42,176 bases of DNA, from the NCBI GenBank assembly GCA_947588955.1, contig CANPYX010000021.1, positions 1 through 42,176 on the forward strand, read 5' to 3'. Position numbers and translations under genes: made by a program. Under the pieces are notes generated by a model. The model made no database searches and was not told the origin of the DNA. It saw nothing but the letters and a program-made list of their open reading frames with translations. Of the stretch, positions 1 to 42,176 are shown in pieces (positions within the stretch are counted from its first letter, which is position 1; every line of letters begins with the position of its first letter). This DNA comes from an uncultured Oscillospiraceae bacterium. GTDB taxonomy: Bacteria; Bacillota; Clostridia; Oscillospirales; Oscillospiraceae.

Positions 1-20
1 TTTTCGATGATCTTTTCCAT
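1..20 (-). CDS. 5' fragment of an unidentified gene running off the left edge
   Basis: On the minus strand an ATG at 20-18 follows a GAGGTGAAGG ribosome-binding region and opens a frame beginning MEKIIE before the window ends. A promoter lies just upstream (43-71). Only six codons are visible, so no function can be proposed. It is divergent from the esterase gene at 160. Confidence 0.4.
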
Positions 21-42
21 GTCAACCTTCACCTCAGTTGAC

Positions 43-71
43 ATAATAGCACAAAGGGGTGAAAAAGTAAA
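43..71 (-). promoter_or_regulatory. Promoter for the truncated left-edge gene
   Basis: Minus-strand TTTACT (71-66), 17-bp spacer, TATTAT (48-43), about 22 bp upstream of the ATG at 20. It is separated from the divergent esterase promoter by about 30 bp. Confidence 0.5.
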
Positions 72-103
72 TGCTGTCGCCGTGGCCGGTTTTTCAATAG
101 TAA

Positions 104-132
104 TTGACACTTTGCGCCAAAAGAGGTAAAAT
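104..132 (+). promoter_or_regulatory. Promoter of the esterase/AEC transporter operon
   Basis: TTGACA (104-109), 17-bp spacer, TAAAAT (127-132). An AGGAGG ribosome-binding site follows 8 bp before the ATG at 160. This is a near-consensus sigma-A promoter. Confidence 0.75.
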
Positions 133-159
133 CAAAAGAAAAAAACAGGAGGCGGCAAT

Positions 160-1032
160 ATGGATGAGATATTAAAGGCGCGCAGGGACATGAAGGAAAG
201 CGATGACAGGAGAGACGCGGGATTGAAGGTCCCGGAGGATGTGGAGTGCTTTTACAGCATACCCTACGGCGAGGACGGAATATGGCAGATACTTGACGTT
301 TACCGCCCCAAAAACACCGCCGGAGCTCTCCCCGTCATCGTCAACGTCCACGGCGGCGGCTGGATATACGGCACAAAGGAGACGTACCGGTTCTACTGCA
401 TGGACCTGGCGCGCCGCGGCTTCGCGGTGGTGAACTTCACCTACCGCCTGGCGCCTGAGCACATGTTCCCGGCAAGTCTGGAGGACACCTGCTCGGTTTT
501 CGGCTGGGTCCTTGAAAACGCGGAACGCTTCGGCTTTGACGCAAAGCGCGTCTTCGCCGTGGGCGACTCCGCCGGAGGGCATATCCTCGCCCTTTTCTGC
601 GCCATGTGTACGGACCCGGAGTACGCAAGGGTCTGGGATTTCTCCGCCCCTCACGGCTTCGTGCCCACCGCCGTCGCTTTAAACTGCGGGTCGTACCACC
701 ACGAGCTCCCCGCGGAGGGACCCGCCCATGACCTCATGCTGGCGGTGCTCTCCGGCGGTGTGAGTGAGGAGACAGTCGCCGCGGTGGACGCTCCGCGCCA
801 CGTAAAGCCCGGCTTCCCGCCCGTGTTCCTCATGACGAGCAGCGAGGACTTTTTAAGGCACGACGCCCTTAACATGGCACGCAGCCTCATTGACGCCTCG
901 GTACCCTTCGAGCTTCACTTTTACGGCGATAAGGAGAACGGGCTGGGGCACGTCTTCCATGTGGACATAAAAAAGCCCGAGGCCGCCGTCTGCAACGACG
1001 AGGAGTGCGCGTTTTTCCGAAAATTCTGCTGA
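160..1032 (+). CDS. Alpha/beta-hydrolase, HSL-type esterase/lipase
   Basis: A 290-aa cytoplasmic enzyme expected to hydrolyse short-chain carboxylic esters. The hormone-sensitive-lipase signature is complete: oxyanion motif HGGGW at residues 64-68, nucleophile elbow GDSAGG at 135-140 with Ser137, an acidic residue at about Asp230 (TSSED) and the catalytic His at about 264 (GHVFH). There is no signal peptide. The ATG at 160 has an AGGAGG 8 bp upstream. The AEC transporter gene starts 12 bp after the stop, so the two are probably co-transcribed and the transporter may move the substrate or product. The natural substrate cannot be read from the sequence. Confidence 0.88.
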   Translation: MDEILKARRDMKESDDRRDAGLKVPEDVECFYSIPYGEDGIWQILDVYRPKNTAGALPVIVNVHGGGWIYGTKETYRFYCMDLARRGFAVVNFTYRLAPEHMFPASLEDTCSVFGWVLENAERFGFDAKRVFAVGDSAGGHILALFCAMCTDPEYARVWDFSAPHGFVPTAVALNCGSYHHELPAEGPAHDLMLAVLSGGVSEETVAAVDAPRHVKPGFPPVFLMTSSEDFLRHDALNMARSLIDASVPFELHFYGDKENGLGHVFHVDIKKPEAAVCNDEECAFFRKFC

Positions 1033-1044
1033 GGAGGCATACAT

Positions 1045-1983
1045 ATGCAGGGCTTTTCCCTGGCGTTCAATGTGGTGGTGCCGCTGGTGATATACATGGC
1101 GGTGGGGGTGCTCATAAGGGCGCTGAAGCTCTTTTCCGAGGACACGCTAAGGGAGCTGAACGCCGTCATTTTCAAGGTTCTCATACCCCTATCCCTGTTT
1201 TTTGACATCTACAGCGCCGATCTTGACAATGTGGTCAGCGCGCCGCTCTTTTTGTGGACATCGGGACTCATCACAGCCACCTTCGTGATCGCGCTGCTTG
1301 TCTCAATAAAGCTCATTCCCGACAGGGCGGACGTCCCCACCGTCGCCCAGGGCATTTACCGCTCCAACACCGTCCTCTTCGGCACGGTCATCAGCCGATC
1401 CATAGCCGGCGAGACGGGCGCCGCCATAATGGCGGCCCTGTTCGTGGTGGTGGTGCCGCTTCTCAATATCCTGGCGGTCATTGACTTTGAGGTTATGCGC
1501 GGCGGCAAGGTCAACATCAAAAAGACTCTCTGGCAGATCGCGAAAAATCCCCTTGTGGTCGCCGGTATACTCGGCGGTCTTGTGAACCTCTCTGGAATAC
1601 GCCTGCCGGAGCTTGTATGCGCCCCGCTCATGACCCTGGGTGAGCTGGCATCTCCCCTGGCGCTGGTGGTGCTAGGCGCAATGCTCTCCTTCAAAAGCAT
1701 GGTCAGTCACCGGGGAAGGCTCCTGGCGGCGGTGTTCTGCAAGCTTGTGGCTGTGCCCGCCGTTTGCCTTTCCATCATGGCTCTGCTTGGCTATCGCGGC
1801 GCGTCGATGGCGGCGCTCCTGGCAGTCTTCGCCTCCCCCACGGCCGTCGCCTCCACCCCCATGGCGCAGACGCTCGGCGGCAACGTGAAGCTCGCCGGCG
1901 AGATCGTCGCCCTCACCACCGCCCTGAGCGTCGTGACCGTCTTCCTGTTCATAGCAGCACTTTCAAACCTGGGCCTGCTGTAG
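1045..1983 (+). CDS. AEC-family (auxin efflux carrier type) membrane transporter
   Basis: A 312-aa integral membrane protein with about eight to ten hydrophobic helices across its whole length, two halves separated by a more polar stretch near residue 160, and a C-terminal half rich in small residues (ASPTAVASTPMAQ). These are features of the AEC/BASS-like permeases that carry small organic anions such as malate in bacteria. A ribosome-binding site (GGAGG) sits in the 12-bp gap after the esterase gene, so expression is probably coupled. Specificity is unknown. Transcription running on would enter the structured repeat at 2020. Confidence 0.85.
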   Translation: MQGFSLAFNVVVPLVIYMAVGVLIRALKLFSEDTLRELNAVIFKVLIPLSLFFDIYSADLDNVVSAPLFLWTSGLITATFVIALLVSIKLIPDRADVPTVAQGIYRSNTVLFGTVISRSIAGETGAAIMAALFVVVVPLLNILAVIDFEVMRGGKVNIKKTLWQIAKNPLVVAGILGGLVNLSGIRLPELVCAPLMTLGELASPLALVVLGAMLSFKSMVSHRGRLLAAVFCKLVAVPAVCLSIMALLGYRGASMAALLAVFASPTAVASTPMAQTLGGNVKLAGEIVALTTALSVVTVFLFIAALSNLGLL

Positions 1984-2019
1984 ACTTCCAAAATGGTAAA
2001 TAATATGTAATCCCCCACT

Positions 2020-2193
2020 TCAAATATTTTTCCGACGACATGCGCGTCGGAAAAATCACCTTATGTCGCGCAAGTGTGCCGCCTACGGCGGCGCGCGCAG
2101 CGCGACAGCAGGAAAAACCCCTTGAATTCCGCAGAATTCAAGGGGTTTTTCCGCACGTTCCCCTTTGCCAAAAAAGGCAAAGCCTTTTTTGGC
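2020..2193 (+). repeat. Structured intergenic element, copy 1 (four hairpins)
   Basis: Four consecutive hairpins fill most of the gap between the AEC transporter and the convergent DUF378 gene. H1 is 2027-2055 (11-bp stem). H2 is 2064-2107 (outer stem TGTCGCGC/GCGCGACA, inner GCCGCC-TAC-GGCGGC at 2078-2092). H3 is 2111-2152 (19-bp perfect stem, loop CGCA). A linker GCACGTTCCCC follows at 2153-2163, then H4 at 2167-2193 (12-bp stem, loop AAA). A full second copy is at 19024-19208 with different but compensated stems, and a partial third is at 42067-42176. H4 ends 4 bp from the DUF378 stop codon and may act as a two-way terminator. Orientation is given as H1 to H4. Confidence 0.85.
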
Positions 2194-2197
2194 AATT

Positions 2198-2410
2198 TTA
2201 GCCGTTGTCCCTTGCTTCCACACGGTCCCTGAAAAGCAGTGAAATGCACCACAGAGCCGCGAGAGCGACCAGGGTGTACACCACCCGGCTGATGGAAGCG
2301 GTCTGACCGCCGAAAAGATACGCCACCAGGTCAAACTTGAATATACCGACAAGGCCCCAGTTGACCCCGCCGATTATCAAGAGGATGAGCGCGATCCTGT
2401 CCATGATCAT
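2198..2410 (-). CDS. Small DUF378 family membrane protein
   Basis: A 70-aa protein with two hydrophobic helices (about residues 5-24 and 38-60) separated by a short turn. The N-terminal LLIIGGVNWGLVGIFKFDLV pattern is characteristic of DUF378 (YuzA-like) proteins. The function of the family is unknown. The ATG at 2410 has GGAGGG upstream; an internal ATG two codons later (2404) is an alternative. The gene is monocistronic, facing the AEC transporter, and its stop codon is 4 bp from the terminal hairpin of the repeat element. Confidence 0.85.
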   Translation of the reverse strand: MIMDRIALILLIIGGVNWGLVGIFKFDLVAYLFGGQTASISRVVYTLVALAALWCISLLFRDRVEARDNG

Positions 2411-2512
2411 AGCATGATCCCTCCTTTGTCGTTGCGAGCTTATTTTGCTCAGTCAAAGGCAATTTATACGGAGGGGGATTAATTCATATTCTGCATTAAT
2501 TTCTTTTTAAAA

Positions 2513-2541
2513 TTGCATTAACCCCTCCCATATCATATAAT
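2513..2541 (+). promoter_or_regulatory. Promoter of the dipeptidase gene
   Basis: TTGCAT (2513-2518), 17-bp spacer, TATAAT (2536-2541). The -10 box overlaps an in-frame upstream ATG at 2540, which therefore cannot be the start codon. The transcript would begin near 2548, leaving a 25-nt leader with a GGAGG. Confidence 0.75.
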
Positions 2542-2572
2542 GGTGAGAACTGAGCATTTGGAGGCATTTTTT

Positions 2573-3550
2573 ATGAAAATCGTGGATCTTCACTGCGACA
2601 CGATAATGCATTTTTTTGAGGGCAAGCACCTTGACGGGCTTGAAGGCTCCCACATCAGCATGGACAAGCTGCGCGCCGGTGAGACGCTTGCCCAGTGCTT
2701 TGCCATTTTCGTCCCCACCCACGGCTCCGCCGAGAGGATGGGTTACCCGTCTGACCCGAAGGAATATTTTAACAAAGCCTACGCCACGTATCAGCGCGAG
2801 CTGGAGCTTTGCCGTGACCGCCTCGCCCCGGCGTATACCGTCGCCGACATAGAGCGAAACGAAAAGGCGGGCAAGGTCAGCGCCATACTCACGGTGGAGG
2901 ACGGCGTGACGCTGGACGGGAAGATCGAAAACGTGGACGATTATTTCAGCAAGGGCGTCCGCATGGTGGCCCTAACATGGAACTACGAAAATTCCCTGGG
3001 CTATCCGCAAAATCCCGACCCTGAAAAGCATTCCCTGGGGCTCAAGCCCTTTGGGATCGACTGCGTGCGGCGGATGAACGAGTTGGGCATAGCCGTGGAC
3101 GTATCGCACCTGTCCGAGGGAGGATTCTGGGACGTGGCGAAATATTCCAAAAAGCCCTTCATCGCCTCCCACTCCTGCTGCCGGGCGCTGTGCGACATAT
3201 CCCGCAATCTCACCGACGAGCAGATACGCGCCGTCGCCGAATCCGGCGGCGTGGTCGGGCTCAACTATTGCAATGTCTTTCTCCACCCCATCTCCGACAA
3301 ATTCGACGACGACTATACCGCCGTCTCCGAGCTCATCCGCCACCTGCGTCACCTTGTGAGCCTCGCGGGCGCCGAGGGAGTCGCCCTGGGCTCAGATTAC
3401 GACGGGATAGGCTCCCGCCTTGAGTGGGGCGACTGCGGCGGGCAGCAGATATTCGCCCAGTCCATCGTTGACGCCTTCGGTTATGACACCGCCGAGAAGA
3501 TCACCCACAAAAACGCCCTCCGCGCCCTGCGGGACATCATAGGCGGTTAG
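2573..3550 (+). CDS. Membrane dipeptidase-type metallopeptidase (peptidase family M19)
   Basis: A 325-aa zinc dipeptidase of the M19 (renal dipeptidase) family, expected to cleave dipeptides including those with D-residues. All metal-ligand motifs are present: HxD at His7/Asp9 (DLHCDT), Glu109 (TVEDG), His179 (VSHLS), His200 (SHS) and Asp275 (GSDYDG). There is no signal peptide, so it is cytoplasmic as in other clostridial homologues. The start at 2573 is chosen over the in-frame ATG at 2540 because GGAGG lies 9 bp upstream of 2573 and the promoter -10 covers 2540. Its TAG stop overlaps the TAA of the convergent SLH gene within the four bases TTAG. Confidence 0.92.
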   Translation: MKIVDLHCDTIMHFFEGKHLDGLEGSHISMDKLRAGETLAQCFAIFVPTHGSAERMGYPSDPKEYFNKAYATYQRELELCRDRLAPAYTVADIERNEKAGKVSAILTVEDGVTLDGKIENVDDYFSKGVRMVALTWNYENSLGYPQNPDPEKHSLGLKPFGIDCVRRMNELGIAVDVSHLSEGGFWDVAKYSKKPFIASHSCCRALCDISRNLTDEQIRAVAESGGVVGLNYCNVFLHPISDKFDDDYTAVSELIRHLRHLVSLAGAEGVALGSDYDGIGSRLEWGDCGGQQIFAQSIVDAFGYDTAEKITHKNALRALRDIIGG

Positions 3551-4821
3551 TCAGCCCTCAGGCTCCTGTCCGCCATCATCGCGGTCATCACCGCAAGCTC
3601 AGATCGCTTCAACGGAGCGTCCGGTCTGAAAAGTCCCCCGTCCCCGCGGATTATTCCCGAGGCGGAGAGTACTTCGACAGCCCTGGCGTATGGCGCGCCG
3701 GAGGGCACGTCGCGGAAGCTCAAAGCGGCGCCGGACGTTCTCGCCTCGGCGGGCAGCGCCTTCACCATGACGGCGGCAAGCTCCGCCCTTGTCATCAAGG
3801 CGTTGGGTGATTTGAAGCCTGTGTCTATCCCCCATTTCTTGCAGTACTCATAGTACGGCGCGTACCACGCGCCCGTTCCGGCAAAGCTGTACCCGTCGTC
3901 ATAGTAGGAGGAGAGGAATCTGGCGGCAAGCGTAAGCCCCTCCGCAACGGTGACATACTCCTCCGGCGCAAACTTAGAGACGCTTCTCCCGCCGATTATC
4001 CCCAGCTCATAGGCCGTCTCCACGCCCACGGCGTACCACGCCGACGCGGGCATGTCCCTGAAGCGTCCGTCATAGTCAAGCCGCCGCGTCAGATATCCTA
4101 CAAAGTCGTTTTCCCTCTCGCGTTCACCCGAAAGGGAGCTTAAATATTCCCATGTCGGCTGGACAATAAAGCTTATCCTGTAGCCTCTGCCGGATACCGA
4201 GACGGAATTGAAGGTGTCCCAGCTCCTTGCGGTGAGGCGGACAAGCCCCTTCCCGTCGCCGTTGCCCTCAAGATATGTTAGTCCGGAGCTGTCGTATTTC
4301 AGTATAACTATGGAGTGTCCGGAGTTTCCGTTGTAACTCCCGTCGGAGTTCGGCGTGGTACGCAGCAGCGCCCCAAAGCAAACTCCCGCGCTTGAGAAGG
4401 CGGAGTATGACGCGGAGCTTAAATTTTTAACCACGCGCTCGGAATTCTTCCACGTCCCCGGCTCCCCGTGATACGGCACGTCCCCGAAAAGCGTGGCGTA
4501 GACGGCGTTGGCGTATATGTAACAGGAGGTTCCGGAGTAAACCGAACCGGTCTGTGACTTTACATAATACGTCCTACCCAACGGCACCTCCCTGGAGCCC
4601 AGCTCCGCCGGGGCGAGGCTTTGGCACCGGGCGTCCAGGTACATATCCGGCGCGCCGGCAAACACCCTGTCAAGCCTTTCGGCAAGCACGGGTATATCCG
4701 TAAAATCCCTGCCCCGCAAGGATTTTCCATCAGTTATGTAGGAGCTTCCGGCGTATGATGTGGCGGCGGAGGCAAGAGCCAGCGCCAAAATAAGCGTAAA
4801 AATCATTATCCGTTTTTTCAT
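3547..4821 (-). CDS. Exported protein with papain-like domain and C-terminal SLH repeats
   Basis: A 424-aa secreted protein, probably attached to the cell wall. A signal peptide covers residues 1-24 (KKR then a hydrophobic core ending ATSYA). Residues about 60-220 look like a papain-fold hydrolase: Cys100 in SGTSCYIYANA begins a helix, and His169 in NSGHSIVIL begins a strand, the usual Cys-His arrangement of C39/NlpC-like peptidases or amidases. Residues about 250-424 carry three S-layer-homology units (FRDMPASAWYAVGVETAYE; YVTVAEGLTLAA; FRDVPSGAPYARAVEVL). The start at 4821 is chosen because GGAGGG precedes it and it gives a proper signal peptide; the frame is open 20 codons further up. The catalytic assignment is inference from motif spacing. 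Confidence 0.75.
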   Translation of the reverse strand: MKKRIMIFTLILALALASAATSYAGSSYITDGKSLRGRDFTDIPVLAERLDRVFAGAPDMYLDARCQSLAPAELGSREVPLGRTYYVKSQTGSVYSGTSCYIYANAVYATLFGDVPYHGEPGTWKNSERVVKNLSSASYSAFSSAGVCFGALLRTTPNSDGSYNGNSGHSIVILKYDSSGLTYLEGNGDGKGLVRLTARSWDTFNSVSVSGRGYRISFIVQPTWEYLSSLSGERERENDFVGYLTRRLDYDGRFRDMPASAWYAVGVETAYELGIIGGRSVSKFAPEEYVTVAEGLTLAARFLSSYYDDGYSFAGTGAWYAPYYEYCKKWGIDTGFKSPNALMTRAELAAVMVKALPAEARTSGAALSFRDVPSGAPYARAVEVLSASGIIRGDGGLFRPDAPLKRSELAVMTAMMADRSLRAD

Positions 4822-4852
4822 ATGCCCTCCAAAAGATATTTTGGTTGACATA

Positions 4853-4881
4853 ATTGTAACGTTTTTTTCGGTATGAATCAA
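4853..4881 (-). promoter_or_regulatory. Promoter of the SLH protein gene
   Basis: Minus-strand TTGATT (4881-4876), 17-bp spacer, TACAAT (4858-4853), 31 bp upstream of the ATG at 4821. Confidence 0.65.
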
Positions 4882-4934
4882 CCCCCCAAAGCCAATTGGC
4901 GTAATTTACATTGTTTTGTCTCAAGGAGGTAAAA

Positions 4935-5531
4935 ATGGAGCTTTTAAAGATGTTTCTCACCTTCGCCAAGGTGGGAGTGATGACCTTTGGCGGCGGGTAC
5001 GCCATGCTGCCCATATTGCAGCGGGAGATCGTGGAAAAGCACCGCTGGGCGACGGACGCGGAGCTCACCGACTATTTTGCCATAGGTCAGTGCACCCCCG
5101 GCATCATCGCCGTGAACACCGCCACCTTCGTAGGTCACAAGCACAAGGGCGTCCTGGGCGGGATCGTCGCCACTCTTGGGGTCGTCTTCCCCTCGCTTGT
5201 CATCATCACCCTTATCGCCGCGTTCCTCACCAATTTCGCGGACATACCCGCCGTGAAAAACGCCCTGGCGGGCGTCAACGCCTGCGTCGTGGCGCTTATC
5301 GCCTCCAGCGTCATAAAGCTGGGAAAATCCACCCTGAAGGGCAGTCCCGCCGTGTGCATCTTTTTGAGCGTGCTCATCCTCGCCTGCGCCGGGAATTTTG
5401 TCTCATTCCCAGCCACATGGTGGGGCAAGGCGCTGGACACGCTCCTCTCCCCCGCCCTTCTCATTGTCTGCGCCGGCGTCACGGGCCTCATACTCTGGGC
5501 CCCCGCGGGTAAGGAGGGCAAGGGCAAATGA
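4935..5531 (+). CDS. Chromate transporter family (CHR) half-protein 1
   Basis: A 198-aa membrane protein of the short CHR family, in which two half-length proteins form the transporter. The N-terminus has the family pattern (TFAKVGVMTFGGGYAMLPIL, residues 9-28) and a conserved CTPGIIAVNTATFVG at about 57-71. About five to six hydrophobic helices follow. The start at 4935 is preceded by AAGGAGG; an earlier in-frame ATG at 4911 lacks a ribosome-binding site. It overlaps the second half-gene by ATGA, so the two are translationally coupled. Chromate export is the name-giving activity, but the native anion in anaerobes is often unproven. Confidence 0.88.
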   Translation: MELLKMFLTFAKVGVMTFGGGYAMLPILQREIVEKHRWATDAELTDYFAIGQCTPGIIAVNTATFVGHKHKGVLGGIVATLGVVFPSLVIITLIAAFLTNFADIPAVKNALAGVNACVVALIASSVIKLGKSTLKGSPAVCIFLSVLILACAGNFVSFPATWWGKALDTLLSPALLIVCAGVTGLILWAPAGKEGKGK

Positions 5532-6103
5532 CATTACTGCGTCTCATCTACGAATTTTTCAAAACAGGTCTGCTTGCGGTTGGCGGCGGTCTTGCCACGA
5601 TCCCCTTTCTCCAGCGTATGGGCGCCTCAACCGGCTGGTTCACCGACACGGACCTCACCACCATGATAGCCGTCAGCGAATCCACTCCGGGTCCCATGGG
5701 CGTGAATATGGCGACCTACGTGGGCTACCACATCGCCGGCATACCCGGCGCCGTGCTCGCCACGCTGGGGCTCATAACCCCCTCGATCCTGGTCATACTC
5801 ATTATCGCCGGCTTCCTGGAGCGTTTTCGTGACTCCCGCCTTGTGGATTCTGCCTTTCGCGGGCTTCGCCCCGCCTCCACCGCCCTCATCGCCGCGGCGG
5901 GGCTGAGCGTTGCCAAAAACGTCCTCCTCCGTCTCGACCTTGCGGGCGAGGGCTTTTCCCGCATCTTCAATTGGCAGGGGTTGATTCTTGCCGCGGCGGT
6001 ATTCCTGTGTATGCAGAGCAAAAAGCTGAAAAAGCTCCACCCGATAATCTTCATAGCCGCATCCGCCGTACTTGGAATAATCTTTAAATTTGCCGGAGCC
6101 TGA
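5528..6103 (+). CDS. Chromate transporter family (CHR) half-protein 2
   Basis: A 191-aa partner of the preceding gene with the same domain: FKTGLLAVGGGLATIPFLQ at residues 11-29 and ESTPGPMGVNMATYVG at about 55-70. The two halves are paralogous, with membrane helices expected to be inverted relative to each other as described for short CHR pairs. The gene begins inside the last codons of its neighbour (overlap 5528-5531) and is followed by a clear terminator at 6161. Confidence 0.88.
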   Translation: MTLLRLIYEFFKTGLLAVGGGLATIPFLQRMGASTGWFTDTDLTTMIAVSESTPGPMGVNMATYVGYHIAGIPGAVLATLGLITPSILVILIIAGFLERFRDSRLVDSAFRGLRPASTALIAAAGLSVAKNVLLRLDLAGEGFSRIFNWQGLILAAAVFLCMQSKKLKKLHPIIFIAASAVLGIIFKFAGA

Positions 6104-6160
6104 AAAAACGTCGGTTTTACTAACCTCCTGTCCTCGCCGGCGCGTTATTTTTCTTTCTTA

Positions 6161-6196
6161 TTACTCCGGCAATTAAATAATTGCCGGAGTAATTTG
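6161..6196 (+). terminator. Intrinsic terminator of the CHR pair
   Basis: Perfect 14-bp inverted repeat TTACTCCGGCAATT (6161-6174) / AATTGCCGGAGTAA (6179-6192), loop AAAT, then TTTG. It lies 57 bp after the second CHR gene. Confidence 0.8.
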
Positions 6197-6256
6197 TCAT
6201 GTTTTTCGGTTGCCGCGCAGCGGCGAGCAAAATGGCCTTTAAATCTTTTTTAAATC

Positions 6257-6278
6257 GGCAATATTTAATTGCCTTTTT
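6257..6278 (+). terminator. Second hairpin with T-run in the CHR-ohrR gap
   Basis: GGCAAT (6257-6262), loop of 5, ATTGCC (6268-6273), directly followed by five T. It could be a back-up terminator insulating ohrR. The 420-bp gap from 6104 to 6526 holds the two terminators, the ohrR promoter and its leader; no other gene is seen in it. Confidence 0.55.
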
Positions 6279-6323
6279 AAAAAAATTCCCATGTTATATT
6301 TTCAACTTCTTGCGCTGACCGTC

Positions 6324-6352
6324 TTGCAATTGGCGGAAGTATGGAGTATAAT
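6324..6352 (+). promoter_or_regulatory. Promoter of ohrR
   Basis: TTGCAA (6324-6329), 17-bp spacer, TATAAT (6347-6352). The predicted transcript start near 6359 leaves an unusually long leader of about 168 nt before ohrR. Confidence 0.75.
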
Positions 6353-6384
6353 GAAGAAAAATCTGAAACAAGACTGAAAATTCG

Positions 6385-6495
6385 CGGTCGGCAGCGCATT
6401 ATGCGCGGGACCGAAAAACGGTTTTTTCGGCGTAAAGGCTCCTCCGTCGCGGCGGAGCTTTTATGGAAGCGGCGTCGAGGTGAACGTGCGCTTCC
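6385..6495 (+). promoter_or_regulatory. Structured 5' leader of ohrR with overlapping hairpins
   Basis: Four potential stems lie between promoter and gene. (a) CGGTC/GACCG (6385-6413) encloses a GCGCA-TTA-TGCGC hairpin. (b) CCGAAAAA/TTTTTCGG (6411-6430). (c) CTCCG/CGGAG (6442-6457) is followed by CTTTTA. (d) GGAAGCG/CGCTTCC (6465-6495). Stems (a) and (b) share bases 6411-6413 and cannot form completely together, which resembles an attenuator. No known riboswitch class was recognised. Function is inferred only from the fold. Confidence 0.4.
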
Positions 6496-6526
6496 AAATA
6501 TATAGAAGTACGCATTGGAGGAGAAT

Positions 6527-6964
6527 ATGGAAGAAAATAACTATGAAGCGCTGAAGCTGGAAAATCAGCTGTGCTTCCCCCTGTACGCCTGTTCAAGAGA
6601 GGTCATAAAGTGCTACAAGCCGTATCTTGACAGGCTGGATCTGACGTATACCCAGTACATCGCGATGATGGTCCTCTGGGAGCGCCGGCAGGTCAACGTC
6701 AAGGAGCTGGGCGAGTGCCTTTATCTCGACTCCGGCACCCTGACCCCGCTTCTCAAGAAGATGGAGCAAAAGGGCTACGTTTCCCGCGCCCGTTCCGACA
6801 AGGACGAGCGCAACCTTATCGTCACTATCACCGACGAGGGTATGGCACTTCGGGACAAGTCAGTCTCAATTCCCGAAGCCATCAATTCCTGCGTAAATCT
6901 CTCCCCCGAGGAATCTTCAACCCTCTACGGACTTCTCTACAAAATACTCCACGCCAAGGAATAA
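6527..6964 (+). CDS. ohrR: OhrR-type MarR family organic peroxide sensor/repressor
   Basis: A 145-aa winged-helix repressor. The sequence follows Bacillus OhrR closely as remembered: LENQLCFPLYACSRE at residues 11-25 contains the reactive Cys16 (equivalent to Cys15 of B. subtilis OhrR), KPYLDRLDLTYTQY is conserved, LYLDSGTLTPLLKKMEQKG at about 67-85 is the recognition region, and DERNLIVTITDEG forms the wing. There are no additional cysteines typical of the two-Cys class apart from Cys22 and Cys30 near the N-terminus and one near residue 125. It should repress a peroxidase (ohr) until oxidised, but no ohr gene is in the window. The start at 6527 has GGAGGAG upstream. A strong terminator follows. 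Confidence 0.9.
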   Translation: MEENNYEALKLENQLCFPLYACSREVIKCYKPYLDRLDLTYTQYIAMMVLWERRQVNVKELGECLYLDSGTLTPLLKKMEQKGYVSRARSDKDERNLIVTITDEGMALRDKSVSIPEAINSCVNLSPEESSTLYGLLYKILHAKE

Positions 6965-6984
6965 ACGAACACGAACAATATTTT

Positions 6985-7021
6985 AAGCGGCAGGGTCACA
7001 CCCTGCCGCTTTTGCTGTTTT
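6985..7021. terminator. Bidirectional terminator between ohrR and the sigma/anti-sigma operon
   Basis: Perfect 12-bp stem AAGCGGCAGGGT (6985-6996) / ACCCTGCCGCTT (7000-7011) with loop CAC, T-rich on the plus side and preceded by TTTT (an A-run for the opposite strand). It lies between two convergent genes. Confidence 0.8.
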
Positions 7022-7026
7022 GGCGA

Positions 7027-7812
7027 TTAGTTGAAAACAAACCCGTCCAAGATTGCCCGGACCGCCTCATCGGTTATGTTCGACGGCGTCTCGTCCTCCT
7101 CCGGCCAATCGTAGAGCAAGACGATGTAGCAGATGCCGTCCACCACCATGGGGAAGCCCATAGCGGGGGTGCCGGGCTCTACGTAAGGGACCTGGACCTC
7201 CGTGCCGTCCGCCAGGGTGAAGGGGTAGTATTCGCCGTCGCCCTTGGCGACCTCCTGCATCTTCGCCTCCTGATCCCCCAGGTAAATGTCGGCAATGACC
7301 TCCACCTCCATCTCCCCCACCTGGTGGTAGCGGGAGACGACCAACAGGTCTGAGTCGAAGCAGGCGTCGTAGCCCCCGACCACGCCATGATCCACAGCGG
7401 GATAGCCGTCCAGATAGGTGTTGTCCACCAGGTCCACGCCGACGTAGTCCTGGAGCTCCTGCCAGCTGTCAAAGTGCTGGTGGTCCACGTTGCCGCTGGG
7501 TTCTGCGTTCTCCACCCGGTCCTGGGCATCCGGGGACAGCTCGTTCTCCCCCAGGACCTTCTGGGTGATGTCCAGCCGCCGCTCGCCGTCCTCCCGTGTC
7601 CACTCCACGATGCCGAACCGCACCGCCGCCACGGCGGACACCGCCAGCGCCGCCGCCAGACCCGCCACGACGGCCACAGTCAGCAGGGGCCTTCTGACCC
7701 GGCGGGGTCTGGGCTCCGACCCGGCGCGGATGTCACGGACGATTTCCGCCCGCCGCTCATTGCTTATCATTTCACGCTTCATAGCTTCCCTGTACATCTC
7801 CTTAAAATTCAT
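7027..7812 (-). CDS. Membrane-anchored protein encoded with ECF sigma factor, probable anti-sigma factor
   Basis: A 261-aa protein with a cytoplasmic N-terminus of about 42 residues, one transmembrane helix (about 43-64, LLTVAVVAGLAAALAVSAVAAV) and an extracytoplasmic domain of about 195 residues rich in acidic and aromatic residues. The layout and the 11-bp overlap with the upstream ECF sigma gene fit an anti-sigma factor. No His-Cys zinc anti-sigma motif is visible, so the N-terminal part would have to bind the sigma factor by other means. The ATG at 7812 is preferred over a TTG two codons earlier because AAGGAG lies 7 bp upstream. Function is inferred from context. Confidence 0.65.
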   Translation of the reverse strand: MNFKEMYREAMKREMISNERRAEIVRDIRAGSEPRPRRVRRPLLTVAVVAGLAAALAVSAVAAVRFGIVEWTREDGERRLDITQKVLGENELSPDAQDRVENAEPSGNVDHQHFDSWQELQDYVGVDLVDNTYLDGYPAVDHGVVGGYDACFDSDLLVVSRYHQVGEMEVEVIADIYLGDQEAKMQEVAKGDGEYYPFTLADGTEVQVPYVEPGTPAMGFPMVVDGICYIVLLYDWPEEDETPSNITDEAVRAILDGFVFN

Positions 7813-8263
7813 AGTCAAGCTCCTTCCTCAGCATCGCCCTGGCACGTTGAAGTCTGGTCTGTACGGCTGTCCTGGTGATTTTCAGTATCCTCGCCGTCTC
7901 CGCCTGGTCAAGGCCCTCGAAGCAGTAGAGATGTACCACCGCCCGGTACTTCTCCGGCAGACGCCACACCGCCTCGATGACCTCACCGCCGTCCCCGCCG
8001 GACCGCGCGGGTATCTCCTCGCTGAGCTCCTGCCCTTGGCGGGCTGGGGAGCGCAGCAGGTTCCGGCACTGGTTGGCGGCGCAGGTCAGCAGCCAGGATT
8101 TTTCACGGCCATCCCGCCGCCTCAAGCGGCCCTCGCAGAGCTTCAAAAACACGCTCTGACACACGTCCTCCGCGTCCTGCCGGGAGCCAAGCATACTGAG
8201 CGCCAGCCGGTACACGTCGTCCCCGTAGAGATTGAAGAGCCGCAATATCTCCTCTTGGTCCAT
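7802..8263 (-). CDS. ECF-type RNA polymerase sigma factor
   Basis: A 153-aa extracytoplasmic-function sigma factor with region 2 (about residues 8-70: GDDVYRLALSMLGSRQDAEDVCQSVFLKL, then SWLLTCAANQCRNLLR) and region 4 (about 95-150: LPEKYRAVVHLYCFEGLDQAETARILKI then TRLQRARAMLRKEL, a helix-turn-helix). It lacks region 3, as usual for the class. The ATG at 8263 follows GAAGGAG; a GTG one codon earlier is possible, and the open frame extends 19 further codons without a ribosome-binding site. The stop is embedded in the start region of the membrane partner. A 10-bp palindrome TGTCGCGACA lies at 8281-8290 just upstream. Confidence 0.88.
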   Translation of the reverse strand: MDQEEILRLFNLYGDDVYRLALSMLGSRQDAEDVCQSVFLKLCEGRLRRRDGREKSWLLTCAANQCRNLLRSPARQGQELSEEIPARSGGDGGEVIEAVWRLPEKYRAVVHLYCFEGLDQAETARILKITRTAVQTRLQRARAMLRKELDYEF

Positions 8264-8356
8264 CACATCATCTCTCCTTCTGTCGCGACACCCATATAAC
8301 AAATATACCCCCGCGCATATCACAAAGGAAAGGAAAATTTTACGTAAATACCCATG

Positions 8357-8395
8357 AAAAACGGGATGAGCAGCCCTTTTTTACTGCCCATCCCG
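8357..8395 (-). terminator. Terminator of the long housekeeping operon
   Basis: Minus-strand stem of 12 bp with one mismatch (8395-8384 / 8373-8362, CGGGATGGGCAG with CTGCTCATCCCG) followed by TTTTT. It lies 36 bp past the radical SAM stop codon and ends the operon that begins near 17.5 kb. Confidence 0.8.
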
Positions 8396-8430
8396 CTTAT
8401 TTTTTTGCGTTTTTTCCCGAATAAAGCTTA

Positions 8431-9438
8431 TTATTTTATTCTTTTTACCGTCACGTCGGGCATGTCGCGCTCAACAAAGCGGACGCTCCTTACGCCGAAC
8501 TCGCGCCTCAGCGCCTCGGCGTTCCCGCGCTTTTGACCGATAGCCGCGGAGACCCTGCCCTTTTTCACGGCGAAGACCACCTCCGCCCCCCTGTCGGAAT
8601 CCGTGAGCTCCGCCCGCTCCCTGGTGAGGAACCTTCTTGCCAGCACAAGCTCGCCCAGCGCCGGATGGTACGCCCCCGCCACGGCGTCCCCCTCCGAGAG
8701 GTCGTCCGTGGGGTTGAGCCCCAGACGGATTATGGGTATGCCCGCCTCGGCAAAAATGTCGGAGATAATGGCGCACAGCTCCACCGCGTCATCCGTGGTG
8801 TGCTCCCGGTAAAGCCCCGCCCGCCACATATCGTAAAGCGGCGTATCTCTTATTATCACCGTGGGGTACACCCGCACCCCGTCGGGTCTCAGCTTCACAA
8901 GCTCCCGCGCCGTATATATGCTCCGCTCCGGCGTATCTCCGGGAAGGCCCGTCATCATCTGGAGTATGAGCTCAAAGCCGGCGTCCCGCACCATTCCCGC
9001 GGCTCTTCGCGCGTCCTCCGCCGTGTGCCCGCGCTCCGATGCGCGCAGCACAAGGTCGTCCATGGACTGCACCCCCAGCTCCACCGTGCGCACACCGTAC
9101 CTTTTGAGCCTTTCAAGTGTCACGCTGTCAATGGCGTCGGGGCGGGTGGAGAGGCGAATATCCGAAATACTCCCGTCCCGCAAAAATGGCTGGGCCGCGC
9201 CAAGAAGCGCCTCCTGCTCCTCCGGCGGTATGGCTGTAAATGACCCGCCGTAAAACGCGAGGGTCGCCGCCGCCCCGTTACCAAGGCGGCTTCGGCCCTC
9301 AATTATGGCTTTTCTCACGTCCTCCGCCGTAGCCGGCCCGCTCTCGCCGGAGATGCGCCGCTGGTTGCAGAATACGCACATGTGCGGACAGCCAAGGTGA
9401 GGCACAAAGACGGGTATTATGCTGCGCCGGGGGGTCAT
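8431..9438 (-). CDS. Radical SAM protein of the Elp3-like type linked to rnc
   Basis: A 335-aa protein. The [4Fe-4S]/SAM motif CPHMCVFC has Cys17, Cys21 and Cys24. It is followed by the Elp3/coproporphyrinogen-oxidase-like core (AFYGGSFTAIPPEEQ at about 63-77, RPDAID, GVQSMDDLVLRASERGHTAED). Homologues sit next to rnc and smc in Clostridia and are often annotated as Elp3- or HemN-like. The true substrate is unknown, and the absence of a GNAT domain argues against tRNA carboxymethylation. The gene overlaps rnc by 4 bp (ATGA). No smc or ftsY follows here, and the operon ends. Confidence 0.82.
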   Translation of the reverse strand: MTPRRSIIPVFVPHLGCPHMCVFCNQRRISGESGPATAEDVRKAIIEGRSRLGNGAAATLAFYGGSFTAIPPEEQEALLGAAQPFLRDGSISDIRLSTRPDAIDSVTLERLKRYGVRTVELGVQSMDDLVLRASERGHTAEDARRAAGMVRDAGFELILQMMTGLPGDTPERSIYTARELVKLRPDGVRVYPTVIIRDTPLYDMWRAGLYREHTTDDAVELCAIISDIFAEAGIPIIRLGLNPTDDLSEGDAVAGAYHPALGELVLARRFLTRERAELTDSDRGAEVVFAVKKGRVSAAIGQKRGNAEALRREFGVRSVRFVERDMPDVTVKRIK

Positions 9439-10109
9439 TGAAGCGCCTCCAGCGCCGCCAGCGCCGCGTGCTGCTCCGCGTCCTTCTTGCTCTTGCCCTC
9501 GCCGGACGCCACAAGCTCGCCGTTAAGCCAAACCTCCACATTGAACCGCTTCAAGTGGTCTGGTCCCGACTCACCCACATGGCGGTACTCCAACATTTGA
9601 CCGCTCTTGCGCTGTACAAGCTCCTGGAGATCGGATTTGGCGTCCCGCTCCGGGCGCGCTTTCCCGGACTCGAACTCATCAAGAATAAACCTGTGAATAA
9701 ACTCCTTTGCAGGCTCTATCCCGCCGTCAAGATACATTGCGGCTATAACCGCCTCCACCGCGTCGGCGTTTATGGACGGTCTTACACGTCCGCCGCTGGA
9801 CTCCTCACCTCTGCCAAGCAGCAGGTGCCTTCCCAGACCTATGGCAGCCGCCACCCGATCAAGGCTCTTTTCGCACACCAGCTCCGACCTGAGGCGCGTC
9901 ATACGTCCCTCCGGCAGATCCGGGAATTTTTTGTACAGATACTCCGCCGTGACGAACCCCAGCACCGCGTCTCCCAGGAATTCCAGCCGCTCATTACAGC
10001 TTCCCGCCGAGCCCTTGTTCTCGTTGAACCAGGAGCTATGGGTCAGCGCGTTTTTTAAAAGGTCCTCATTGGCGAAGGCGTAGCCTATGCTCCTTTGAAG
10101 CTCAAGCAT
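9435..10109 (-). CDS. rnc: Ribonuclease III
   Basis: A 224-aa endoribonuclease for double-stranded RNA, acting in rRNA processing and mRNA turnover. The catalytic signature ERLEFLGDA is at residues 40-48, a second acidic cluster (NADAVEAVIAAMYLDGG) is near 114-130, and a C-terminal dsRNA-binding domain runs from about 155 to 222 (DLQELVQRK ... SKKDAEQHAALAALEAL). The length is standard. The start codon has AAGGAG upstream and lies inside the last codons of plsX (8-bp overlap). The normally intervening acpP is absent. Confidence 0.96.
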   Translation of the reverse strand: MLELQRSIGYAFANEDLLKNALTHSSWFNENKGSAGSCNERLEFLGDAVLGFVTAEYLYKKFPDLPEGRMTRLRSELVCEKSLDRVAAAIGLGRHLLLGRGEESSGGRVRPSINADAVEAVIAAMYLDGGIEPAKEFIHRFILDEFESGKARPERDAKSDLQELVQRKSGQMLEYRHVGESGPDHLKRFNVEVWLNGELVASGEGKSKKDAEQHAALAALEALQ

Positions 10110-11148
10110 TGTTTTCTCCTTTTTCCGGCTCCTTCACCTTCATGTACTCTATGTTCTCCGTTATCATCTGCGCAACGCCGCTCTCCGCCGTCTTGATCGC
10201 CTGCTTTACCGCCGAGCGTATGGCGTAGGCGTTGCTGGAGCCGTGGGCCTTGATGACCGGCTTTGTTATACCCAAAAGCGCCGTGCCGCCCACCTCCTCA
10301 GAGCTCACAAGCTTCTTGAGCCGCATAAGGTCACCCTTGAGTATCATCGCCGCAAGTTTTGAGAGGAAGCTCTTTTTGAACATCCCCTTTAGCTCACGCA
10401 TGAAGAATATACCCATGCCCTCAATGGACTTGAGAAGCACGTTCCCGGCAAAGCCGTCGGACACCAGCACATCGCAGACGCCGTCCATCACGTCCCGCGC
10501 CTCCACATTCCCGATGAAGCTTAACCGCCCCTCGTCACCGGCCTTTTTAAGGAGCGCGTGCGCCTCCTTGTAGAGCGTACTGCCCTTTGTCTCCTCGGCG
10601 CCTATGTTGAGAAGTCCCACCTTCGGGCTCTCCACGCCCTTAAAAGACTTGATGAAATACGAGCCCATGAAGGCAAATTGAAGAAGATACTCCGGCGTAC
10701 ACTCGGCGTTGGCGCCCACGTCCACCATGAGCGTGCCGCCGTTTGACGGCGTCGGAAGCACCGGCGCGAGGCACGCGCGGCGTATGCCCTTAATCCTCTT
10801 GACCACCAGCGTAGCGCCGGAGAGCAGCGCCCCCGTGGAGCCGGCGGACACCATGGCGTCCGCCTTCCCGTCGTGCAGGAGCTTCAGCCCCACTGTCATG
10901 GATGAGTCCGGCTTTAGCTTCGTCACCGTCGCCGGGTCGTCCTCCATATCCACCACCTCGGTGGCGTTGGCGATCTCCACGTTGGAGGGCAGGTCTTTCT
11001 CTCCCAACTCCTCCAGGGCGCGCAGTATCTCCTCCCCGCGCCCCACAAGGACAATATCCGCCTTAAACTCCCGCGCCGCCATAAGCGCGCCCTTGACAGT
11101 CTCCAGCGGCGCGTTGTCGCCGCCCATGGCGTCTACTACGATCTTCAT
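10102..11148 (-). CDS. plsX: Phosphate acyltransferase PlsX
   Basis: A 348-aa peripheral enzyme converting acyl-ACP to acyl-phosphate, the first step of the PlsX-PlsY-PlsC phospholipid pathway. The N-terminus MKIVVDAMGGDNAP is diagnostic, and the family motifs DPATVTKLKPDSSM, VSAGSTGA, MVDVGANAECTPEYL and VSDGFAGNVLLKS are present. A GAAGGAG precedes the ATG at 11148. It lies 28 bp downstream of trmFO and overlaps rnc. In many Firmicutes rpmF, plsX, acpP and rnc are together; here neither rpmF nor acpP is adjacent. Confidence 0.97.
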   Translation of the reverse strand: MKIVVDAMGGDNAPLETVKGALMAAREFKADIVLVGRGEEILRALEELGEKDLPSNVEIANATEVVDMEDDPATVTKLKPDSSMTVGLKLLHDGKADAMVSAGSTGALLSGATLVVKRIKGIRRACLAPVLPTPSNGGTLMVDVGANAECTPEYLLQFAFMGSYFIKSFKGVESPKVGLLNIGAEETKGSTLYKEAHALLKKAGDEGRLSFIGNVEARDVMDGVCDVLVSDGFAGNVLLKSIEGMGIFFMRELKGMFKKSFLSKLAAMILKGDLMRLKKLVSSEEVGGTALLGITKPVIKAHGSSNAYAIRSAVKQAIKTAESGVAQMITENIEYMKVKEPEKGENNA

Positions 11149-11176
11149 GTATACTCCTTCTTTCTCCCAAAAGCTC

Positions 11177-12481
11177 TCAGAAAGCTCCCTCCGCCTTCAT
11201 TTTTTCCAGAATCTCCAGGCTCCGGCGGGAGATCTCCGCGTTCTTGTTGCGCTTTCCCCGGACCTTATATCCCAGCGGGGCAATGATCCCAAAATTTATG
11301 TTCATCGGCTGGAAATCCCCCACGCTCCCGCCGGAGACGTAAAGCCCCAGCGCGCCAATGGCAGTCTCAAGGGGAAAATCCGCCGGCGGCAGGCCCAGCA
11401 GCTCCCGCGCCGTCTCGATCCCCGCCAGCATTCCGGAGGCGGCAGACTCTATGTATCCCTCCACGCCGGTCATCTGCCCGGCAAAGGTTATCCTCGGCTC
11501 CCTCCTCAGGCGGTAGTACCTGTCCAGCACCTTGGGGGAATTGAGGTACGTGTTCCTGTGCATCACCCCGTAGCGGACAAACTCGGCGTCTCTCAGCGCG
11601 GGGATCATGGAAAATACCCGCCTCTGCTCGCCGAATCTCAGGTGGGTCTGGAACCCAACCATGTTGTAAAGCGTCCCCTCCGCGTTGTCCATGCGCAGCT
11701 GCACCACGGCGTATGGCTCCCTGCCCGTTTTGGGGTCCTTAAGTCCCACCGGCTTCAATGGACCGTAGCGCAGAGTGTCAAGTCCCCGCCGCGCCATCAC
11801 CTCCACCGGCATACAGCCCTCAAACACCCCGGAGTCCTCAAACCCGTGAAGCTGAGCCTCCTCGGCGCTTTGGAGCTGTGTGACGAACTCTATATATTCG
11901 TCCTTCTCCAGCGGACAGTTTACATAATCCGCCGTCCCCTTGTCGTATCTGGAGGCGAACCAGGCGGAATCCATGTCCACGCTCTCCAACGTGACGATGG
12001 GCGCCACGGCGTCAAAGAAGTGAAGGTCCGTCTCCGGGCACAGCTTCCTTATCTCCTCCGCCATAGCCCCGTCGGTGAGGGGACCCGTGGCGATGATAAC
12101 TCGCCCGTCGGGGATTTTTGTGACCTCCCCGTTGACTACGGTTATTCCGGGGTGTCCCTTTATCCTTTCGGTCACCGCCCTTGAAAAGCCCTCCCTGTCC
12201 ACGGCAAGGGCTCCCCCCGCGGGGACCTTGTGGGCGTCGGCGCACTCCATAATTACGGAGCCCAGCCGCCGCATCTCCTCCTTCAAAAGCCCCACGGCGT
12301 TGGAAAGCTCATCCGACCGCAGGGAATTTGAGCAGACAAGCTCGGCAAAGCTGTCGGAAACGTGGGCGGGCGAGCGGCGGACGGGCTTCATCTCACAAAG
12401 CGTCACATCCACGCCCCGACGAGCCAGCTGCCATGCCGCCTCGCAGCCGGCGAGCCCCGCGCCCACCACAGTCGCCCTCAT
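11177..12481 (-). CDS. trmFO: Folate/FAD-dependent tRNA U54 methyltransferase TrmFO
   Basis: A 434-aa flavoprotein that makes ribothymidine 54 in tRNA using methylenetetrahydrofolate. The FAD-binding motif GAGLAGCEAA is at residues 7-16, followed by the family block CEMKPVRRSPAH and the conserved LVCSNSLRSDELSNAVGLLKEE spread over about 48-69, and MTGVEGYIESAASG in the C-terminal half with the GIIAPL segment near the end. The length is normal. The start overlaps the topA stop by 4 bp (12478-12481), so expression is coupled to topA, a common topA-trmFO arrangement in Firmicutes. Confidence 0.96.
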   Translation of the reverse strand: MRATVVGAGLAGCEAAWQLARRGVDVTLCEMKPVRRSPAHVSDSFAELVCSNSLRSDELSNAVGLLKEEMRRLGSVIMECADAHKVPAGGALAVDREGFSRAVTERIKGHPGITVVNGEVTKIPDGRVIIATGPLTDGAMAEEIRKLCPETDLHFFDAVAPIVTLESVDMDSAWFASRYDKGTADYVNCPLEKDEYIEFVTQLQSAEEAQLHGFEDSGVFEGCMPVEVMARRGLDTLRYGPLKPVGLKDPKTGREPYAVVQLRMDNAEGTLYNMVGFQTHLRFGEQRRVFSMIPALRDAEFVRYGVMHRNTYLNSPKVLDRYYRLRREPRITFAGQMTGVEGYIESAASGMLAGIETARELLGLPPADFPLETAIGALGLYVSGGSVGDFQPMNINFGIIAPLGYKVRGKRNKNAEISRRSLEILEKMKAEGAF

Positions 12482-14748
12482 TCCTTGCCCTCCGCCTTCT
12501 TACCGGCGGGCTTTTTGGCGGCGGCGGGCTTTTTATCAGCGGCTTTACCCGCGGCGGGCTTCTTCGTCTTTTTCGCGGCGGGCTTTTTTTCCGCGCCCTC
12601 CTTGCCGGAGGCCGTATCCCGCGTCTCCCCGGCGCTCTCACCTGCGGATTTGCGCCGGTAGCCGCGCTTGTCCTCGGGCACGAAGCGCGAGCACTTCTCA
12701 TTTACGCAGAAGGGCTTCTGGAACCCCCTGCCGGACTTTTTGAACATGGTGTGCCCGCACTCCGGGCAGTTGTCCTTGGTGGGCACGTCCCAGGTCATGA
12801 ATCCGCACTCCCTGCGCTCGCAGGCGTAGTAGGTGTAGCCGTTTTTGCTGGTGCGCTTCAATATCCTGGAGCCGCACTTCGGGCACTTCCCCGGCATCTC
12901 GATAACTATCGGCTTTGTAAACGTGCACTCTGGATAGCCCGGGCAGGCGAGGAACCTTCCGAACCTCCCGCTCTTGACCACCAGCTTCCGCCCGCACTCC
13001 GGGCATATCTCGTCGGACTCCTCGTCCGGGACCTTTATCCTCTCGCCTTTAAGCGCGGTCTCCGCGTCGGAGAGGGATTTTGAGAAACCGCCGTAAAACT
13101 CACCCAACACCTGCTGCCAGGCGCGCTCGCCCTTCTCCACGCTGTCCAGCGTCTCCTCCATTCCGGCGGTGAAGCCTGGGGAGACGATGTCGGAAAAGCG
13201 TTCCTTCATGAGCTTTGTTACCACCTCGCCCAGGGGCGTGGGCTTCAGGTTCTTCCCGTCCTTCACCACGTACTCCCTGTCAAGTATGGTGGATACCGTT
13301 GGCGCGTAGGTGGAGGGGCGGCCTATGCCTGTCTCCTCCATCTCCTTTATAAGCGTGGCCTCGGTGTACCTCGCCGGAGGCTGGGTAAACTTCTGCTCAC
13401 GAATGAGCTCCAGAAGCTTTACCTCGGTCCCCTCCTCCAGTATGGGGAGCGGAACCTCCCGCACGTCGGACTCTTCGTCCCGCCCCTCCTCGTATACGGC
13501 GGTGAAGCCGGCAAATTTCATGGACTGATACGCGGAGCGGAAGGTGTGCCCCGCAGAGACGATGTCCATAGTCACGCTGTCATATACCGCCGACGCCATC
13601 TGGCTTGCTATGAATCTATTCCATATGAGCCTATATAGCCTGTACTGGTCCGGCTGGAGGCTCCCGCGCACCCTCTCCGGGGTGAGCTCCGGCGAGGACG
13701 GCCTTATTGCCTCGTGGGCGTCCTGGGCGGAGTTTTTGTTCTTAAAGCGCCTTGGTGAGCCGGCGTAGTATTCCGCGCCGTACCGCGCCTTTATCAGCCC
13801 TCCCGCGGCGGCGAGGGCGTCCTCCGAAAGGCGCAGGGAGTCGGTACGCATATAGGTTATGAGGCCCACGGTGCCCTCGCCCTCAATATCCACGCCCTCA
13901 TAGAGCTGCTGCGCCACCGCCATTGTGCGCCTTGGCGCCATGGACAGCTTGCGGCTCGCCTCCTGCTGGAGGGTGGAGGTTATGAACGGCGGCGCCGGCG
14001 AACGCTTCGCGTCCTTGCGCTTCACGGACTCCACAATAAACGGCGCGTCCTTCACGTCCCGCTCCACGGCGTCCACGTCCTCGGCGGAGTGAAGCTCCGT
14101 CTTTTTCCCGTTTTTTCCGTGGTACTTGGCGTTGAAGGCGGGACCCTTCCCGTGGGTCAGCCGCGCCTCCAGGTTCCAGTATTCCTCCGGCACAAAGGCG
14201 CGTATCTCCTCCTCCCGGTCCACCACCAGCCTTGTGGCGACGGACTGGACGCGCCCCGCGGAGAGCCCGCGGCGGATCTTCGTCCAAAGAAGGGGCGAGA
14301 GCTTGTAGCCCACTATCCTGTCAAGTATCCTCCTGGCCTGCTGCGCGTCAACCAGGTCTTGATCGATGGGTCTGGGGTGCTTTATCCCCTCGCTCACGAC
14401 CTTCTTTGTTATCTCGTTGAAGGTCACCCGGTACACCTCGTCGTCGGGTATGCCCAAAAGCTCCTTCAGGTGCCAGCTTATCGCCTCTCCCTCCCGGTCC
14501 GGGTCGGTCGCCAGGTACACCCTGTCGGCGGACTTTGCCGCCTTCTGGAGCTCCCTGATGGTCTCCTCCCTGCCCTTCACGGGCTGGTAATCGGGTATGA
14601 AGCCACCCTCGATGTCCACGCCCATGGTGGACTTGGGAAGGTCCCTCAAATGCCCCATGGATGCCGTCACCTTGTAGCCGGGACCCAGATATTTACCGAT
14701 GGTCTTCGCCTTGGCGGGAGACTCAACTATTACAAGATTGCTTGCCAT
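12478..14748 (-). CDS. topA: DNA topoisomerase I
   Basis: A 756-aa type IA topoisomerase that relaxes negative supercoils. The Toprim domain at the N-terminus (VIVESPAKAKTIGKYLG; TDPDREGEAI at 81-90) and the active-site Tyr299 in TYMRTDS are visible. Three C4 zinc-ribbon units follow after about residue 585 (CPECGRK, CPKCGSR, CPECGHT). The protein ends in a Lys/Ala-rich low-complexity tail of about 50 residues (KKPAAKKTKKPAAGK), a likely non-specific DNA-binding extension. It starts 18 bp after dprA and has only a weak AAGG ribosome-binding site. Confidence 0.97.
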   Translation of the reverse strand: MASNLVIVESPAKAKTIGKYLGPGYKVTASMGHLRDLPKSTMGVDIEGGFIPDYQPVKGREETIRELQKAAKSADRVYLATDPDREGEAISWHLKELLGIPDDEVYRVTFNEITKKVVSEGIKHPRPIDQDLVDAQQARRILDRIVGYKLSPLLWTKIRRGLSAGRVQSVATRLVVDREEEIRAFVPEEYWNLEARLTHGKGPAFNAKYHGKNGKKTELHSAEDVDAVERDVKDAPFIVESVKRKDAKRSPAPPFITSTLQQEASRKLSMAPRRTMAVAQQLYEGVDIEGEGTVGLITYMRTDSLRLSEDALAAAGGLIKARYGAEYYAGSPRRFKNKNSAQDAHEAIRPSSPELTPERVRGSLQPDQYRLYRLIWNRFIASQMASAVYDSVTMDIVSAGHTFRSAYQSMKFAGFTAVYEEGRDEESDVREVPLPILEEGTEVKLLELIREQKFTQPPARYTEATLIKEMEETGIGRPSTYAPTVSTILDREYVVKDGKNLKPTPLGEVVTKLMKERFSDIVSPGFTAGMEETLDSVEKGERAWQQVLGEFYGGFSKSLSDAETALKGERIKVPDEESDEICPECGRKLVVKSGRFGRFLACPGYPECTFTKPIVIEMPGKCPKCGSRILKRTSKNGYTYYACERRECGFMTWDVPTKDNCPECGHTMFKKSGRGFQKPFCVNEKCSRFVPEDKRGYRRKSAGESAGETRDTASGKEGAEKKPAAKKTKKPAAGKAADKKPAAAKKPAGKKAEGKE

Positions 14749-14766
14749 TCAACTTACCTTGCCTTT

Positions 14767-16044
14767 TTATTGATCGCTGAATTTACAGTGTGCCGTGAAA
14801 TATTTCCCCGGCTCCTGCGTCACCGCCCCCTGGATCTCCAGCATGGTCAGCGCCGACATAACCGCCTGAGGCGGAAGCCCCGTATCGGTGATTATCTCGT
14901 CCACGTGCCGCCTGCCCTTTAGGGCGTCCAGCACGGCCCGCTCGTCCAGGGATAGGGACTTAGCGTCCACTATTATGTCAATATAATCCGCCTCTTCGAC
15001 GTTGTCAATTGCTTTTTTTGTCGTTTCCTGTCCTGTATCCGCCCTTTTGACGACCCTTTGGAGGATATTTTTGAGCCGCTTCTTCCTTCCCGCCTCTGGC
15101 AGCTCCTTCTCAGTGAGCTCCTCCGCCGCGCCGCCGTCCAGGGGCTTCATCTCCACCTCGTCCGGGTTTTTCACCCTGTCCGGGAAAAGGTGCTCGTACT
15201 GGCCGACGATGTCCCAGCCGGACATCACCGGTATCGCCCCCTCCTTCATAAGGGAGTTGGAGCCCATGCACGAGGGCGCGTCGATATTCCCCGGCATCAC
15301 AAAAACGTCCCTGCCCTGCTCCAGCGCCAGCGCCGCCGTGATAAGCGCGCCGGACCTCTCCGGAGCCTCTATGACCACAACTCCCACCGAAACGCCGGAC
15401 ATTATCCTGTTTCGCACCGGGAAGTTGTGCGCCGCCGGCGGCGTTCCCGGCGGAAACTCGGTGATTATCGCCCCGGACGCCGCCACGTCGTCAAAAAGAG
15501 GCTCGTTGGACTTTGGGTACACAACGTCAAGACCGCACCCCAGCACGCCCACGACCCTGCCTCCCGCCCTGAGCGCGCCCCTGGCGGCGGCTGAGTCTAT
15601 CCCGCGGGCAAGACCGGTGACTATCACCGCCCCGCACCTGGCCGCCTCGTAGCTGAGCTTTTCGGCGTTCACAAGTCCGTAGGGCGTACAGCTCCTCGTC
15701 CCCACCACCGCCACAGCCGGCAGCTCGTCAAGGTTGGGGAGCTTCCCGCGGACGTACAGCACCGCCGGCGGGTCAAATATGTTCTTCAACCTTTGTGGAT
15801 ACTTGGCGTCATGGAGGGTGAGTATGTCGTACCCCCGCTCCTCGCAGACCTTCATTATCCTCCTGGGCTCCGCCATGCTCTTGTTTAGGAATGGCTCCCA
15901 GCCCGACTCCAGCACGTTTTTGTAGTCCGCCTCACCCGCAAAATATATCTCGTCCGGCGGTCCGAAGTGCTCCAGCAGAGCCATGATGTCCCGCCTCTGG
16001 GCGCCCAGCGACGTGAGCCACACCCAATATTTAAGCTCCGCCAT
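14767..16044 (-). CDS. dprA: DNA-processing protein DprA
   Basis: A 425-aa protein that loads RecA on incoming single-stranded DNA during natural transformation. The order is an N-terminal SAM/HhH-like region, the Rossmann-like DprA core (VAVVGTRSCTPYG at about 129-141, VTGLARGIDSAAA, GCGLDVVYPKSN, PAAHNFPVRNRIMSG), an acidic linker, and a C-terminal winged helix (DERAVLDALKGRRHVDEII). It is somewhat longer than the usual 360 aa because of the linker at about 295-355. A GGAGG lies 7 bp before the ATG. The ComEA-like gene at 39.9 kb suggests competence functions are present, though not necessarily active. Confidence 0.95.
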   Translation of the reverse strand: MAELKYWVWLTSLGAQRRDIMALLEHFGPPDEIYFAGEADYKNVLESGWEPFLNKSMAEPRRIMKVCEERGYDILTLHDAKYPQRLKNIFDPPAVLYVRGKLPNLDELPAVAVVGTRSCTPYGLVNAEKLSYEAARCGAVIVTGLARGIDSAAARGALRAGGRVVGVLGCGLDVVYPKSNEPLFDDVAASGAIITEFPPGTPPAAHNFPVRNRIMSGVSVGVVVIEAPERSGALITAALALEQGRDVFVMPGNIDAPSCMGSNSLMKEGAIPVMSGWDIVGQYEHLFPDRVKNPDEVEMKPLDGGAAEELTEKELPEAGRKKRLKNILQRVVKRADTGQETTKKAIDNVEEADYIDIIVDAKSLSLDERAVLDALKGRRHVDEIITDTGLPPQAVMSALTMLEIQGAVTQEPGKYFTAHCKFSDQ

Positions 16045-16081
16045 GAGCCCGCCTCCTTCCGTAAGATCGCAAAAACCTGCC

Positions 16082-16849
16082 TTAAAGCCTGTCCCTGCTC
16101 ATCTCCCACATCGCCACCGACGCCGCTACCGCGGCGTTCAGAGATTCGCACCTTGGCGACATGGGTATTATCACCGTTCCGGCGCAAAGCTCCAAAAGCT
16201 CCTCCGAAAGCCCGGAGCCCTCGTTCCCGATGGCGACTGCCGCCCCGGAAAGGTCCAGCTTCCTTATGTCCACGGCGTCCTTCCGCAGAGCCGCGCCGTA
16301 TACCGGCGTCACCTTTGAAAGCTCCCGAAGCTCCTCCAGCGTGAGCTCCGCCACCCTCTGCCTGAATATCGCCCCCATGGTCGCCCTGACGGTCTTGGGG
16401 TTATAAAGGTCCGCGCACTCCCCCACCAGGTACACCGCCGGTATTCCAAAGGCGTTGGCAGTCCTGAGCACCGTCCCCACATTTCCCGGGTCCTGTATGT
16501 TCTCAAGAATCACCGCCCCGCGAAGCTCCATGTCCACCCGGTCCTTGGGCATTCCCACCGAGAAAACTACGCCCTGGGGCGTCTTCATGGGGGACACCGC
16601 GTCAACTATCTCCCTTGGCGCCGAGTATACCCGGGCAAATTTGGGAAGCTCAAAGGGAATTTTGGCGTCCGTGAGCACCTCCCTCACGTCGGCGCCCCAC
16701 TTGACCGCCTCCTCCAAAAGCTTCAACCCGTCGCAAAGGTACTCCCCGGACTGCCTCCTGTACGCCGCCGACTCTCCCAGCGTTTTCAGGTGCCGTACCC
16801 TGGGGTTTTTCCGGCTCGTGATGTCATATTCAGCCCCCAAGCACAACAC
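16082..16849 (-). CDS. SpoU/TrmH family RNA 2'-O-methyltransferase
   Basis: A protein of up to 255 aa with an N-terminal substrate-binding domain (about 12-95: ITSRKNPRVRHLKTLGES) and a SPOUT knot domain with its three motifs: ENIQDPGNVGTVLRTANAFG, AIGNEGSGLS and IPMSPRCESLNAAVAASVAMWE. It should methylate a ribose in rRNA or tRNA; the exact site is unknown. The start is uncertain: the frame opens with GTG at 16849, 20 bp inside the HAD gene, with further TTG codons after it, none with a strong ribosome-binding site, so translation is probably coupled to the upstream gene. Confidence 0.88.
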   Translation of the reverse strand: MLCLGAEYDITSRKNPRVRHLKTLGESAAYRRQSGEYLCDGLKLLEEAVKWGADVREVLTDAKIPFELPKFARVYSAPREIVDAVSPMKTPQGVVFSVGMPKDRVDMELRGAVILENIQDPGNVGTVLRTANAFGIPAVYLVGECADLYNPKTVRATMGAIFRQRVAELTLEELRELSKVTPVYGAALRKDAVDIRKLDLSGAAVAIGNEGSGLSEELLELCAGTVIIPMSPRCESLNAAVAASVAMWEMSRDRL

Positions 16850-17450
16850 CGCGCCTTTCCAGCTCCCGCTCCGCTTCCTTCGCGGACGTGAAAAGTATCC
16901 CCTCTATGCCCACCTGTCCGGCGCCCCGGACATTGGGCTCCATGTCGTCTAAAAAGACGGTCTCGCCGGGCTCCAGCCCGTACCGCTCCAAAAGTATTTC
17001 GTATATTCTCCTGTCGGGCTTTGTCACGTGGACCCCGAAGGACGCCACGCCCCCGTCAAAGAGCTGAGGAAGCCCTCTTTTTTCAAACTCTCCCCACAGG
17101 TCCCCCGGCATATTCGTAACGCAGTATACCCGATACCCCGAACCCTTCAGCCTGCGGATGAGCGCCACGGTGTCCTCCTTTGTCCCCATCATGTCCTCAA
17201 ACCAGTGCTCCTGGACATACGCCATCTCCTTGCCGAACCCGTCAGCGCGGGCATTATCCAGAACTATGGCGTTGCACTCGCCCCTGTCAGCGATACCCAA
17301 ATCGAATTTTTTCCAGTATTCGCTTTTGAAAAGCTTCTCCATCACATATCCCGCCGCCGGCGAGGTCCCAAAAAGCCCCTCAAGGTAGGCAACCGGGTCG
17401 TACCCCACCACAACGCCGCCGAAATCAAACACCACATTTTTTACCGCCAT
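16830..17450 (-). CDS. HAD superfamily hydrolase (YihX-like sugar phosphatase type)
   Basis: A 206-aa haloacid-dehalogenase-fold phosphatase with an alpha-helical cap after the first motif. Motif I is FDFGGV (nucleophile Asp9; the usual second Asp is Gly, as in YihX-like members). The Thr motif is in CVTNMPG, and motif IV is FLDDMEPN near residue 167. Such enzymes dephosphorylate sugar phosphates or similar small molecules; the substrate is not evident. This is the first gene of the eight-gene operon, with GGGAGAG before the ATG and a consensus promoter at 17486-17514. Confidence 0.85.
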   Translation of the reverse strand: MAVKNVVFDFGGVVVGYDPVAYLEGLFGTSPAAGYVMEKLFKSEYWKKFDLGIADRGECNAIVLDNARADGFGKEMAYVQEHWFEDMMGTKEDTVALIRRLKGSGYRVYCVTNMPGDLWGEFEKRGLPQLFDGGVASFGVHVTKPDRRIYEILLERYGLEPGETVFLDDMEPNVRGAGQVGIEGILFTSAKEAERELERRGVVLGG

Positions 17451-17485
17451 TGTAAAACTCTCCCAAAATTCCTTTGTTCCTCTCG

Positions 17486-17514
17486 ATTATACAATATCAA
17501 TGCGATTTATGCAA
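17486..17514 (-). promoter_or_regulatory. Promoter of the eight-gene housekeeping operon
   Basis: Minus-strand TTGCAT (17514-17509), 17-bp spacer, TATAAT (17491-17486), 36 bp before the HAD start codon. Genes downstream to 8431 are separated by at most about 37 bp or overlap, with no internal terminator seen. Confidence 0.75.
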
Positions 17515-17521
17515 GCAAAGA

Positions 17522-17548
17522 AATTCACCCGGACAAACCGGGTGAATT
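17522..17548 (-). terminator. Terminator of rpe-recR
   Basis: Perfect 11-bp stem AATTCACCCGG (17522-17532) / CCGGGTGAATT (17538-17548), 2 bp after the recR stop. On the minus strand it is followed by TTCTTTGC. It ends just 7 bp before the -35 of the next operon. Confidence 0.75.
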
Positions 17549-17550
17549 GT

Positions 17551-18150
17551 TTAAATCTCCTGCCGTCCCTCAAGGGCGCGCATGAGTGTGGCGTCGTCGG
17601 CAAACTCCAGGCTCGCGCCCACGGGTATGCCGTAGGCAAGGCGCGTCACCTTCACCCCGAAGGGCCTGATGAGGCGGGAGATATACTTTGCGGTCGTCTC
17701 GCCCTCGGTGTCCGGGTTCATGGCCATTATGACCTCGCGCACCTCTCCCCCAGCGACCCGGTCCACCAGCTCCTTGATGCGTATGTCGTCGGGACCTATT
17801 CGGTTAAGCGGCGATATGACCCCGTGGAGCACGTGATATTTCCCCTTGTACTCCCCCGCCCGCTCAATGGCGGCGACATCCTTGGGGCTTGCCACAACGC
17901 ATATGACTCCCCCGTCCCGCAGCTGCGAGCGGCAGACGGCGCACTCCTCGGCGTCGGTGAGGTTCTGGCAGACCTTGCAGGTGTGTACCTTCTCCCTGGC
18001 GTTCACTATCGCCGCGGCAAAGGCCTTTGCCTCCTCCTCCGGCAGCGCCAGGATGTGGAATGCCAGCCTTTGCGCGGATTTGAGCCCCACCCCCGGAAGG
18101 GAGGCGAAGCGTTCCACAAGCTCGTCTAAAGCGGAAGGAAAAAAGCTCAT
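17551..18150 (-). CDS. recR: Recombination mediator RecR
   Basis: A 199-aa protein working with RecO/RecF to load RecA at gaps. The order is an N-terminal HhH (LPGVGLKSAQRLAFHIL at 18-34), a C4 zinc finger (Cys58, Cys61, Cys70, Cys73), a Toprim domain (ICVVASPKDVAAIE then MNPDTEGETTAKYI) and a C-terminal Walker-B-like segment (TRLAYGIPVGASLEFAD). The length is standard. It overlaps rpe by 4 bp (18147-18150). It is not next to dnaX here, unlike in many Firmicutes. Confidence 0.96.
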   Translation of the reverse strand: MSFFPSALDELVERFASLPGVGLKSAQRLAFHILALPEEEAKAFAAAIVNAREKVHTCKVCQNLTDAEECAVCRSQLRDGGVICVVASPKDVAAIERAGEYKGKYHVLHGVISPLNRIGPDDIRIKELVDRVAGGEVREVIMAMNPDTEGETTAKYISRLIRPFGVKVTRLAYGIPVGASLEFADDATLMRALEGRQEI

Positions 18151-18797
18151 TTCAAACCCCTCAAATATTCTATCTCCCCGCGCCTGTCAGCGGACCTGAA
18201 AATAAAGCTCCCCGCGACAAGGGCGTTTGCCCCGGCGTCCACGCATATTCTCCCCGTCTCTCGGTTCACGCCGCCGTCCACCTCCACGTCACAGCTTATG
18301 CCCAGCCTCTCGGCAAGGGCGCGAGCCTCAGTCATCTTGGGCACCGCCTCGTAAATGAAGCTCTGTCCGCCGAAGCCCGGCTCCACCGCCATGATTAGTA
18401 TGTTGTCCAAAAGCTCCGCGAAGGGCTCCAGCGCCGAAACGGGCGTTGCGGGCTTTACCGAGAGCCCGACCCTCTTTCCCTTTGCCTTCACCGCCATTAT
18501 GGCGCGCCGTATCTCCTCCGGCTCGTCGGCCTCCACGTGGAAGGTCACCGTGTCCGCGCCCATGTCGCAAAATCGCTCAACAAGACGCCCCGGCTTTATT
18601 ATCATAAGATGCACGTCCAGCGGCAGCCGCGTCGCCTCCCTCACAGCCTTCAAAACCGGCAGTCCAAAGGAGATGTTTGGTACAAACACTCCGTCCATCA
18701 CGTCAAAGTGGAGCATATCGGCCGATTCTACCGACTGTATCTCCGCTCCGAGCTCAGTAAAATCTGCCGCCAAAAGCGACGGCGATACCTTTGCCAT
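18147..18797 (-). CDS. rpe: Ribulose-phosphate 3-epimerase
   Basis: A 216-aa TIM-barrel enzyme interconverting ribulose-5-P and xylulose-5-P in the pentose phosphate pathway. Visible markers are SPSLLAADF at 5-13, His30/Asp32 (MLHFDVMDG), His63 (DVHLMI), the phosphate-binding GFGGQSF and the catalytic Asp in DVEVDGGVN. The start at 18797 (MAKVSPSLL) is chosen because GGAGG lies 6 bp upstream and the protein length matches the family; the frame remains open 32 more codons into the structured leader. Confidence 0.95.
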   Translation of the reverse strand: MAKVSPSLLAADFTELGAEIQSVESADMLHFDVMDGVFVPNISFGLPVLKAVREATRLPLDVHLMIIKPGRLVERFCDMGADTVTFHVEADEPEEIRRAIMAVKAKGKRVGLSVKPATPVSALEPFAELLDNILIMAVEPGFGGQSFIYEAVPKMTEARALAERLGISCDVEVDGGVNRETGRICVDAGANALVAGSFIFRSADRRGEIEYLRGLK

Positions 18798-18815
18798 GCT
18801 TGACCTCCAGGGTAA

Positions 18816-18919
18816 CCGGGGACCTCCCCCCGGCATAAAATTAAATAGCCGGCCGGCGCCGACCGGCTTTGACATAGGGGACACGGGAGACACGGCGGTA
18901 TACCGCCCCTCCCGCCCCC
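18816..18919 (-). promoter_or_regulatory. Structured 5' leader of rpe-recR
   Basis: Three stable stems lie between the promoter and rpe. One is a long hairpin at 18877-18919 with apex GGCGGTATACCGCC (18894-18907) and flanking CGGGAG/CTCCCG. The second is an almost self-complementary GC block at 18848-18867. The third is CCGGGG/CCCCGG at 18816-18833, whose six-base loop reads GGAGGT on the transcript, i.e. a Shine-Dalgarno-like sequence about 25 nt before the real one. No known riboswitch was recognised. A regulatory role is inference. Confidence 0.45.
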
Positions 18920-18939
18920 ATCGGGCTTTATTCTACATT

Positions 18940-18967
18940 ATTATACACCTAAAACCCCCGCTGTCAA
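18940..18967 (-). promoter_or_regulatory. Promoter of rpe-recR
   Basis: Minus-strand TTGACA (18967-18962), 16-bp spacer, TATAAT (18945-18940): two perfect hexamers. The transcript start near 18933 gives a leader of about 136 nt. Confidence 0.8.
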
Positions 18968-19023
18968 GTGATCCGAATCCTTTCAGACTGTAGACAAACC
19001 CCAGAAAAGAGTGAGGTCCCTTA

Positions 19024-19208
19024 TCAAATATTTTTCCGGCGGCATGTACGTCGGAAAAATCACCTCTTGTCGCGCAAGTGTGTCGCCTCCGGCGACGCGC
19101 GCCGCGCGACAGCAGGAAAGCCCCCGTGAAAGGTCCGCAGACCTTTCACGGGGGCTTTCCGCACGTTCCCCTAAACCCAAAAAAAGGGCAAAGCCCTTTT
19201 TTGGGTTT
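19024..19208 (+). repeat. Structured intergenic element, copy 2 (four hairpins)
   Basis: Same order as the copy at 2020-2193. H1 is 19031-19059. H2 is 19068-19111 with inner stem GTCGCC-TCC-GGCGAC (19082-19096). H3 is 19115-19160 (21-bp stem, loop CGCA). The linker is GCACGTTCCCC. H4 is 19173-19208, with loop AAA. Linkers and loops match copy 1 almost base for base, while the H3 and H4 stems have different sequences but keep pairing, and H2 shows a C-to-T change matched by G-to-A. H4 overlaps the stop codon of the convergent GH32 gene. No gene reads into the element from the left (rpe diverges). Confidence 0.85.
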
Positions 19209-21564
19209 AAAATATTCCCCCCATCCTCGCCACGTACAGCTCCTCGATGGTCACGTTCCCCGTGGCAAAGAGGTCCATTCCGTGGGACTCTGGATCGTCT
19301 GTGTACGCCCTGATGCTCAGCGCCTTGGCGTCGTTGAAGAAGCCCTCCACCAGCGACCTGTCAACGTAGATCTCCATTGTGAGCTTCCCGTCCGGGGCGG
19401 CGAGCGCCCCAGAGGCGGTGGAGGCCTTACAGCCCTCGCCCTTGTTTTCCGTGTGCCCTGAGATAGTCCCCTCGCCCACGTCATAGGTGTAGGTCGTGGC
19501 GTCCCACTTGCCGCCCTGCTTCAGGCTTATCCCAAACTCCGACGCGCCCGAGACGTCAGCGGTGAGGCGTATGTACAGCATATCCTCATCTATCCCCTCC
19601 AACGCGGCGTTGGCGTCCTCAATACTCACGTTCTCAAGATCCGCCAGCGTCTCCTCCTCCAGTGTCGCGAGTGTGTCGATGGGCGAGATCATCATGTCCG
19701 ACCCGTCGTCGGAGAGCCATATCCTCCTGGCGATCCCCACGGTGTGCGCCCAGCCGGAGGCGCCCTGCTCGGCGGCGCCCCTCTGGTCCTGCATAATGGA
19801 AAACATATATATGTCCCCGCTCACGGGGTCCACAAGGCACGACGGCCCCGTAAACACGTTAGCGCCGTAATCAAGCAGCCTCGGCTGTTCGCCGAACTCC
19901 GGGTCCGGCGTAAATTTGCCGCTCTCGGCGTCAAAATCCCCCAGCCAGTAGTAAACCTTGTTGTCCGCAGAGGACGCGGGAGCCGGAGATATGGAGAAGA
20001 AATATTTCGTTACCGTCCCCGCCTCGTTGCTGACGGGCAGCAGTATGGGCAGCTCCCAGGATGTCCCGTAAAGCGAGGACTGGTTCGGCATCTCATACAC
20101 AGGCCCCTTGTAGACCCAATTCTGCTCCACCGTCCCGTCGTCCTTCAGCTCCAGTGTGTCGGAGGTGTATAGCAGCGCCGTGCCCCCGTTTGTGGTGGCG
20201 GAGCCAGAGCAGACCACCATGTACCAGCTGTCCCCCTCCTTCCATATGGAGGGGTCCCTGAACTCGCCCGCGCGCCCCTGGCCCTGCTGCTGTATGACTG
20301 CCAGCTCGTCGCATATCACCCAGTCCGTGAGCTCCGGGTCATTGAGGTCCGCCGGGTACGCCACGCCGATATTCTGATTCGATATGAGCCCCGGCGTGTC
20401 CCGGAAGGCGTCGTTGCCCGCGGTGAAGAACAGGAGCGGCACGCCGTTTTTGTCAAGCGCCGCCCCGCCTGACCACACCCCGTCGGGCACTACCGAGCCC
20501 TCGGTGGGCGTTATGGCCTCCTTCACGGGCCGCCAATTCACCATATCCTCGCTCACCATGTGTCCCCAGCAGATATTCCGCCAATAGGAGCCCGTCATGT
20601 TCTCCTGGAAGAACAGATGGTACACCCCGTTGTAGTACACCGGCGCGTGGGGCTCGTTCATCCAGAACTGATAGGGCCCCGCGTGGAACTGCGGGCGCGT
20701 GTAGTCGCCGGTGAGTATGTTCTGGAGCCAAATGTCCGAAAACTCTATCTCCGGGACCTTCACACCGTCGTAATATTCCTTTATCTCCTCAGCCGTAAGC
20801 GCCGTGGACCAGAGCTTCACCTCGTCCAGATAACCGCTGGCGGCGTTGACGTTCCCCGCCACCAGGTTCTCCACCGGGTTCTGGTTGCGCCCCACGGTAA
20901 GCCCCTTGTTGTTGGCGCCGACTATGTCCCCGCCGGAGAAGCCGGAGCCCACGAGCTCGCCGTTCAAGTAGAGGCACATCTTCCCCTCGTCCTCGTCGTA
21001 GGTCGCGGTCACCAGGTTCCAGGCGTACTTCTGGAGCCTCGCCTCGTCGGACCAGACCGACAGCCACTCGTAGCCCGTGCCCACCTGGAAGCTGAGCCGC
21101 CCGAATCTCTCATAGCCCAGAATGAAGCCCTTCTTGGCGTCCTTGTCGAACTGGCAGACTATGCCCGTGAGGGAGTCCGTCCCGTTCTCAGCGGCGTGGG
21201 GGTCGTCCCATTCAAAGGTCCTGGGCGCTATCCACGCCTGTACCGTGAGTGCGGGACCCTCCACGGTCACGTCGTTGCGCTTATAGCTCACATAGGTGCT
21301 TGTGCCGTCAAGGAGCACGCACCCGCCGCTTATTCCCTCCTCCCGCCACTGGGGTTCCTGGTCCTCCATATACGTGGCGTGGGAAAACTGATAGCTCAGA
21401 TCGCTATCCGGCAGCTTGCCCGCGGAGTCCTTGACGGTGGTGCCGGAGCCCTCGTCAAACGCCAGGTGCGCTATGAGCTCCTTGCTGTGCGCGCCCCCTC
21501 CGCAGGAGGCGAGCACCAGCACCATACAAAGTACAAGTGCGGCAAGCGCAAAGCATTTTTTCAC
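19207..21564 (-). CDS. Exported lipoprotein with LamG-type and GH32 domains
   Basis: A 785-aa surface lipoprotein. The lipobox is LASC with Cys21. Residues about 28-265 form a LamG/concanavalin-like domain (AHLAFDEGSGTTVKDSAG; LTVQAWIAPRTF; GYLDEVKLWSTALTAEEI), and about 285-620 a GH32 five-bladed propeller, followed by the GH32 C-terminal beta-sandwich (EIYVDRSLVEGFF). GH32 enzymes cleave fructans or sucrose. Catalytic positions: WMNEPHAP at 301-308 carries Glu304 where the family nucleophile Asp is expected, RDP is intact at 436-438, and the acid/base Glu504 is in SWELP instead of WECP. The start is the GTG at 21564 (AAGGAG 7 bp upstream), not the TTG at 21585. It is co-transcribed with the 732-aa lipoprotein. 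Confidence 0.82.
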   Translation of the reverse strand: MKKCFALAALVLCMVLVLASCGGGAHSKELIAHLAFDEGSGTTVKDSAGKLPDSDLSYQFSHATYMEDQEPQWREEGISGGCVLLDGTSTYVSYKRNDVTVEGPALTVQAWIAPRTFEWDDPHAAENGTDSLTGIVCQFDKDAKKGFILGYERFGRLSFQVGTGYEWLSVWSDEARLQKYAWNLVTATYDEDEGKMCLYLNGELVGSGFSGGDIVGANNKGLTVGRNQNPVENLVAGNVNAASGYLDEVKLWSTALTAEEIKEYYDGVKVPEIEFSDIWLQNILTGDYTRPQFHAGPYQFWMNEPHAPVYYNGVYHLFFQENMTGSYWRNICWGHMVSEDMVNWRPVKEAITPTEGSVVPDGVWSGGAALDKNGVPLLFFTAGNDAFRDTPGLISNQNIGVAYPADLNDPELTDWVICDELAVIQQQGQGRAGEFRDPSIWKEGDSWYMVVCSGSATTNGGTALLYTSDTLELKDDGTVEQNWVYKGPVYEMPNQSSLYGTSWELPILLPVSNEAGTVTKYFFSISPAPASSADNKVYYWLGDFDAESGKFTPDPEFGEQPRLLDYGANVFTGPSCLVDPVSGDIYMFSIMQDQRGAAEQGASGWAHTVGIARRIWLSDDGSDMMISPIDTLATLEEETLADLENVSIEDANAALEGIDEDMLYIRLTADVSGASEFGISLKQGGKWDATTYTYDVGEGTISGHTENKGEGCKASTASGALAAPDGKLTMEIYVDRSLVEGFFNDAKALSIRAYTDDPESHGMDLFATGNVTIEELYVARMGGIF

Positions 21565-21600
21565 GTTAATTCTCCTTCCTGCCAAAGCTTTTTTGAAATC

Positions 21601-21624
21601 GCCGGGAGCCTCGCGGCTCCCGGC
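21601..21624 (-). terminator. Intercistronic hairpin before the LamG-GH32 gene
   Basis: Perfect 10-bp stem GCCGGGAGCC / GGCTCCCGGC with a 4-base loop, 29 bp after the lipoprotein stop codon and 36 bp before the GH32 start. There is no clean T-run on the transcript side, so it more likely protects the 3' end of the upstream message or partially attenuates than terminates fully. Confidence 0.55.
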
Positions 21625-21653
21625 AAACGGGGAGGAATGATGAGAAAGACAGA

Positions 21654-23852
21654 TTACAAAAGATTGTCAGCCAGCTGCCAGGGTATCTGGATTTCCACGG
21701 CCTGTTCCTCGGCGGTGTGGCCGTCCATGACGGTGTCGGCCATGCTCGCCACATCGGGGGCCGTCTCGTAATAGGTCACGACCTCGTCAAAGAACCCGTG
21801 GGCCCAGGGTGTGGTGACCTCCTCGTCGCACAGGACGATGTAGAGCTCCTCGCCGATATGGTCGGAGAGGTCCATGACGTAGGTGGCCATGTCGCCCCAG
21901 GAGCCGCCCTGCCCCACGTGGGGGAAGCCCGCGTCGTTGAAGCGGTTCTGCTTGTAGTACCCGATCTCAGTGCCGTCGGCCTTGCAGACGCGCACCGCCG
22001 AGGCGGAGCCGCCCATGCGGACGGAGATGAAGCCGGAGCCCGCCAGGGTGAAGTCGGTAGACCGGACGGACCAGGTGCCGCCCTCGTCAATGCCGGTGTT
22101 GAAGCCGTCCAGGTGGTAATTTCCTGCCTGGTTGTAGGGCATCTCCTCGCCCCAGTAGGTGGCGGCGCTGATGACGCCGGTGGGATTGCCGTCCACGATG
22201 CTCCAGCCGTCGGTGAGGACCGTCCAGCCCGCCAGGTTGCCGGACTCAAAGCCTCCGTTGGCAACGCTGTTGTGATCCGCCATTGCGATGACCGTAAACG
22301 CGGCCTCGGCCGTCTTGCCCTCGTAGGAGGCGGCGTAGGTCACGGTGTACGCGCCGGGGGCGCTCATGTCCACCGCGTCAAAGCCGGCTGTGAGCTCCGT
22401 CCCGTCGGGGGCGGCGACCTTCGTCACGGCAATGTCCGTCACCGCGTCGCTTCCGAAGCTGGCGGAGACGTCGGAGAGATACGCCGTCACGTCCACGGTG
22501 CCGCAGTCCACCACCTGGTTCTTCGCGTAGGAGGTGACCGTCAGGGACTTCAAAGGCACGGGATACGGATAGTTGGAGTAGTAATTGCGCAGTGAGGTGA
22601 GGTCGTCATAGGACGCGGAGGTGTATGTCTCGTTCTGGATCTTCTCCATCTGCTCCACCTCCAGCGCGCCAACCTCGTCGGCGGTGAGGGACACGCGGAA
22701 GTCGTCCACGTTAATGAAGGCGAAGCCTCCCTTGGAGCCGTCGTTGGCGTCCACGACCTTCATATAGCACACCCGGCCTATGTAGTCGCTTGCGTCAACG
22801 TACATACGCAGGAGCGTCAGCGCCAGGGCGGGGTCGGAGAAGTAGGTGTTCTCCACCTTTATAAGCTCCTCGTCGGTGTTGCCGTCGCACAGCGCCACAT
22901 AGGAGCCGCCGTTGCCGGAGCCCATCATGAAGGTGATGTACCCGTCGCCTCCCAGGGTGAACTTGGTGGAGCGGATGGCGCCCGTCAGGTTCTCCGCGGT
23001 GGCGCCGTTGTTGGAGCCGTCCAGGTAGTAATTCCCCTCGCCGTAAACCGCCCTGTCGTCCCAGTAGTACTGGCTCGTGGGCACAACGTTGGCGATGGTC
23101 AGCGCCGAGCCGTCAAGGAGCTTCCAGCCGGTGAGAACGCCGTTCTCCAGGTCGCACTCCTCAAAGCCGCCGTTAACGATGGTCGTGGAGGTCTCGTCCT
23201 CCTCAAAGGGCTTCTCACCGTACTTCTCTATCTGCGCCTCGTACTCAGCCTGGGCGGCGGCGACCTCCGCGTCGTCCCGGCAGACCTTGAAGGCGTCAAA
23301 GTTGAGATAGGCGTAATCACTGCCGTCGTCGTTGTCCGTTATCCTGATGTAGATCTCCTTGCCCACGTGGGCGGAGAGGTCCGCCACGTGCGTCAGCAGG
23401 TGGTCCTTTATGTACATACCGTCGCAGTCGGTATTTCCGATCTTCGCCAAAACGGTGTCGGAGCCTGACTCGATGAACTCCACGTAGCACTTCTCCGGGT
23501 CCTTTCCGGCGCCTATCTTAAAGGAGATAAAGCCGTTGCCGCCCAGCTTGAAGACGTCCGAGGTAAGTGTACCCTTCATAACCGGGTTGCCGCCCTTAGC
23601 GCCGGAGAAGTAGTATTCCCCCGACTTCTCCATTGGAACGCCGTTGATCCTCTCGTCCTTCACAACGCCCCGGAAGTTGAAGGCGGCGTCCTCGCGGGTC
23701 CAGCCCACCCAGTTGCCGGCGGACACGTCCTCCAGGTCCCCGTTCACGATGTCCTCCGCCGCGCCGCCGGACTTTTCTCCGCAGGCGGCAAGCGACAGGA
23801 CCATGGCAATGGCAAGCGCCAGTGCCGGGAGCTTTTTCATTTTCATTTTCAT
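21654..23852 (-). CDS. Exported lipoprotein with three related beta-sandwich-like modules, probable fructan-binding protein
   Basis: A 732-aa lipoprotein with lipobox LAAC and Cys24. Three homologous modules are visible at about 35-190, 215-395 and 535-705. Each begins NG(D/G)FE...GW, continues with a FxLGGxGFISFxxGxG strand pair, and ends with a DLSxHIGxExYI block followed by FD or VD. This layout resembles galactose-binding-like carbohydrate-binding modules. Between modules 2 and 3, at about 425-530, is an Ig-like segment (TDIAVTKVAAPDGTELTAGF ... GAYTVTYAA). No catalytic motif was seen. The location upstream of an exported GH32 enzyme and the shared operator suggest a surface fructan-binding role, which is inference. 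AGAGGG lies 6 bp before the ATG. Confidence 0.7.
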   Translation of the reverse strand: MKMKMKKLPALALAIAMVLSLAACGEKSGGAAEDIVNGDLEDVSAGNWVGWTREDAAFNFRGVVKDERINGVPMEKSGEYYFSGAKGGNPVMKGTLTSDVFKLGGNGFISFKIGAGKDPEKCYVEFIESGSDTVLAKIGNTDCDGMYIKDHLLTHVADLSAHVGKEIYIRITDNDDGSDYAYLNFDAFKVCRDDAEVAAAQAEYEAQIEKYGEKPFEEDETSTTIVNGGFEECDLENGVLTGWKLLDGSALTIANVVPTSQYYWDDRAVYGEGNYYLDGSNNGATAENLTGAIRSTKFTLGGDGYITFMMGSGNGGSYVALCDGNTDEELIKVENTYFSDPALALTLLRMYVDASDYIGRVCYMKVVDANDGSKGGFAFINVDDFRVSLTADEVGALEVEQMEKIQNETYTSASYDDLTSLRNYYSNYPYPVPLKSLTVTSYAKNQVVDCGTVDVTAYLSDVSASFGSDAVTDIAVTKVAAPDGTELTAGFDAVDMSAPGAYTVTYAASYEGKTAEAAFTVIAMADHNSVANGGFESGNLAGWTVLTDGWSIVDGNPTGVISAATYWGEEMPYNQAGNYHLDGFNTGIDEGGTWSVRSTDFTLAGSGFISVRMGGSASAVRVCKADGTEIGYYKQNRFNDAGFPHVGQGGSWGDMATYVMDLSDHIGEELYIVLCDEEVTTPWAHGFFDEVVTYYETAPDVASMADTVMDGHTAEEQAVEIQIPWQLADNLL

Positions 23853-23914
23853 ATCGGTCCCTCTTGATCTAAGATTTCATTCCGGCTTGGCGGACCGGAC
23901 GGCAGGGATTGGTC

Positions 23915-23934
23915 CATGAAATAACGTTTCACGT
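23915..23934 (-). promoter_or_regulatory. LacI-type operator A
   Basis: CATGAAATAACGTTTCACG on the plus strand, an imperfect palindrome with arms CATGAAA and TTTCACG. It lies 15 bp downstream of the -10 box of the lipoprotein/GH32 promoter, where binding would block transcription initiation or early elongation. An 18-of-19 match is at 28363-28382. Confidence 0.75.
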
Positions 23935-23948
23935 TGTAGAACAATTGA

Positions 23949-23977
23949 ATTATAATTCTCCCTTTTTATTTTGTCAA
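23949..23977 (-). promoter_or_regulatory. Promoter of the lipoprotein/LamG-GH32 operon
   Basis: Minus-strand TTGACA (23977-23972), 17-bp spacer, TATAAT (23954-23949): a perfect consensus. Such a strong promoter is sensible only if tightly repressed, which fits the operator placed immediately downstream. Confidence 0.85.
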
Positions 23978-24011
23978 CAATCTTTTTAACTTTCTGCGAA
24001 ACACATAAAAA

Positions 24012-24055
24012 TTCACGTCCCGATTTGTGTAATATGCACTAAATCAGGACGTGAA
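24012..24055 (-). terminator. Terminator of the lacI-to-fructokinase operon
   Basis: Long imperfect hairpin with arms containing TTCACGTCC/GGACGTGAA plus GATTT/AAATC, 27 bp after the fructokinase stop, followed on the minus strand by a T-run (ATTTTTATG). It lies between the fructokinase and the next promoter. Confidence 0.65.
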
Positions 24056-24081
24056 ACGATTACAAGAACTGGGTGTTCCCT

Positions 24082-25020
24082 TTATCTCAGCTCCTCAAGC
24101 CGCGGCATGGCGGGTATGGCCCCGTGGCGCGAGGCGGTCGCTGAGGCGGCGCGGTTGGCAAACGCCACAGCCTCCTCAAGCTCCGGGACTGTCAGCTCCT
24201 TTAGTGACGGCAGTCTCACAAGCCTTGAGAGAAGCGCCCCGAAGAAGGTGTCCCCAGCCCCGTTGGTGTCCGCCACGACGCACCGTACCCCCGGCACGTG
24301 TCCTGTTTTTTCGCCCATTCTGTAAAACGCCCCGTCCGAACCCAGCGTCACCAGTACGAGCGCGATACCGTATTTCTCCCGCAAAATCGCCGTCCCCTCC
24401 TCCAAATCGGCGGAGCCGGACATAAGCGGAAGCTCCTCGTCGGAGACCTTCAACACGTCCGCCAGCGCCAGGGGCTCCCGCATCTTCTCCACCGCCTCGG
24501 CCTCGCTCCGCCAGAGGGACGGGCGGTAGTTGGGGTCGTAGCTCACCGTGAGTCCCAGCTCCTTCGCCCTTTTCGCGGCGTAGAGCGTGGCGCCGCGCGC
24601 CGGCTCCGCAGTGAGGCTGACGCTCCCGAAGTGCAATATTTTTGCGTCCTTGAGCTGATCGTCCGATATATCCTCAGCCGTCAGGTCCACGTCGGCGCTG
24701 GGGTCCCGGTAGAAGCTGAAGCTCCGCTCCCCCTGTCTGTCCAGGCTCACCACGGCAAGGGTGGTGTGCTGTACCGGGTCCACTGTGAGCCCCGACACGT
24801 CAACGCCGTTCTCCTCTAAGGTGGACCTCAAAAGCTCCCCGAAGCTGTCCTTTCCCACCTTGCCGATGAAGGCGGTGCTCGCCCCAAGCCTTGAGGCGGC
24901 GACGGCGAGGTTCGCCGGGGCTCCGCCGGGGTTTGCGTCAAAGCGCGGTATCCACTGCTCCGTGACGCCGCTCTGGGTGAGGTCAATAAGTATCTCTCCG
25001 ACAGCAACAATATCAGTCAT
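24082..25020 (-). CDS. scrK: PfkB family fructokinase
   Basis: A 312-aa cytoplasmic sugar kinase, expected to phosphorylate fructose released by the GH32 enzyme. The N-terminus DIVAVGEILIDLTQSG and the GGAPANLAVAASRLG block at about 32-46 (substrate site), followed by GKVGKDSFG, are PfkB signature 1; DTNGAGDTFFGALLSRL near the C-terminus is signature 2 with the catalytic Asp of GAGD. These patterns match fructokinases better than ribokinases. The start at 25020 has AAGGAG upstream and overlaps the DUF624-like gene by 8 bp. It is the last gene of the lacI operon. Confidence 0.85.
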   Translation of the reverse strand: MTDIVAVGEILIDLTQSGVTEQWIPRFDANPGGAPANLAVAASRLGASTAFIGKVGKDSFGELLRSTLEENGVDVSGLTVDPVQHTTLAVVSLDRQGERSFSFYRDPSADVDLTAEDISDDQLKDAKILHFGSVSLTAEPARGATLYAAKRAKELGLTVSYDPNYRPSLWRSEAEAVEKMREPLALADVLKVSDEELPLMSGSADLEEGTAILREKYGIALVLVTLGSDGAFYRMGEKTGHVPGVRCVVADTNGAGDTFFGALLSRLVRLPSLKELTVPELEEAVAFANRAASATASRHGAIPAMPRLEELR

Positions 25021-25807
25021 TTTGATCCGCTCCTTCTTCCTTTTCCGGCTCCGCGCCGGCATTTTTCGCCGCTATTTGCTCCTCAATTTTAAAGGCGCCG
25101 TCCAGCGCGTCGTACTTCATGGTCAGCGTGGCGAAGAATATGTACCACACCCCCAAAAACGGCACGAGAAACGCCGTCCATGGCATAAAGAGGAAGGTCA
25201 CCACCCACCAGCCGACCTGCAGCGCCGCCCCTCCCAGCACCCTCCAGGGATTCTGGAGTATGAAAAGCGCGCAGTTTTTGAGCCTCACCGCGCCCGCTTG
25301 CTCAAAGAGCACCACCTGGGGCCAGAGTATGTCGAACACCATGGTAAACACCACCGACGCCACGGCGAATACCGCTATATTCAGCGCCGTTATACTGCCG
25401 GTGCGGAGCATCACGAGTCCGGAGAAAATGACAAGCCCCACAAACAGCCCCTCAGCCGCGCCGGGCAGCAGCGCCGACCTCCAATTTTGCCGCAGGGACT
25501 TCACAAAGGCGTGGCCCACGGGCAGCATATCGTCCCGCGCCCTCCTGAGAAGCAGGTCATACATCGCCGCTATCCCCTGCCCCGCGATCATTCCTCCGAT
25601 TATTGAAACGGGTATGAGCACCAGCGAGCTCTCCGCCGTAACCGCCAGCATTACCCCCAGCCCGTAGGGTATGAAGGTCGCCAGAACTATAAAATCCATG
25701 AGTATGTATGCCTTCCAGTCCCGCTCCAAAAGCTGACGGTACCTGGCAAAGCCGCGTCTTCTGCCCTCAGGCCATTTTTCGTCGTCCATGGGGAAGAAAA
25801 GTCCCAT
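25013..25807 (-). CDS. DUF624/YesL-like integral membrane protein
   Basis: A 264-aa membrane protein with about six hydrophobic helices and a polar acidic C-terminal tail (AEPEKEEGADQND). The pattern of helices, the basic loop LRRARDDMLPVGHAFVKSLRQNWRSA and the WPQVVLF and LLILQNPWR-like segments resemble the DUF624 (YesL) proteins commonly encoded beside LplABC-type sugar transporters in Firmicutes. The role of the family is unknown. Its ATG directly follows the TAA of the upstream lipoprotein gene with no gap. Confidence 0.6.
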   Translation of the reverse strand: MGLFFPMDDEKWPEGRRRGFARYRQLLERDWKAYILMDFIVLATFIPYGLGVMLAVTAESSLVLIPVSIIGGMIAGQGIAAMYDLLLRRARDDMLPVGHAFVKSLRQNWRSALLPGAAEGLFVGLVIFSGLVMLRTGSITALNIAVFAVASVVFTMVFDILWPQVVLFEQAGAVRLKNCALFILQNPWRVLGGAALQVGWWVVTFLFMPWTAFLVPFLGVWYIFFATLTMKYDALDGAFKIEEQIAAKNAGAEPEKEEGADQND

Positions 25808-26404
25808 TTATTCCGCCTCCCCGCCGTTAAAATGGAGCCCCGAAAGGAACCCCTCCATTATCTCCAGCGCGTCTCCGGCAAACTCCTCGCGGCACATGAG
25901 CTCCGCGCATACGCCGTAATTTCCGAAGCACCCGAACGCCGCCGCCCCGTGGGAATAAGGGTTCGTCTCCGCCCCCTCCAAAAGCGGCAGTATCTCAAAT
26001 GATACATCGGCATAGGTCCCCGTCACCGTATCCCCGCAGGTGTAGGAATCCCGCTCCCGGTTTTTCCAGACCTCCAGCTCCGCCAGGGCCTTCGGGGCGC
26101 TTTTGAACTCCTGTATGAGCAGGTATATCTGCGCGTCGTATATCTCCGAGCGTTGACCCTCATCGTTCTCCCGAACCTCCATTTCCCCGCTTGTCCAGGT
26201 GGCGTACCAAAGGCCGGAGGCGGACATGGCGTCCAAATTCTCGCTGGGCTCAAAGCCCGGAACCTGCTCAGAGGCAACGATCTCGCCCACCGCCGTCCAG
26301 TCCTCCTCCCAGCCCAGGGCGGCCCTGTCAAGCTCCCCGGACGCGCAGGATGTCAAAATCATACATATAAGCAGGGCCAGCGGCAAAATACGTCTGTGCC
26401 TCAT
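25808..26404 (-). CDS. Small lipoprotein of unknown function
   Basis: A 198-aa exported protein: signal peptide with lipobox LTSC (Cys20), then an acidic soluble domain of about 175 residues with several aromatic residues and four further cysteines. No family was recognised. The start at 26404 is chosen because it makes a proper lipoprotein signal and overlaps the upstream stop by ATGA; the frame is open 12 codons further. It lies between the single-span membrane protein and the DUF624-like protein, so the three may form one envelope assembly linked to fructan uptake. That is inference from context only. Confidence 0.65.
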   Translation of the reverse strand: MRHRRILPLALLICMILTSCASGELDRAALGWEEDWTAVGEIVASEQVPGFEPSENLDAMSASGLWYATWTSGEMEVRENDEGQRSEIYDAQIYLLIQEFKSAPKALAELEVWKNRERDSYTCGDTVTGTYADVSFEILPLLEGAETNPYSHGAAAFGCFGNYGVCAELMCREEFAGDALEIMEGFLSGLHFNGGEAE

Positions 26405-27141
26405 GGGGATGTTACAGCCCCTTCCGTTATCGTTTTCCACATGGTCTCATACCCCCTCCTGAGGGGTGTCTGAGGGGGGTCCGAGTACCCTCTTATGCCT
26501 ATGTAAAGGGGGGCCAATACCCCCTGTGAAGCCCCTCCGACAGCGGTCCCGTTGACCTCCTGCAGGTAATCTCCCAGGGGCAGGGACGCCAGAACCGGGC
26601 AGTCGGACCACCTGTACGCCTTCCCCTCCCAGCTGTAATCGTCCTCCTCCGGCAGTCCCCCGCCGGGGGCGGCGAGTATCTGGTAGCGCGCCTGGAGCGC
26701 GAGTGGGTCGTCGGTTATGAAAAAGGCGCTCTCGCTCCTTGTTATGTCCGCGGTGAGCGTCACCGCCGCGGCGGTCCCGTAGCCGGCGGCAGTGTCCGAG
26801 TCCCCGCTGCCGGAGACGTAGGAGCGAAGCTCCACCACGCTCCTGCCGTCGCCGTTCAGATCCTCACCCAGCGCCGCCAGCTCCCGCTCAAGGGCGGAAA
26901 CGGTGTCCTCCGGCAGTGGGTTTTTGCCCACGTAGGCGAAGATGTAGTCCGGCTTCACCTTCCCGATCCCCAGCGCGTTCCACACCATGGACCCCGCCAC
27001 GCCAATAACCACCGCGACGGCGACGATGTAGATTATGTGGTAGTGGAGCCAGTTTTTGACCCTCTCCCGGCCCGTGAGGGGCGGGGGCGGCTCGTCGGGC
27101 TTCACGTCCCGGTACTTCCATTTCAGGTATTCGCTTGCCAT
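26401..27141 (-). CDS. Single-span membrane protein with an extracytoplasmic EF-hand-like loop, unknown function
   Basis: A 246-aa protein with a cytoplasmic N-terminus of about 35 residues (proline-rich DEPPPPLTG), one transmembrane helix at about 36-56 and an extracellular domain. Residues 94-99 read DLNGDG, followed by RSVVEL, a calcium-loop pattern seen in EF-hands and dockerin repeats, although only one such loop is present. Similar proteins of unknown role are remembered from other Oscillospiraceae. AAGGG precedes the ATG; the gene starts 1 bp after the lacI stop codon and overlaps the following lipoprotein gene by 4 bp. Confidence 0.65.
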   Translation of the reverse strand: MASEYLKWKYRDVKPDEPPPPLTGRERVKNWLHYHIIYIVAVAVVIGVAGSMVWNALGIGKVKPDYIFAYVGKNPLPEDTVSALERELAALGEDLNGDGRSVVELRSYVSGSGDSDTAAGYGTAAAVTLTADITRSESAFFITDDPLALQARYQILAAPGGGLPEEDDYSWEGKAYRWSDCPVLASLPLGDYLQEVNGTAVGGASQGVLAPLYIGIRGYSDPPQTPLRRGYETMWKTITEGAVTSP

Positions 27142-27142
27142 A

Positions 27143-28132
27143 TCATGCCCTTGTGGTGCCGCCGTAGGCGTATGTCACGGGCAGGCACACCAGCGACGGG
27201 GCCTTGCTCAGCCCCTTTTCCAGTATCATGTCAACGCACGTCTCCGCTATCTCCGGGAGGGGCTGGACGATGGTGGAGCAAAAATAGTCCTGGTCCCCGA
27301 AATACTGCGTCCCGTCAAAGCCGATTATCTGCACGTCCTCCGGCACCCTGACGCCCATGGAGCGCAGGGAGCGGACGGTCTGATAGGCCAAAGCGTCGGT
27401 GACGCAGAATATGCCGTCAAAGTCCAGCTTCCCGGCGTGAAGGTGCTCCCGCAGGAACTCCTCGAAGGCGGAATAGGGCGTGAAGTCGTCCACCATCTTC
27501 AGCGTGTAGGGCACATTAAGCGCCTCGCAGGCGGAGATGAAGCCGTCCTTTCTCTTGTTGGGCTCGTTTGTGAGCTTGGAGCCGATGCGCATGAAGGCGA
27601 GGCTCCGGCAGCCGTTCTCTATGAGCTTCTCCGCCGCCAGCCTCCCGCCGCCGTAGTTATCCGAGCTCACACACGGTATCTGCGCGCCGAAATAGCGGTC
27701 GATGGACACCAGCGGCACACTCTCGGAGACCTTGAGCTCCGGGTTGTAGCTGAGGCATATTATCCCGTCCACCTTCTGCTGCTCCGCCAAAATGACGTAT
27801 TCCTGCTCCTGGGCGGGGTCGTAGTCCGTGGCGAACAAAAGCATCCTGTGCTTTCTCGCCGTCAGGGAGCGGTTCAGGCAGTTTACGAGCTTTGCGAAAA
27901 ACGGGCTCACCAGATTCGGCACCAGCACCGCCACGGTGTAGGTCTTGTTGGTCTTGAGCCCCTTGGCGTAGGAGTTTACCCGGTAGTTGAGCTTTGCCAC
28001 CGCCTCCTCCACCCGCACCCGGTAGCTCTCCCCTACCGGTATGCCGTTCATCACCTTTGACACGGTCCCCAGAGCCACGCCCGCTTCCCGCGCCACGTCC
28101 TTCATGGTGGGGGCGGAAGTTGATTCAGCCAT
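27143..28132 (-). CDS. LacI family transcriptional regulator of the fructan locus
   Basis: A 329-aa repressor. The N-terminal helix-turn-helix is at about 9-30 (TMKDVAREAGVALGTVSKVMNG) with the hinge helix near residue 55, followed by a periplasmic-binding-protein-like effector domain (VAVLVPNLVSPFFAKLVNCLN; VDGIICLSYN; GFDGTQYFGDQDYFCSTIVQPL). The effector is probably a fructose-derived sugar, by context. GAGGTGACCGT precedes the ATG. It is first in an operon with two envelope proteins, the DUF624-like protein and fructokinase, and probably binds the palindromes at 23915 and 28363 and its own leader. Confidence 0.9.
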   Translation of the reverse strand: MAESTSAPTMKDVAREAGVALGTVSKVMNGIPVGESYRVRVEEAVAKLNYRVNSYAKGLKTNKTYTVAVLVPNLVSPFFAKLVNCLNRSLTARKHRMLLFATDYDPAQEQEYVILAEQQKVDGIICLSYNPELKVSESVPLVSIDRYFGAQIPCVSSDNYGGGRLAAEKLIENGCRSLAFMRIGSKLTNEPNKRKDGFISACEALNVPYTLKMVDDFTPYSAFEEFLREHLHAGKLDFDGIFCVTDALAYQTVRSLRSMGVRVPEDVQIIGFDGTQYFGDQDYFCSTIVQPLPEIAETCVDMILEKGLSKAPSLVCLPVTYAYGGTTRA

Positions 28133-28148
28133 ACGGTCACCTCATTTT

Positions 28149-28174
28149 CGTGAAATGATGTTTTTGATTTCATG
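28149..28174 (-). promoter_or_regulatory. Widely spaced inverted repeat in the lacI leader
   Basis: CGTGAAAT (28149-28156) and ATTTCATG (28167-28174) are the half-sites found in the two LacI-type operators but separated by 10 bp instead of about 3-5. It lies between the lacI -10 box and the start codon, a position expected for autoregulation. The altered spacing makes direct binding uncertain. Confidence 0.45.
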
Positions 28175-28178
28175 AACA

Positions 28179-28207
28179 ATCATAGCACATAACTTCGGGT
28201 TTGTAAA
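28179..28207 (-). promoter_or_regulatory. Promoter of the lacI operon
   Basis: Minus-strand TTTACA (28207-28202), 17-bp spacer, TATGAT (28184-28179), 46 bp before the lacI ATG. Confidence 0.7.
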
Positions 28208-28212
28208 GGGGC

Positions 28213-28305
28213 TTGTGAAATTTTTATGAAACGTTTTTGTGAATTAATCTTGTGAAATTGCACAATTTGTCCTATGCCGATTTGTATATCCCTCACAAAT
28301 TGTGA
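28213..28305. promoter_or_regulatory. Cluster of TTGTGAA half-sites between divergent promoters
   Basis: Three direct TTGTGAA copies start at 28213, 28237 and 28250, the last continuing into TTGCACAA. A perfect palindrome TCACAAATTGTGA is at 28293-28305. All lie between the lacI promoter and the permease promoter. They differ from the TGAAA..TTTCA operators and could bind a second regulator. No protein can be named. Confidence 0.45.
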
Positions 28306-28323
28306 AGTTTTTGCAAAAAACTA

Positions 28324-28353
28324 TTGACGTTTTACATTGCGGAGTGGTATTCT
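28324..28353 (+). promoter_or_regulatory. Promoter of the sugar ABC transporter operon
   Basis: TTGACG (28324-28329), 18-bp spacer, TATTCT (28348-28353). The LacI-type operator starts 9 bp downstream. The leader to the GTG start at 28517 is about 155 nt and contains one more partial operator-like TTTCACG at 28465-28471. The 384-bp gap from 28133 to 28516 holds only regulatory sequence. Confidence 0.6.
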
Positions 28354-28362
28354 GTAACCGTC

Positions 28363-28382
28363 CATGAAATATCGTTTCACGT
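28363..28382 (+). promoter_or_regulatory. LacI-type operator B
   Basis: CATGAAATATCGTTTCACG, matching operator A in 18 of 19 bases (TAACG versus TATCG in the centre), placed just downstream of the permease promoter -10 box, the same geometry as at operator A. It links the two transcription units to one regulator. Confidence 0.75.
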
Positions 28383-28516
28383 CATTTGCCTCCATTTCAG
28401 GTCACAGGCCGGCGACCCGAATCTGAAAGCTGGCGAAATCCGTGGGGTTCCTTTTCAAGAAACCTTTCACGGCGGCACACACCACAACACAATATTATAA
28501 GGAGGGAGACCAAAGC

Positions 28517-29452
28517 GTGAGCAATCCCAATCAGGCTGTAAAGGTCAAAAGGCCTCACGGCAAATCCCTTGGGCAAAGGATACTGGAGTCCTGGCAGCTG
28601 TATGTCCTGCTGCTGATACCGGTCATCATCACCGTCATTTATAAGTACATACCCATGTACGGCATCCAGATAGCCTTCCGGGACTACAAGCCCAACAGGG
28701 GCTTCTTCGGGAGCAAATGGGTGGGGCTTGAGTGGTTCGAGAGGTTCTTCACCGCGCCCAACTTCAAGAGAATGATCGTCAACACCGTAAAGCTCAGCCT
28801 TTACGGGCTCCTGTGGAGCTTCCCCGTACCCATCATTCTGGCGCTGGCGATAAACCAGCTGCGGTTCAAGCGCTTCAAGAGGGTGGTGCAGACAGTCCTC
28901 TACGCCCCCCACTTCATCTCCATCATGGTCGTCTGCGGTATGATCCGCATATTCCTCTCCCCTTACGGCGGACTTATAAACCTTATAATCGGCAAGCAGA
29001 TAGACTTCATGACGGTGCCGGAGGCGTTCAGAACGATATACATAGCCTCCGGCATATGGCAGGACGCGGGCTGGGGCACCATAATCTACCTCGCCACACT
29101 CTCCGCCGTTGACCCCGGCCTTTACGAGGCGGCGAAAATCGACGGAGCCTCCATGTTCCAGCGCATTTTGAACATCGACATACCTGAGCTCATACCCCAG
29201 ATAGTCCTCCAGCTCATAATGGCCGCCGGCGGCATAATGAGCGTCGGCTTTGAAAAGGTGTTCCTGCTCCAGACACAGCTCAACAAGGCCACATCGGACG
29301 TCATCGCGGTGTACGTTTACGAGCAGGGTATTGTGGACCACGCTTACAGCTATTCCACGGCGATAGGCCTGTTCAACACGGTCATCAACATCATATTGCT
29401 GGTGATAGTCAATAAGATAGCCAAAAAAGCCGCGGACGTAAGCTTTGTTTGA
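28517..29452 (+). CDS. Sugar ABC transporter permease, LplB type
   Basis: A 311-aa inner-membrane permease of the CUT1 family with about six helices. The EAA loop that docks the ATPase is present (EAAKIDGASMFQRILNIDIP, about 202-221), and IAFRDYKPNRGFFGSKWVGLEWF near the N-terminus is typical of LplB-like proteins. The start is the GTG at 28517, 8 bp after AAGGAGGG; the frame extends 25 codons upstream without a ribosome-binding site. It is the first gene of a four-gene operon with the second permease, binding protein and GH32. There is no ATPase gene here, so a shared MsmX-like ATPase elsewhere in the genome is expected. Confidence 0.88.
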   Translation: MSNPNQAVKVKRPHGKSLGQRILESWQLYVLLLIPVIITVIYKYIPMYGIQIAFRDYKPNRGFFGSKWVGLEWFERFFTAPNFKRMIVNTVKLSLYGLLWSFPVPIILALAINQLRFKRFKRVVQTVLYAPHFISIMVVCGMIRIFLSPYGGLINLIIGKQIDFMTVPEAFRTIYIASGIWQDAGWGTIIYLATLSAVDPGLYEAAKIDGASMFQRILNIDIPELIPQIVLQLIMAAGGIMSVGFEKVFLLQTQLNKATSDVIAVYVYEQGIVDHAYSYSTAIGLFNTVINIILLVIVNKIAKKAADVSFV

Positions 29453-29467
29453 TGGGAGGAGAGTAAT

Positions 29468-30358
29468 ATGGAAACCAAAACAAGATCCCACGGCCTCTCC
29501 GACAAGGTCAGCGACATCATACTTGTCACTCTTTGCGTGCTGATACTCATAATAGTGGCGTATCCGCTCTACTACGTGCTGGTGGCATCCGTCTCGGACC
29601 CCTATGAGGTCTACGGCGGCAAGACCTTCCTTCTGCCCAGCAAATTCACCCTTGAGGGGTACACGGCGGTATTCGCAAACAAGAACCTGTTCCGGGGCTT
29701 CGGAAACTCCGTGCTCTACACGGTGGTGGGAACGCTTTTCTCCGTGGTGATGATATACATCGTCGCCTTCCCACTCTCCCGCAAGAACCTGCCCGGCAGG
29801 ACCGCCATCTCCATCTTCTTCATCATCACCATGTACTTCGGCGGCGGACTCATCCCCACGTACCTGGTGGTACGCGACACGGGGCTTCTGGAAAATATGT
29901 GGGCGCTGTTCCTGCCCGGAGGCGTCGCCGTGGGCAACGTCATAATCGTCAGGAACTTCTTTGAGCACAACATCCCCTCGGAGCTGATGGAGGCCGCCGC
30001 CATTGACGGCGCGGACGATTTCACCACCTTCTTCCGCATAGTGGTGCCCCTGAGCCGTCCCATCATGGCGGTCATGGTGGTCTTCTCCATGGTGGCCTTC
30101 TGGAACGACTGGTTCACAGCCCTCATCTACCTCAACAAGTCCCAGTACCCCTTCCCCCTGGTGCTCCGGGGCATCCTCATCACCACAGAGGCCATGAAGG
30201 ACATGTGGAGCGGCATGAGCTACGCCGACGCCAACAGGATGGCGGAGCTTGTTAAGTTCGCCGCGATGATCGTGGCGGCGGTGCCGATGCTTGTCATCTA
30301 CCCCTTCGTACAGAAATACTTCGAGCAGGGCTTCATGACCGGAGCCGTCAAGGGCTGA
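29468..30358 (+). CDS. Sugar ABC transporter permease, YtcP/LplC type
   Basis: A 296-aa partner permease with about six helices and an EAA loop (EAAAIDGADDFTTFFRIVVP, about 176-195). The N-terminal segment YPLYYVLVASVSDPYEVYGGKTFLL is typical of the YtcP/LplC group, and the C-terminus ends YPFVQKYFEQGFMTGAVKG as usual for the family. GGGAGGAGAG precedes the ATG. It starts 15 bp after the first permease. Confidence 0.9.
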   Translation: METKTRSHGLSDKVSDIILVTLCVLILIIVAYPLYYVLVASVSDPYEVYGGKTFLLPSKFTLEGYTAVFANKNLFRGFGNSVLYTVVGTLFSVVMIYIVAFPLSRKNLPGRTAISIFFIITMYFGGGLIPTYLVVRDTGLLENMWALFLPGGVAVGNVIIVRNFFEHNIPSELMEAAAIDGADDFTTFFRIVVPLSRPIMAVMVVFSMVAFWNDWFTALIYLNKSQYPFPLVLRGILITTEAMKDMWSGMSYADANRMAELVKFAAMIVAAVPMLVIYPFVQKYFEQGFMTGAVKG

Positions 30359-30463
30359 GCTTCAGCTTCAAAAGCATTATACATCAAAGTTAAGCAAATG
30401 TCAAGCAAAAAATACGTAATATTAATTCATTTTTTACATCAATTCTGATCAAGGAGAATTATC

Positions 30464-32119
30464 ATGAAAGCTTCACCGAAAAAGGTACTTTCCCTTGTCC
30501 TGGCGCTGTGCACGGTCGTTTGCGTCCTTGCCTCCTGCAACAAGCAGGAGAAGAAGGACTCGGACCAGACGGACTTCACCATTCTGGGCGGAATGTCCAC
30601 CCTCAGCTCCGGCTACGACTCCAACCCCGTGATGGAGAAGCTCGCCGAGGACGCGGGCGTCACCATCGAGTGGGACCTGATGAGCGACTCCCTGGGTGAG
30701 ATCGTGGGCACCCGCATCGGCGGCGGACAGCTGCCCGATGCCTTCATCGCCGTGAACTTCAGCCAGGGCGACATCGCCGAGTACGGCGAGGACGAGACGT
30801 TCATTGACCTGACCGACTACATAACCCCGGAGATCATGCCCAACCTCTCCGCCATTTTGGAGGAGTACCCAGACATCCGCTCCGCCATCACCATGGCTGA
30901 CGGGAAGATCTACGGACTGCCCTCCGCCGAGATGATGGGCACCGCCGCCATCGGCGCCGAGGACAACTACGGCATCTACTCCATCCCCGAATTTATGTAC
31001 ATCAACAAGACCTGGCTCGACGAGCTGGGGCTCCCCATGCCCACCAACCTCACGGAGCTCCACGACGTGCTTGTGGCCTTCAAGGAAAACGACATGGCCA
31101 CGAAGAACGGCAACGCCGCCGGAATGACCATCCCCTTCTCCTCCGGCTATGACCAGTGGTGCTGGGGCCAGGAGATGCTCTACGCGGGCTTTGGCTTCAC
31201 CAACTTCACCAACGACGTTTGCGCGGACCTGATGGTAAACGAGAACGGCGAGGTCTATTTTGCCAGCGCCCAGGAGAATTACCGGGACGCCGTGACCTAC
31301 ATCCACGACTGGTTCGCCGAGGGGCTTATGGACCTGGAGATGTTCTCCCAGTCCCAGAGCCAGTTCATAGCCAAGGGCACCGCCGGACGCATCGGCGTCC
31401 TCACCTACTGGGAGGCGCCTGAGATCCTTGGAAAGTTTGCCGACGACTACGTGTTCCTGCCGCCCCTCAAGGGGCCTGAGGGCACCGAGTACGCCGACAC
31501 CTGCGAGGTGAACATCCGCGCCAACCCCGCCGTAACCTCCGGCAACCTGAATATCACCTCCGCCTGCGGAAACCCGGAGCTTCTGTGCCGGTACTTTGAC
31601 CAGTGGTACGACGGCGAGGTGGTCATGCAGCTCCAGTACGGACCCATCGGCATCTACTTCTCCGAGGAGAAGGACGAGAACGGCGTGTGGGTGCCCCTCA
31701 GCGACGAGGAGGCCCAGAGCCGCTTCGGAAAGAGCTCCGGCGAGCTTAAGGGACAGTATGAGGTCTACGGGCCCAGGCTCATACTACCTGAGTATTACAA
31801 CAGCATCTTCTACATGGAGGACCGTGCCACCCAACGCCTTGAGTACCTGGAAAACGACTGGCTGCCCTACTCCCACAACAGGAATTACTACCCCCTGGAC
31901 GTGACCTTCACCGCCGACGAGCTTGACACCATCGACCGCTACAAGGCGGACTTCGTGGGTCAGGTCGCGGAGTACGAGGGGCGCTGGATCAAGGACGGCG
32001 GGCCCACCGACGAGGAGTGGAACGAGTATCTGTCGATCCTTGAGGACAACTGCGGCATGAACAAGCTGCTCAGCGTCTATCAGGACGCCTACGACAGGTA
32101 CACCGCCGCCGCGAAATAA
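30464..32119 (+). CDS. Sugar ABC transporter substrate-binding lipoprotein, LplA type
   Basis: A 551-aa lipoprotein: signal peptide with lipobox LASC (Cys25), then a large extracellular-solute-binding domain. Its size is typical of LplA-like binding proteins, which are larger than ordinary CUT1 binding proteins. Context points to fructo-oligosaccharides as ligand; the specificity itself is not readable. AAGGAG lies 8 bp before the ATG. It sits 105 bp after the second permease and 81 bp before the cytoplasmic GH32 gene, with a strong hairpin in the latter gap, suggesting differential stability of the operon message in favour of this gene. Confidence 0.88.
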   Translation: MKASPKKVLSLVLALCTVVCVLASCNKQEKKDSDQTDFTILGGMSTLSSGYDSNPVMEKLAEDAGVTIEWDLMSDSLGEIVGTRIGGGQLPDAFIAVNFSQGDIAEYGEDETFIDLTDYITPEIMPNLSAILEEYPDIRSAITMADGKIYGLPSAEMMGTAAIGAEDNYGIYSIPEFMYINKTWLDELGLPMPTNLTELHDVLVAFKENDMATKNGNAAGMTIPFSSGYDQWCWGQEMLYAGFGFTNFTNDVCADLMVNENGEVYFASAQENYRDAVTYIHDWFAEGLMDLEMFSQSQSQFIAKGTAGRIGVLTYWEAPEILGKFADDYVFLPPLKGPEGTEYADTCEVNIRANPAVTSGNLNITSACGNPELLCRYFDQWYDGEVVMQLQYGPIGIYFSEEKDENGVWVPLSDEEAQSRFGKSSGELKGQYEVYGPRLILPEYYNSIFYMEDRATQRLEYLENDWLPYSHNRNYYPLDVTFTADELDTIDRYKADFVGQVAEYEGRWIKDGGPTDEEWNEYLSILEDNCGMNKLLSVYQDAYDRYTAAAK

Positions 32120-32145
32120 TTCAAGTTCCGCACAACCAACATCTT

Positions 32146-32173
32146 GAGCCGCCCCCGGCAAAAGGGGCGGCTC
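32146..32173 (+). terminator. Intercistronic hairpin between binding protein and GH32 genes
   Basis: Perfect 10-bp GC-rich stem GAGCCGCCCC / GGGGCGGCTC, loop of 8, followed by only three T. It is more likely a partial terminator or 3'-end stabiliser than a full stop. It mirrors the hairpin at 21601-21624, also located between a binding lipoprotein and a GH32 gene. Confidence 0.6.
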
Positions 32174-32200
32174 TTTGGGAAATAATGGAGGACACAGGAA

Positions 32201-33688
32201 ATGACAAGCGAGCTTCTGGAGAAGGCACGGAAATACGAGGAGCGGTACGGGGCGTACATATCCGGGGCGGAGCGCCCGGCGTTCCATCTGTCGCCGAGGG
32301 TGGGGTGGATGAACGACCCCAACGGGTTTTCGTTTTACAAGGGGGAATACCACCTTTTTTACCAGTACCACCCCTACTCCACCAAGTGGGGGCCCATGCA
32401 CTGGGGACACGCGGTGAGCCGCGATATGCTCAGGTGGGAGTATCTGCCCGCGGCGCTGGCTCCCGACGAGGATTACGACGACGCGGGGTGCTTTTCCGGC
32501 TCGGCGCTGGAGCTCCCCGATGGGCGTCAGCTTTTGATGTACACGGGCGTTCGCAGCCACATGGACGAGGACGGGGTGCGCAGGGACCTGCAGACCCAGT
32601 GCCTCGCCGTGGGCGACGGGCTCAACTACGAAAAGACGGGGGCGAACCCCGTTATCGACGGGAAGGACATACCGGAGGGCTTCAACGTCCACGATTTCCG
32701 CGACCCCAAGATGTTCAACATGCCCGACGGCGGTTACGGCTGTGTGGTGGGGTGCAGGACGGAGGACGGCAGCGGGTCGGTGCTTCTCTTTGAGAGCGGC
32801 GACGGCTTCAACTGGCGGTTCGTCACGGTGCTGGACCGGTGCTACAACGAGTTTGGGCGCATGTGGGAGTGCCCGGACTTCTTTGAGCTGGACGGGCGCC
32901 AAATCCTGGCGGTGAGCCCGCAGGATATGAGCGCCGTGGGGCTGGAGTTCCACAACGGGGACTGCACCATGTTCCTGATTGGGGATTACGACAGAAAGAC
33001 GCGGAGCTTTGAGCGGCGGAACGTCCAGGCGGTGGACTACGGACTTGATTTTTACGCGCCCCAGACGCTTTTGGCGCCGGACGGCAGGAGGATAGTCATA
33101 GGGTGGATGCAAAACTGGGACACCAGCGTTTCCGGTCCTGAGGACAAGTGGTTCGGGCAGATGACGCTTCCGCGGGAGCTGTCCTACAGGGACGGGCGGG
33201 TAATACAAAACCCGGTGCGGGAGCTGGAGAGCCTGCACGGGAGAAGGGTGAGCTACTCGGATATTCCGGTCCAGGAGGAGCTGACGCTCCGGGGGGTCTA
33301 CGGGCGGACCATAGACATGACGGTGACGGTGCGGCCGCGCAGTGAGTGCGGGTACACCAGCTTCCGCATGAAGGTCGCCTCCGGCAGTCAGCACTACACC
33401 TCCATAACCTACACTCCCCTGACCAGCACCCTGCGGGTGAGCCGCGACCACTCCGGCACGAACAGGGACTTTGTCCACGTGAGGGAGTGCTTCGTGCGCG
33501 ACCGGGGCGGGGAGATAAAGCTGAGGGTGATACTTGACCGCTTCTCGGCGGAGATCTTCGTAAACGACGGCGAGCAGGCGGTGACCCTCACCTTCCACAC
33601 GCCCCTTTCAGCCGACGGGATAAGCTTCCAGTCCCAGGGCAAGACCGTGATAAACGTGGAGAAATACGACATCGTCACGGGGGCGTAA
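32201..33688 (+). CDS. Cytoplasmic GH32 beta-fructosidase
   Basis: A 495-aa enzyme without signal peptide, expected to split fructose from imported fructo-oligosaccharides, sucrose or their phosphates. The catalytic set is intact: WMNDPNG with nucleophile Asp39, FRDPKMF (RDP, transition-state stabiliser) and MWECPDF (acid/base Glu). The propeller spans about 25-335 and a C-terminal beta-sandwich about 345-495 (LRVILDRFSAEIFVNDGEQAVTL). The full length of about 500 residues is normal. It provides the internal hydrolase of the pathway, feeding fructokinase. It complements the exported GH32 at 19.2 kb, whose nucleophile position differs. Confidence 0.93.
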   Translation: MTSELLEKARKYEERYGAYISGAERPAFHLSPRVGWMNDPNGFSFYKGEYHLFYQYHPYSTKWGPMHWGHAVSRDMLRWEYLPAALAPDEDYDDAGCFSGSALELPDGRQLLMYTGVRSHMDEDGVRRDLQTQCLAVGDGLNYEKTGANPVIDGKDIPEGFNVHDFRDPKMFNMPDGGYGCVVGCRTEDGSGSVLLFESGDGFNWRFVTVLDRCYNEFGRMWECPDFFELDGRQILAVSPQDMSAVGLEFHNGDCTMFLIGDYDRKTRSFERRNVQAVDYGLDFYAPQTLLAPDGRRIVIGWMQNWDTSVSGPEDKWFGQMTLPRELSYRDGRVIQNPVRELESLHGRRVSYSDIPVQEELTLRGVYGRTIDMTVTVRPRSECGYTSFRMKVASGSQHYTSITYTPLTSTLRVSRDHSGTNRDFVHVRECFVRDRGGEIKLRVILDRFSAEIFVNDGEQAVTLTFHTPLSADGISFQSQGKTVINVEKYDIVTGA

Positions 33689-33731
33689 CGGTACTTTTGA
33701 CAAGATAAAACCCTGCCACATTTTGGCGGGG

Positions 33732-33756
33732 CGGTCTTTGCCAAAGGCAAAGACCG
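33732..33756 (+). terminator. Hairpin downstream of the GH32 operon
   Basis: Perfect 11-bp stem CGGTCTTTGCC / GGCAAAGACCG with loop AAA, 44 bp after the GH32 stop, preceded by a weaker stem CCCTGCC/GGCGGGG (33714-33731). The GCC-AAA-GGC apex has the same AAA loop as H4 of the repeat element. Confidence 0.5.
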
Positions 33757-33759
33757 TAT

Positions 33760-33813
33760 GCACTTCTAACGAAAACGGAACCGCAAAAGCGGTTCCGTTT
33801 TCATTAGAAGTGC
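33760..33813 (-). terminator. Long terminator hairpin of tRNA-Leu
   Basis: 25-nt arms at 33760-33784 and 33789-33813 with a 4-base loop. The only non-Watson-Crick position (33770/33803) is a G-U pair in the minus-strand transcript but a mismatch on the plus strand, pointing to formation in the tRNA transcript. The outer end of the stem includes the discriminator and last two acceptor bases of the tRNA. A TTTT lies in the descending arm. Confidence 0.65.
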
Positions 33814-33891
33814 GGGTAGTGGGACTTGAACCCACACGGTATTGCCACAGGAACCTAAATCCTGCGCGTCTGCCAATTCCGCCATACCCGC
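33811..33891 (-). tRNA. tRNA-Leu (anticodon UAG)
   Basis: Full cloverleaf on the minus strand: acceptor stem GCGGGTA/TACCCGC (33891-33885 / 33818-33812), discriminator A at 33811, anticodon stem CAGGA/TCCTG with loop TTTAGGT and anticodon TAG at 33857-33855, a long variable arm as expected of Leu, and T-arm GTGGGTTCAAGTCCCAC. CCA is not encoded (ACTT follows). It reads CUA codons and, by wobble, other CUN. It is transcribed alone from the promoter at 33910-33938. Confidence 0.95.
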
Positions 33892-33909
33892 GTCTGTGTT
33901 GTCTCATTT

Positions 33910-33938
33910 ATTTTATCATCTGTTGGGGCGGCTGTCAA
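33910..33938 (-). promoter_or_regulatory. Promoter of tRNA-Leu
   Basis: Minus-strand TTGACA (33938-33933), 17-bp spacer, TAAAAT (33915-33910), 18 bp before the tRNA 5' end. Its -35 box lies 4 bp from the -35 of the divergent GH2 promoter. Confidence 0.8.
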
Positions 33939-33942
33939 GGTG

Positions 33943-33971
33943 TTGAAATTCGGAGCGGCGGGGGATATAAT
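33943..33971 (+). promoter_or_regulatory. Promoter of the GH2 gene
   Basis: TTGAAA (33943-33948), 17-bp spacer, TATAAT (33966-33971). The -10 overlaps an in-frame ATG at 33970, which rules that codon out as the start. Confidence 0.7.
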
Positions 33972-33999
33972 GGAGAAAAAAGACCAAGGTGGGCTTATT

Positions 34000-35652
34000 A
34001 TGGGCTGGAATGAGACTTATCCGCGGCCGCAGCTGCGGAGGGACAGCTTTTTGGCGGTTTCCGAAGGTTGGACGCTGAACGGGAGGGAGATACGTCTCCC
34101 CTTCTCTCCCCAGGCGCCGCTGTCCGGCTTTACGGACAAGGCGCCGGAGGAGCTGGACTACCGCGCCTCCTTCTCCATTCCCGCGGGCTTTCTCCCGGAG
34201 GGCAGCCGTCTCATGCTCAACCTGGGCGCCGTGGACCAGAGCTGTCAGGTCCTTGTGAACGGCTCCTCCGTCTGCCGCCACGAGGGTGGGTACCTGCCGT
34301 TTTCCGCGGACATAACCGACGCGCTCCGCCCCGGTCCCAACGAGCTGAGGGTCCTGGCGGTGGACACGCTCTCCACCGACTACCCCTACGGCAAGCAGTC
34401 GAAAAAGCCACACGGGATGTGGTACACCCCCGTCTCCGGAATATGGCAGACGGTGTGGCTGGAGGCGGTACCGGCGCACGGCGCTGTGCGCTCCGTGGAG
34501 ATGACCTCCGGTCTTGACGGCGTCACTTTTGATGTGGATACAGACGCCGGCTCCCTCCGGCTCACCGTCCCCGATGCGGGCATTGATGTCACCTCACATG
34601 ACACGTCCATCGCTGTCACTATCCCCGATCCGCGTCTCTGGACGCCTGAGGACCCGTATCTATATAACTACGCTCTGGAGACCCCCACCGACCGGGTGGA
34701 GGGATACTTTGCCCTCAGGACAGTGACAGTTGAGGACAGGGGCGGCGTCACGCGCCTTTGCCTCAACGGGAAGCCCGTATTCCTCCACGCCGTACTGGAC
34801 CAGGGCTATTTCCCCGGAGGGCATTTTCTCCCCGCCGACCCCTCCGGGTACGGGGAGGATGTCCTCCGCGTCAAATCCCTGGGCTTCAACGCCCTGCGCA
34901 AGCACGTGAAGATAGAGCCGGAGGAGTTTTACTGCGCCTGCGACCGCCTGGGTATCCTTGTTATCCAGGACATGGTGAACTCCGGGGAGTACAGCTTCCC
35001 CCGCGACACGCTACTGCCCACCCTGGGCTTCACGCGCCGGAGCGACACAGGCTCCGCCGTCTCCCAAAGGCGGCGCGAGCTCTTTGAGGGGCAGGCGGCG
35101 GGCGAGATAGCGAGGCTCAAAAACCACCCCTGCGTCATTGGCTACACCATTTTCAACGAGGGCTGGGGACAGTATAACTCCGACAGGCTCTATACCAAGT
35201 TCAAGAGCCTCGACCCCACGCGGTTCTTCATCTCCGCCTCCGGCTGGTTCGCCGGTGAAAGGAGCGACGCGGACAGCCGGCACGTCTATTTCCGCTCCAA
35301 GGTCCTGAAAAGGGCAAGGCGGGGAAAATTCCTCATTCTCTCCGAGTGCGGCGGCTTCTCCCGCCGTATACAGGGACACGCGGCGGAGGACCGGAAAAAT
35401 TACGGCTACGGCAAGCGCCTTGACAGCGAGGAGGCGTTGACGGAAAGGATCGCCCGCCTTTACGAGGAGATGGTTCTCCCCTCCCTGGAAAACGGCCTGT
35501 GCGGCTGCGTCTACACCCAGCTCTCCGACGTGGAGGGCGAGACGAACGGCCTTTACACCTTCGACCGCCAGGTCTTAAAGGTAAACCCCCGCGCCCTAAG
35601 AGAAATAGCCGCGCAGATAAGGCTGCGGTTTGCAAATTTGGCGGGAGGATAA
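34000..35652 (+). CDS. Glycoside hydrolase family 2 protein
   Basis: A 550-aa enzyme without signal peptide. The order is a sugar-binding jelly roll (about 45-155: LDYRASFSIPAG ... HEGGYLPFSADITDAL, then GIWQTVWLE), an Ig-like domain (about 160-245) and a TIM-barrel domain (about 250-545). Catalytic residues: acid/base Glu387 in FNEG (385-388) and nucleophile Glu449 in LSECGG. The family includes beta-galactosidases, glucuronidases and mannosidases; at about 550 aa it is near the small end and the substrate is open. The start at 34000 (AAGGTGG upstream) is preferred because ATG 33970 overlaps the promoter. It stands alone; linkage to the fructan locus is only positional. Confidence 0.85.
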   Translation: MGWNETYPRPQLRRDSFLAVSEGWTLNGREIRLPFSPQAPLSGFTDKAPEELDYRASFSIPAGFLPEGSRLMLNLGAVDQSCQVLVNGSSVCRHEGGYLPFSADITDALRPGPNELRVLAVDTLSTDYPYGKQSKKPHGMWYTPVSGIWQTVWLEAVPAHGAVRSVEMTSGLDGVTFDVDTDAGSLRLTVPDAGIDVTSHDTSIAVTIPDPRLWTPEDPYLYNYALETPTDRVEGYFALRTVTVEDRGGVTRLCLNGKPVFLHAVLDQGYFPGGHFLPADPSGYGEDVLRVKSLGFNALRKHVKIEPEEFYCACDRLGILVIQDMVNSGEYSFPRDTLLPTLGFTRRSDTGSAVSQRRRELFEGQAAGEIARLKNHPCVIGYTIFNEGWGQYNSDRLYTKFKSLDPTRFFISASGWFAGERSDADSRHVYFRSKVLKRARRGKFLILSECGGFSRRIQGHAAEDRKNYGYGKRLDSEEALTERIARLYEEMVLPSLENGLCGCVYTQLSDVEGETNGLYTFDRQVLKVNPRALREIAAQIRLRFANLAGG

Positions 35653-35677
35653 TCAAAAACGGCTTTGCCATTTTTGA
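35653..35677 (+). terminator. Hairpin directly after the GH2 stop codon
   Basis: TCAAAAACGGC / GCCATTTTTGA with loop TTT and one mismatch, beginning on the base after the TAA. It resembles H4 of the repeat element (GGC-TTT-GCC apex flanked by A- and T-runs) but without the rest of the element. Confidence 0.5.
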
Positions 35678-35726
35678 AAAGCGGAAACGCGCGGTAAAAA
35701 TCTCAAATCTTTTTTCAAAATTGGTA

Positions 35727-35755
35727 TTGACAGGAACGGGCATTATTGTTATAAT
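35727..35755 (+). promoter_or_regulatory. Consensus promoter of the gntR-ABC operon
   Basis: TTGACA (35727-35732), 17-bp spacer, TATAAT (35750-35755): both hexamers perfect. The operator at 35765-35782 follows 10 bp later. Confidence 0.85.
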
Positions 35756-35764
35756 CGTGTTGTA

Positions 35765-35782
35765 GTTAGTTACTTGACTAAC
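35765..35782 (+). promoter_or_regulatory. Probable GntR operator
   Basis: Perfect inverted repeat GTTAGT-N6-ACTAAC overlapping the expected transcript start. The position predicts simple autorepression by the YtrA-type GntR protein encoded 29 bp further on. Confidence 0.65.
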
Positions 35783-35810
35783 AAACAGGCAAAGAAAGGA
35801 GCTGTAATGC

Positions 35811-36197
35811 TTGAATGTAAATTCAAACACGGAAAAGCCTATCTTCATTCAGATAGCGGAGCAGCTTGAGGATAAGATATTCACAGGCGTGTTTCGCGAG
35901 GAGACGCAGATACCGTCAACGAATGAGATCTCCGCCCTGCTCAGCGTCAATCCTCACACCGTTCTGAAGGGAATGAACATACTTGTGGACGGGGAGATCA
36001 TCTATAAAAAACGGGGTCTCGGTATGTTTGTTATGACCGGAGCCGTTGAAAAAATACGGCGAAAAAGGAAAAGCCGGTTTTACGAACAGTATATAGCCGC
36101 TTTGATAGAGGAGGCAGCAAAGCTGCAAATGACAAAAGAGGACATCATCTCGCTGATAGAAAGGGGTTATCAAAATGGGAGCCATTCAGGTCAATGA
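35811..36197 (+). CDS. GntR family regulator, YtrA subfamily
   Basis: A 128-aa repressor: N-terminal winged helix (about 8-75: PIFIQIAEQLEDKIFTGVFREETQIPSTNEISALLSVNPHTVLKG) and a short C-terminal helical tail, the layout of YtrA-type GntR proteins that control adjacent ABC genes in response to cell-wall-active compounds. The start is a TTG at 35811, 11 bp after AAAGGAG. An ATG at 35807 is out of frame and opens only a 20-codon peptide. It overlaps the ATPase gene by 23 bp. Base composition here is less GC-rich than in the flanking genes. Confidence 0.87.
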   Translation: MNVNSNTEKPIFIQIAEQLEDKIFTGVFREETQIPSTNEISALLSVNPHTVLKGMNILVDGEIIYKKRGLGMFVMTGAVEKIRRKRKSRFYEQYIAALIEEAAKLQMTKEDIISLIERGYQNGSHSGQ

Positions 36198-37035
36198 CGT
36201 CACGAAACGGTATAAGGATGTTCCGGCGCTGGACCACGTTTCAGTTACCTTTGAGCTTGGAAAAATATACGGTTTTTTGGGGAGAAACGGCGCGGGAAAA
36301 TCAACGCTCATCAATATCATCGCCAACCGCGTTTTTGCCGACAGCGGAGAGGTGCTCATAGACGGCATACCGGCGAGTGAGAATATGGCGGTCCACGATA
36401 AAATATTCTGTATGAGTGAAACGGATCTGTATGACAGGGATTTGAAGGTAATTGAACAATTTAAGTGGACGAAGCGTTTTTACGCAGATTTTGACATGAA
36501 CAGGGCGCTGACGCTTTCGGAGAAATACCGTCTCGATGTAAACAAGCGATTTAAGGCTCTGTCCAAGGGCTATCAATCTATTTTCAAGCTGGTCATAGCT
36601 CTGTCCCTGTCGGTCCCTTACGTCATTTTCGACGAGCCGGTGCTGGGACTTGACGCGAATCACAGGGAGCTTTTTTACAGCCTGCTCCTGGAGGCGTTTG
36701 AAGAGGGGGATCGCACCTTTATCATCGCGACACATATGATCGAGGAGGTCTCAAATATCATTGAGGAGGTCGTTTTGATCGACGGGGGAAGGATACTCGC
36801 GCAGGAAAGCGTGGAGGAGCTTCTGGAAAGCGGTTACAGCGTTTCAGGCGCGGCGGAAGAGGTTGACGGCTACTGCGCCGGTAAAAATGTTATAGGGTAC
36901 GATGAGCTTGGCGGGCTGAAAATCGCCTATATAATGGGCGAAAAAAACACCTTGCCCAAAGGAAGCGATTTGCAGATCTCCGCGATGGACCTGCAAAAGC
37001 TGTTTGTCAAGATGACTGAGAGGAGTATAAAATGA
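36175..37035 (+). CDS. ABC transporter ATP-binding protein (YtrB-like)
   Basis: A 286-aa ATPase with Walker A GRNGAGKST at 36-44, signature LSKGY at 129-133, Walker B YVIFDEP at 149-155 followed by the D-loop GLD, and a switch His in IIATH. The signature deviates from the canonical LSGGQ. A C-terminal extension of about 70 residues follows the nucleotide-binding domain. AAGGGG precedes the ATG inside the gntR coding end. With the permease at 37032 it probably forms an exporter or immunity-type transporter; its substrate is unknown. Confidence 0.9.
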   Translation: MGAIQVNDVTKRYKDVPALDHVSVTFELGKIYGFLGRNGAGKSTLINIIANRVFADSGEVLIDGIPASENMAVHDKIFCMSETDLYDRDLKVIEQFKWTKRFYADFDMNRALTLSEKYRLDVNKRFKALSKGYQSIFKLVIALSLSVPYVIFDEPVLGLDANHRELFYSLLLEAFEEGDRTFIIATHMIEEVSNIIEEVVLIDGGRILAQESVEELLESGYSVSGAAEEVDGYCAGKNVIGYDELGGLKIAYIMGEKNTLPKGSDLQISAMDLQKLFVKMTERSIK

Positions 37036-37748
37036 AAATGCTGAGATCAGCTATATCCTATGGGTGCTCGACAAAAATCAGACCGCTTACGATTTTCTAT
37101 CTGGTGGAATACGGTTTTTTCGCTTTGATCATGGCGATCGTTGTGCTTTGCACGGGAAATGTAGCGCTAAACCCCAGAGGAGTGGAAATTTCGTCAGCCG
37201 TGTTTATAAGCATTATGGGTGCTCTGAGCTTCAAGGAGGACTTTAAGGCGTTTTTACAAAACGGTTTTACCCGCGGATACATTTTTCTTTCTACTTTTTG
37301 CAGCTTCTTTATAGTGTCAGCCTCAATGGCTTTGATAGACACCCTGCTCGGGAACGTTCTCCACCATTTTGTTAAATACTTCACATTTTTCGGAATGCTT
37401 TACGGATACGGACATATGCTGACCACCTGGCTTTTGTTGACTTTCGTGTATGTGATGTTTTGCAGTATTTTCTATTTGGCGGCGTTGGTGATCAATAAGG
37501 TCGGAAAAACAGCTTCGCTTCTGATAGGCGTGGGTCTATCCGGCGTCATTCTGCTGATTGCCGCGTTGTTCCGGTTTGTGTTTTCCCCGGAGCTTGTAAG
37601 CAGAATCGGAAGCTTTGCGCTTAATGCCTTTGGGTTTATGAACGACGGAACGGTCGAGCTTGTTTTCCCCATCCTCACATTCACGGTGATAGGCGCCGTT
37701 TTCTGGCTCGGCTCCTATGCGCTCCTGCGGCATACAGAGCTGAAATAA
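37032..37748 (+). CDS. ABC transporter membrane subunit
   Basis: A 238-aa membrane protein with about six hydrophobic helices and no recognisable catalytic motif, consistent with an ABC-2-like permease working with the preceding ATPase. The ATG overlaps the ATPase stop by 4 bp. Codon use is AT-richer than in the flanking genes (many TTT, AAA and ATA codons), as in the rest of this operon, suggesting separate origin. A 20-bp perfect hairpin follows. Confidence 0.78.
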   Translation: MKMLRSAISYGCSTKIRPLTIFYLVEYGFFALIMAIVVLCTGNVALNPRGVEISSAVFISIMGALSFKEDFKAFLQNGFTRGYIFLSTFCSFFIVSASMALIDTLLGNVLHHFVKYFTFFGMLYGYGHMLTTWLLLTFVYVMFCSIFYLAALVINKVGKTASLLIGVGLSGVILLIAALFRFVFSPELVSRIGSFALNAFGFMNDGTVELVFPILTFTVIGAVFWLGSYALLRHTELK

Positions 37749-37791
37749 ACATACCCTTTGCATATACGCGGCATAGAGGTCACCACTCGAC

Positions 37792-37840
37792 GAATGAACT
37801 TGTCAAAAAAGCGCTCCGCCCTTTTTTGACAAGTTCATTC
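37792..37840. terminator. Perfect 20-bp bidirectional terminator
   Basis: The arm at 37792-37811 is fully complementary to 37821-37840, loop of 9. The inner end of the stem is an A6/T6 run, giving a T-run on either strand. It separates the ABC operon from the convergent histidine kinase, and its right arm reaches two bases into the kinase stop codon. Confidence 0.85.
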
Positions 37841-39278
37841 ATACTTTTTTATACGCCGGGAAGGTCACGGTGAAGCGCATGCCGCCGGCGGGTATGTTTT
37901 CGGCGGTGACGTCTCCGCCGTGGCGGTTGGCGGTGGACTTGACTATGGAAAGCCCCAGGCCCGTGCCGCCGGCGTCGCGGCCGCGGGATTTGTCCACCCG
38001 GTAGAAGCGGTCGAATATGTGTGGAAGGTCGTCCTCCGGTATGCCTATGCCCGTGTCCTCCACGGTTATCGTCACATTCTCCGCCGAACGGCGTATGGAA
38101 AGCGACACCCTGCCGCCCTCGCGGTTATATTTTATGGCGTTTTCCGTGAGGTTATATATTATCTGGAAGAGCTCGTCCGCCGTCGCCATTATCCACGTGT
38201 CACCGTCAATGGAGGCGTCCATATCCACCCCCGCCTTTTCCGCGATTGGCTTTAAGGTGTTCAATACCTTGCCCGCCACCTCCCGGCAGTCCACCGGCAC
38301 GCGCACGGCGGCGGTGGAGGTGTTGTCCAGCTTCGTCAGCGCCAAAAGCTGCCCCGTGGTGCGGGCAAGGCGCTCGGACTCCTCCCTTATGCCCCCGACG
38401 AACTCCTTCACGGTCTCCCCGTCCATGTTCTCAGTCTCAAGTATGCTGTCGGAGAGGAGCCTTATGGCCGCCAGCGGCGTTTTCAGCTCGTGGGACGCGT
38501 CCGCCACAAAGCGGCGGCGAATCTCCTCCGTCTGCTGGAGCCTGTCGGTGAGGCTGTTGAACTCGCTGGAAAGCTCCGTGAGCTCGTCGTGCCCGGAGAC
38601 GCTTACGCGGTAGGTGTACTCCCCCTCCCGCACGTTCTTGATTGCGTCAACGATCCTGCGCAGCCGGTGGTTCATGGTCTCGGAGAGTATGACGCTCACG
38701 ACTATCGCTGCCAGCCCCAGCCCCAGGGAGATCCTGGTAAGGTCGTCCCTCAGCCCCAAAACTATCTCCCCCTCGGCGGAGTCGTACTCATATACGCACA
38801 CCGCGCCCGCCACCATGCCGGAGGCGATTATCGGGACGCAGGAGTAGCTCATAAACGCCCCGTCGGAGAAAAACGCCCGAAATTCGTCCTTCCTCTCCGA
38901 CACCGCAGCCCTCGCCAGCGTAAAAAGCACGCGCTCGTCGTACCCCGTCACGTCGTTCCTGACGGAGTATAGCTCGTCCATATTTGTGTTCATAATGGAG
39001 ACACGCGAAAGGTTCCCGGTCTCCACCATGCTCATCACCTGTGCCACCGTCTCCGGCGTCATGCGCTCCAGCGCCTCCACGGAGCTGCCGATCTGCATGG
39101 TGCTGGGGAGTATGGCGTTCTCCTTTGAGACGAACACCAGGTCCCTGGAGATGGTGACGGGGTAGGTGTTGAGCACCACGATTACCACCGCCGTGAGCAG
39201 GAGGTACGTGAGCAGGTACTTCGTCCTCAGGCTTATGAAACGGCGGCGCCCCTTCTCAGCCCTTGAAATAGTACCCAA
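37839..39278 (-). CDS. Two-component sensor histidine kinase
   Basis: A protein of up to 479 aa with two transmembrane helices (about 20-37 and 183-199) flanking an extracellular sensor of about 145 residues, a HAMP domain (about 200-255), a HisKA domain with phospho-acceptor His263 (FVADASHELKTPLAA) and a HATPase domain with N, G1 (VEDTGIGIPEDDL), F (FDRFYRVDKSRGR) and G2 (GTGLGLSIV) boxes. The stimulus is unknown. The start is unusual: no ATG is near, and the frame opens with TTG at 39278, 23 bp inside the response regulator gene, so translation is probably coupled. Confidence 0.9.
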   Translation of the reverse strand: MGTISRAEKGRRRFISLRTKYLLTYLLLTAVVIVVLNTYPVTISRDLVFVSKENAILPSTMQIGSSVEALERMTPETVAQVMSMVETGNLSRVSIMNTNMDELYSVRNDVTGYDERVLFTLARAAVSERKDEFRAFFSDGAFMSYSCVPIIASGMVAGAVCVYEYDSAEGEIVLGLRDDLTRISLGLGLAAIVVSVILSETMNHRLRRIVDAIKNVREGEYTYRVSVSGHDELTELSSEFNSLTDRLQQTEEIRRRFVADASHELKTPLAAIRLLSDSILETENMDGETVKEFVGGIREESERLARTTGQLLALTKLDNTSTAAVRVPVDCREVAGKVLNTLKPIAEKAGVDMDASIDGDTWIMATADELFQIIYNLTENAIKYNREGGRVSLSIRRSAENVTITVEDTGIGIPEDDLPHIFDRFYRVDKSRGRDAGGTGLGLSIVKSTANRHGGDVTAENIPAGGMRFTVTFPAYKKV

Positions 39279-39936
39279 CTCCCCACTTTGTGATTATATA
39301 CTCCGGCTCCGCCGGGTTCCTCTCAAGCTTCTCCCGCAGCCTGTGGACGTGAACGTCCACCGTGCGAATGTCGCCCTGGAAGTCGTAGCCCCAGATTATA
39401 TTCAGCAGGTTTTCGCGGCTGTAGACCCTCCCGGGGTTCTTCATCAGAAGCTCGATGACGTCAAACTCCCTGCCGGTGAGCTCCACGTTCGCCCCCTCCT
39501 TATACGCCATGCGCCTTTCGCAGTCGATGGATATGGGACCTATGGAGATGAGATTCTGATCCTCCGCCTGGTTCTTCAGCGCGGAGCGTCGCAAAAGTGC
39601 CCTGACTCTGGCCTTCAGCTCCAGGATGTTGAAGGGCTTTGTCACGTAGTCGTCCGCCCCGTACTCAAAGCCGATTATCTTGTCCATGTCGTCGCTCCTG
39701 GCGGTGAGCATGATGATGGGCACCGAGGAAAACTCCCTGAGCCTCATGCACACCTCAAGCCCGGAGAGCTTTGGCATCATGAGGTCGAGGATTATGAGGT
39801 CAAAGTCGCCGCTCCTGGCAAGCTCCAGCCCCTCCTCTCCGTCGTATGCCGCCTCCACCTGATAGCCCTCGTTCTCCAGGTTGAATTTTATCCCCCTGAC
39901 AAGCAGCTTCTCGTCGTCCACAACAAGTATTTTCAT
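39256..39936 (-). CDS. OmpR/PhoB-type response regulator
   Basis: A 226-aa regulator. Receiver domain 1-120 with acidic pocket (VVDDE), phospho-acceptor Asp51 in LIILDLMMPKLSG, a conserved Thr (LTARS) and Lys (YVTKPF); C-terminal winged helix about 130-226 (LTGREFDVIELLMKNPGRVYSRENLLNIIWGYD...RTVDVHVHRLREKLE). It resembles WalR/PhoP-type regulators. GGAG lies 7 bp before the ATG, within the last codons of the ComEA-like gene. It overlaps the kinase frame by 23 bp. Confidence 0.94.
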   Translation of the reverse strand: MKILVVDDEKLLVRGIKFNLENEGYQVEAAYDGEEGLELARSGDFDLIILDLMMPKLSGLEVCMRLREFSSVPIIMLTARSDDMDKIIGFEYGADDYVTKPFNILELKARVRALLRRSALKNQAEDQNLISIGPISIDCERRMAYKEGANVELTGREFDVIELLMKNPGRVYSRENLLNIIWGYDFQGDIRTVDVHVHRLREKLERNPAEPEYIITKWGVGYYFKG

Positions 39937-39940
39937 ACAG

Positions 39941-40309
39941 TCACTCCTCCGTTATATTCCCCACCGTAACGCTCCCGGCTATTTTGTCAAAAAGCGCCTC
40001 TCCGATGCCGGAAACGCTCATGAGCTCCTCAGGGCAGGTGAACGCCCCGTGCGCGCTTCTGTATTCGATTATCCTGTCCGCCAGGGTCTCGCCGATCCCC
40101 GGAAGGCTCATAAGCTGCCAGCGGTCCGCGGAGTTCAGGTCAACAAGCCCCTCCCCGGCGTTTTCCGCCGCCGAGGCGGTGTAGCTCTTGTTCTCCACCG
40201 TCACCAGCACGTCCCCCGATGCGGACCTGCCGGTAAAGTAACCCGCCGCGTAAAACACCGCAGCCAGCGCAACGCCCAGCATGGCAAGCTCCGTTCCCTT
40301 GAGCTTCAT
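39941..40309 (-). CDS. ComEA-like helix-hairpin-helix DNA-binding membrane protein
   Basis: A 122-aa protein with one N-terminal membrane anchor (about 7-26), a short linker, and a tandem helix-hairpin-helix domain at about 55-120 (VDLNSADRWQLMSLPGIGETLADRIIEYRSAHG ... LMSVSGIGEALFDKI). This is the ComEA DNA-receptor layout, but shorter than classical ComEA (about 200 aa) because the SLBB-like part is missing. No comEC follows; instead a two-component system does, 4 bp downstream. Its role could be DNA uptake or simple envelope-associated DNA binding. Confidence 0.82.
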   Translation of the reverse strand: MKLKGTELAMLGVALAAVFYAAGYFTGRSASGDVLVTVENKSYTASAAENAGEGLVDLNSADRWQLMSLPGIGETLADRIIEYRSAHGAFTCPEELMSVSGIGEALFDKIAGSVTVGNITEE

Positions 40310-40353
40310 AACACCACTTCTTCAAAATTAAAGACAAATTTCGACATTCCGTA

Positions 40354-40382
40354 TTGATTTTACTCGGAAAAAATAATATATT
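40354..40382 (+). promoter_or_regulatory. Probable promoter of the carboxypeptidase gene
   Basis: TTGATT (40354-40359), 17-bp spacer, TATATT (40377-40382). The leader contains a small hairpin GGCGGG/CCCGCC (40390-40408). The region 40310-40472 holds no other gene. The ComEA-like gene diverges here, but no clear promoter for it was seen. Confidence 0.5.
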
Positions 40383-40472
40383 ATATATGGGCGGGTACAT
40401 CTCCCGCCGGTACGTCACCATTTTACTATAAAAAAACCTCTTTGTCCATTACTTTCTTCCCGGAGATTCAAA

Positions 40473-42059
40473 ATGAAAGCTTTTTCCTTTGACAAACTGA
40501 GAAAAACCGCCGCCGGAGTCCTCGCGGCAGTCATTATTTTCGCTGTCCTGTCTCCCCTCGCCCCCCGCGCCCGCGCATTGGACGACCCGGCCGTGGACGC
40601 GGAGGCGGCGATTTTGGTGGATATTGACGCGGGAAGCGTTCTCTACTCCCTCAACGAATCCGTCCGCCGCGCCCCGGCAAGCCTTGTGAAGATAATGACC
40701 GCGCTTCTGGCTGTCGAATCCTACGAGCGCGGCGACGTGAAGCTGAGCGACAGAGTGACCGTCACCGACGCTGACTTCTCCGACATCGACTCCGACGGCT
40801 CCACCGAATATAAGCGCGACGAGACCGTCACCTTTGAGGACCTGCTTTACGCCTCCTTCGTCTCCTCGGCAAACGAGTCCTGCAACGCCATCGCCCGCAC
40901 CGTATCCGGGGATGTCCCCACCTTCATCTCCATGATGAATACCCGCGCCGCCGAGCTGGGGTGCAAGGACACAAGCTTTGGCAACACCCACGGGATGCCG
41001 AGCGACTTGAACTACTCCACCGCCTACGACCTTTACCTCATAACCCGCGAGGCGCTGACCCACAACCTCTTTAAGCGCGTCTGCTCCGCCAAGACCTGGA
41101 CGGTGGACGCCACCAACGTCTCCGACGCCCGCGTACTGAGGACGGGGAACAACCTCCTCAACGACAGGAGCGGCTACTACTACGAGTACGCCTCCGGCGT
41201 CAAGACCGGCTACACCGACGCCGCCGGCTACTGCCTCATCGCCACCGCCTCAAAGGACGGGCGCAACCTTCTCAGCGTCATACTCGGCGCTAAGTCCGTC
41301 ATAGCCGAGGACGGCAGGACGGAGGTAAAGAGCTACACCGAGACTAAGCGCCTTATGAACTGGGGATTTGACAACTTCAACCTGCGGGAGCTCCTCACCA
41401 CCATGAAGCTCATGGCGGAGATACCCGTCCGGCTTGGCAGGGGCGCCAACTCCGTCGTCCTCAGGCCAGAGGAGAACGTCACGGCCCTCCTCCCCAACGA
41501 CGCGGACCTCACACAGGTGAAGCTGGAGCCTGTGCTCTACGAGGAGGGCACTCTCACAGCGCCGGTGGAGAAGGGCGCCGTCCTTGGCGAGGTCAAGGTC
41601 TCCTTTAACGGCGTGGACTACGGCACCGTGAATCTCATAGCCAACACCGCCGTGGAGCTGGACCGCACGGCGTACATAGGCTCCGAGATACGCGAAACAC
41701 TCCGCAACAAATACGTCCGCCTGACCATAACCGTTCTCGTCCTGCTGGTGATACTCTACGTCGCCTTCATAATCTACTACAACATCCGCCGCGCCAACAA
41801 GCGCAAAACCGCCGCGGAGCTCGCCCGCAGGCGCGTACAGGAGTACCGCCGGAGCCAGGAGCCCGCGGGTGCGTCCCGCAGGCAGACCTACGCCGACTAC
41901 CCCCTCCCCCGCGAGGACCGGTACAGCCGCGTACCCGCCGAGACCCGCGCCACCCAGCGCCCCGCCCAACCCACCACCGGCAAGAGCTTTGAGGAGATCG
42001 AAGAGCTCCTCCGCCGCCAAAATGAGGAGTTAAATAACAGGACCCGTGGCGATAAATAA
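40473..42059 (+). CDS. D-alanyl-D-alanine carboxypeptidase (penicillin-binding protein, DacF/PBP5 type)
   Basis: A 528-aa exported, membrane-anchored enzyme that trims peptidoglycan stem peptides. Signal peptide about 1-36. The serine-peptidase S11 motifs are complete: SLVK with Ser70/Lys73, SAN at 132-134 and KTG at 244-246. A C-terminal beta-rich PBP5-like domain follows (about 300-400), then a transmembrane helix (about 417-437) and an arginine/glutamine-rich cytoplasmic tail of about 90 residues (RRQTYADYPLPRED), longer than in typical PBP5, whose anchor is terminal. GGAG lies 9 bp before the ATG. The partial repeat element begins 7 bp after the stop. Confidence 0.93.
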   Translation: MKAFSFDKLRKTAAGVLAAVIIFAVLSPLAPRARALDDPAVDAEAAILVDIDAGSVLYSLNESVRRAPASLVKIMTALLAVESYERGDVKLSDRVTVTDADFSDIDSDGSTEYKRDETVTFEDLLYASFVSSANESCNAIARTVSGDVPTFISMMNTRAAELGCKDTSFGNTHGMPSDLNYSTAYDLYLITREALTHNLFKRVCSAKTWTVDATNVSDARVLRTGNNLLNDRSGYYYEYASGVKTGYTDAAGYCLIATASKDGRNLLSVILGAKSVIAEDGRTEVKSYTETKRLMNWGFDNFNLRELLTTMKLMAEIPVRLGRGANSVVLRPEENVTALLPNDADLTQVKLEPVLYEEGTLTAPVEKGAVLGEVKVSFNGVDYGTVNLIANTAVELDRTAYIGSEIRETLRNKYVRLTITVLVLLVILYVAFIIYYNIRRANKRKTAAELARRRVQEYRRSQEPAGASRRQTYADYPLPREDRYSRVPAETRATQRPAQPTTGKSFEEIEELLRRQNEELNNRTRGDK

Positions 42060-42066
42060 CTTATCT

Positions 42067-42176
42067 CCAAAAAAGGGCAAAGCCCTTTTTTGGAAGGGAA
42101 ACGTGCGAAAAAGGGGCTGTGAAAAAAAGAGCATCTACACGCTCGGCTTTTCACAGCCTCGGTTTTTGTGTGGAAA
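42067..42176 (-). repeat. Structured intergenic element, copy 3, truncated by window edge
   Basis: Same end module as the other two copies, in reverse orientation. H4 is CCAAAAAAGGGC/GCCCTTTTTTGG at 42067-42093. The linker corresponds to GCACGTTTCCC on the minus strand (42096-42106). A hairpin in the H3 position is at 42115-42157 (11-bp GGCTGTGAAAA/TTTTCACAGCC stem). H1 and H2 would lie beyond the window. The H4 end is 7 bp from the carboxypeptidase stop codon, the same relation to a convergent gene as in copies 1 and 2. Confidence 0.7.

Follow-up and report, generated by a model that had tools for sequence, protein, structure and literature searches.

A high-copy structured repeat at gene ends of an uncultured Oscillospiraceae bacterium, with hairpins that differ as units between close relatives

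Small structured repeats have been described in the pneumococcus. In the accessible part of PMC3049150, BOX, RUP and SPRITE are presented as small structured repeats (modular in the case of BOX) that are enriched between convergent genes, occur nested in one another and are presumed to be mobile and non-autonomous; terminal inverted repeats and target duplications are reported there for BOX and RUP. According to the available portion of PMC3733652, REPs are hairpins of 20–40 bp, also found as dimers, that carry a GTAG or CGTC tag, and those with GTAG are tied to Y1 transposases.

The stretch of DNA analyzed here (the window; 42,176 nucleotides) is contig 21 of a 58-contig, 2.56-Mb draft genome (G000) of a gut bacterium. 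A first-pass annotation had described a four-hairpin intergenic element at positions 2020–2193 and 19024–19208, with the module order H1, H2, H3, linker and H4 and the loops CGCA (H3) and AAA (H4), and both copies are seen in the sequence; with H4 they span 2012–2195 and 19018–19209. The boundaries had to be moved, as the conserved unit begins 6–8 bases further left and stops at CGCACGTTCCCC. We defined the element, E1, as H1, H2, H3 and the CGCACGTTCCCC tail, about 150 bases. Both full copies follow one plan: H1 (12 bp), the linker CACCTYWT, H2, GCA, H3 (19–21 bp) and the tail GCACGTTCCCC, followed by H4.

Copy 1 (2012–2163, + strand) comprised a CCCCCACTTCAAAT leader, H1 (2026–2056; a 12-bp stem with the loop ACATGCG), H2 (2064–2107; two stems stacked on each other, with conserved U.G pairs and the internal loop AA/GCA), H3 (2111–2152; a 19-bp perfect palindrome with the loop CGCA and a hypervariable middle) and the conserved tail (2153–2163), all on the + strand. 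It scored 164 bits with the covariance model R1, whose training set included it, and it folded much more stably than shuffled sequences, with z = −12.7 on the + strand and −9.3 on the − strand. Copy 2 (19018–19171, + strand) was the best R1 match of the genome (178 bits) and contained H1 at 19030–19060, H2 at 19068–19111 and H3, a 21-bp perfect palindrome, at 19115–19160 (all + strand). The H4 hairpins, to which no strand was assigned, lay at 2165–2195, bidirectional-terminator-like and adjoining the stop codon of a DUF378 gene (2198–2410, − strand), and at 19172–19209, terminator-like and overlapping the stop codon of a GH32 gene (19207–21564, − strand). H4 had been listed as a module; a hairpin is present there, but its sequence is very variable and is mostly the terminator of the neighboring gene, not a fixed module.

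A third copy had been proposed at 42067–42176 in reverse. H4 (42066–42094, no strand assigned), beside a D-Ala-D-Ala carboxypeptidase gene (40473–42059, + strand), and the right end of an E1 on the − strand (42096–42113; the tail and apparently the 7 outermost bases of one H3 arm) account for 42066–42113, but neither H1 nor H2 lies in the window, and another repeat (GGGGCTGTGAAAAAA...) breaks the copy from about 42114. This repeat also occurs at other contig ends. It starts with GGGGCTGTGAAAAA, sometimes has an inverted end to match (TTTTTTCACAGCCCC), and was found in H3 or behind the E1 tail at window 42114–42176 and at the contig ends L022, L035, L043, L047, L104 and L106; possibly it is an insertion sequence at which the assembly breaks off.

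The suspicion of a high genomic copy number was borne out by the covariance-model search of the genome and its relatives that the first-pass annotation had proposed, with about 100 copies here and many matches in relatives. Built from 34 copies and 149 positions long, model R1 yielded 148 matches in its own genome at E ≤ 0.01, both strands of palindromic parts counted. From 183 matches in the extracted loci and the window, 97 primary copies were kept by hand after opposite-strand palindrome matches and weak ones were dropped; the genome thus holds at least 97 copies, and further R1 matches lie outside the extracted loci. A sequence profile counted 98 copies, some of them partial. At E ≤ 1e-6, other-strand duplicates included, three congeners had at least 150 (G020), 60 and 1 (G181) matches, and at E ≤ 0.001 R1 matched 90 of 200 genomes of the family, in 62 of 106 genera.

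A second model, R2, was confined to the H1–H2 core (22 sequences). Core matches in 26 family genomes numbered 115, 72, 69, 46, 30, 28, 28, 20, 17, 15, 11, 7, 6, 6, 6, 2 and 1, with nine zeros in genomes that had been chosen from R1-negative ones. In a sample of 391 genomes of the class (E ≤ 1e-5, strict filters, 10 candidates scored per genome), R2 matched four, three of them in the same family. The fourth, G208 of another family of the class, had a single 43-bit match (L182) that shares the H1 loop GCGTGTA, has a CTCTTTTA linker and is perhaps a distant relative. As far as sampled, E1 is restricted to one bacterial family.

No named family was recovered, in agreement with the first reading of the locus. 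At gathering score the window gave only a tRNA in Rfam and 18 relative loci gave none; matches at permissive thresholds (best E 3e-5) were all below gathering score, belonged to unrelated families and were set aside. Copy 2 (158 bases) had no match in phage or plasmid records, and a 28-base pattern had no exact match in viral contigs. No description of E1 was found in the literature searched, including the accessible text of PMC10969869, PMC3733652, PMC8040213, PMC12306157 and PMC3049150. E1 is real: a structured repeat that is confined to the family and has no name in the sources searched.

The fold of E1 was strongly supported by covariation. In the alignment of 34 copies from the genome (47 pairs), 98.6% of cells were paired and 25 pairs showed double changes; none of 500 shuffles reached the pairing, double-change or covariation values. 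The count of further pair types was unremarkable (93 of 500 shuffles were as high). The core alignment A3, with 22 sequences from 20 genomes and 15 genera, was 96.8% paired and had double changes at 24 of its 31 pairs. No shuffle out of 500 was as high on four of five measures, and seven were on the fifth. Two U.G pairs of H2 were kept in 21 and 13 of the 22 core sequences. The ends of E1 read CYC(A)AAATT.. and ..CGTTCCCC, and its mean GC was 0.50 against 0.58 in the own-genome loci extracted. No terminal inverted repeats were detected when the left 22 nt of 80 copies were compared with the reverse complement of the right 22 nt (mean best local score 4.28; shuffled, 4.38). In other genera, GCCTCGCAGAGTT and a further hairpin often precede H1–H2, and an H3 of this type was absent from the loci viewed. 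This 13-base motif with its hairpin stood before H1 in the family loci L054, L056, L057, L062, L064, L067–L069 and L151 and was not seen in the window's variant.

Pairs that depart from Watson–Crick were counted in 94 own copies and 91 distinct copies of the sister genome G588, the genome of locus L236. H1 and the basal part of H2 had 60 G.U cells against 11 A.C, compared with 42 against 34 in H3 (Fisher p = 1.5e-4; both genomes), a count in which cells are not independent and one H1 position, G.U in most copies, is omitted. Because the bias lies in the core and not in H3, the core is read as one folded + strand and H3 as a palindrome without a preferred strand.

E1 was placed consistently at gene ends. 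The tail-side gene was read towards E1, and thus antisense to it, in 78 of 93 copies (binomial p = 2e-11; 97 copies examined, 4 without a called right neighbor), and in other genomes of the family this held for the core element in 25 of 33 cases (p = 0.005; 34 loci examined, including one from the same genus). Directly to the right of 92 of 94 copies, and to the left of 28 of the 94, there was a stable hairpin (MFE ≤ −15). Two structures of the window were recorded beside these: a 23-bp bidirectional-terminator-like hairpin without E1 at 37792–37840, where the congener G020 (L170) has E1 by the matching gene, and a 25-bp inverted repeat, 96% complementary, at 33760–33813, which touches a tRNA gene (33811–33891, − strand).

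These features leave room for E1 as a putative functional structured RNA, for example a 3'-end or antisense regulatory one, kept by selection at many genes, with copy number reflecting recruitment. Strong core covariation across 15 genera, a U.G pair kept almost throughout, the wobble bias to one strand and the constant place at gene ends all fit an RNA. So does a TTGACA-like word within about 35 extra leader bases shared by 10 of 98 own copies, including copy 2 of the window, and by 1 of 97 G588 copies; a promoter in some copies is possible on this account. The longer leader (..CTGTTGACAAACCCC.AGAAAAGAGTAAG..) was observed at window 18985–19020 and in L074, L080, L103, L105, L124, L129, L133, L145 and L146. 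Against such an RNA, no more than 54 of 94 copies had a left neighbor read in the + direction (− in 40), so that the + strand would in many cases depend on a promoter of its own, and a profile of 97 copies showed no conservation beyond about 14 bases upstream. The single match in congener G181, the lack of any in the nine family genomes chosen as R1-negative and the variation in presence between sister genomes also argue against it. We regard the RNA explanation as unlikely, though by no means negligible.

The reading that we favor, with moderate confidence, is that E1 is a non-autonomous mobile repeat, confined to the family and directed at terminators, whose core is read as a single strand and whose hairpins are shuffled by ectopic conversion. 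It is supported by the jump in match number within the genus, from 97 primary copies here to the three congener counts of at least 150, 60 and 1. E1 (about 150 bp) would insert behind intrinsic terminators at gene 3' ends, with the tail towards the terminator. The older H1–H2 core would be recognized as one folded single strand, either RNA or single-stranded DNA, by a mobility factor, as suggested by the strand bias of its wobble pairs, and H3 would be an addition seen in this genus. Once E1 is in place, its hairpins would act as hot spots of exchange: H2 and H3 would give way, with both arms together, to the H2 and H3 of other copies, so that pairing stays nearly perfect although the sequence is highly variable. 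The probable cause of replacement is hairpin breakage followed by ectopic gene conversion; SbcCD is a nuclease that cleaves hairpins. No service to the cell would be needed to explain E1. Its polymorphic presence, its orientation to terminators, the unit-wise differences of its hairpins and the strand bias of its core are observed directly.

Insertion at terminators is consistent with the sites found empty in G588, whose flanks are about 96% identical to those of G000. When 98 own copies were compared with the extracted G588 loci, 45 shared both flanks, 7 the right only and 4 the left only, 2 had flanks on two different loci, and 40 had none; 3 of these 40 were later found occupied in extracted G588 loci. 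At least 48 of 98 sites, about half, are therefore common to both genomes, which indicates that E1 also persists vertically. The flanks of 12 of the 40 copies were searched in G588 (5 others were settled separately), and 7 of the 12 sites had no intact E1. The site of L078 (compared with L411) was cleanly empty, with the terminator kept; L096 and L084 had other sequence in place of E1; both E1 and H4 were missing at L095, L099 and L108; and L073 retained a short reversed remnant. Longer G588 spacers that overlapped weaker R1 matches were seen for L079, L090 and L094; the halves of L085 lay on different G588 contigs, and L092 was not found. L103/L370 was another empty site. The unit that inserts can vary, since H4 was gone too at 3 of the 7 sites.

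The L078 element starts CTCAAAATT and ends CCCCCTC, and the AAAAA on both of its sides is the A tract of the terminator. Of 94 copies, 49 had a run of at least four A on the left and 69 had one on the right, compared with 9–32 of 92–97 controls on the left and 6–12 on the right. The A tract is possibly a target duplication, seen at one clean site only, or could be the target itself.

Among families that might move E1, the Y1 transposases (PF01797) and the reverse transcriptases (RVT_1, PF00078) were searched, and neither tracks E1. This negative result and the lack of terminal inverted repeats both weigh against a mobile repeat. Mobilization as an RNA by a group II intron or another reverse transcriptase, in the manner of a bacterial SINE, would suit the RNA-like strand bias of the core, and group IIC introns insert behind terminators. 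G000 and the congener G117 have one RVT_1 match each. There was none in G020, which has at least 150 R1 matches, nor in G043, G193, G152, G034 (78% complete) or G157, which hold 20–72 core matches, and the element's presence in all six makes this route very improbable. A resemblance of GTGCG (reverse strand) to the starts of group II introns was dropped on inspection.

A REP- or PATE-like element moved by a Y1 transposase (IS200/IS605, RAYT) would likewise account for a hairpin array with strand asymmetry and high copy number. This is mostly refuted, and we give it hardly any weight: neither a GTAG nor a CGTC tag stands at an end, and PF01797 had no match in G000 (96% complete), in G117 or in G064, G043, G152, G034, G091 and G005, all of which have E1 or its core. 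If a dedicated mover exists for the mobile repeat that we favor, it would represent a mobility system that lacks terminal inverted repeats and, on present searches, a Y1 transposase or reverse transcriptase as well.

The hairpins of E1 differed at sites shared with G588. The 45 shared-site pairs were reduced to 41 (2 partial pairs and 2 more without segments were dropped), and copies interrupted by a second repeat, E2, were left out of the H2 counts. H1 was identical at 20 of the 41 sites, the GCA linker at 39 and H3 at 7, while H2 was identical at 5 of 34. H2 and H3 varied independently: of the 34 sites without E2, both were the same at 1, only H2 at 4, only H3 at 4 and neither at 25. Twenty H3 pairs of equal length, drawn from the 94 own and 91 G588 copies, had 56 of 403 pair positions altered on both sides and 11 on one side, with 1 of 80 loop bases changed, and at least 3 of the 8 basal H2 pairs were changed on both sides at 14 of 34 sites. 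The H3 of 32 own copies was also found in G588, with both flanks shared in 7 cases, one flank in 3 and neither in 22. The counts fit the replacement of hairpins as units between sites. Short flanking segments also varied (the 7 bases on the left were identical at 14 of 41 sites, linker 1 at 13 of 41), which counts against unit replacement as the full account.

Copy 1 of the window is a case in point: it and L343 are nearly alike in flanks, H1 and terminator and differ in H2 and H3. Copy 2 matches L236 on the right side up to and into H3 but not to the left of E1. Minimal forms, in which the tail or terminator follows H1 almost at once, were seen at L243:3864–3953, at L264 (behind the orthologous GH32 gene) and at L394, suggesting deletion of H2 and H3; L138/L394 is a deletion that leaves H1.

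Such differences might in principle be assembly artefacts of repeats in metagenome bins: G588 is metagenome-assembled, G000 is a draft in 58 contigs, and several contigs end at E1. However, shared sites keep both flanks, mostly at 92–99% across as many as 700 bases, and enclose different hairpins, and orthologous gene ends of the congener G117 likewise have an E1 whose hairpins are not the same (four pairs viewed, both flanks matching in one). We find an artefact barely credible. That the hairpins are simply terminators, alike through a terminator consensus, is next to impossible and is already refuted for H1–H3: a terminator-like H4 and the A and T tracts of H3 speak for it, but the U tract of H1 is on the wrong side, plain BLAST retrieves other copies at 79–96% identity (E down to 2e-53), and one empty site retains its terminator without E1.

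The second structured repeat, E2, about 105 bases long, lay inside H2 of 13 own copies seen. Its layout is GGGG(T/C)CCCC-hairpin-GGGGAGAGGAGGAGC..GCGCCTGAG-variable hairpin-CGAGGTTAAGCG..GCGACGACGA, and it reached no Rfam family at gathering score. The loci with E2 (L131:170–276, L135, L144, L149, L156, L162, L238 and others) have it either inserted in H2 or free-standing, and once within itself. All 7 basal H2 pairs were formed in none of 10 own copies with E2 (6 pairs in 6 copies, 4 pairs in 4), compared with 77 of 84 without it; in G588, the basal H2 was fully paired in 2 of 3 copies with E2 and 81 of 87 without. The own-genome data suggest that H2 pairing relaxes once E2 interrupts it, the numbers being small and the G588 cases adding nothing.

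A bolder proposal, which we put forward as tentative and on the doubtful side, is that behind E1 stands an undescribed recombination or mobility system, of which E1 is what can be seen and by which entire stem-loops are copied from one chromosomal site to another, dispersed one. The conserved single-strand H1–H2 core would guide an enzyme to terminators, and hairpin cassettes would be exchanged as paired units; the system may act together with E2, which inserts into hairpins.

Covariation is usually taken as proof of a functional RNA. Replacement of hairpins at the DNA level can imitate it, because H3, the most variable stem, stays almost perfectly paired without strand bias while whole hairpins differ between very close relatives and recur elsewhere. 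The H1–H2 core has a strand bias that is absent from H3. Genomes with about 100 copies each, one of them a sister at about 96% identity, allow both processes to be measured.

The first impression of the locus, a REP- or MITE-like repeat or a structured RNA class, was upheld in kind, and neither of the results that the first-pass annotation had named as refuting it was obtained. E1 is interspersed in the genome, its fold covaries strongly and its presence is polymorphic, but it lacks the hallmarks of REPs (the GTAG/CGTC tag and RAYT) and of classical MITEs (terminal inverted repeats). With structured RNA motifs of Rfam it shares a covarying consensus fold, conserved loops and wobble pairs, but it reached the gathering score of none and its copy number is of the repeat type. 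Like classical MITEs, as characterized in the accessible parts of PMC10969869 and PMC3049150, E1 is short, non-coding, intergenic and highly base-paired, and it has the feature of being AT-rich relative to its host; unlike them, it is without terminal inverted repeats, and no related autonomous element was found among the few families searched. REPs and REPINs, in the available portion of PMC3733652, are also palindromic, intergenic, high in copy number and often downstream of genes, whereas E1 has three hairpins over 150 bases, no tag and no Y1 transposase match in G000. It resembles the pneumococcal BOX, RUP and SPRITE repeats, as far as the accessible text of PMC3049150 describes them, in being a small, interspersed, structured and nested repeat that is modular, as BOX is, enriched between convergent genes and presumed mobile and non-autonomous. 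It differs from BOX and RUP, with BOX compared by description, in the lack of terminal inverted repeats, in its module plan, in a core that spans many genera and in its whole-hairpin differences. E1 appears to be a novel kind of small mobile element and not an ordinary gene feature; by the features tested it is neither a REP nor a classical MITE, and it is closest in kind to the BOX-type repeats of the pneumococcus and to REPs.
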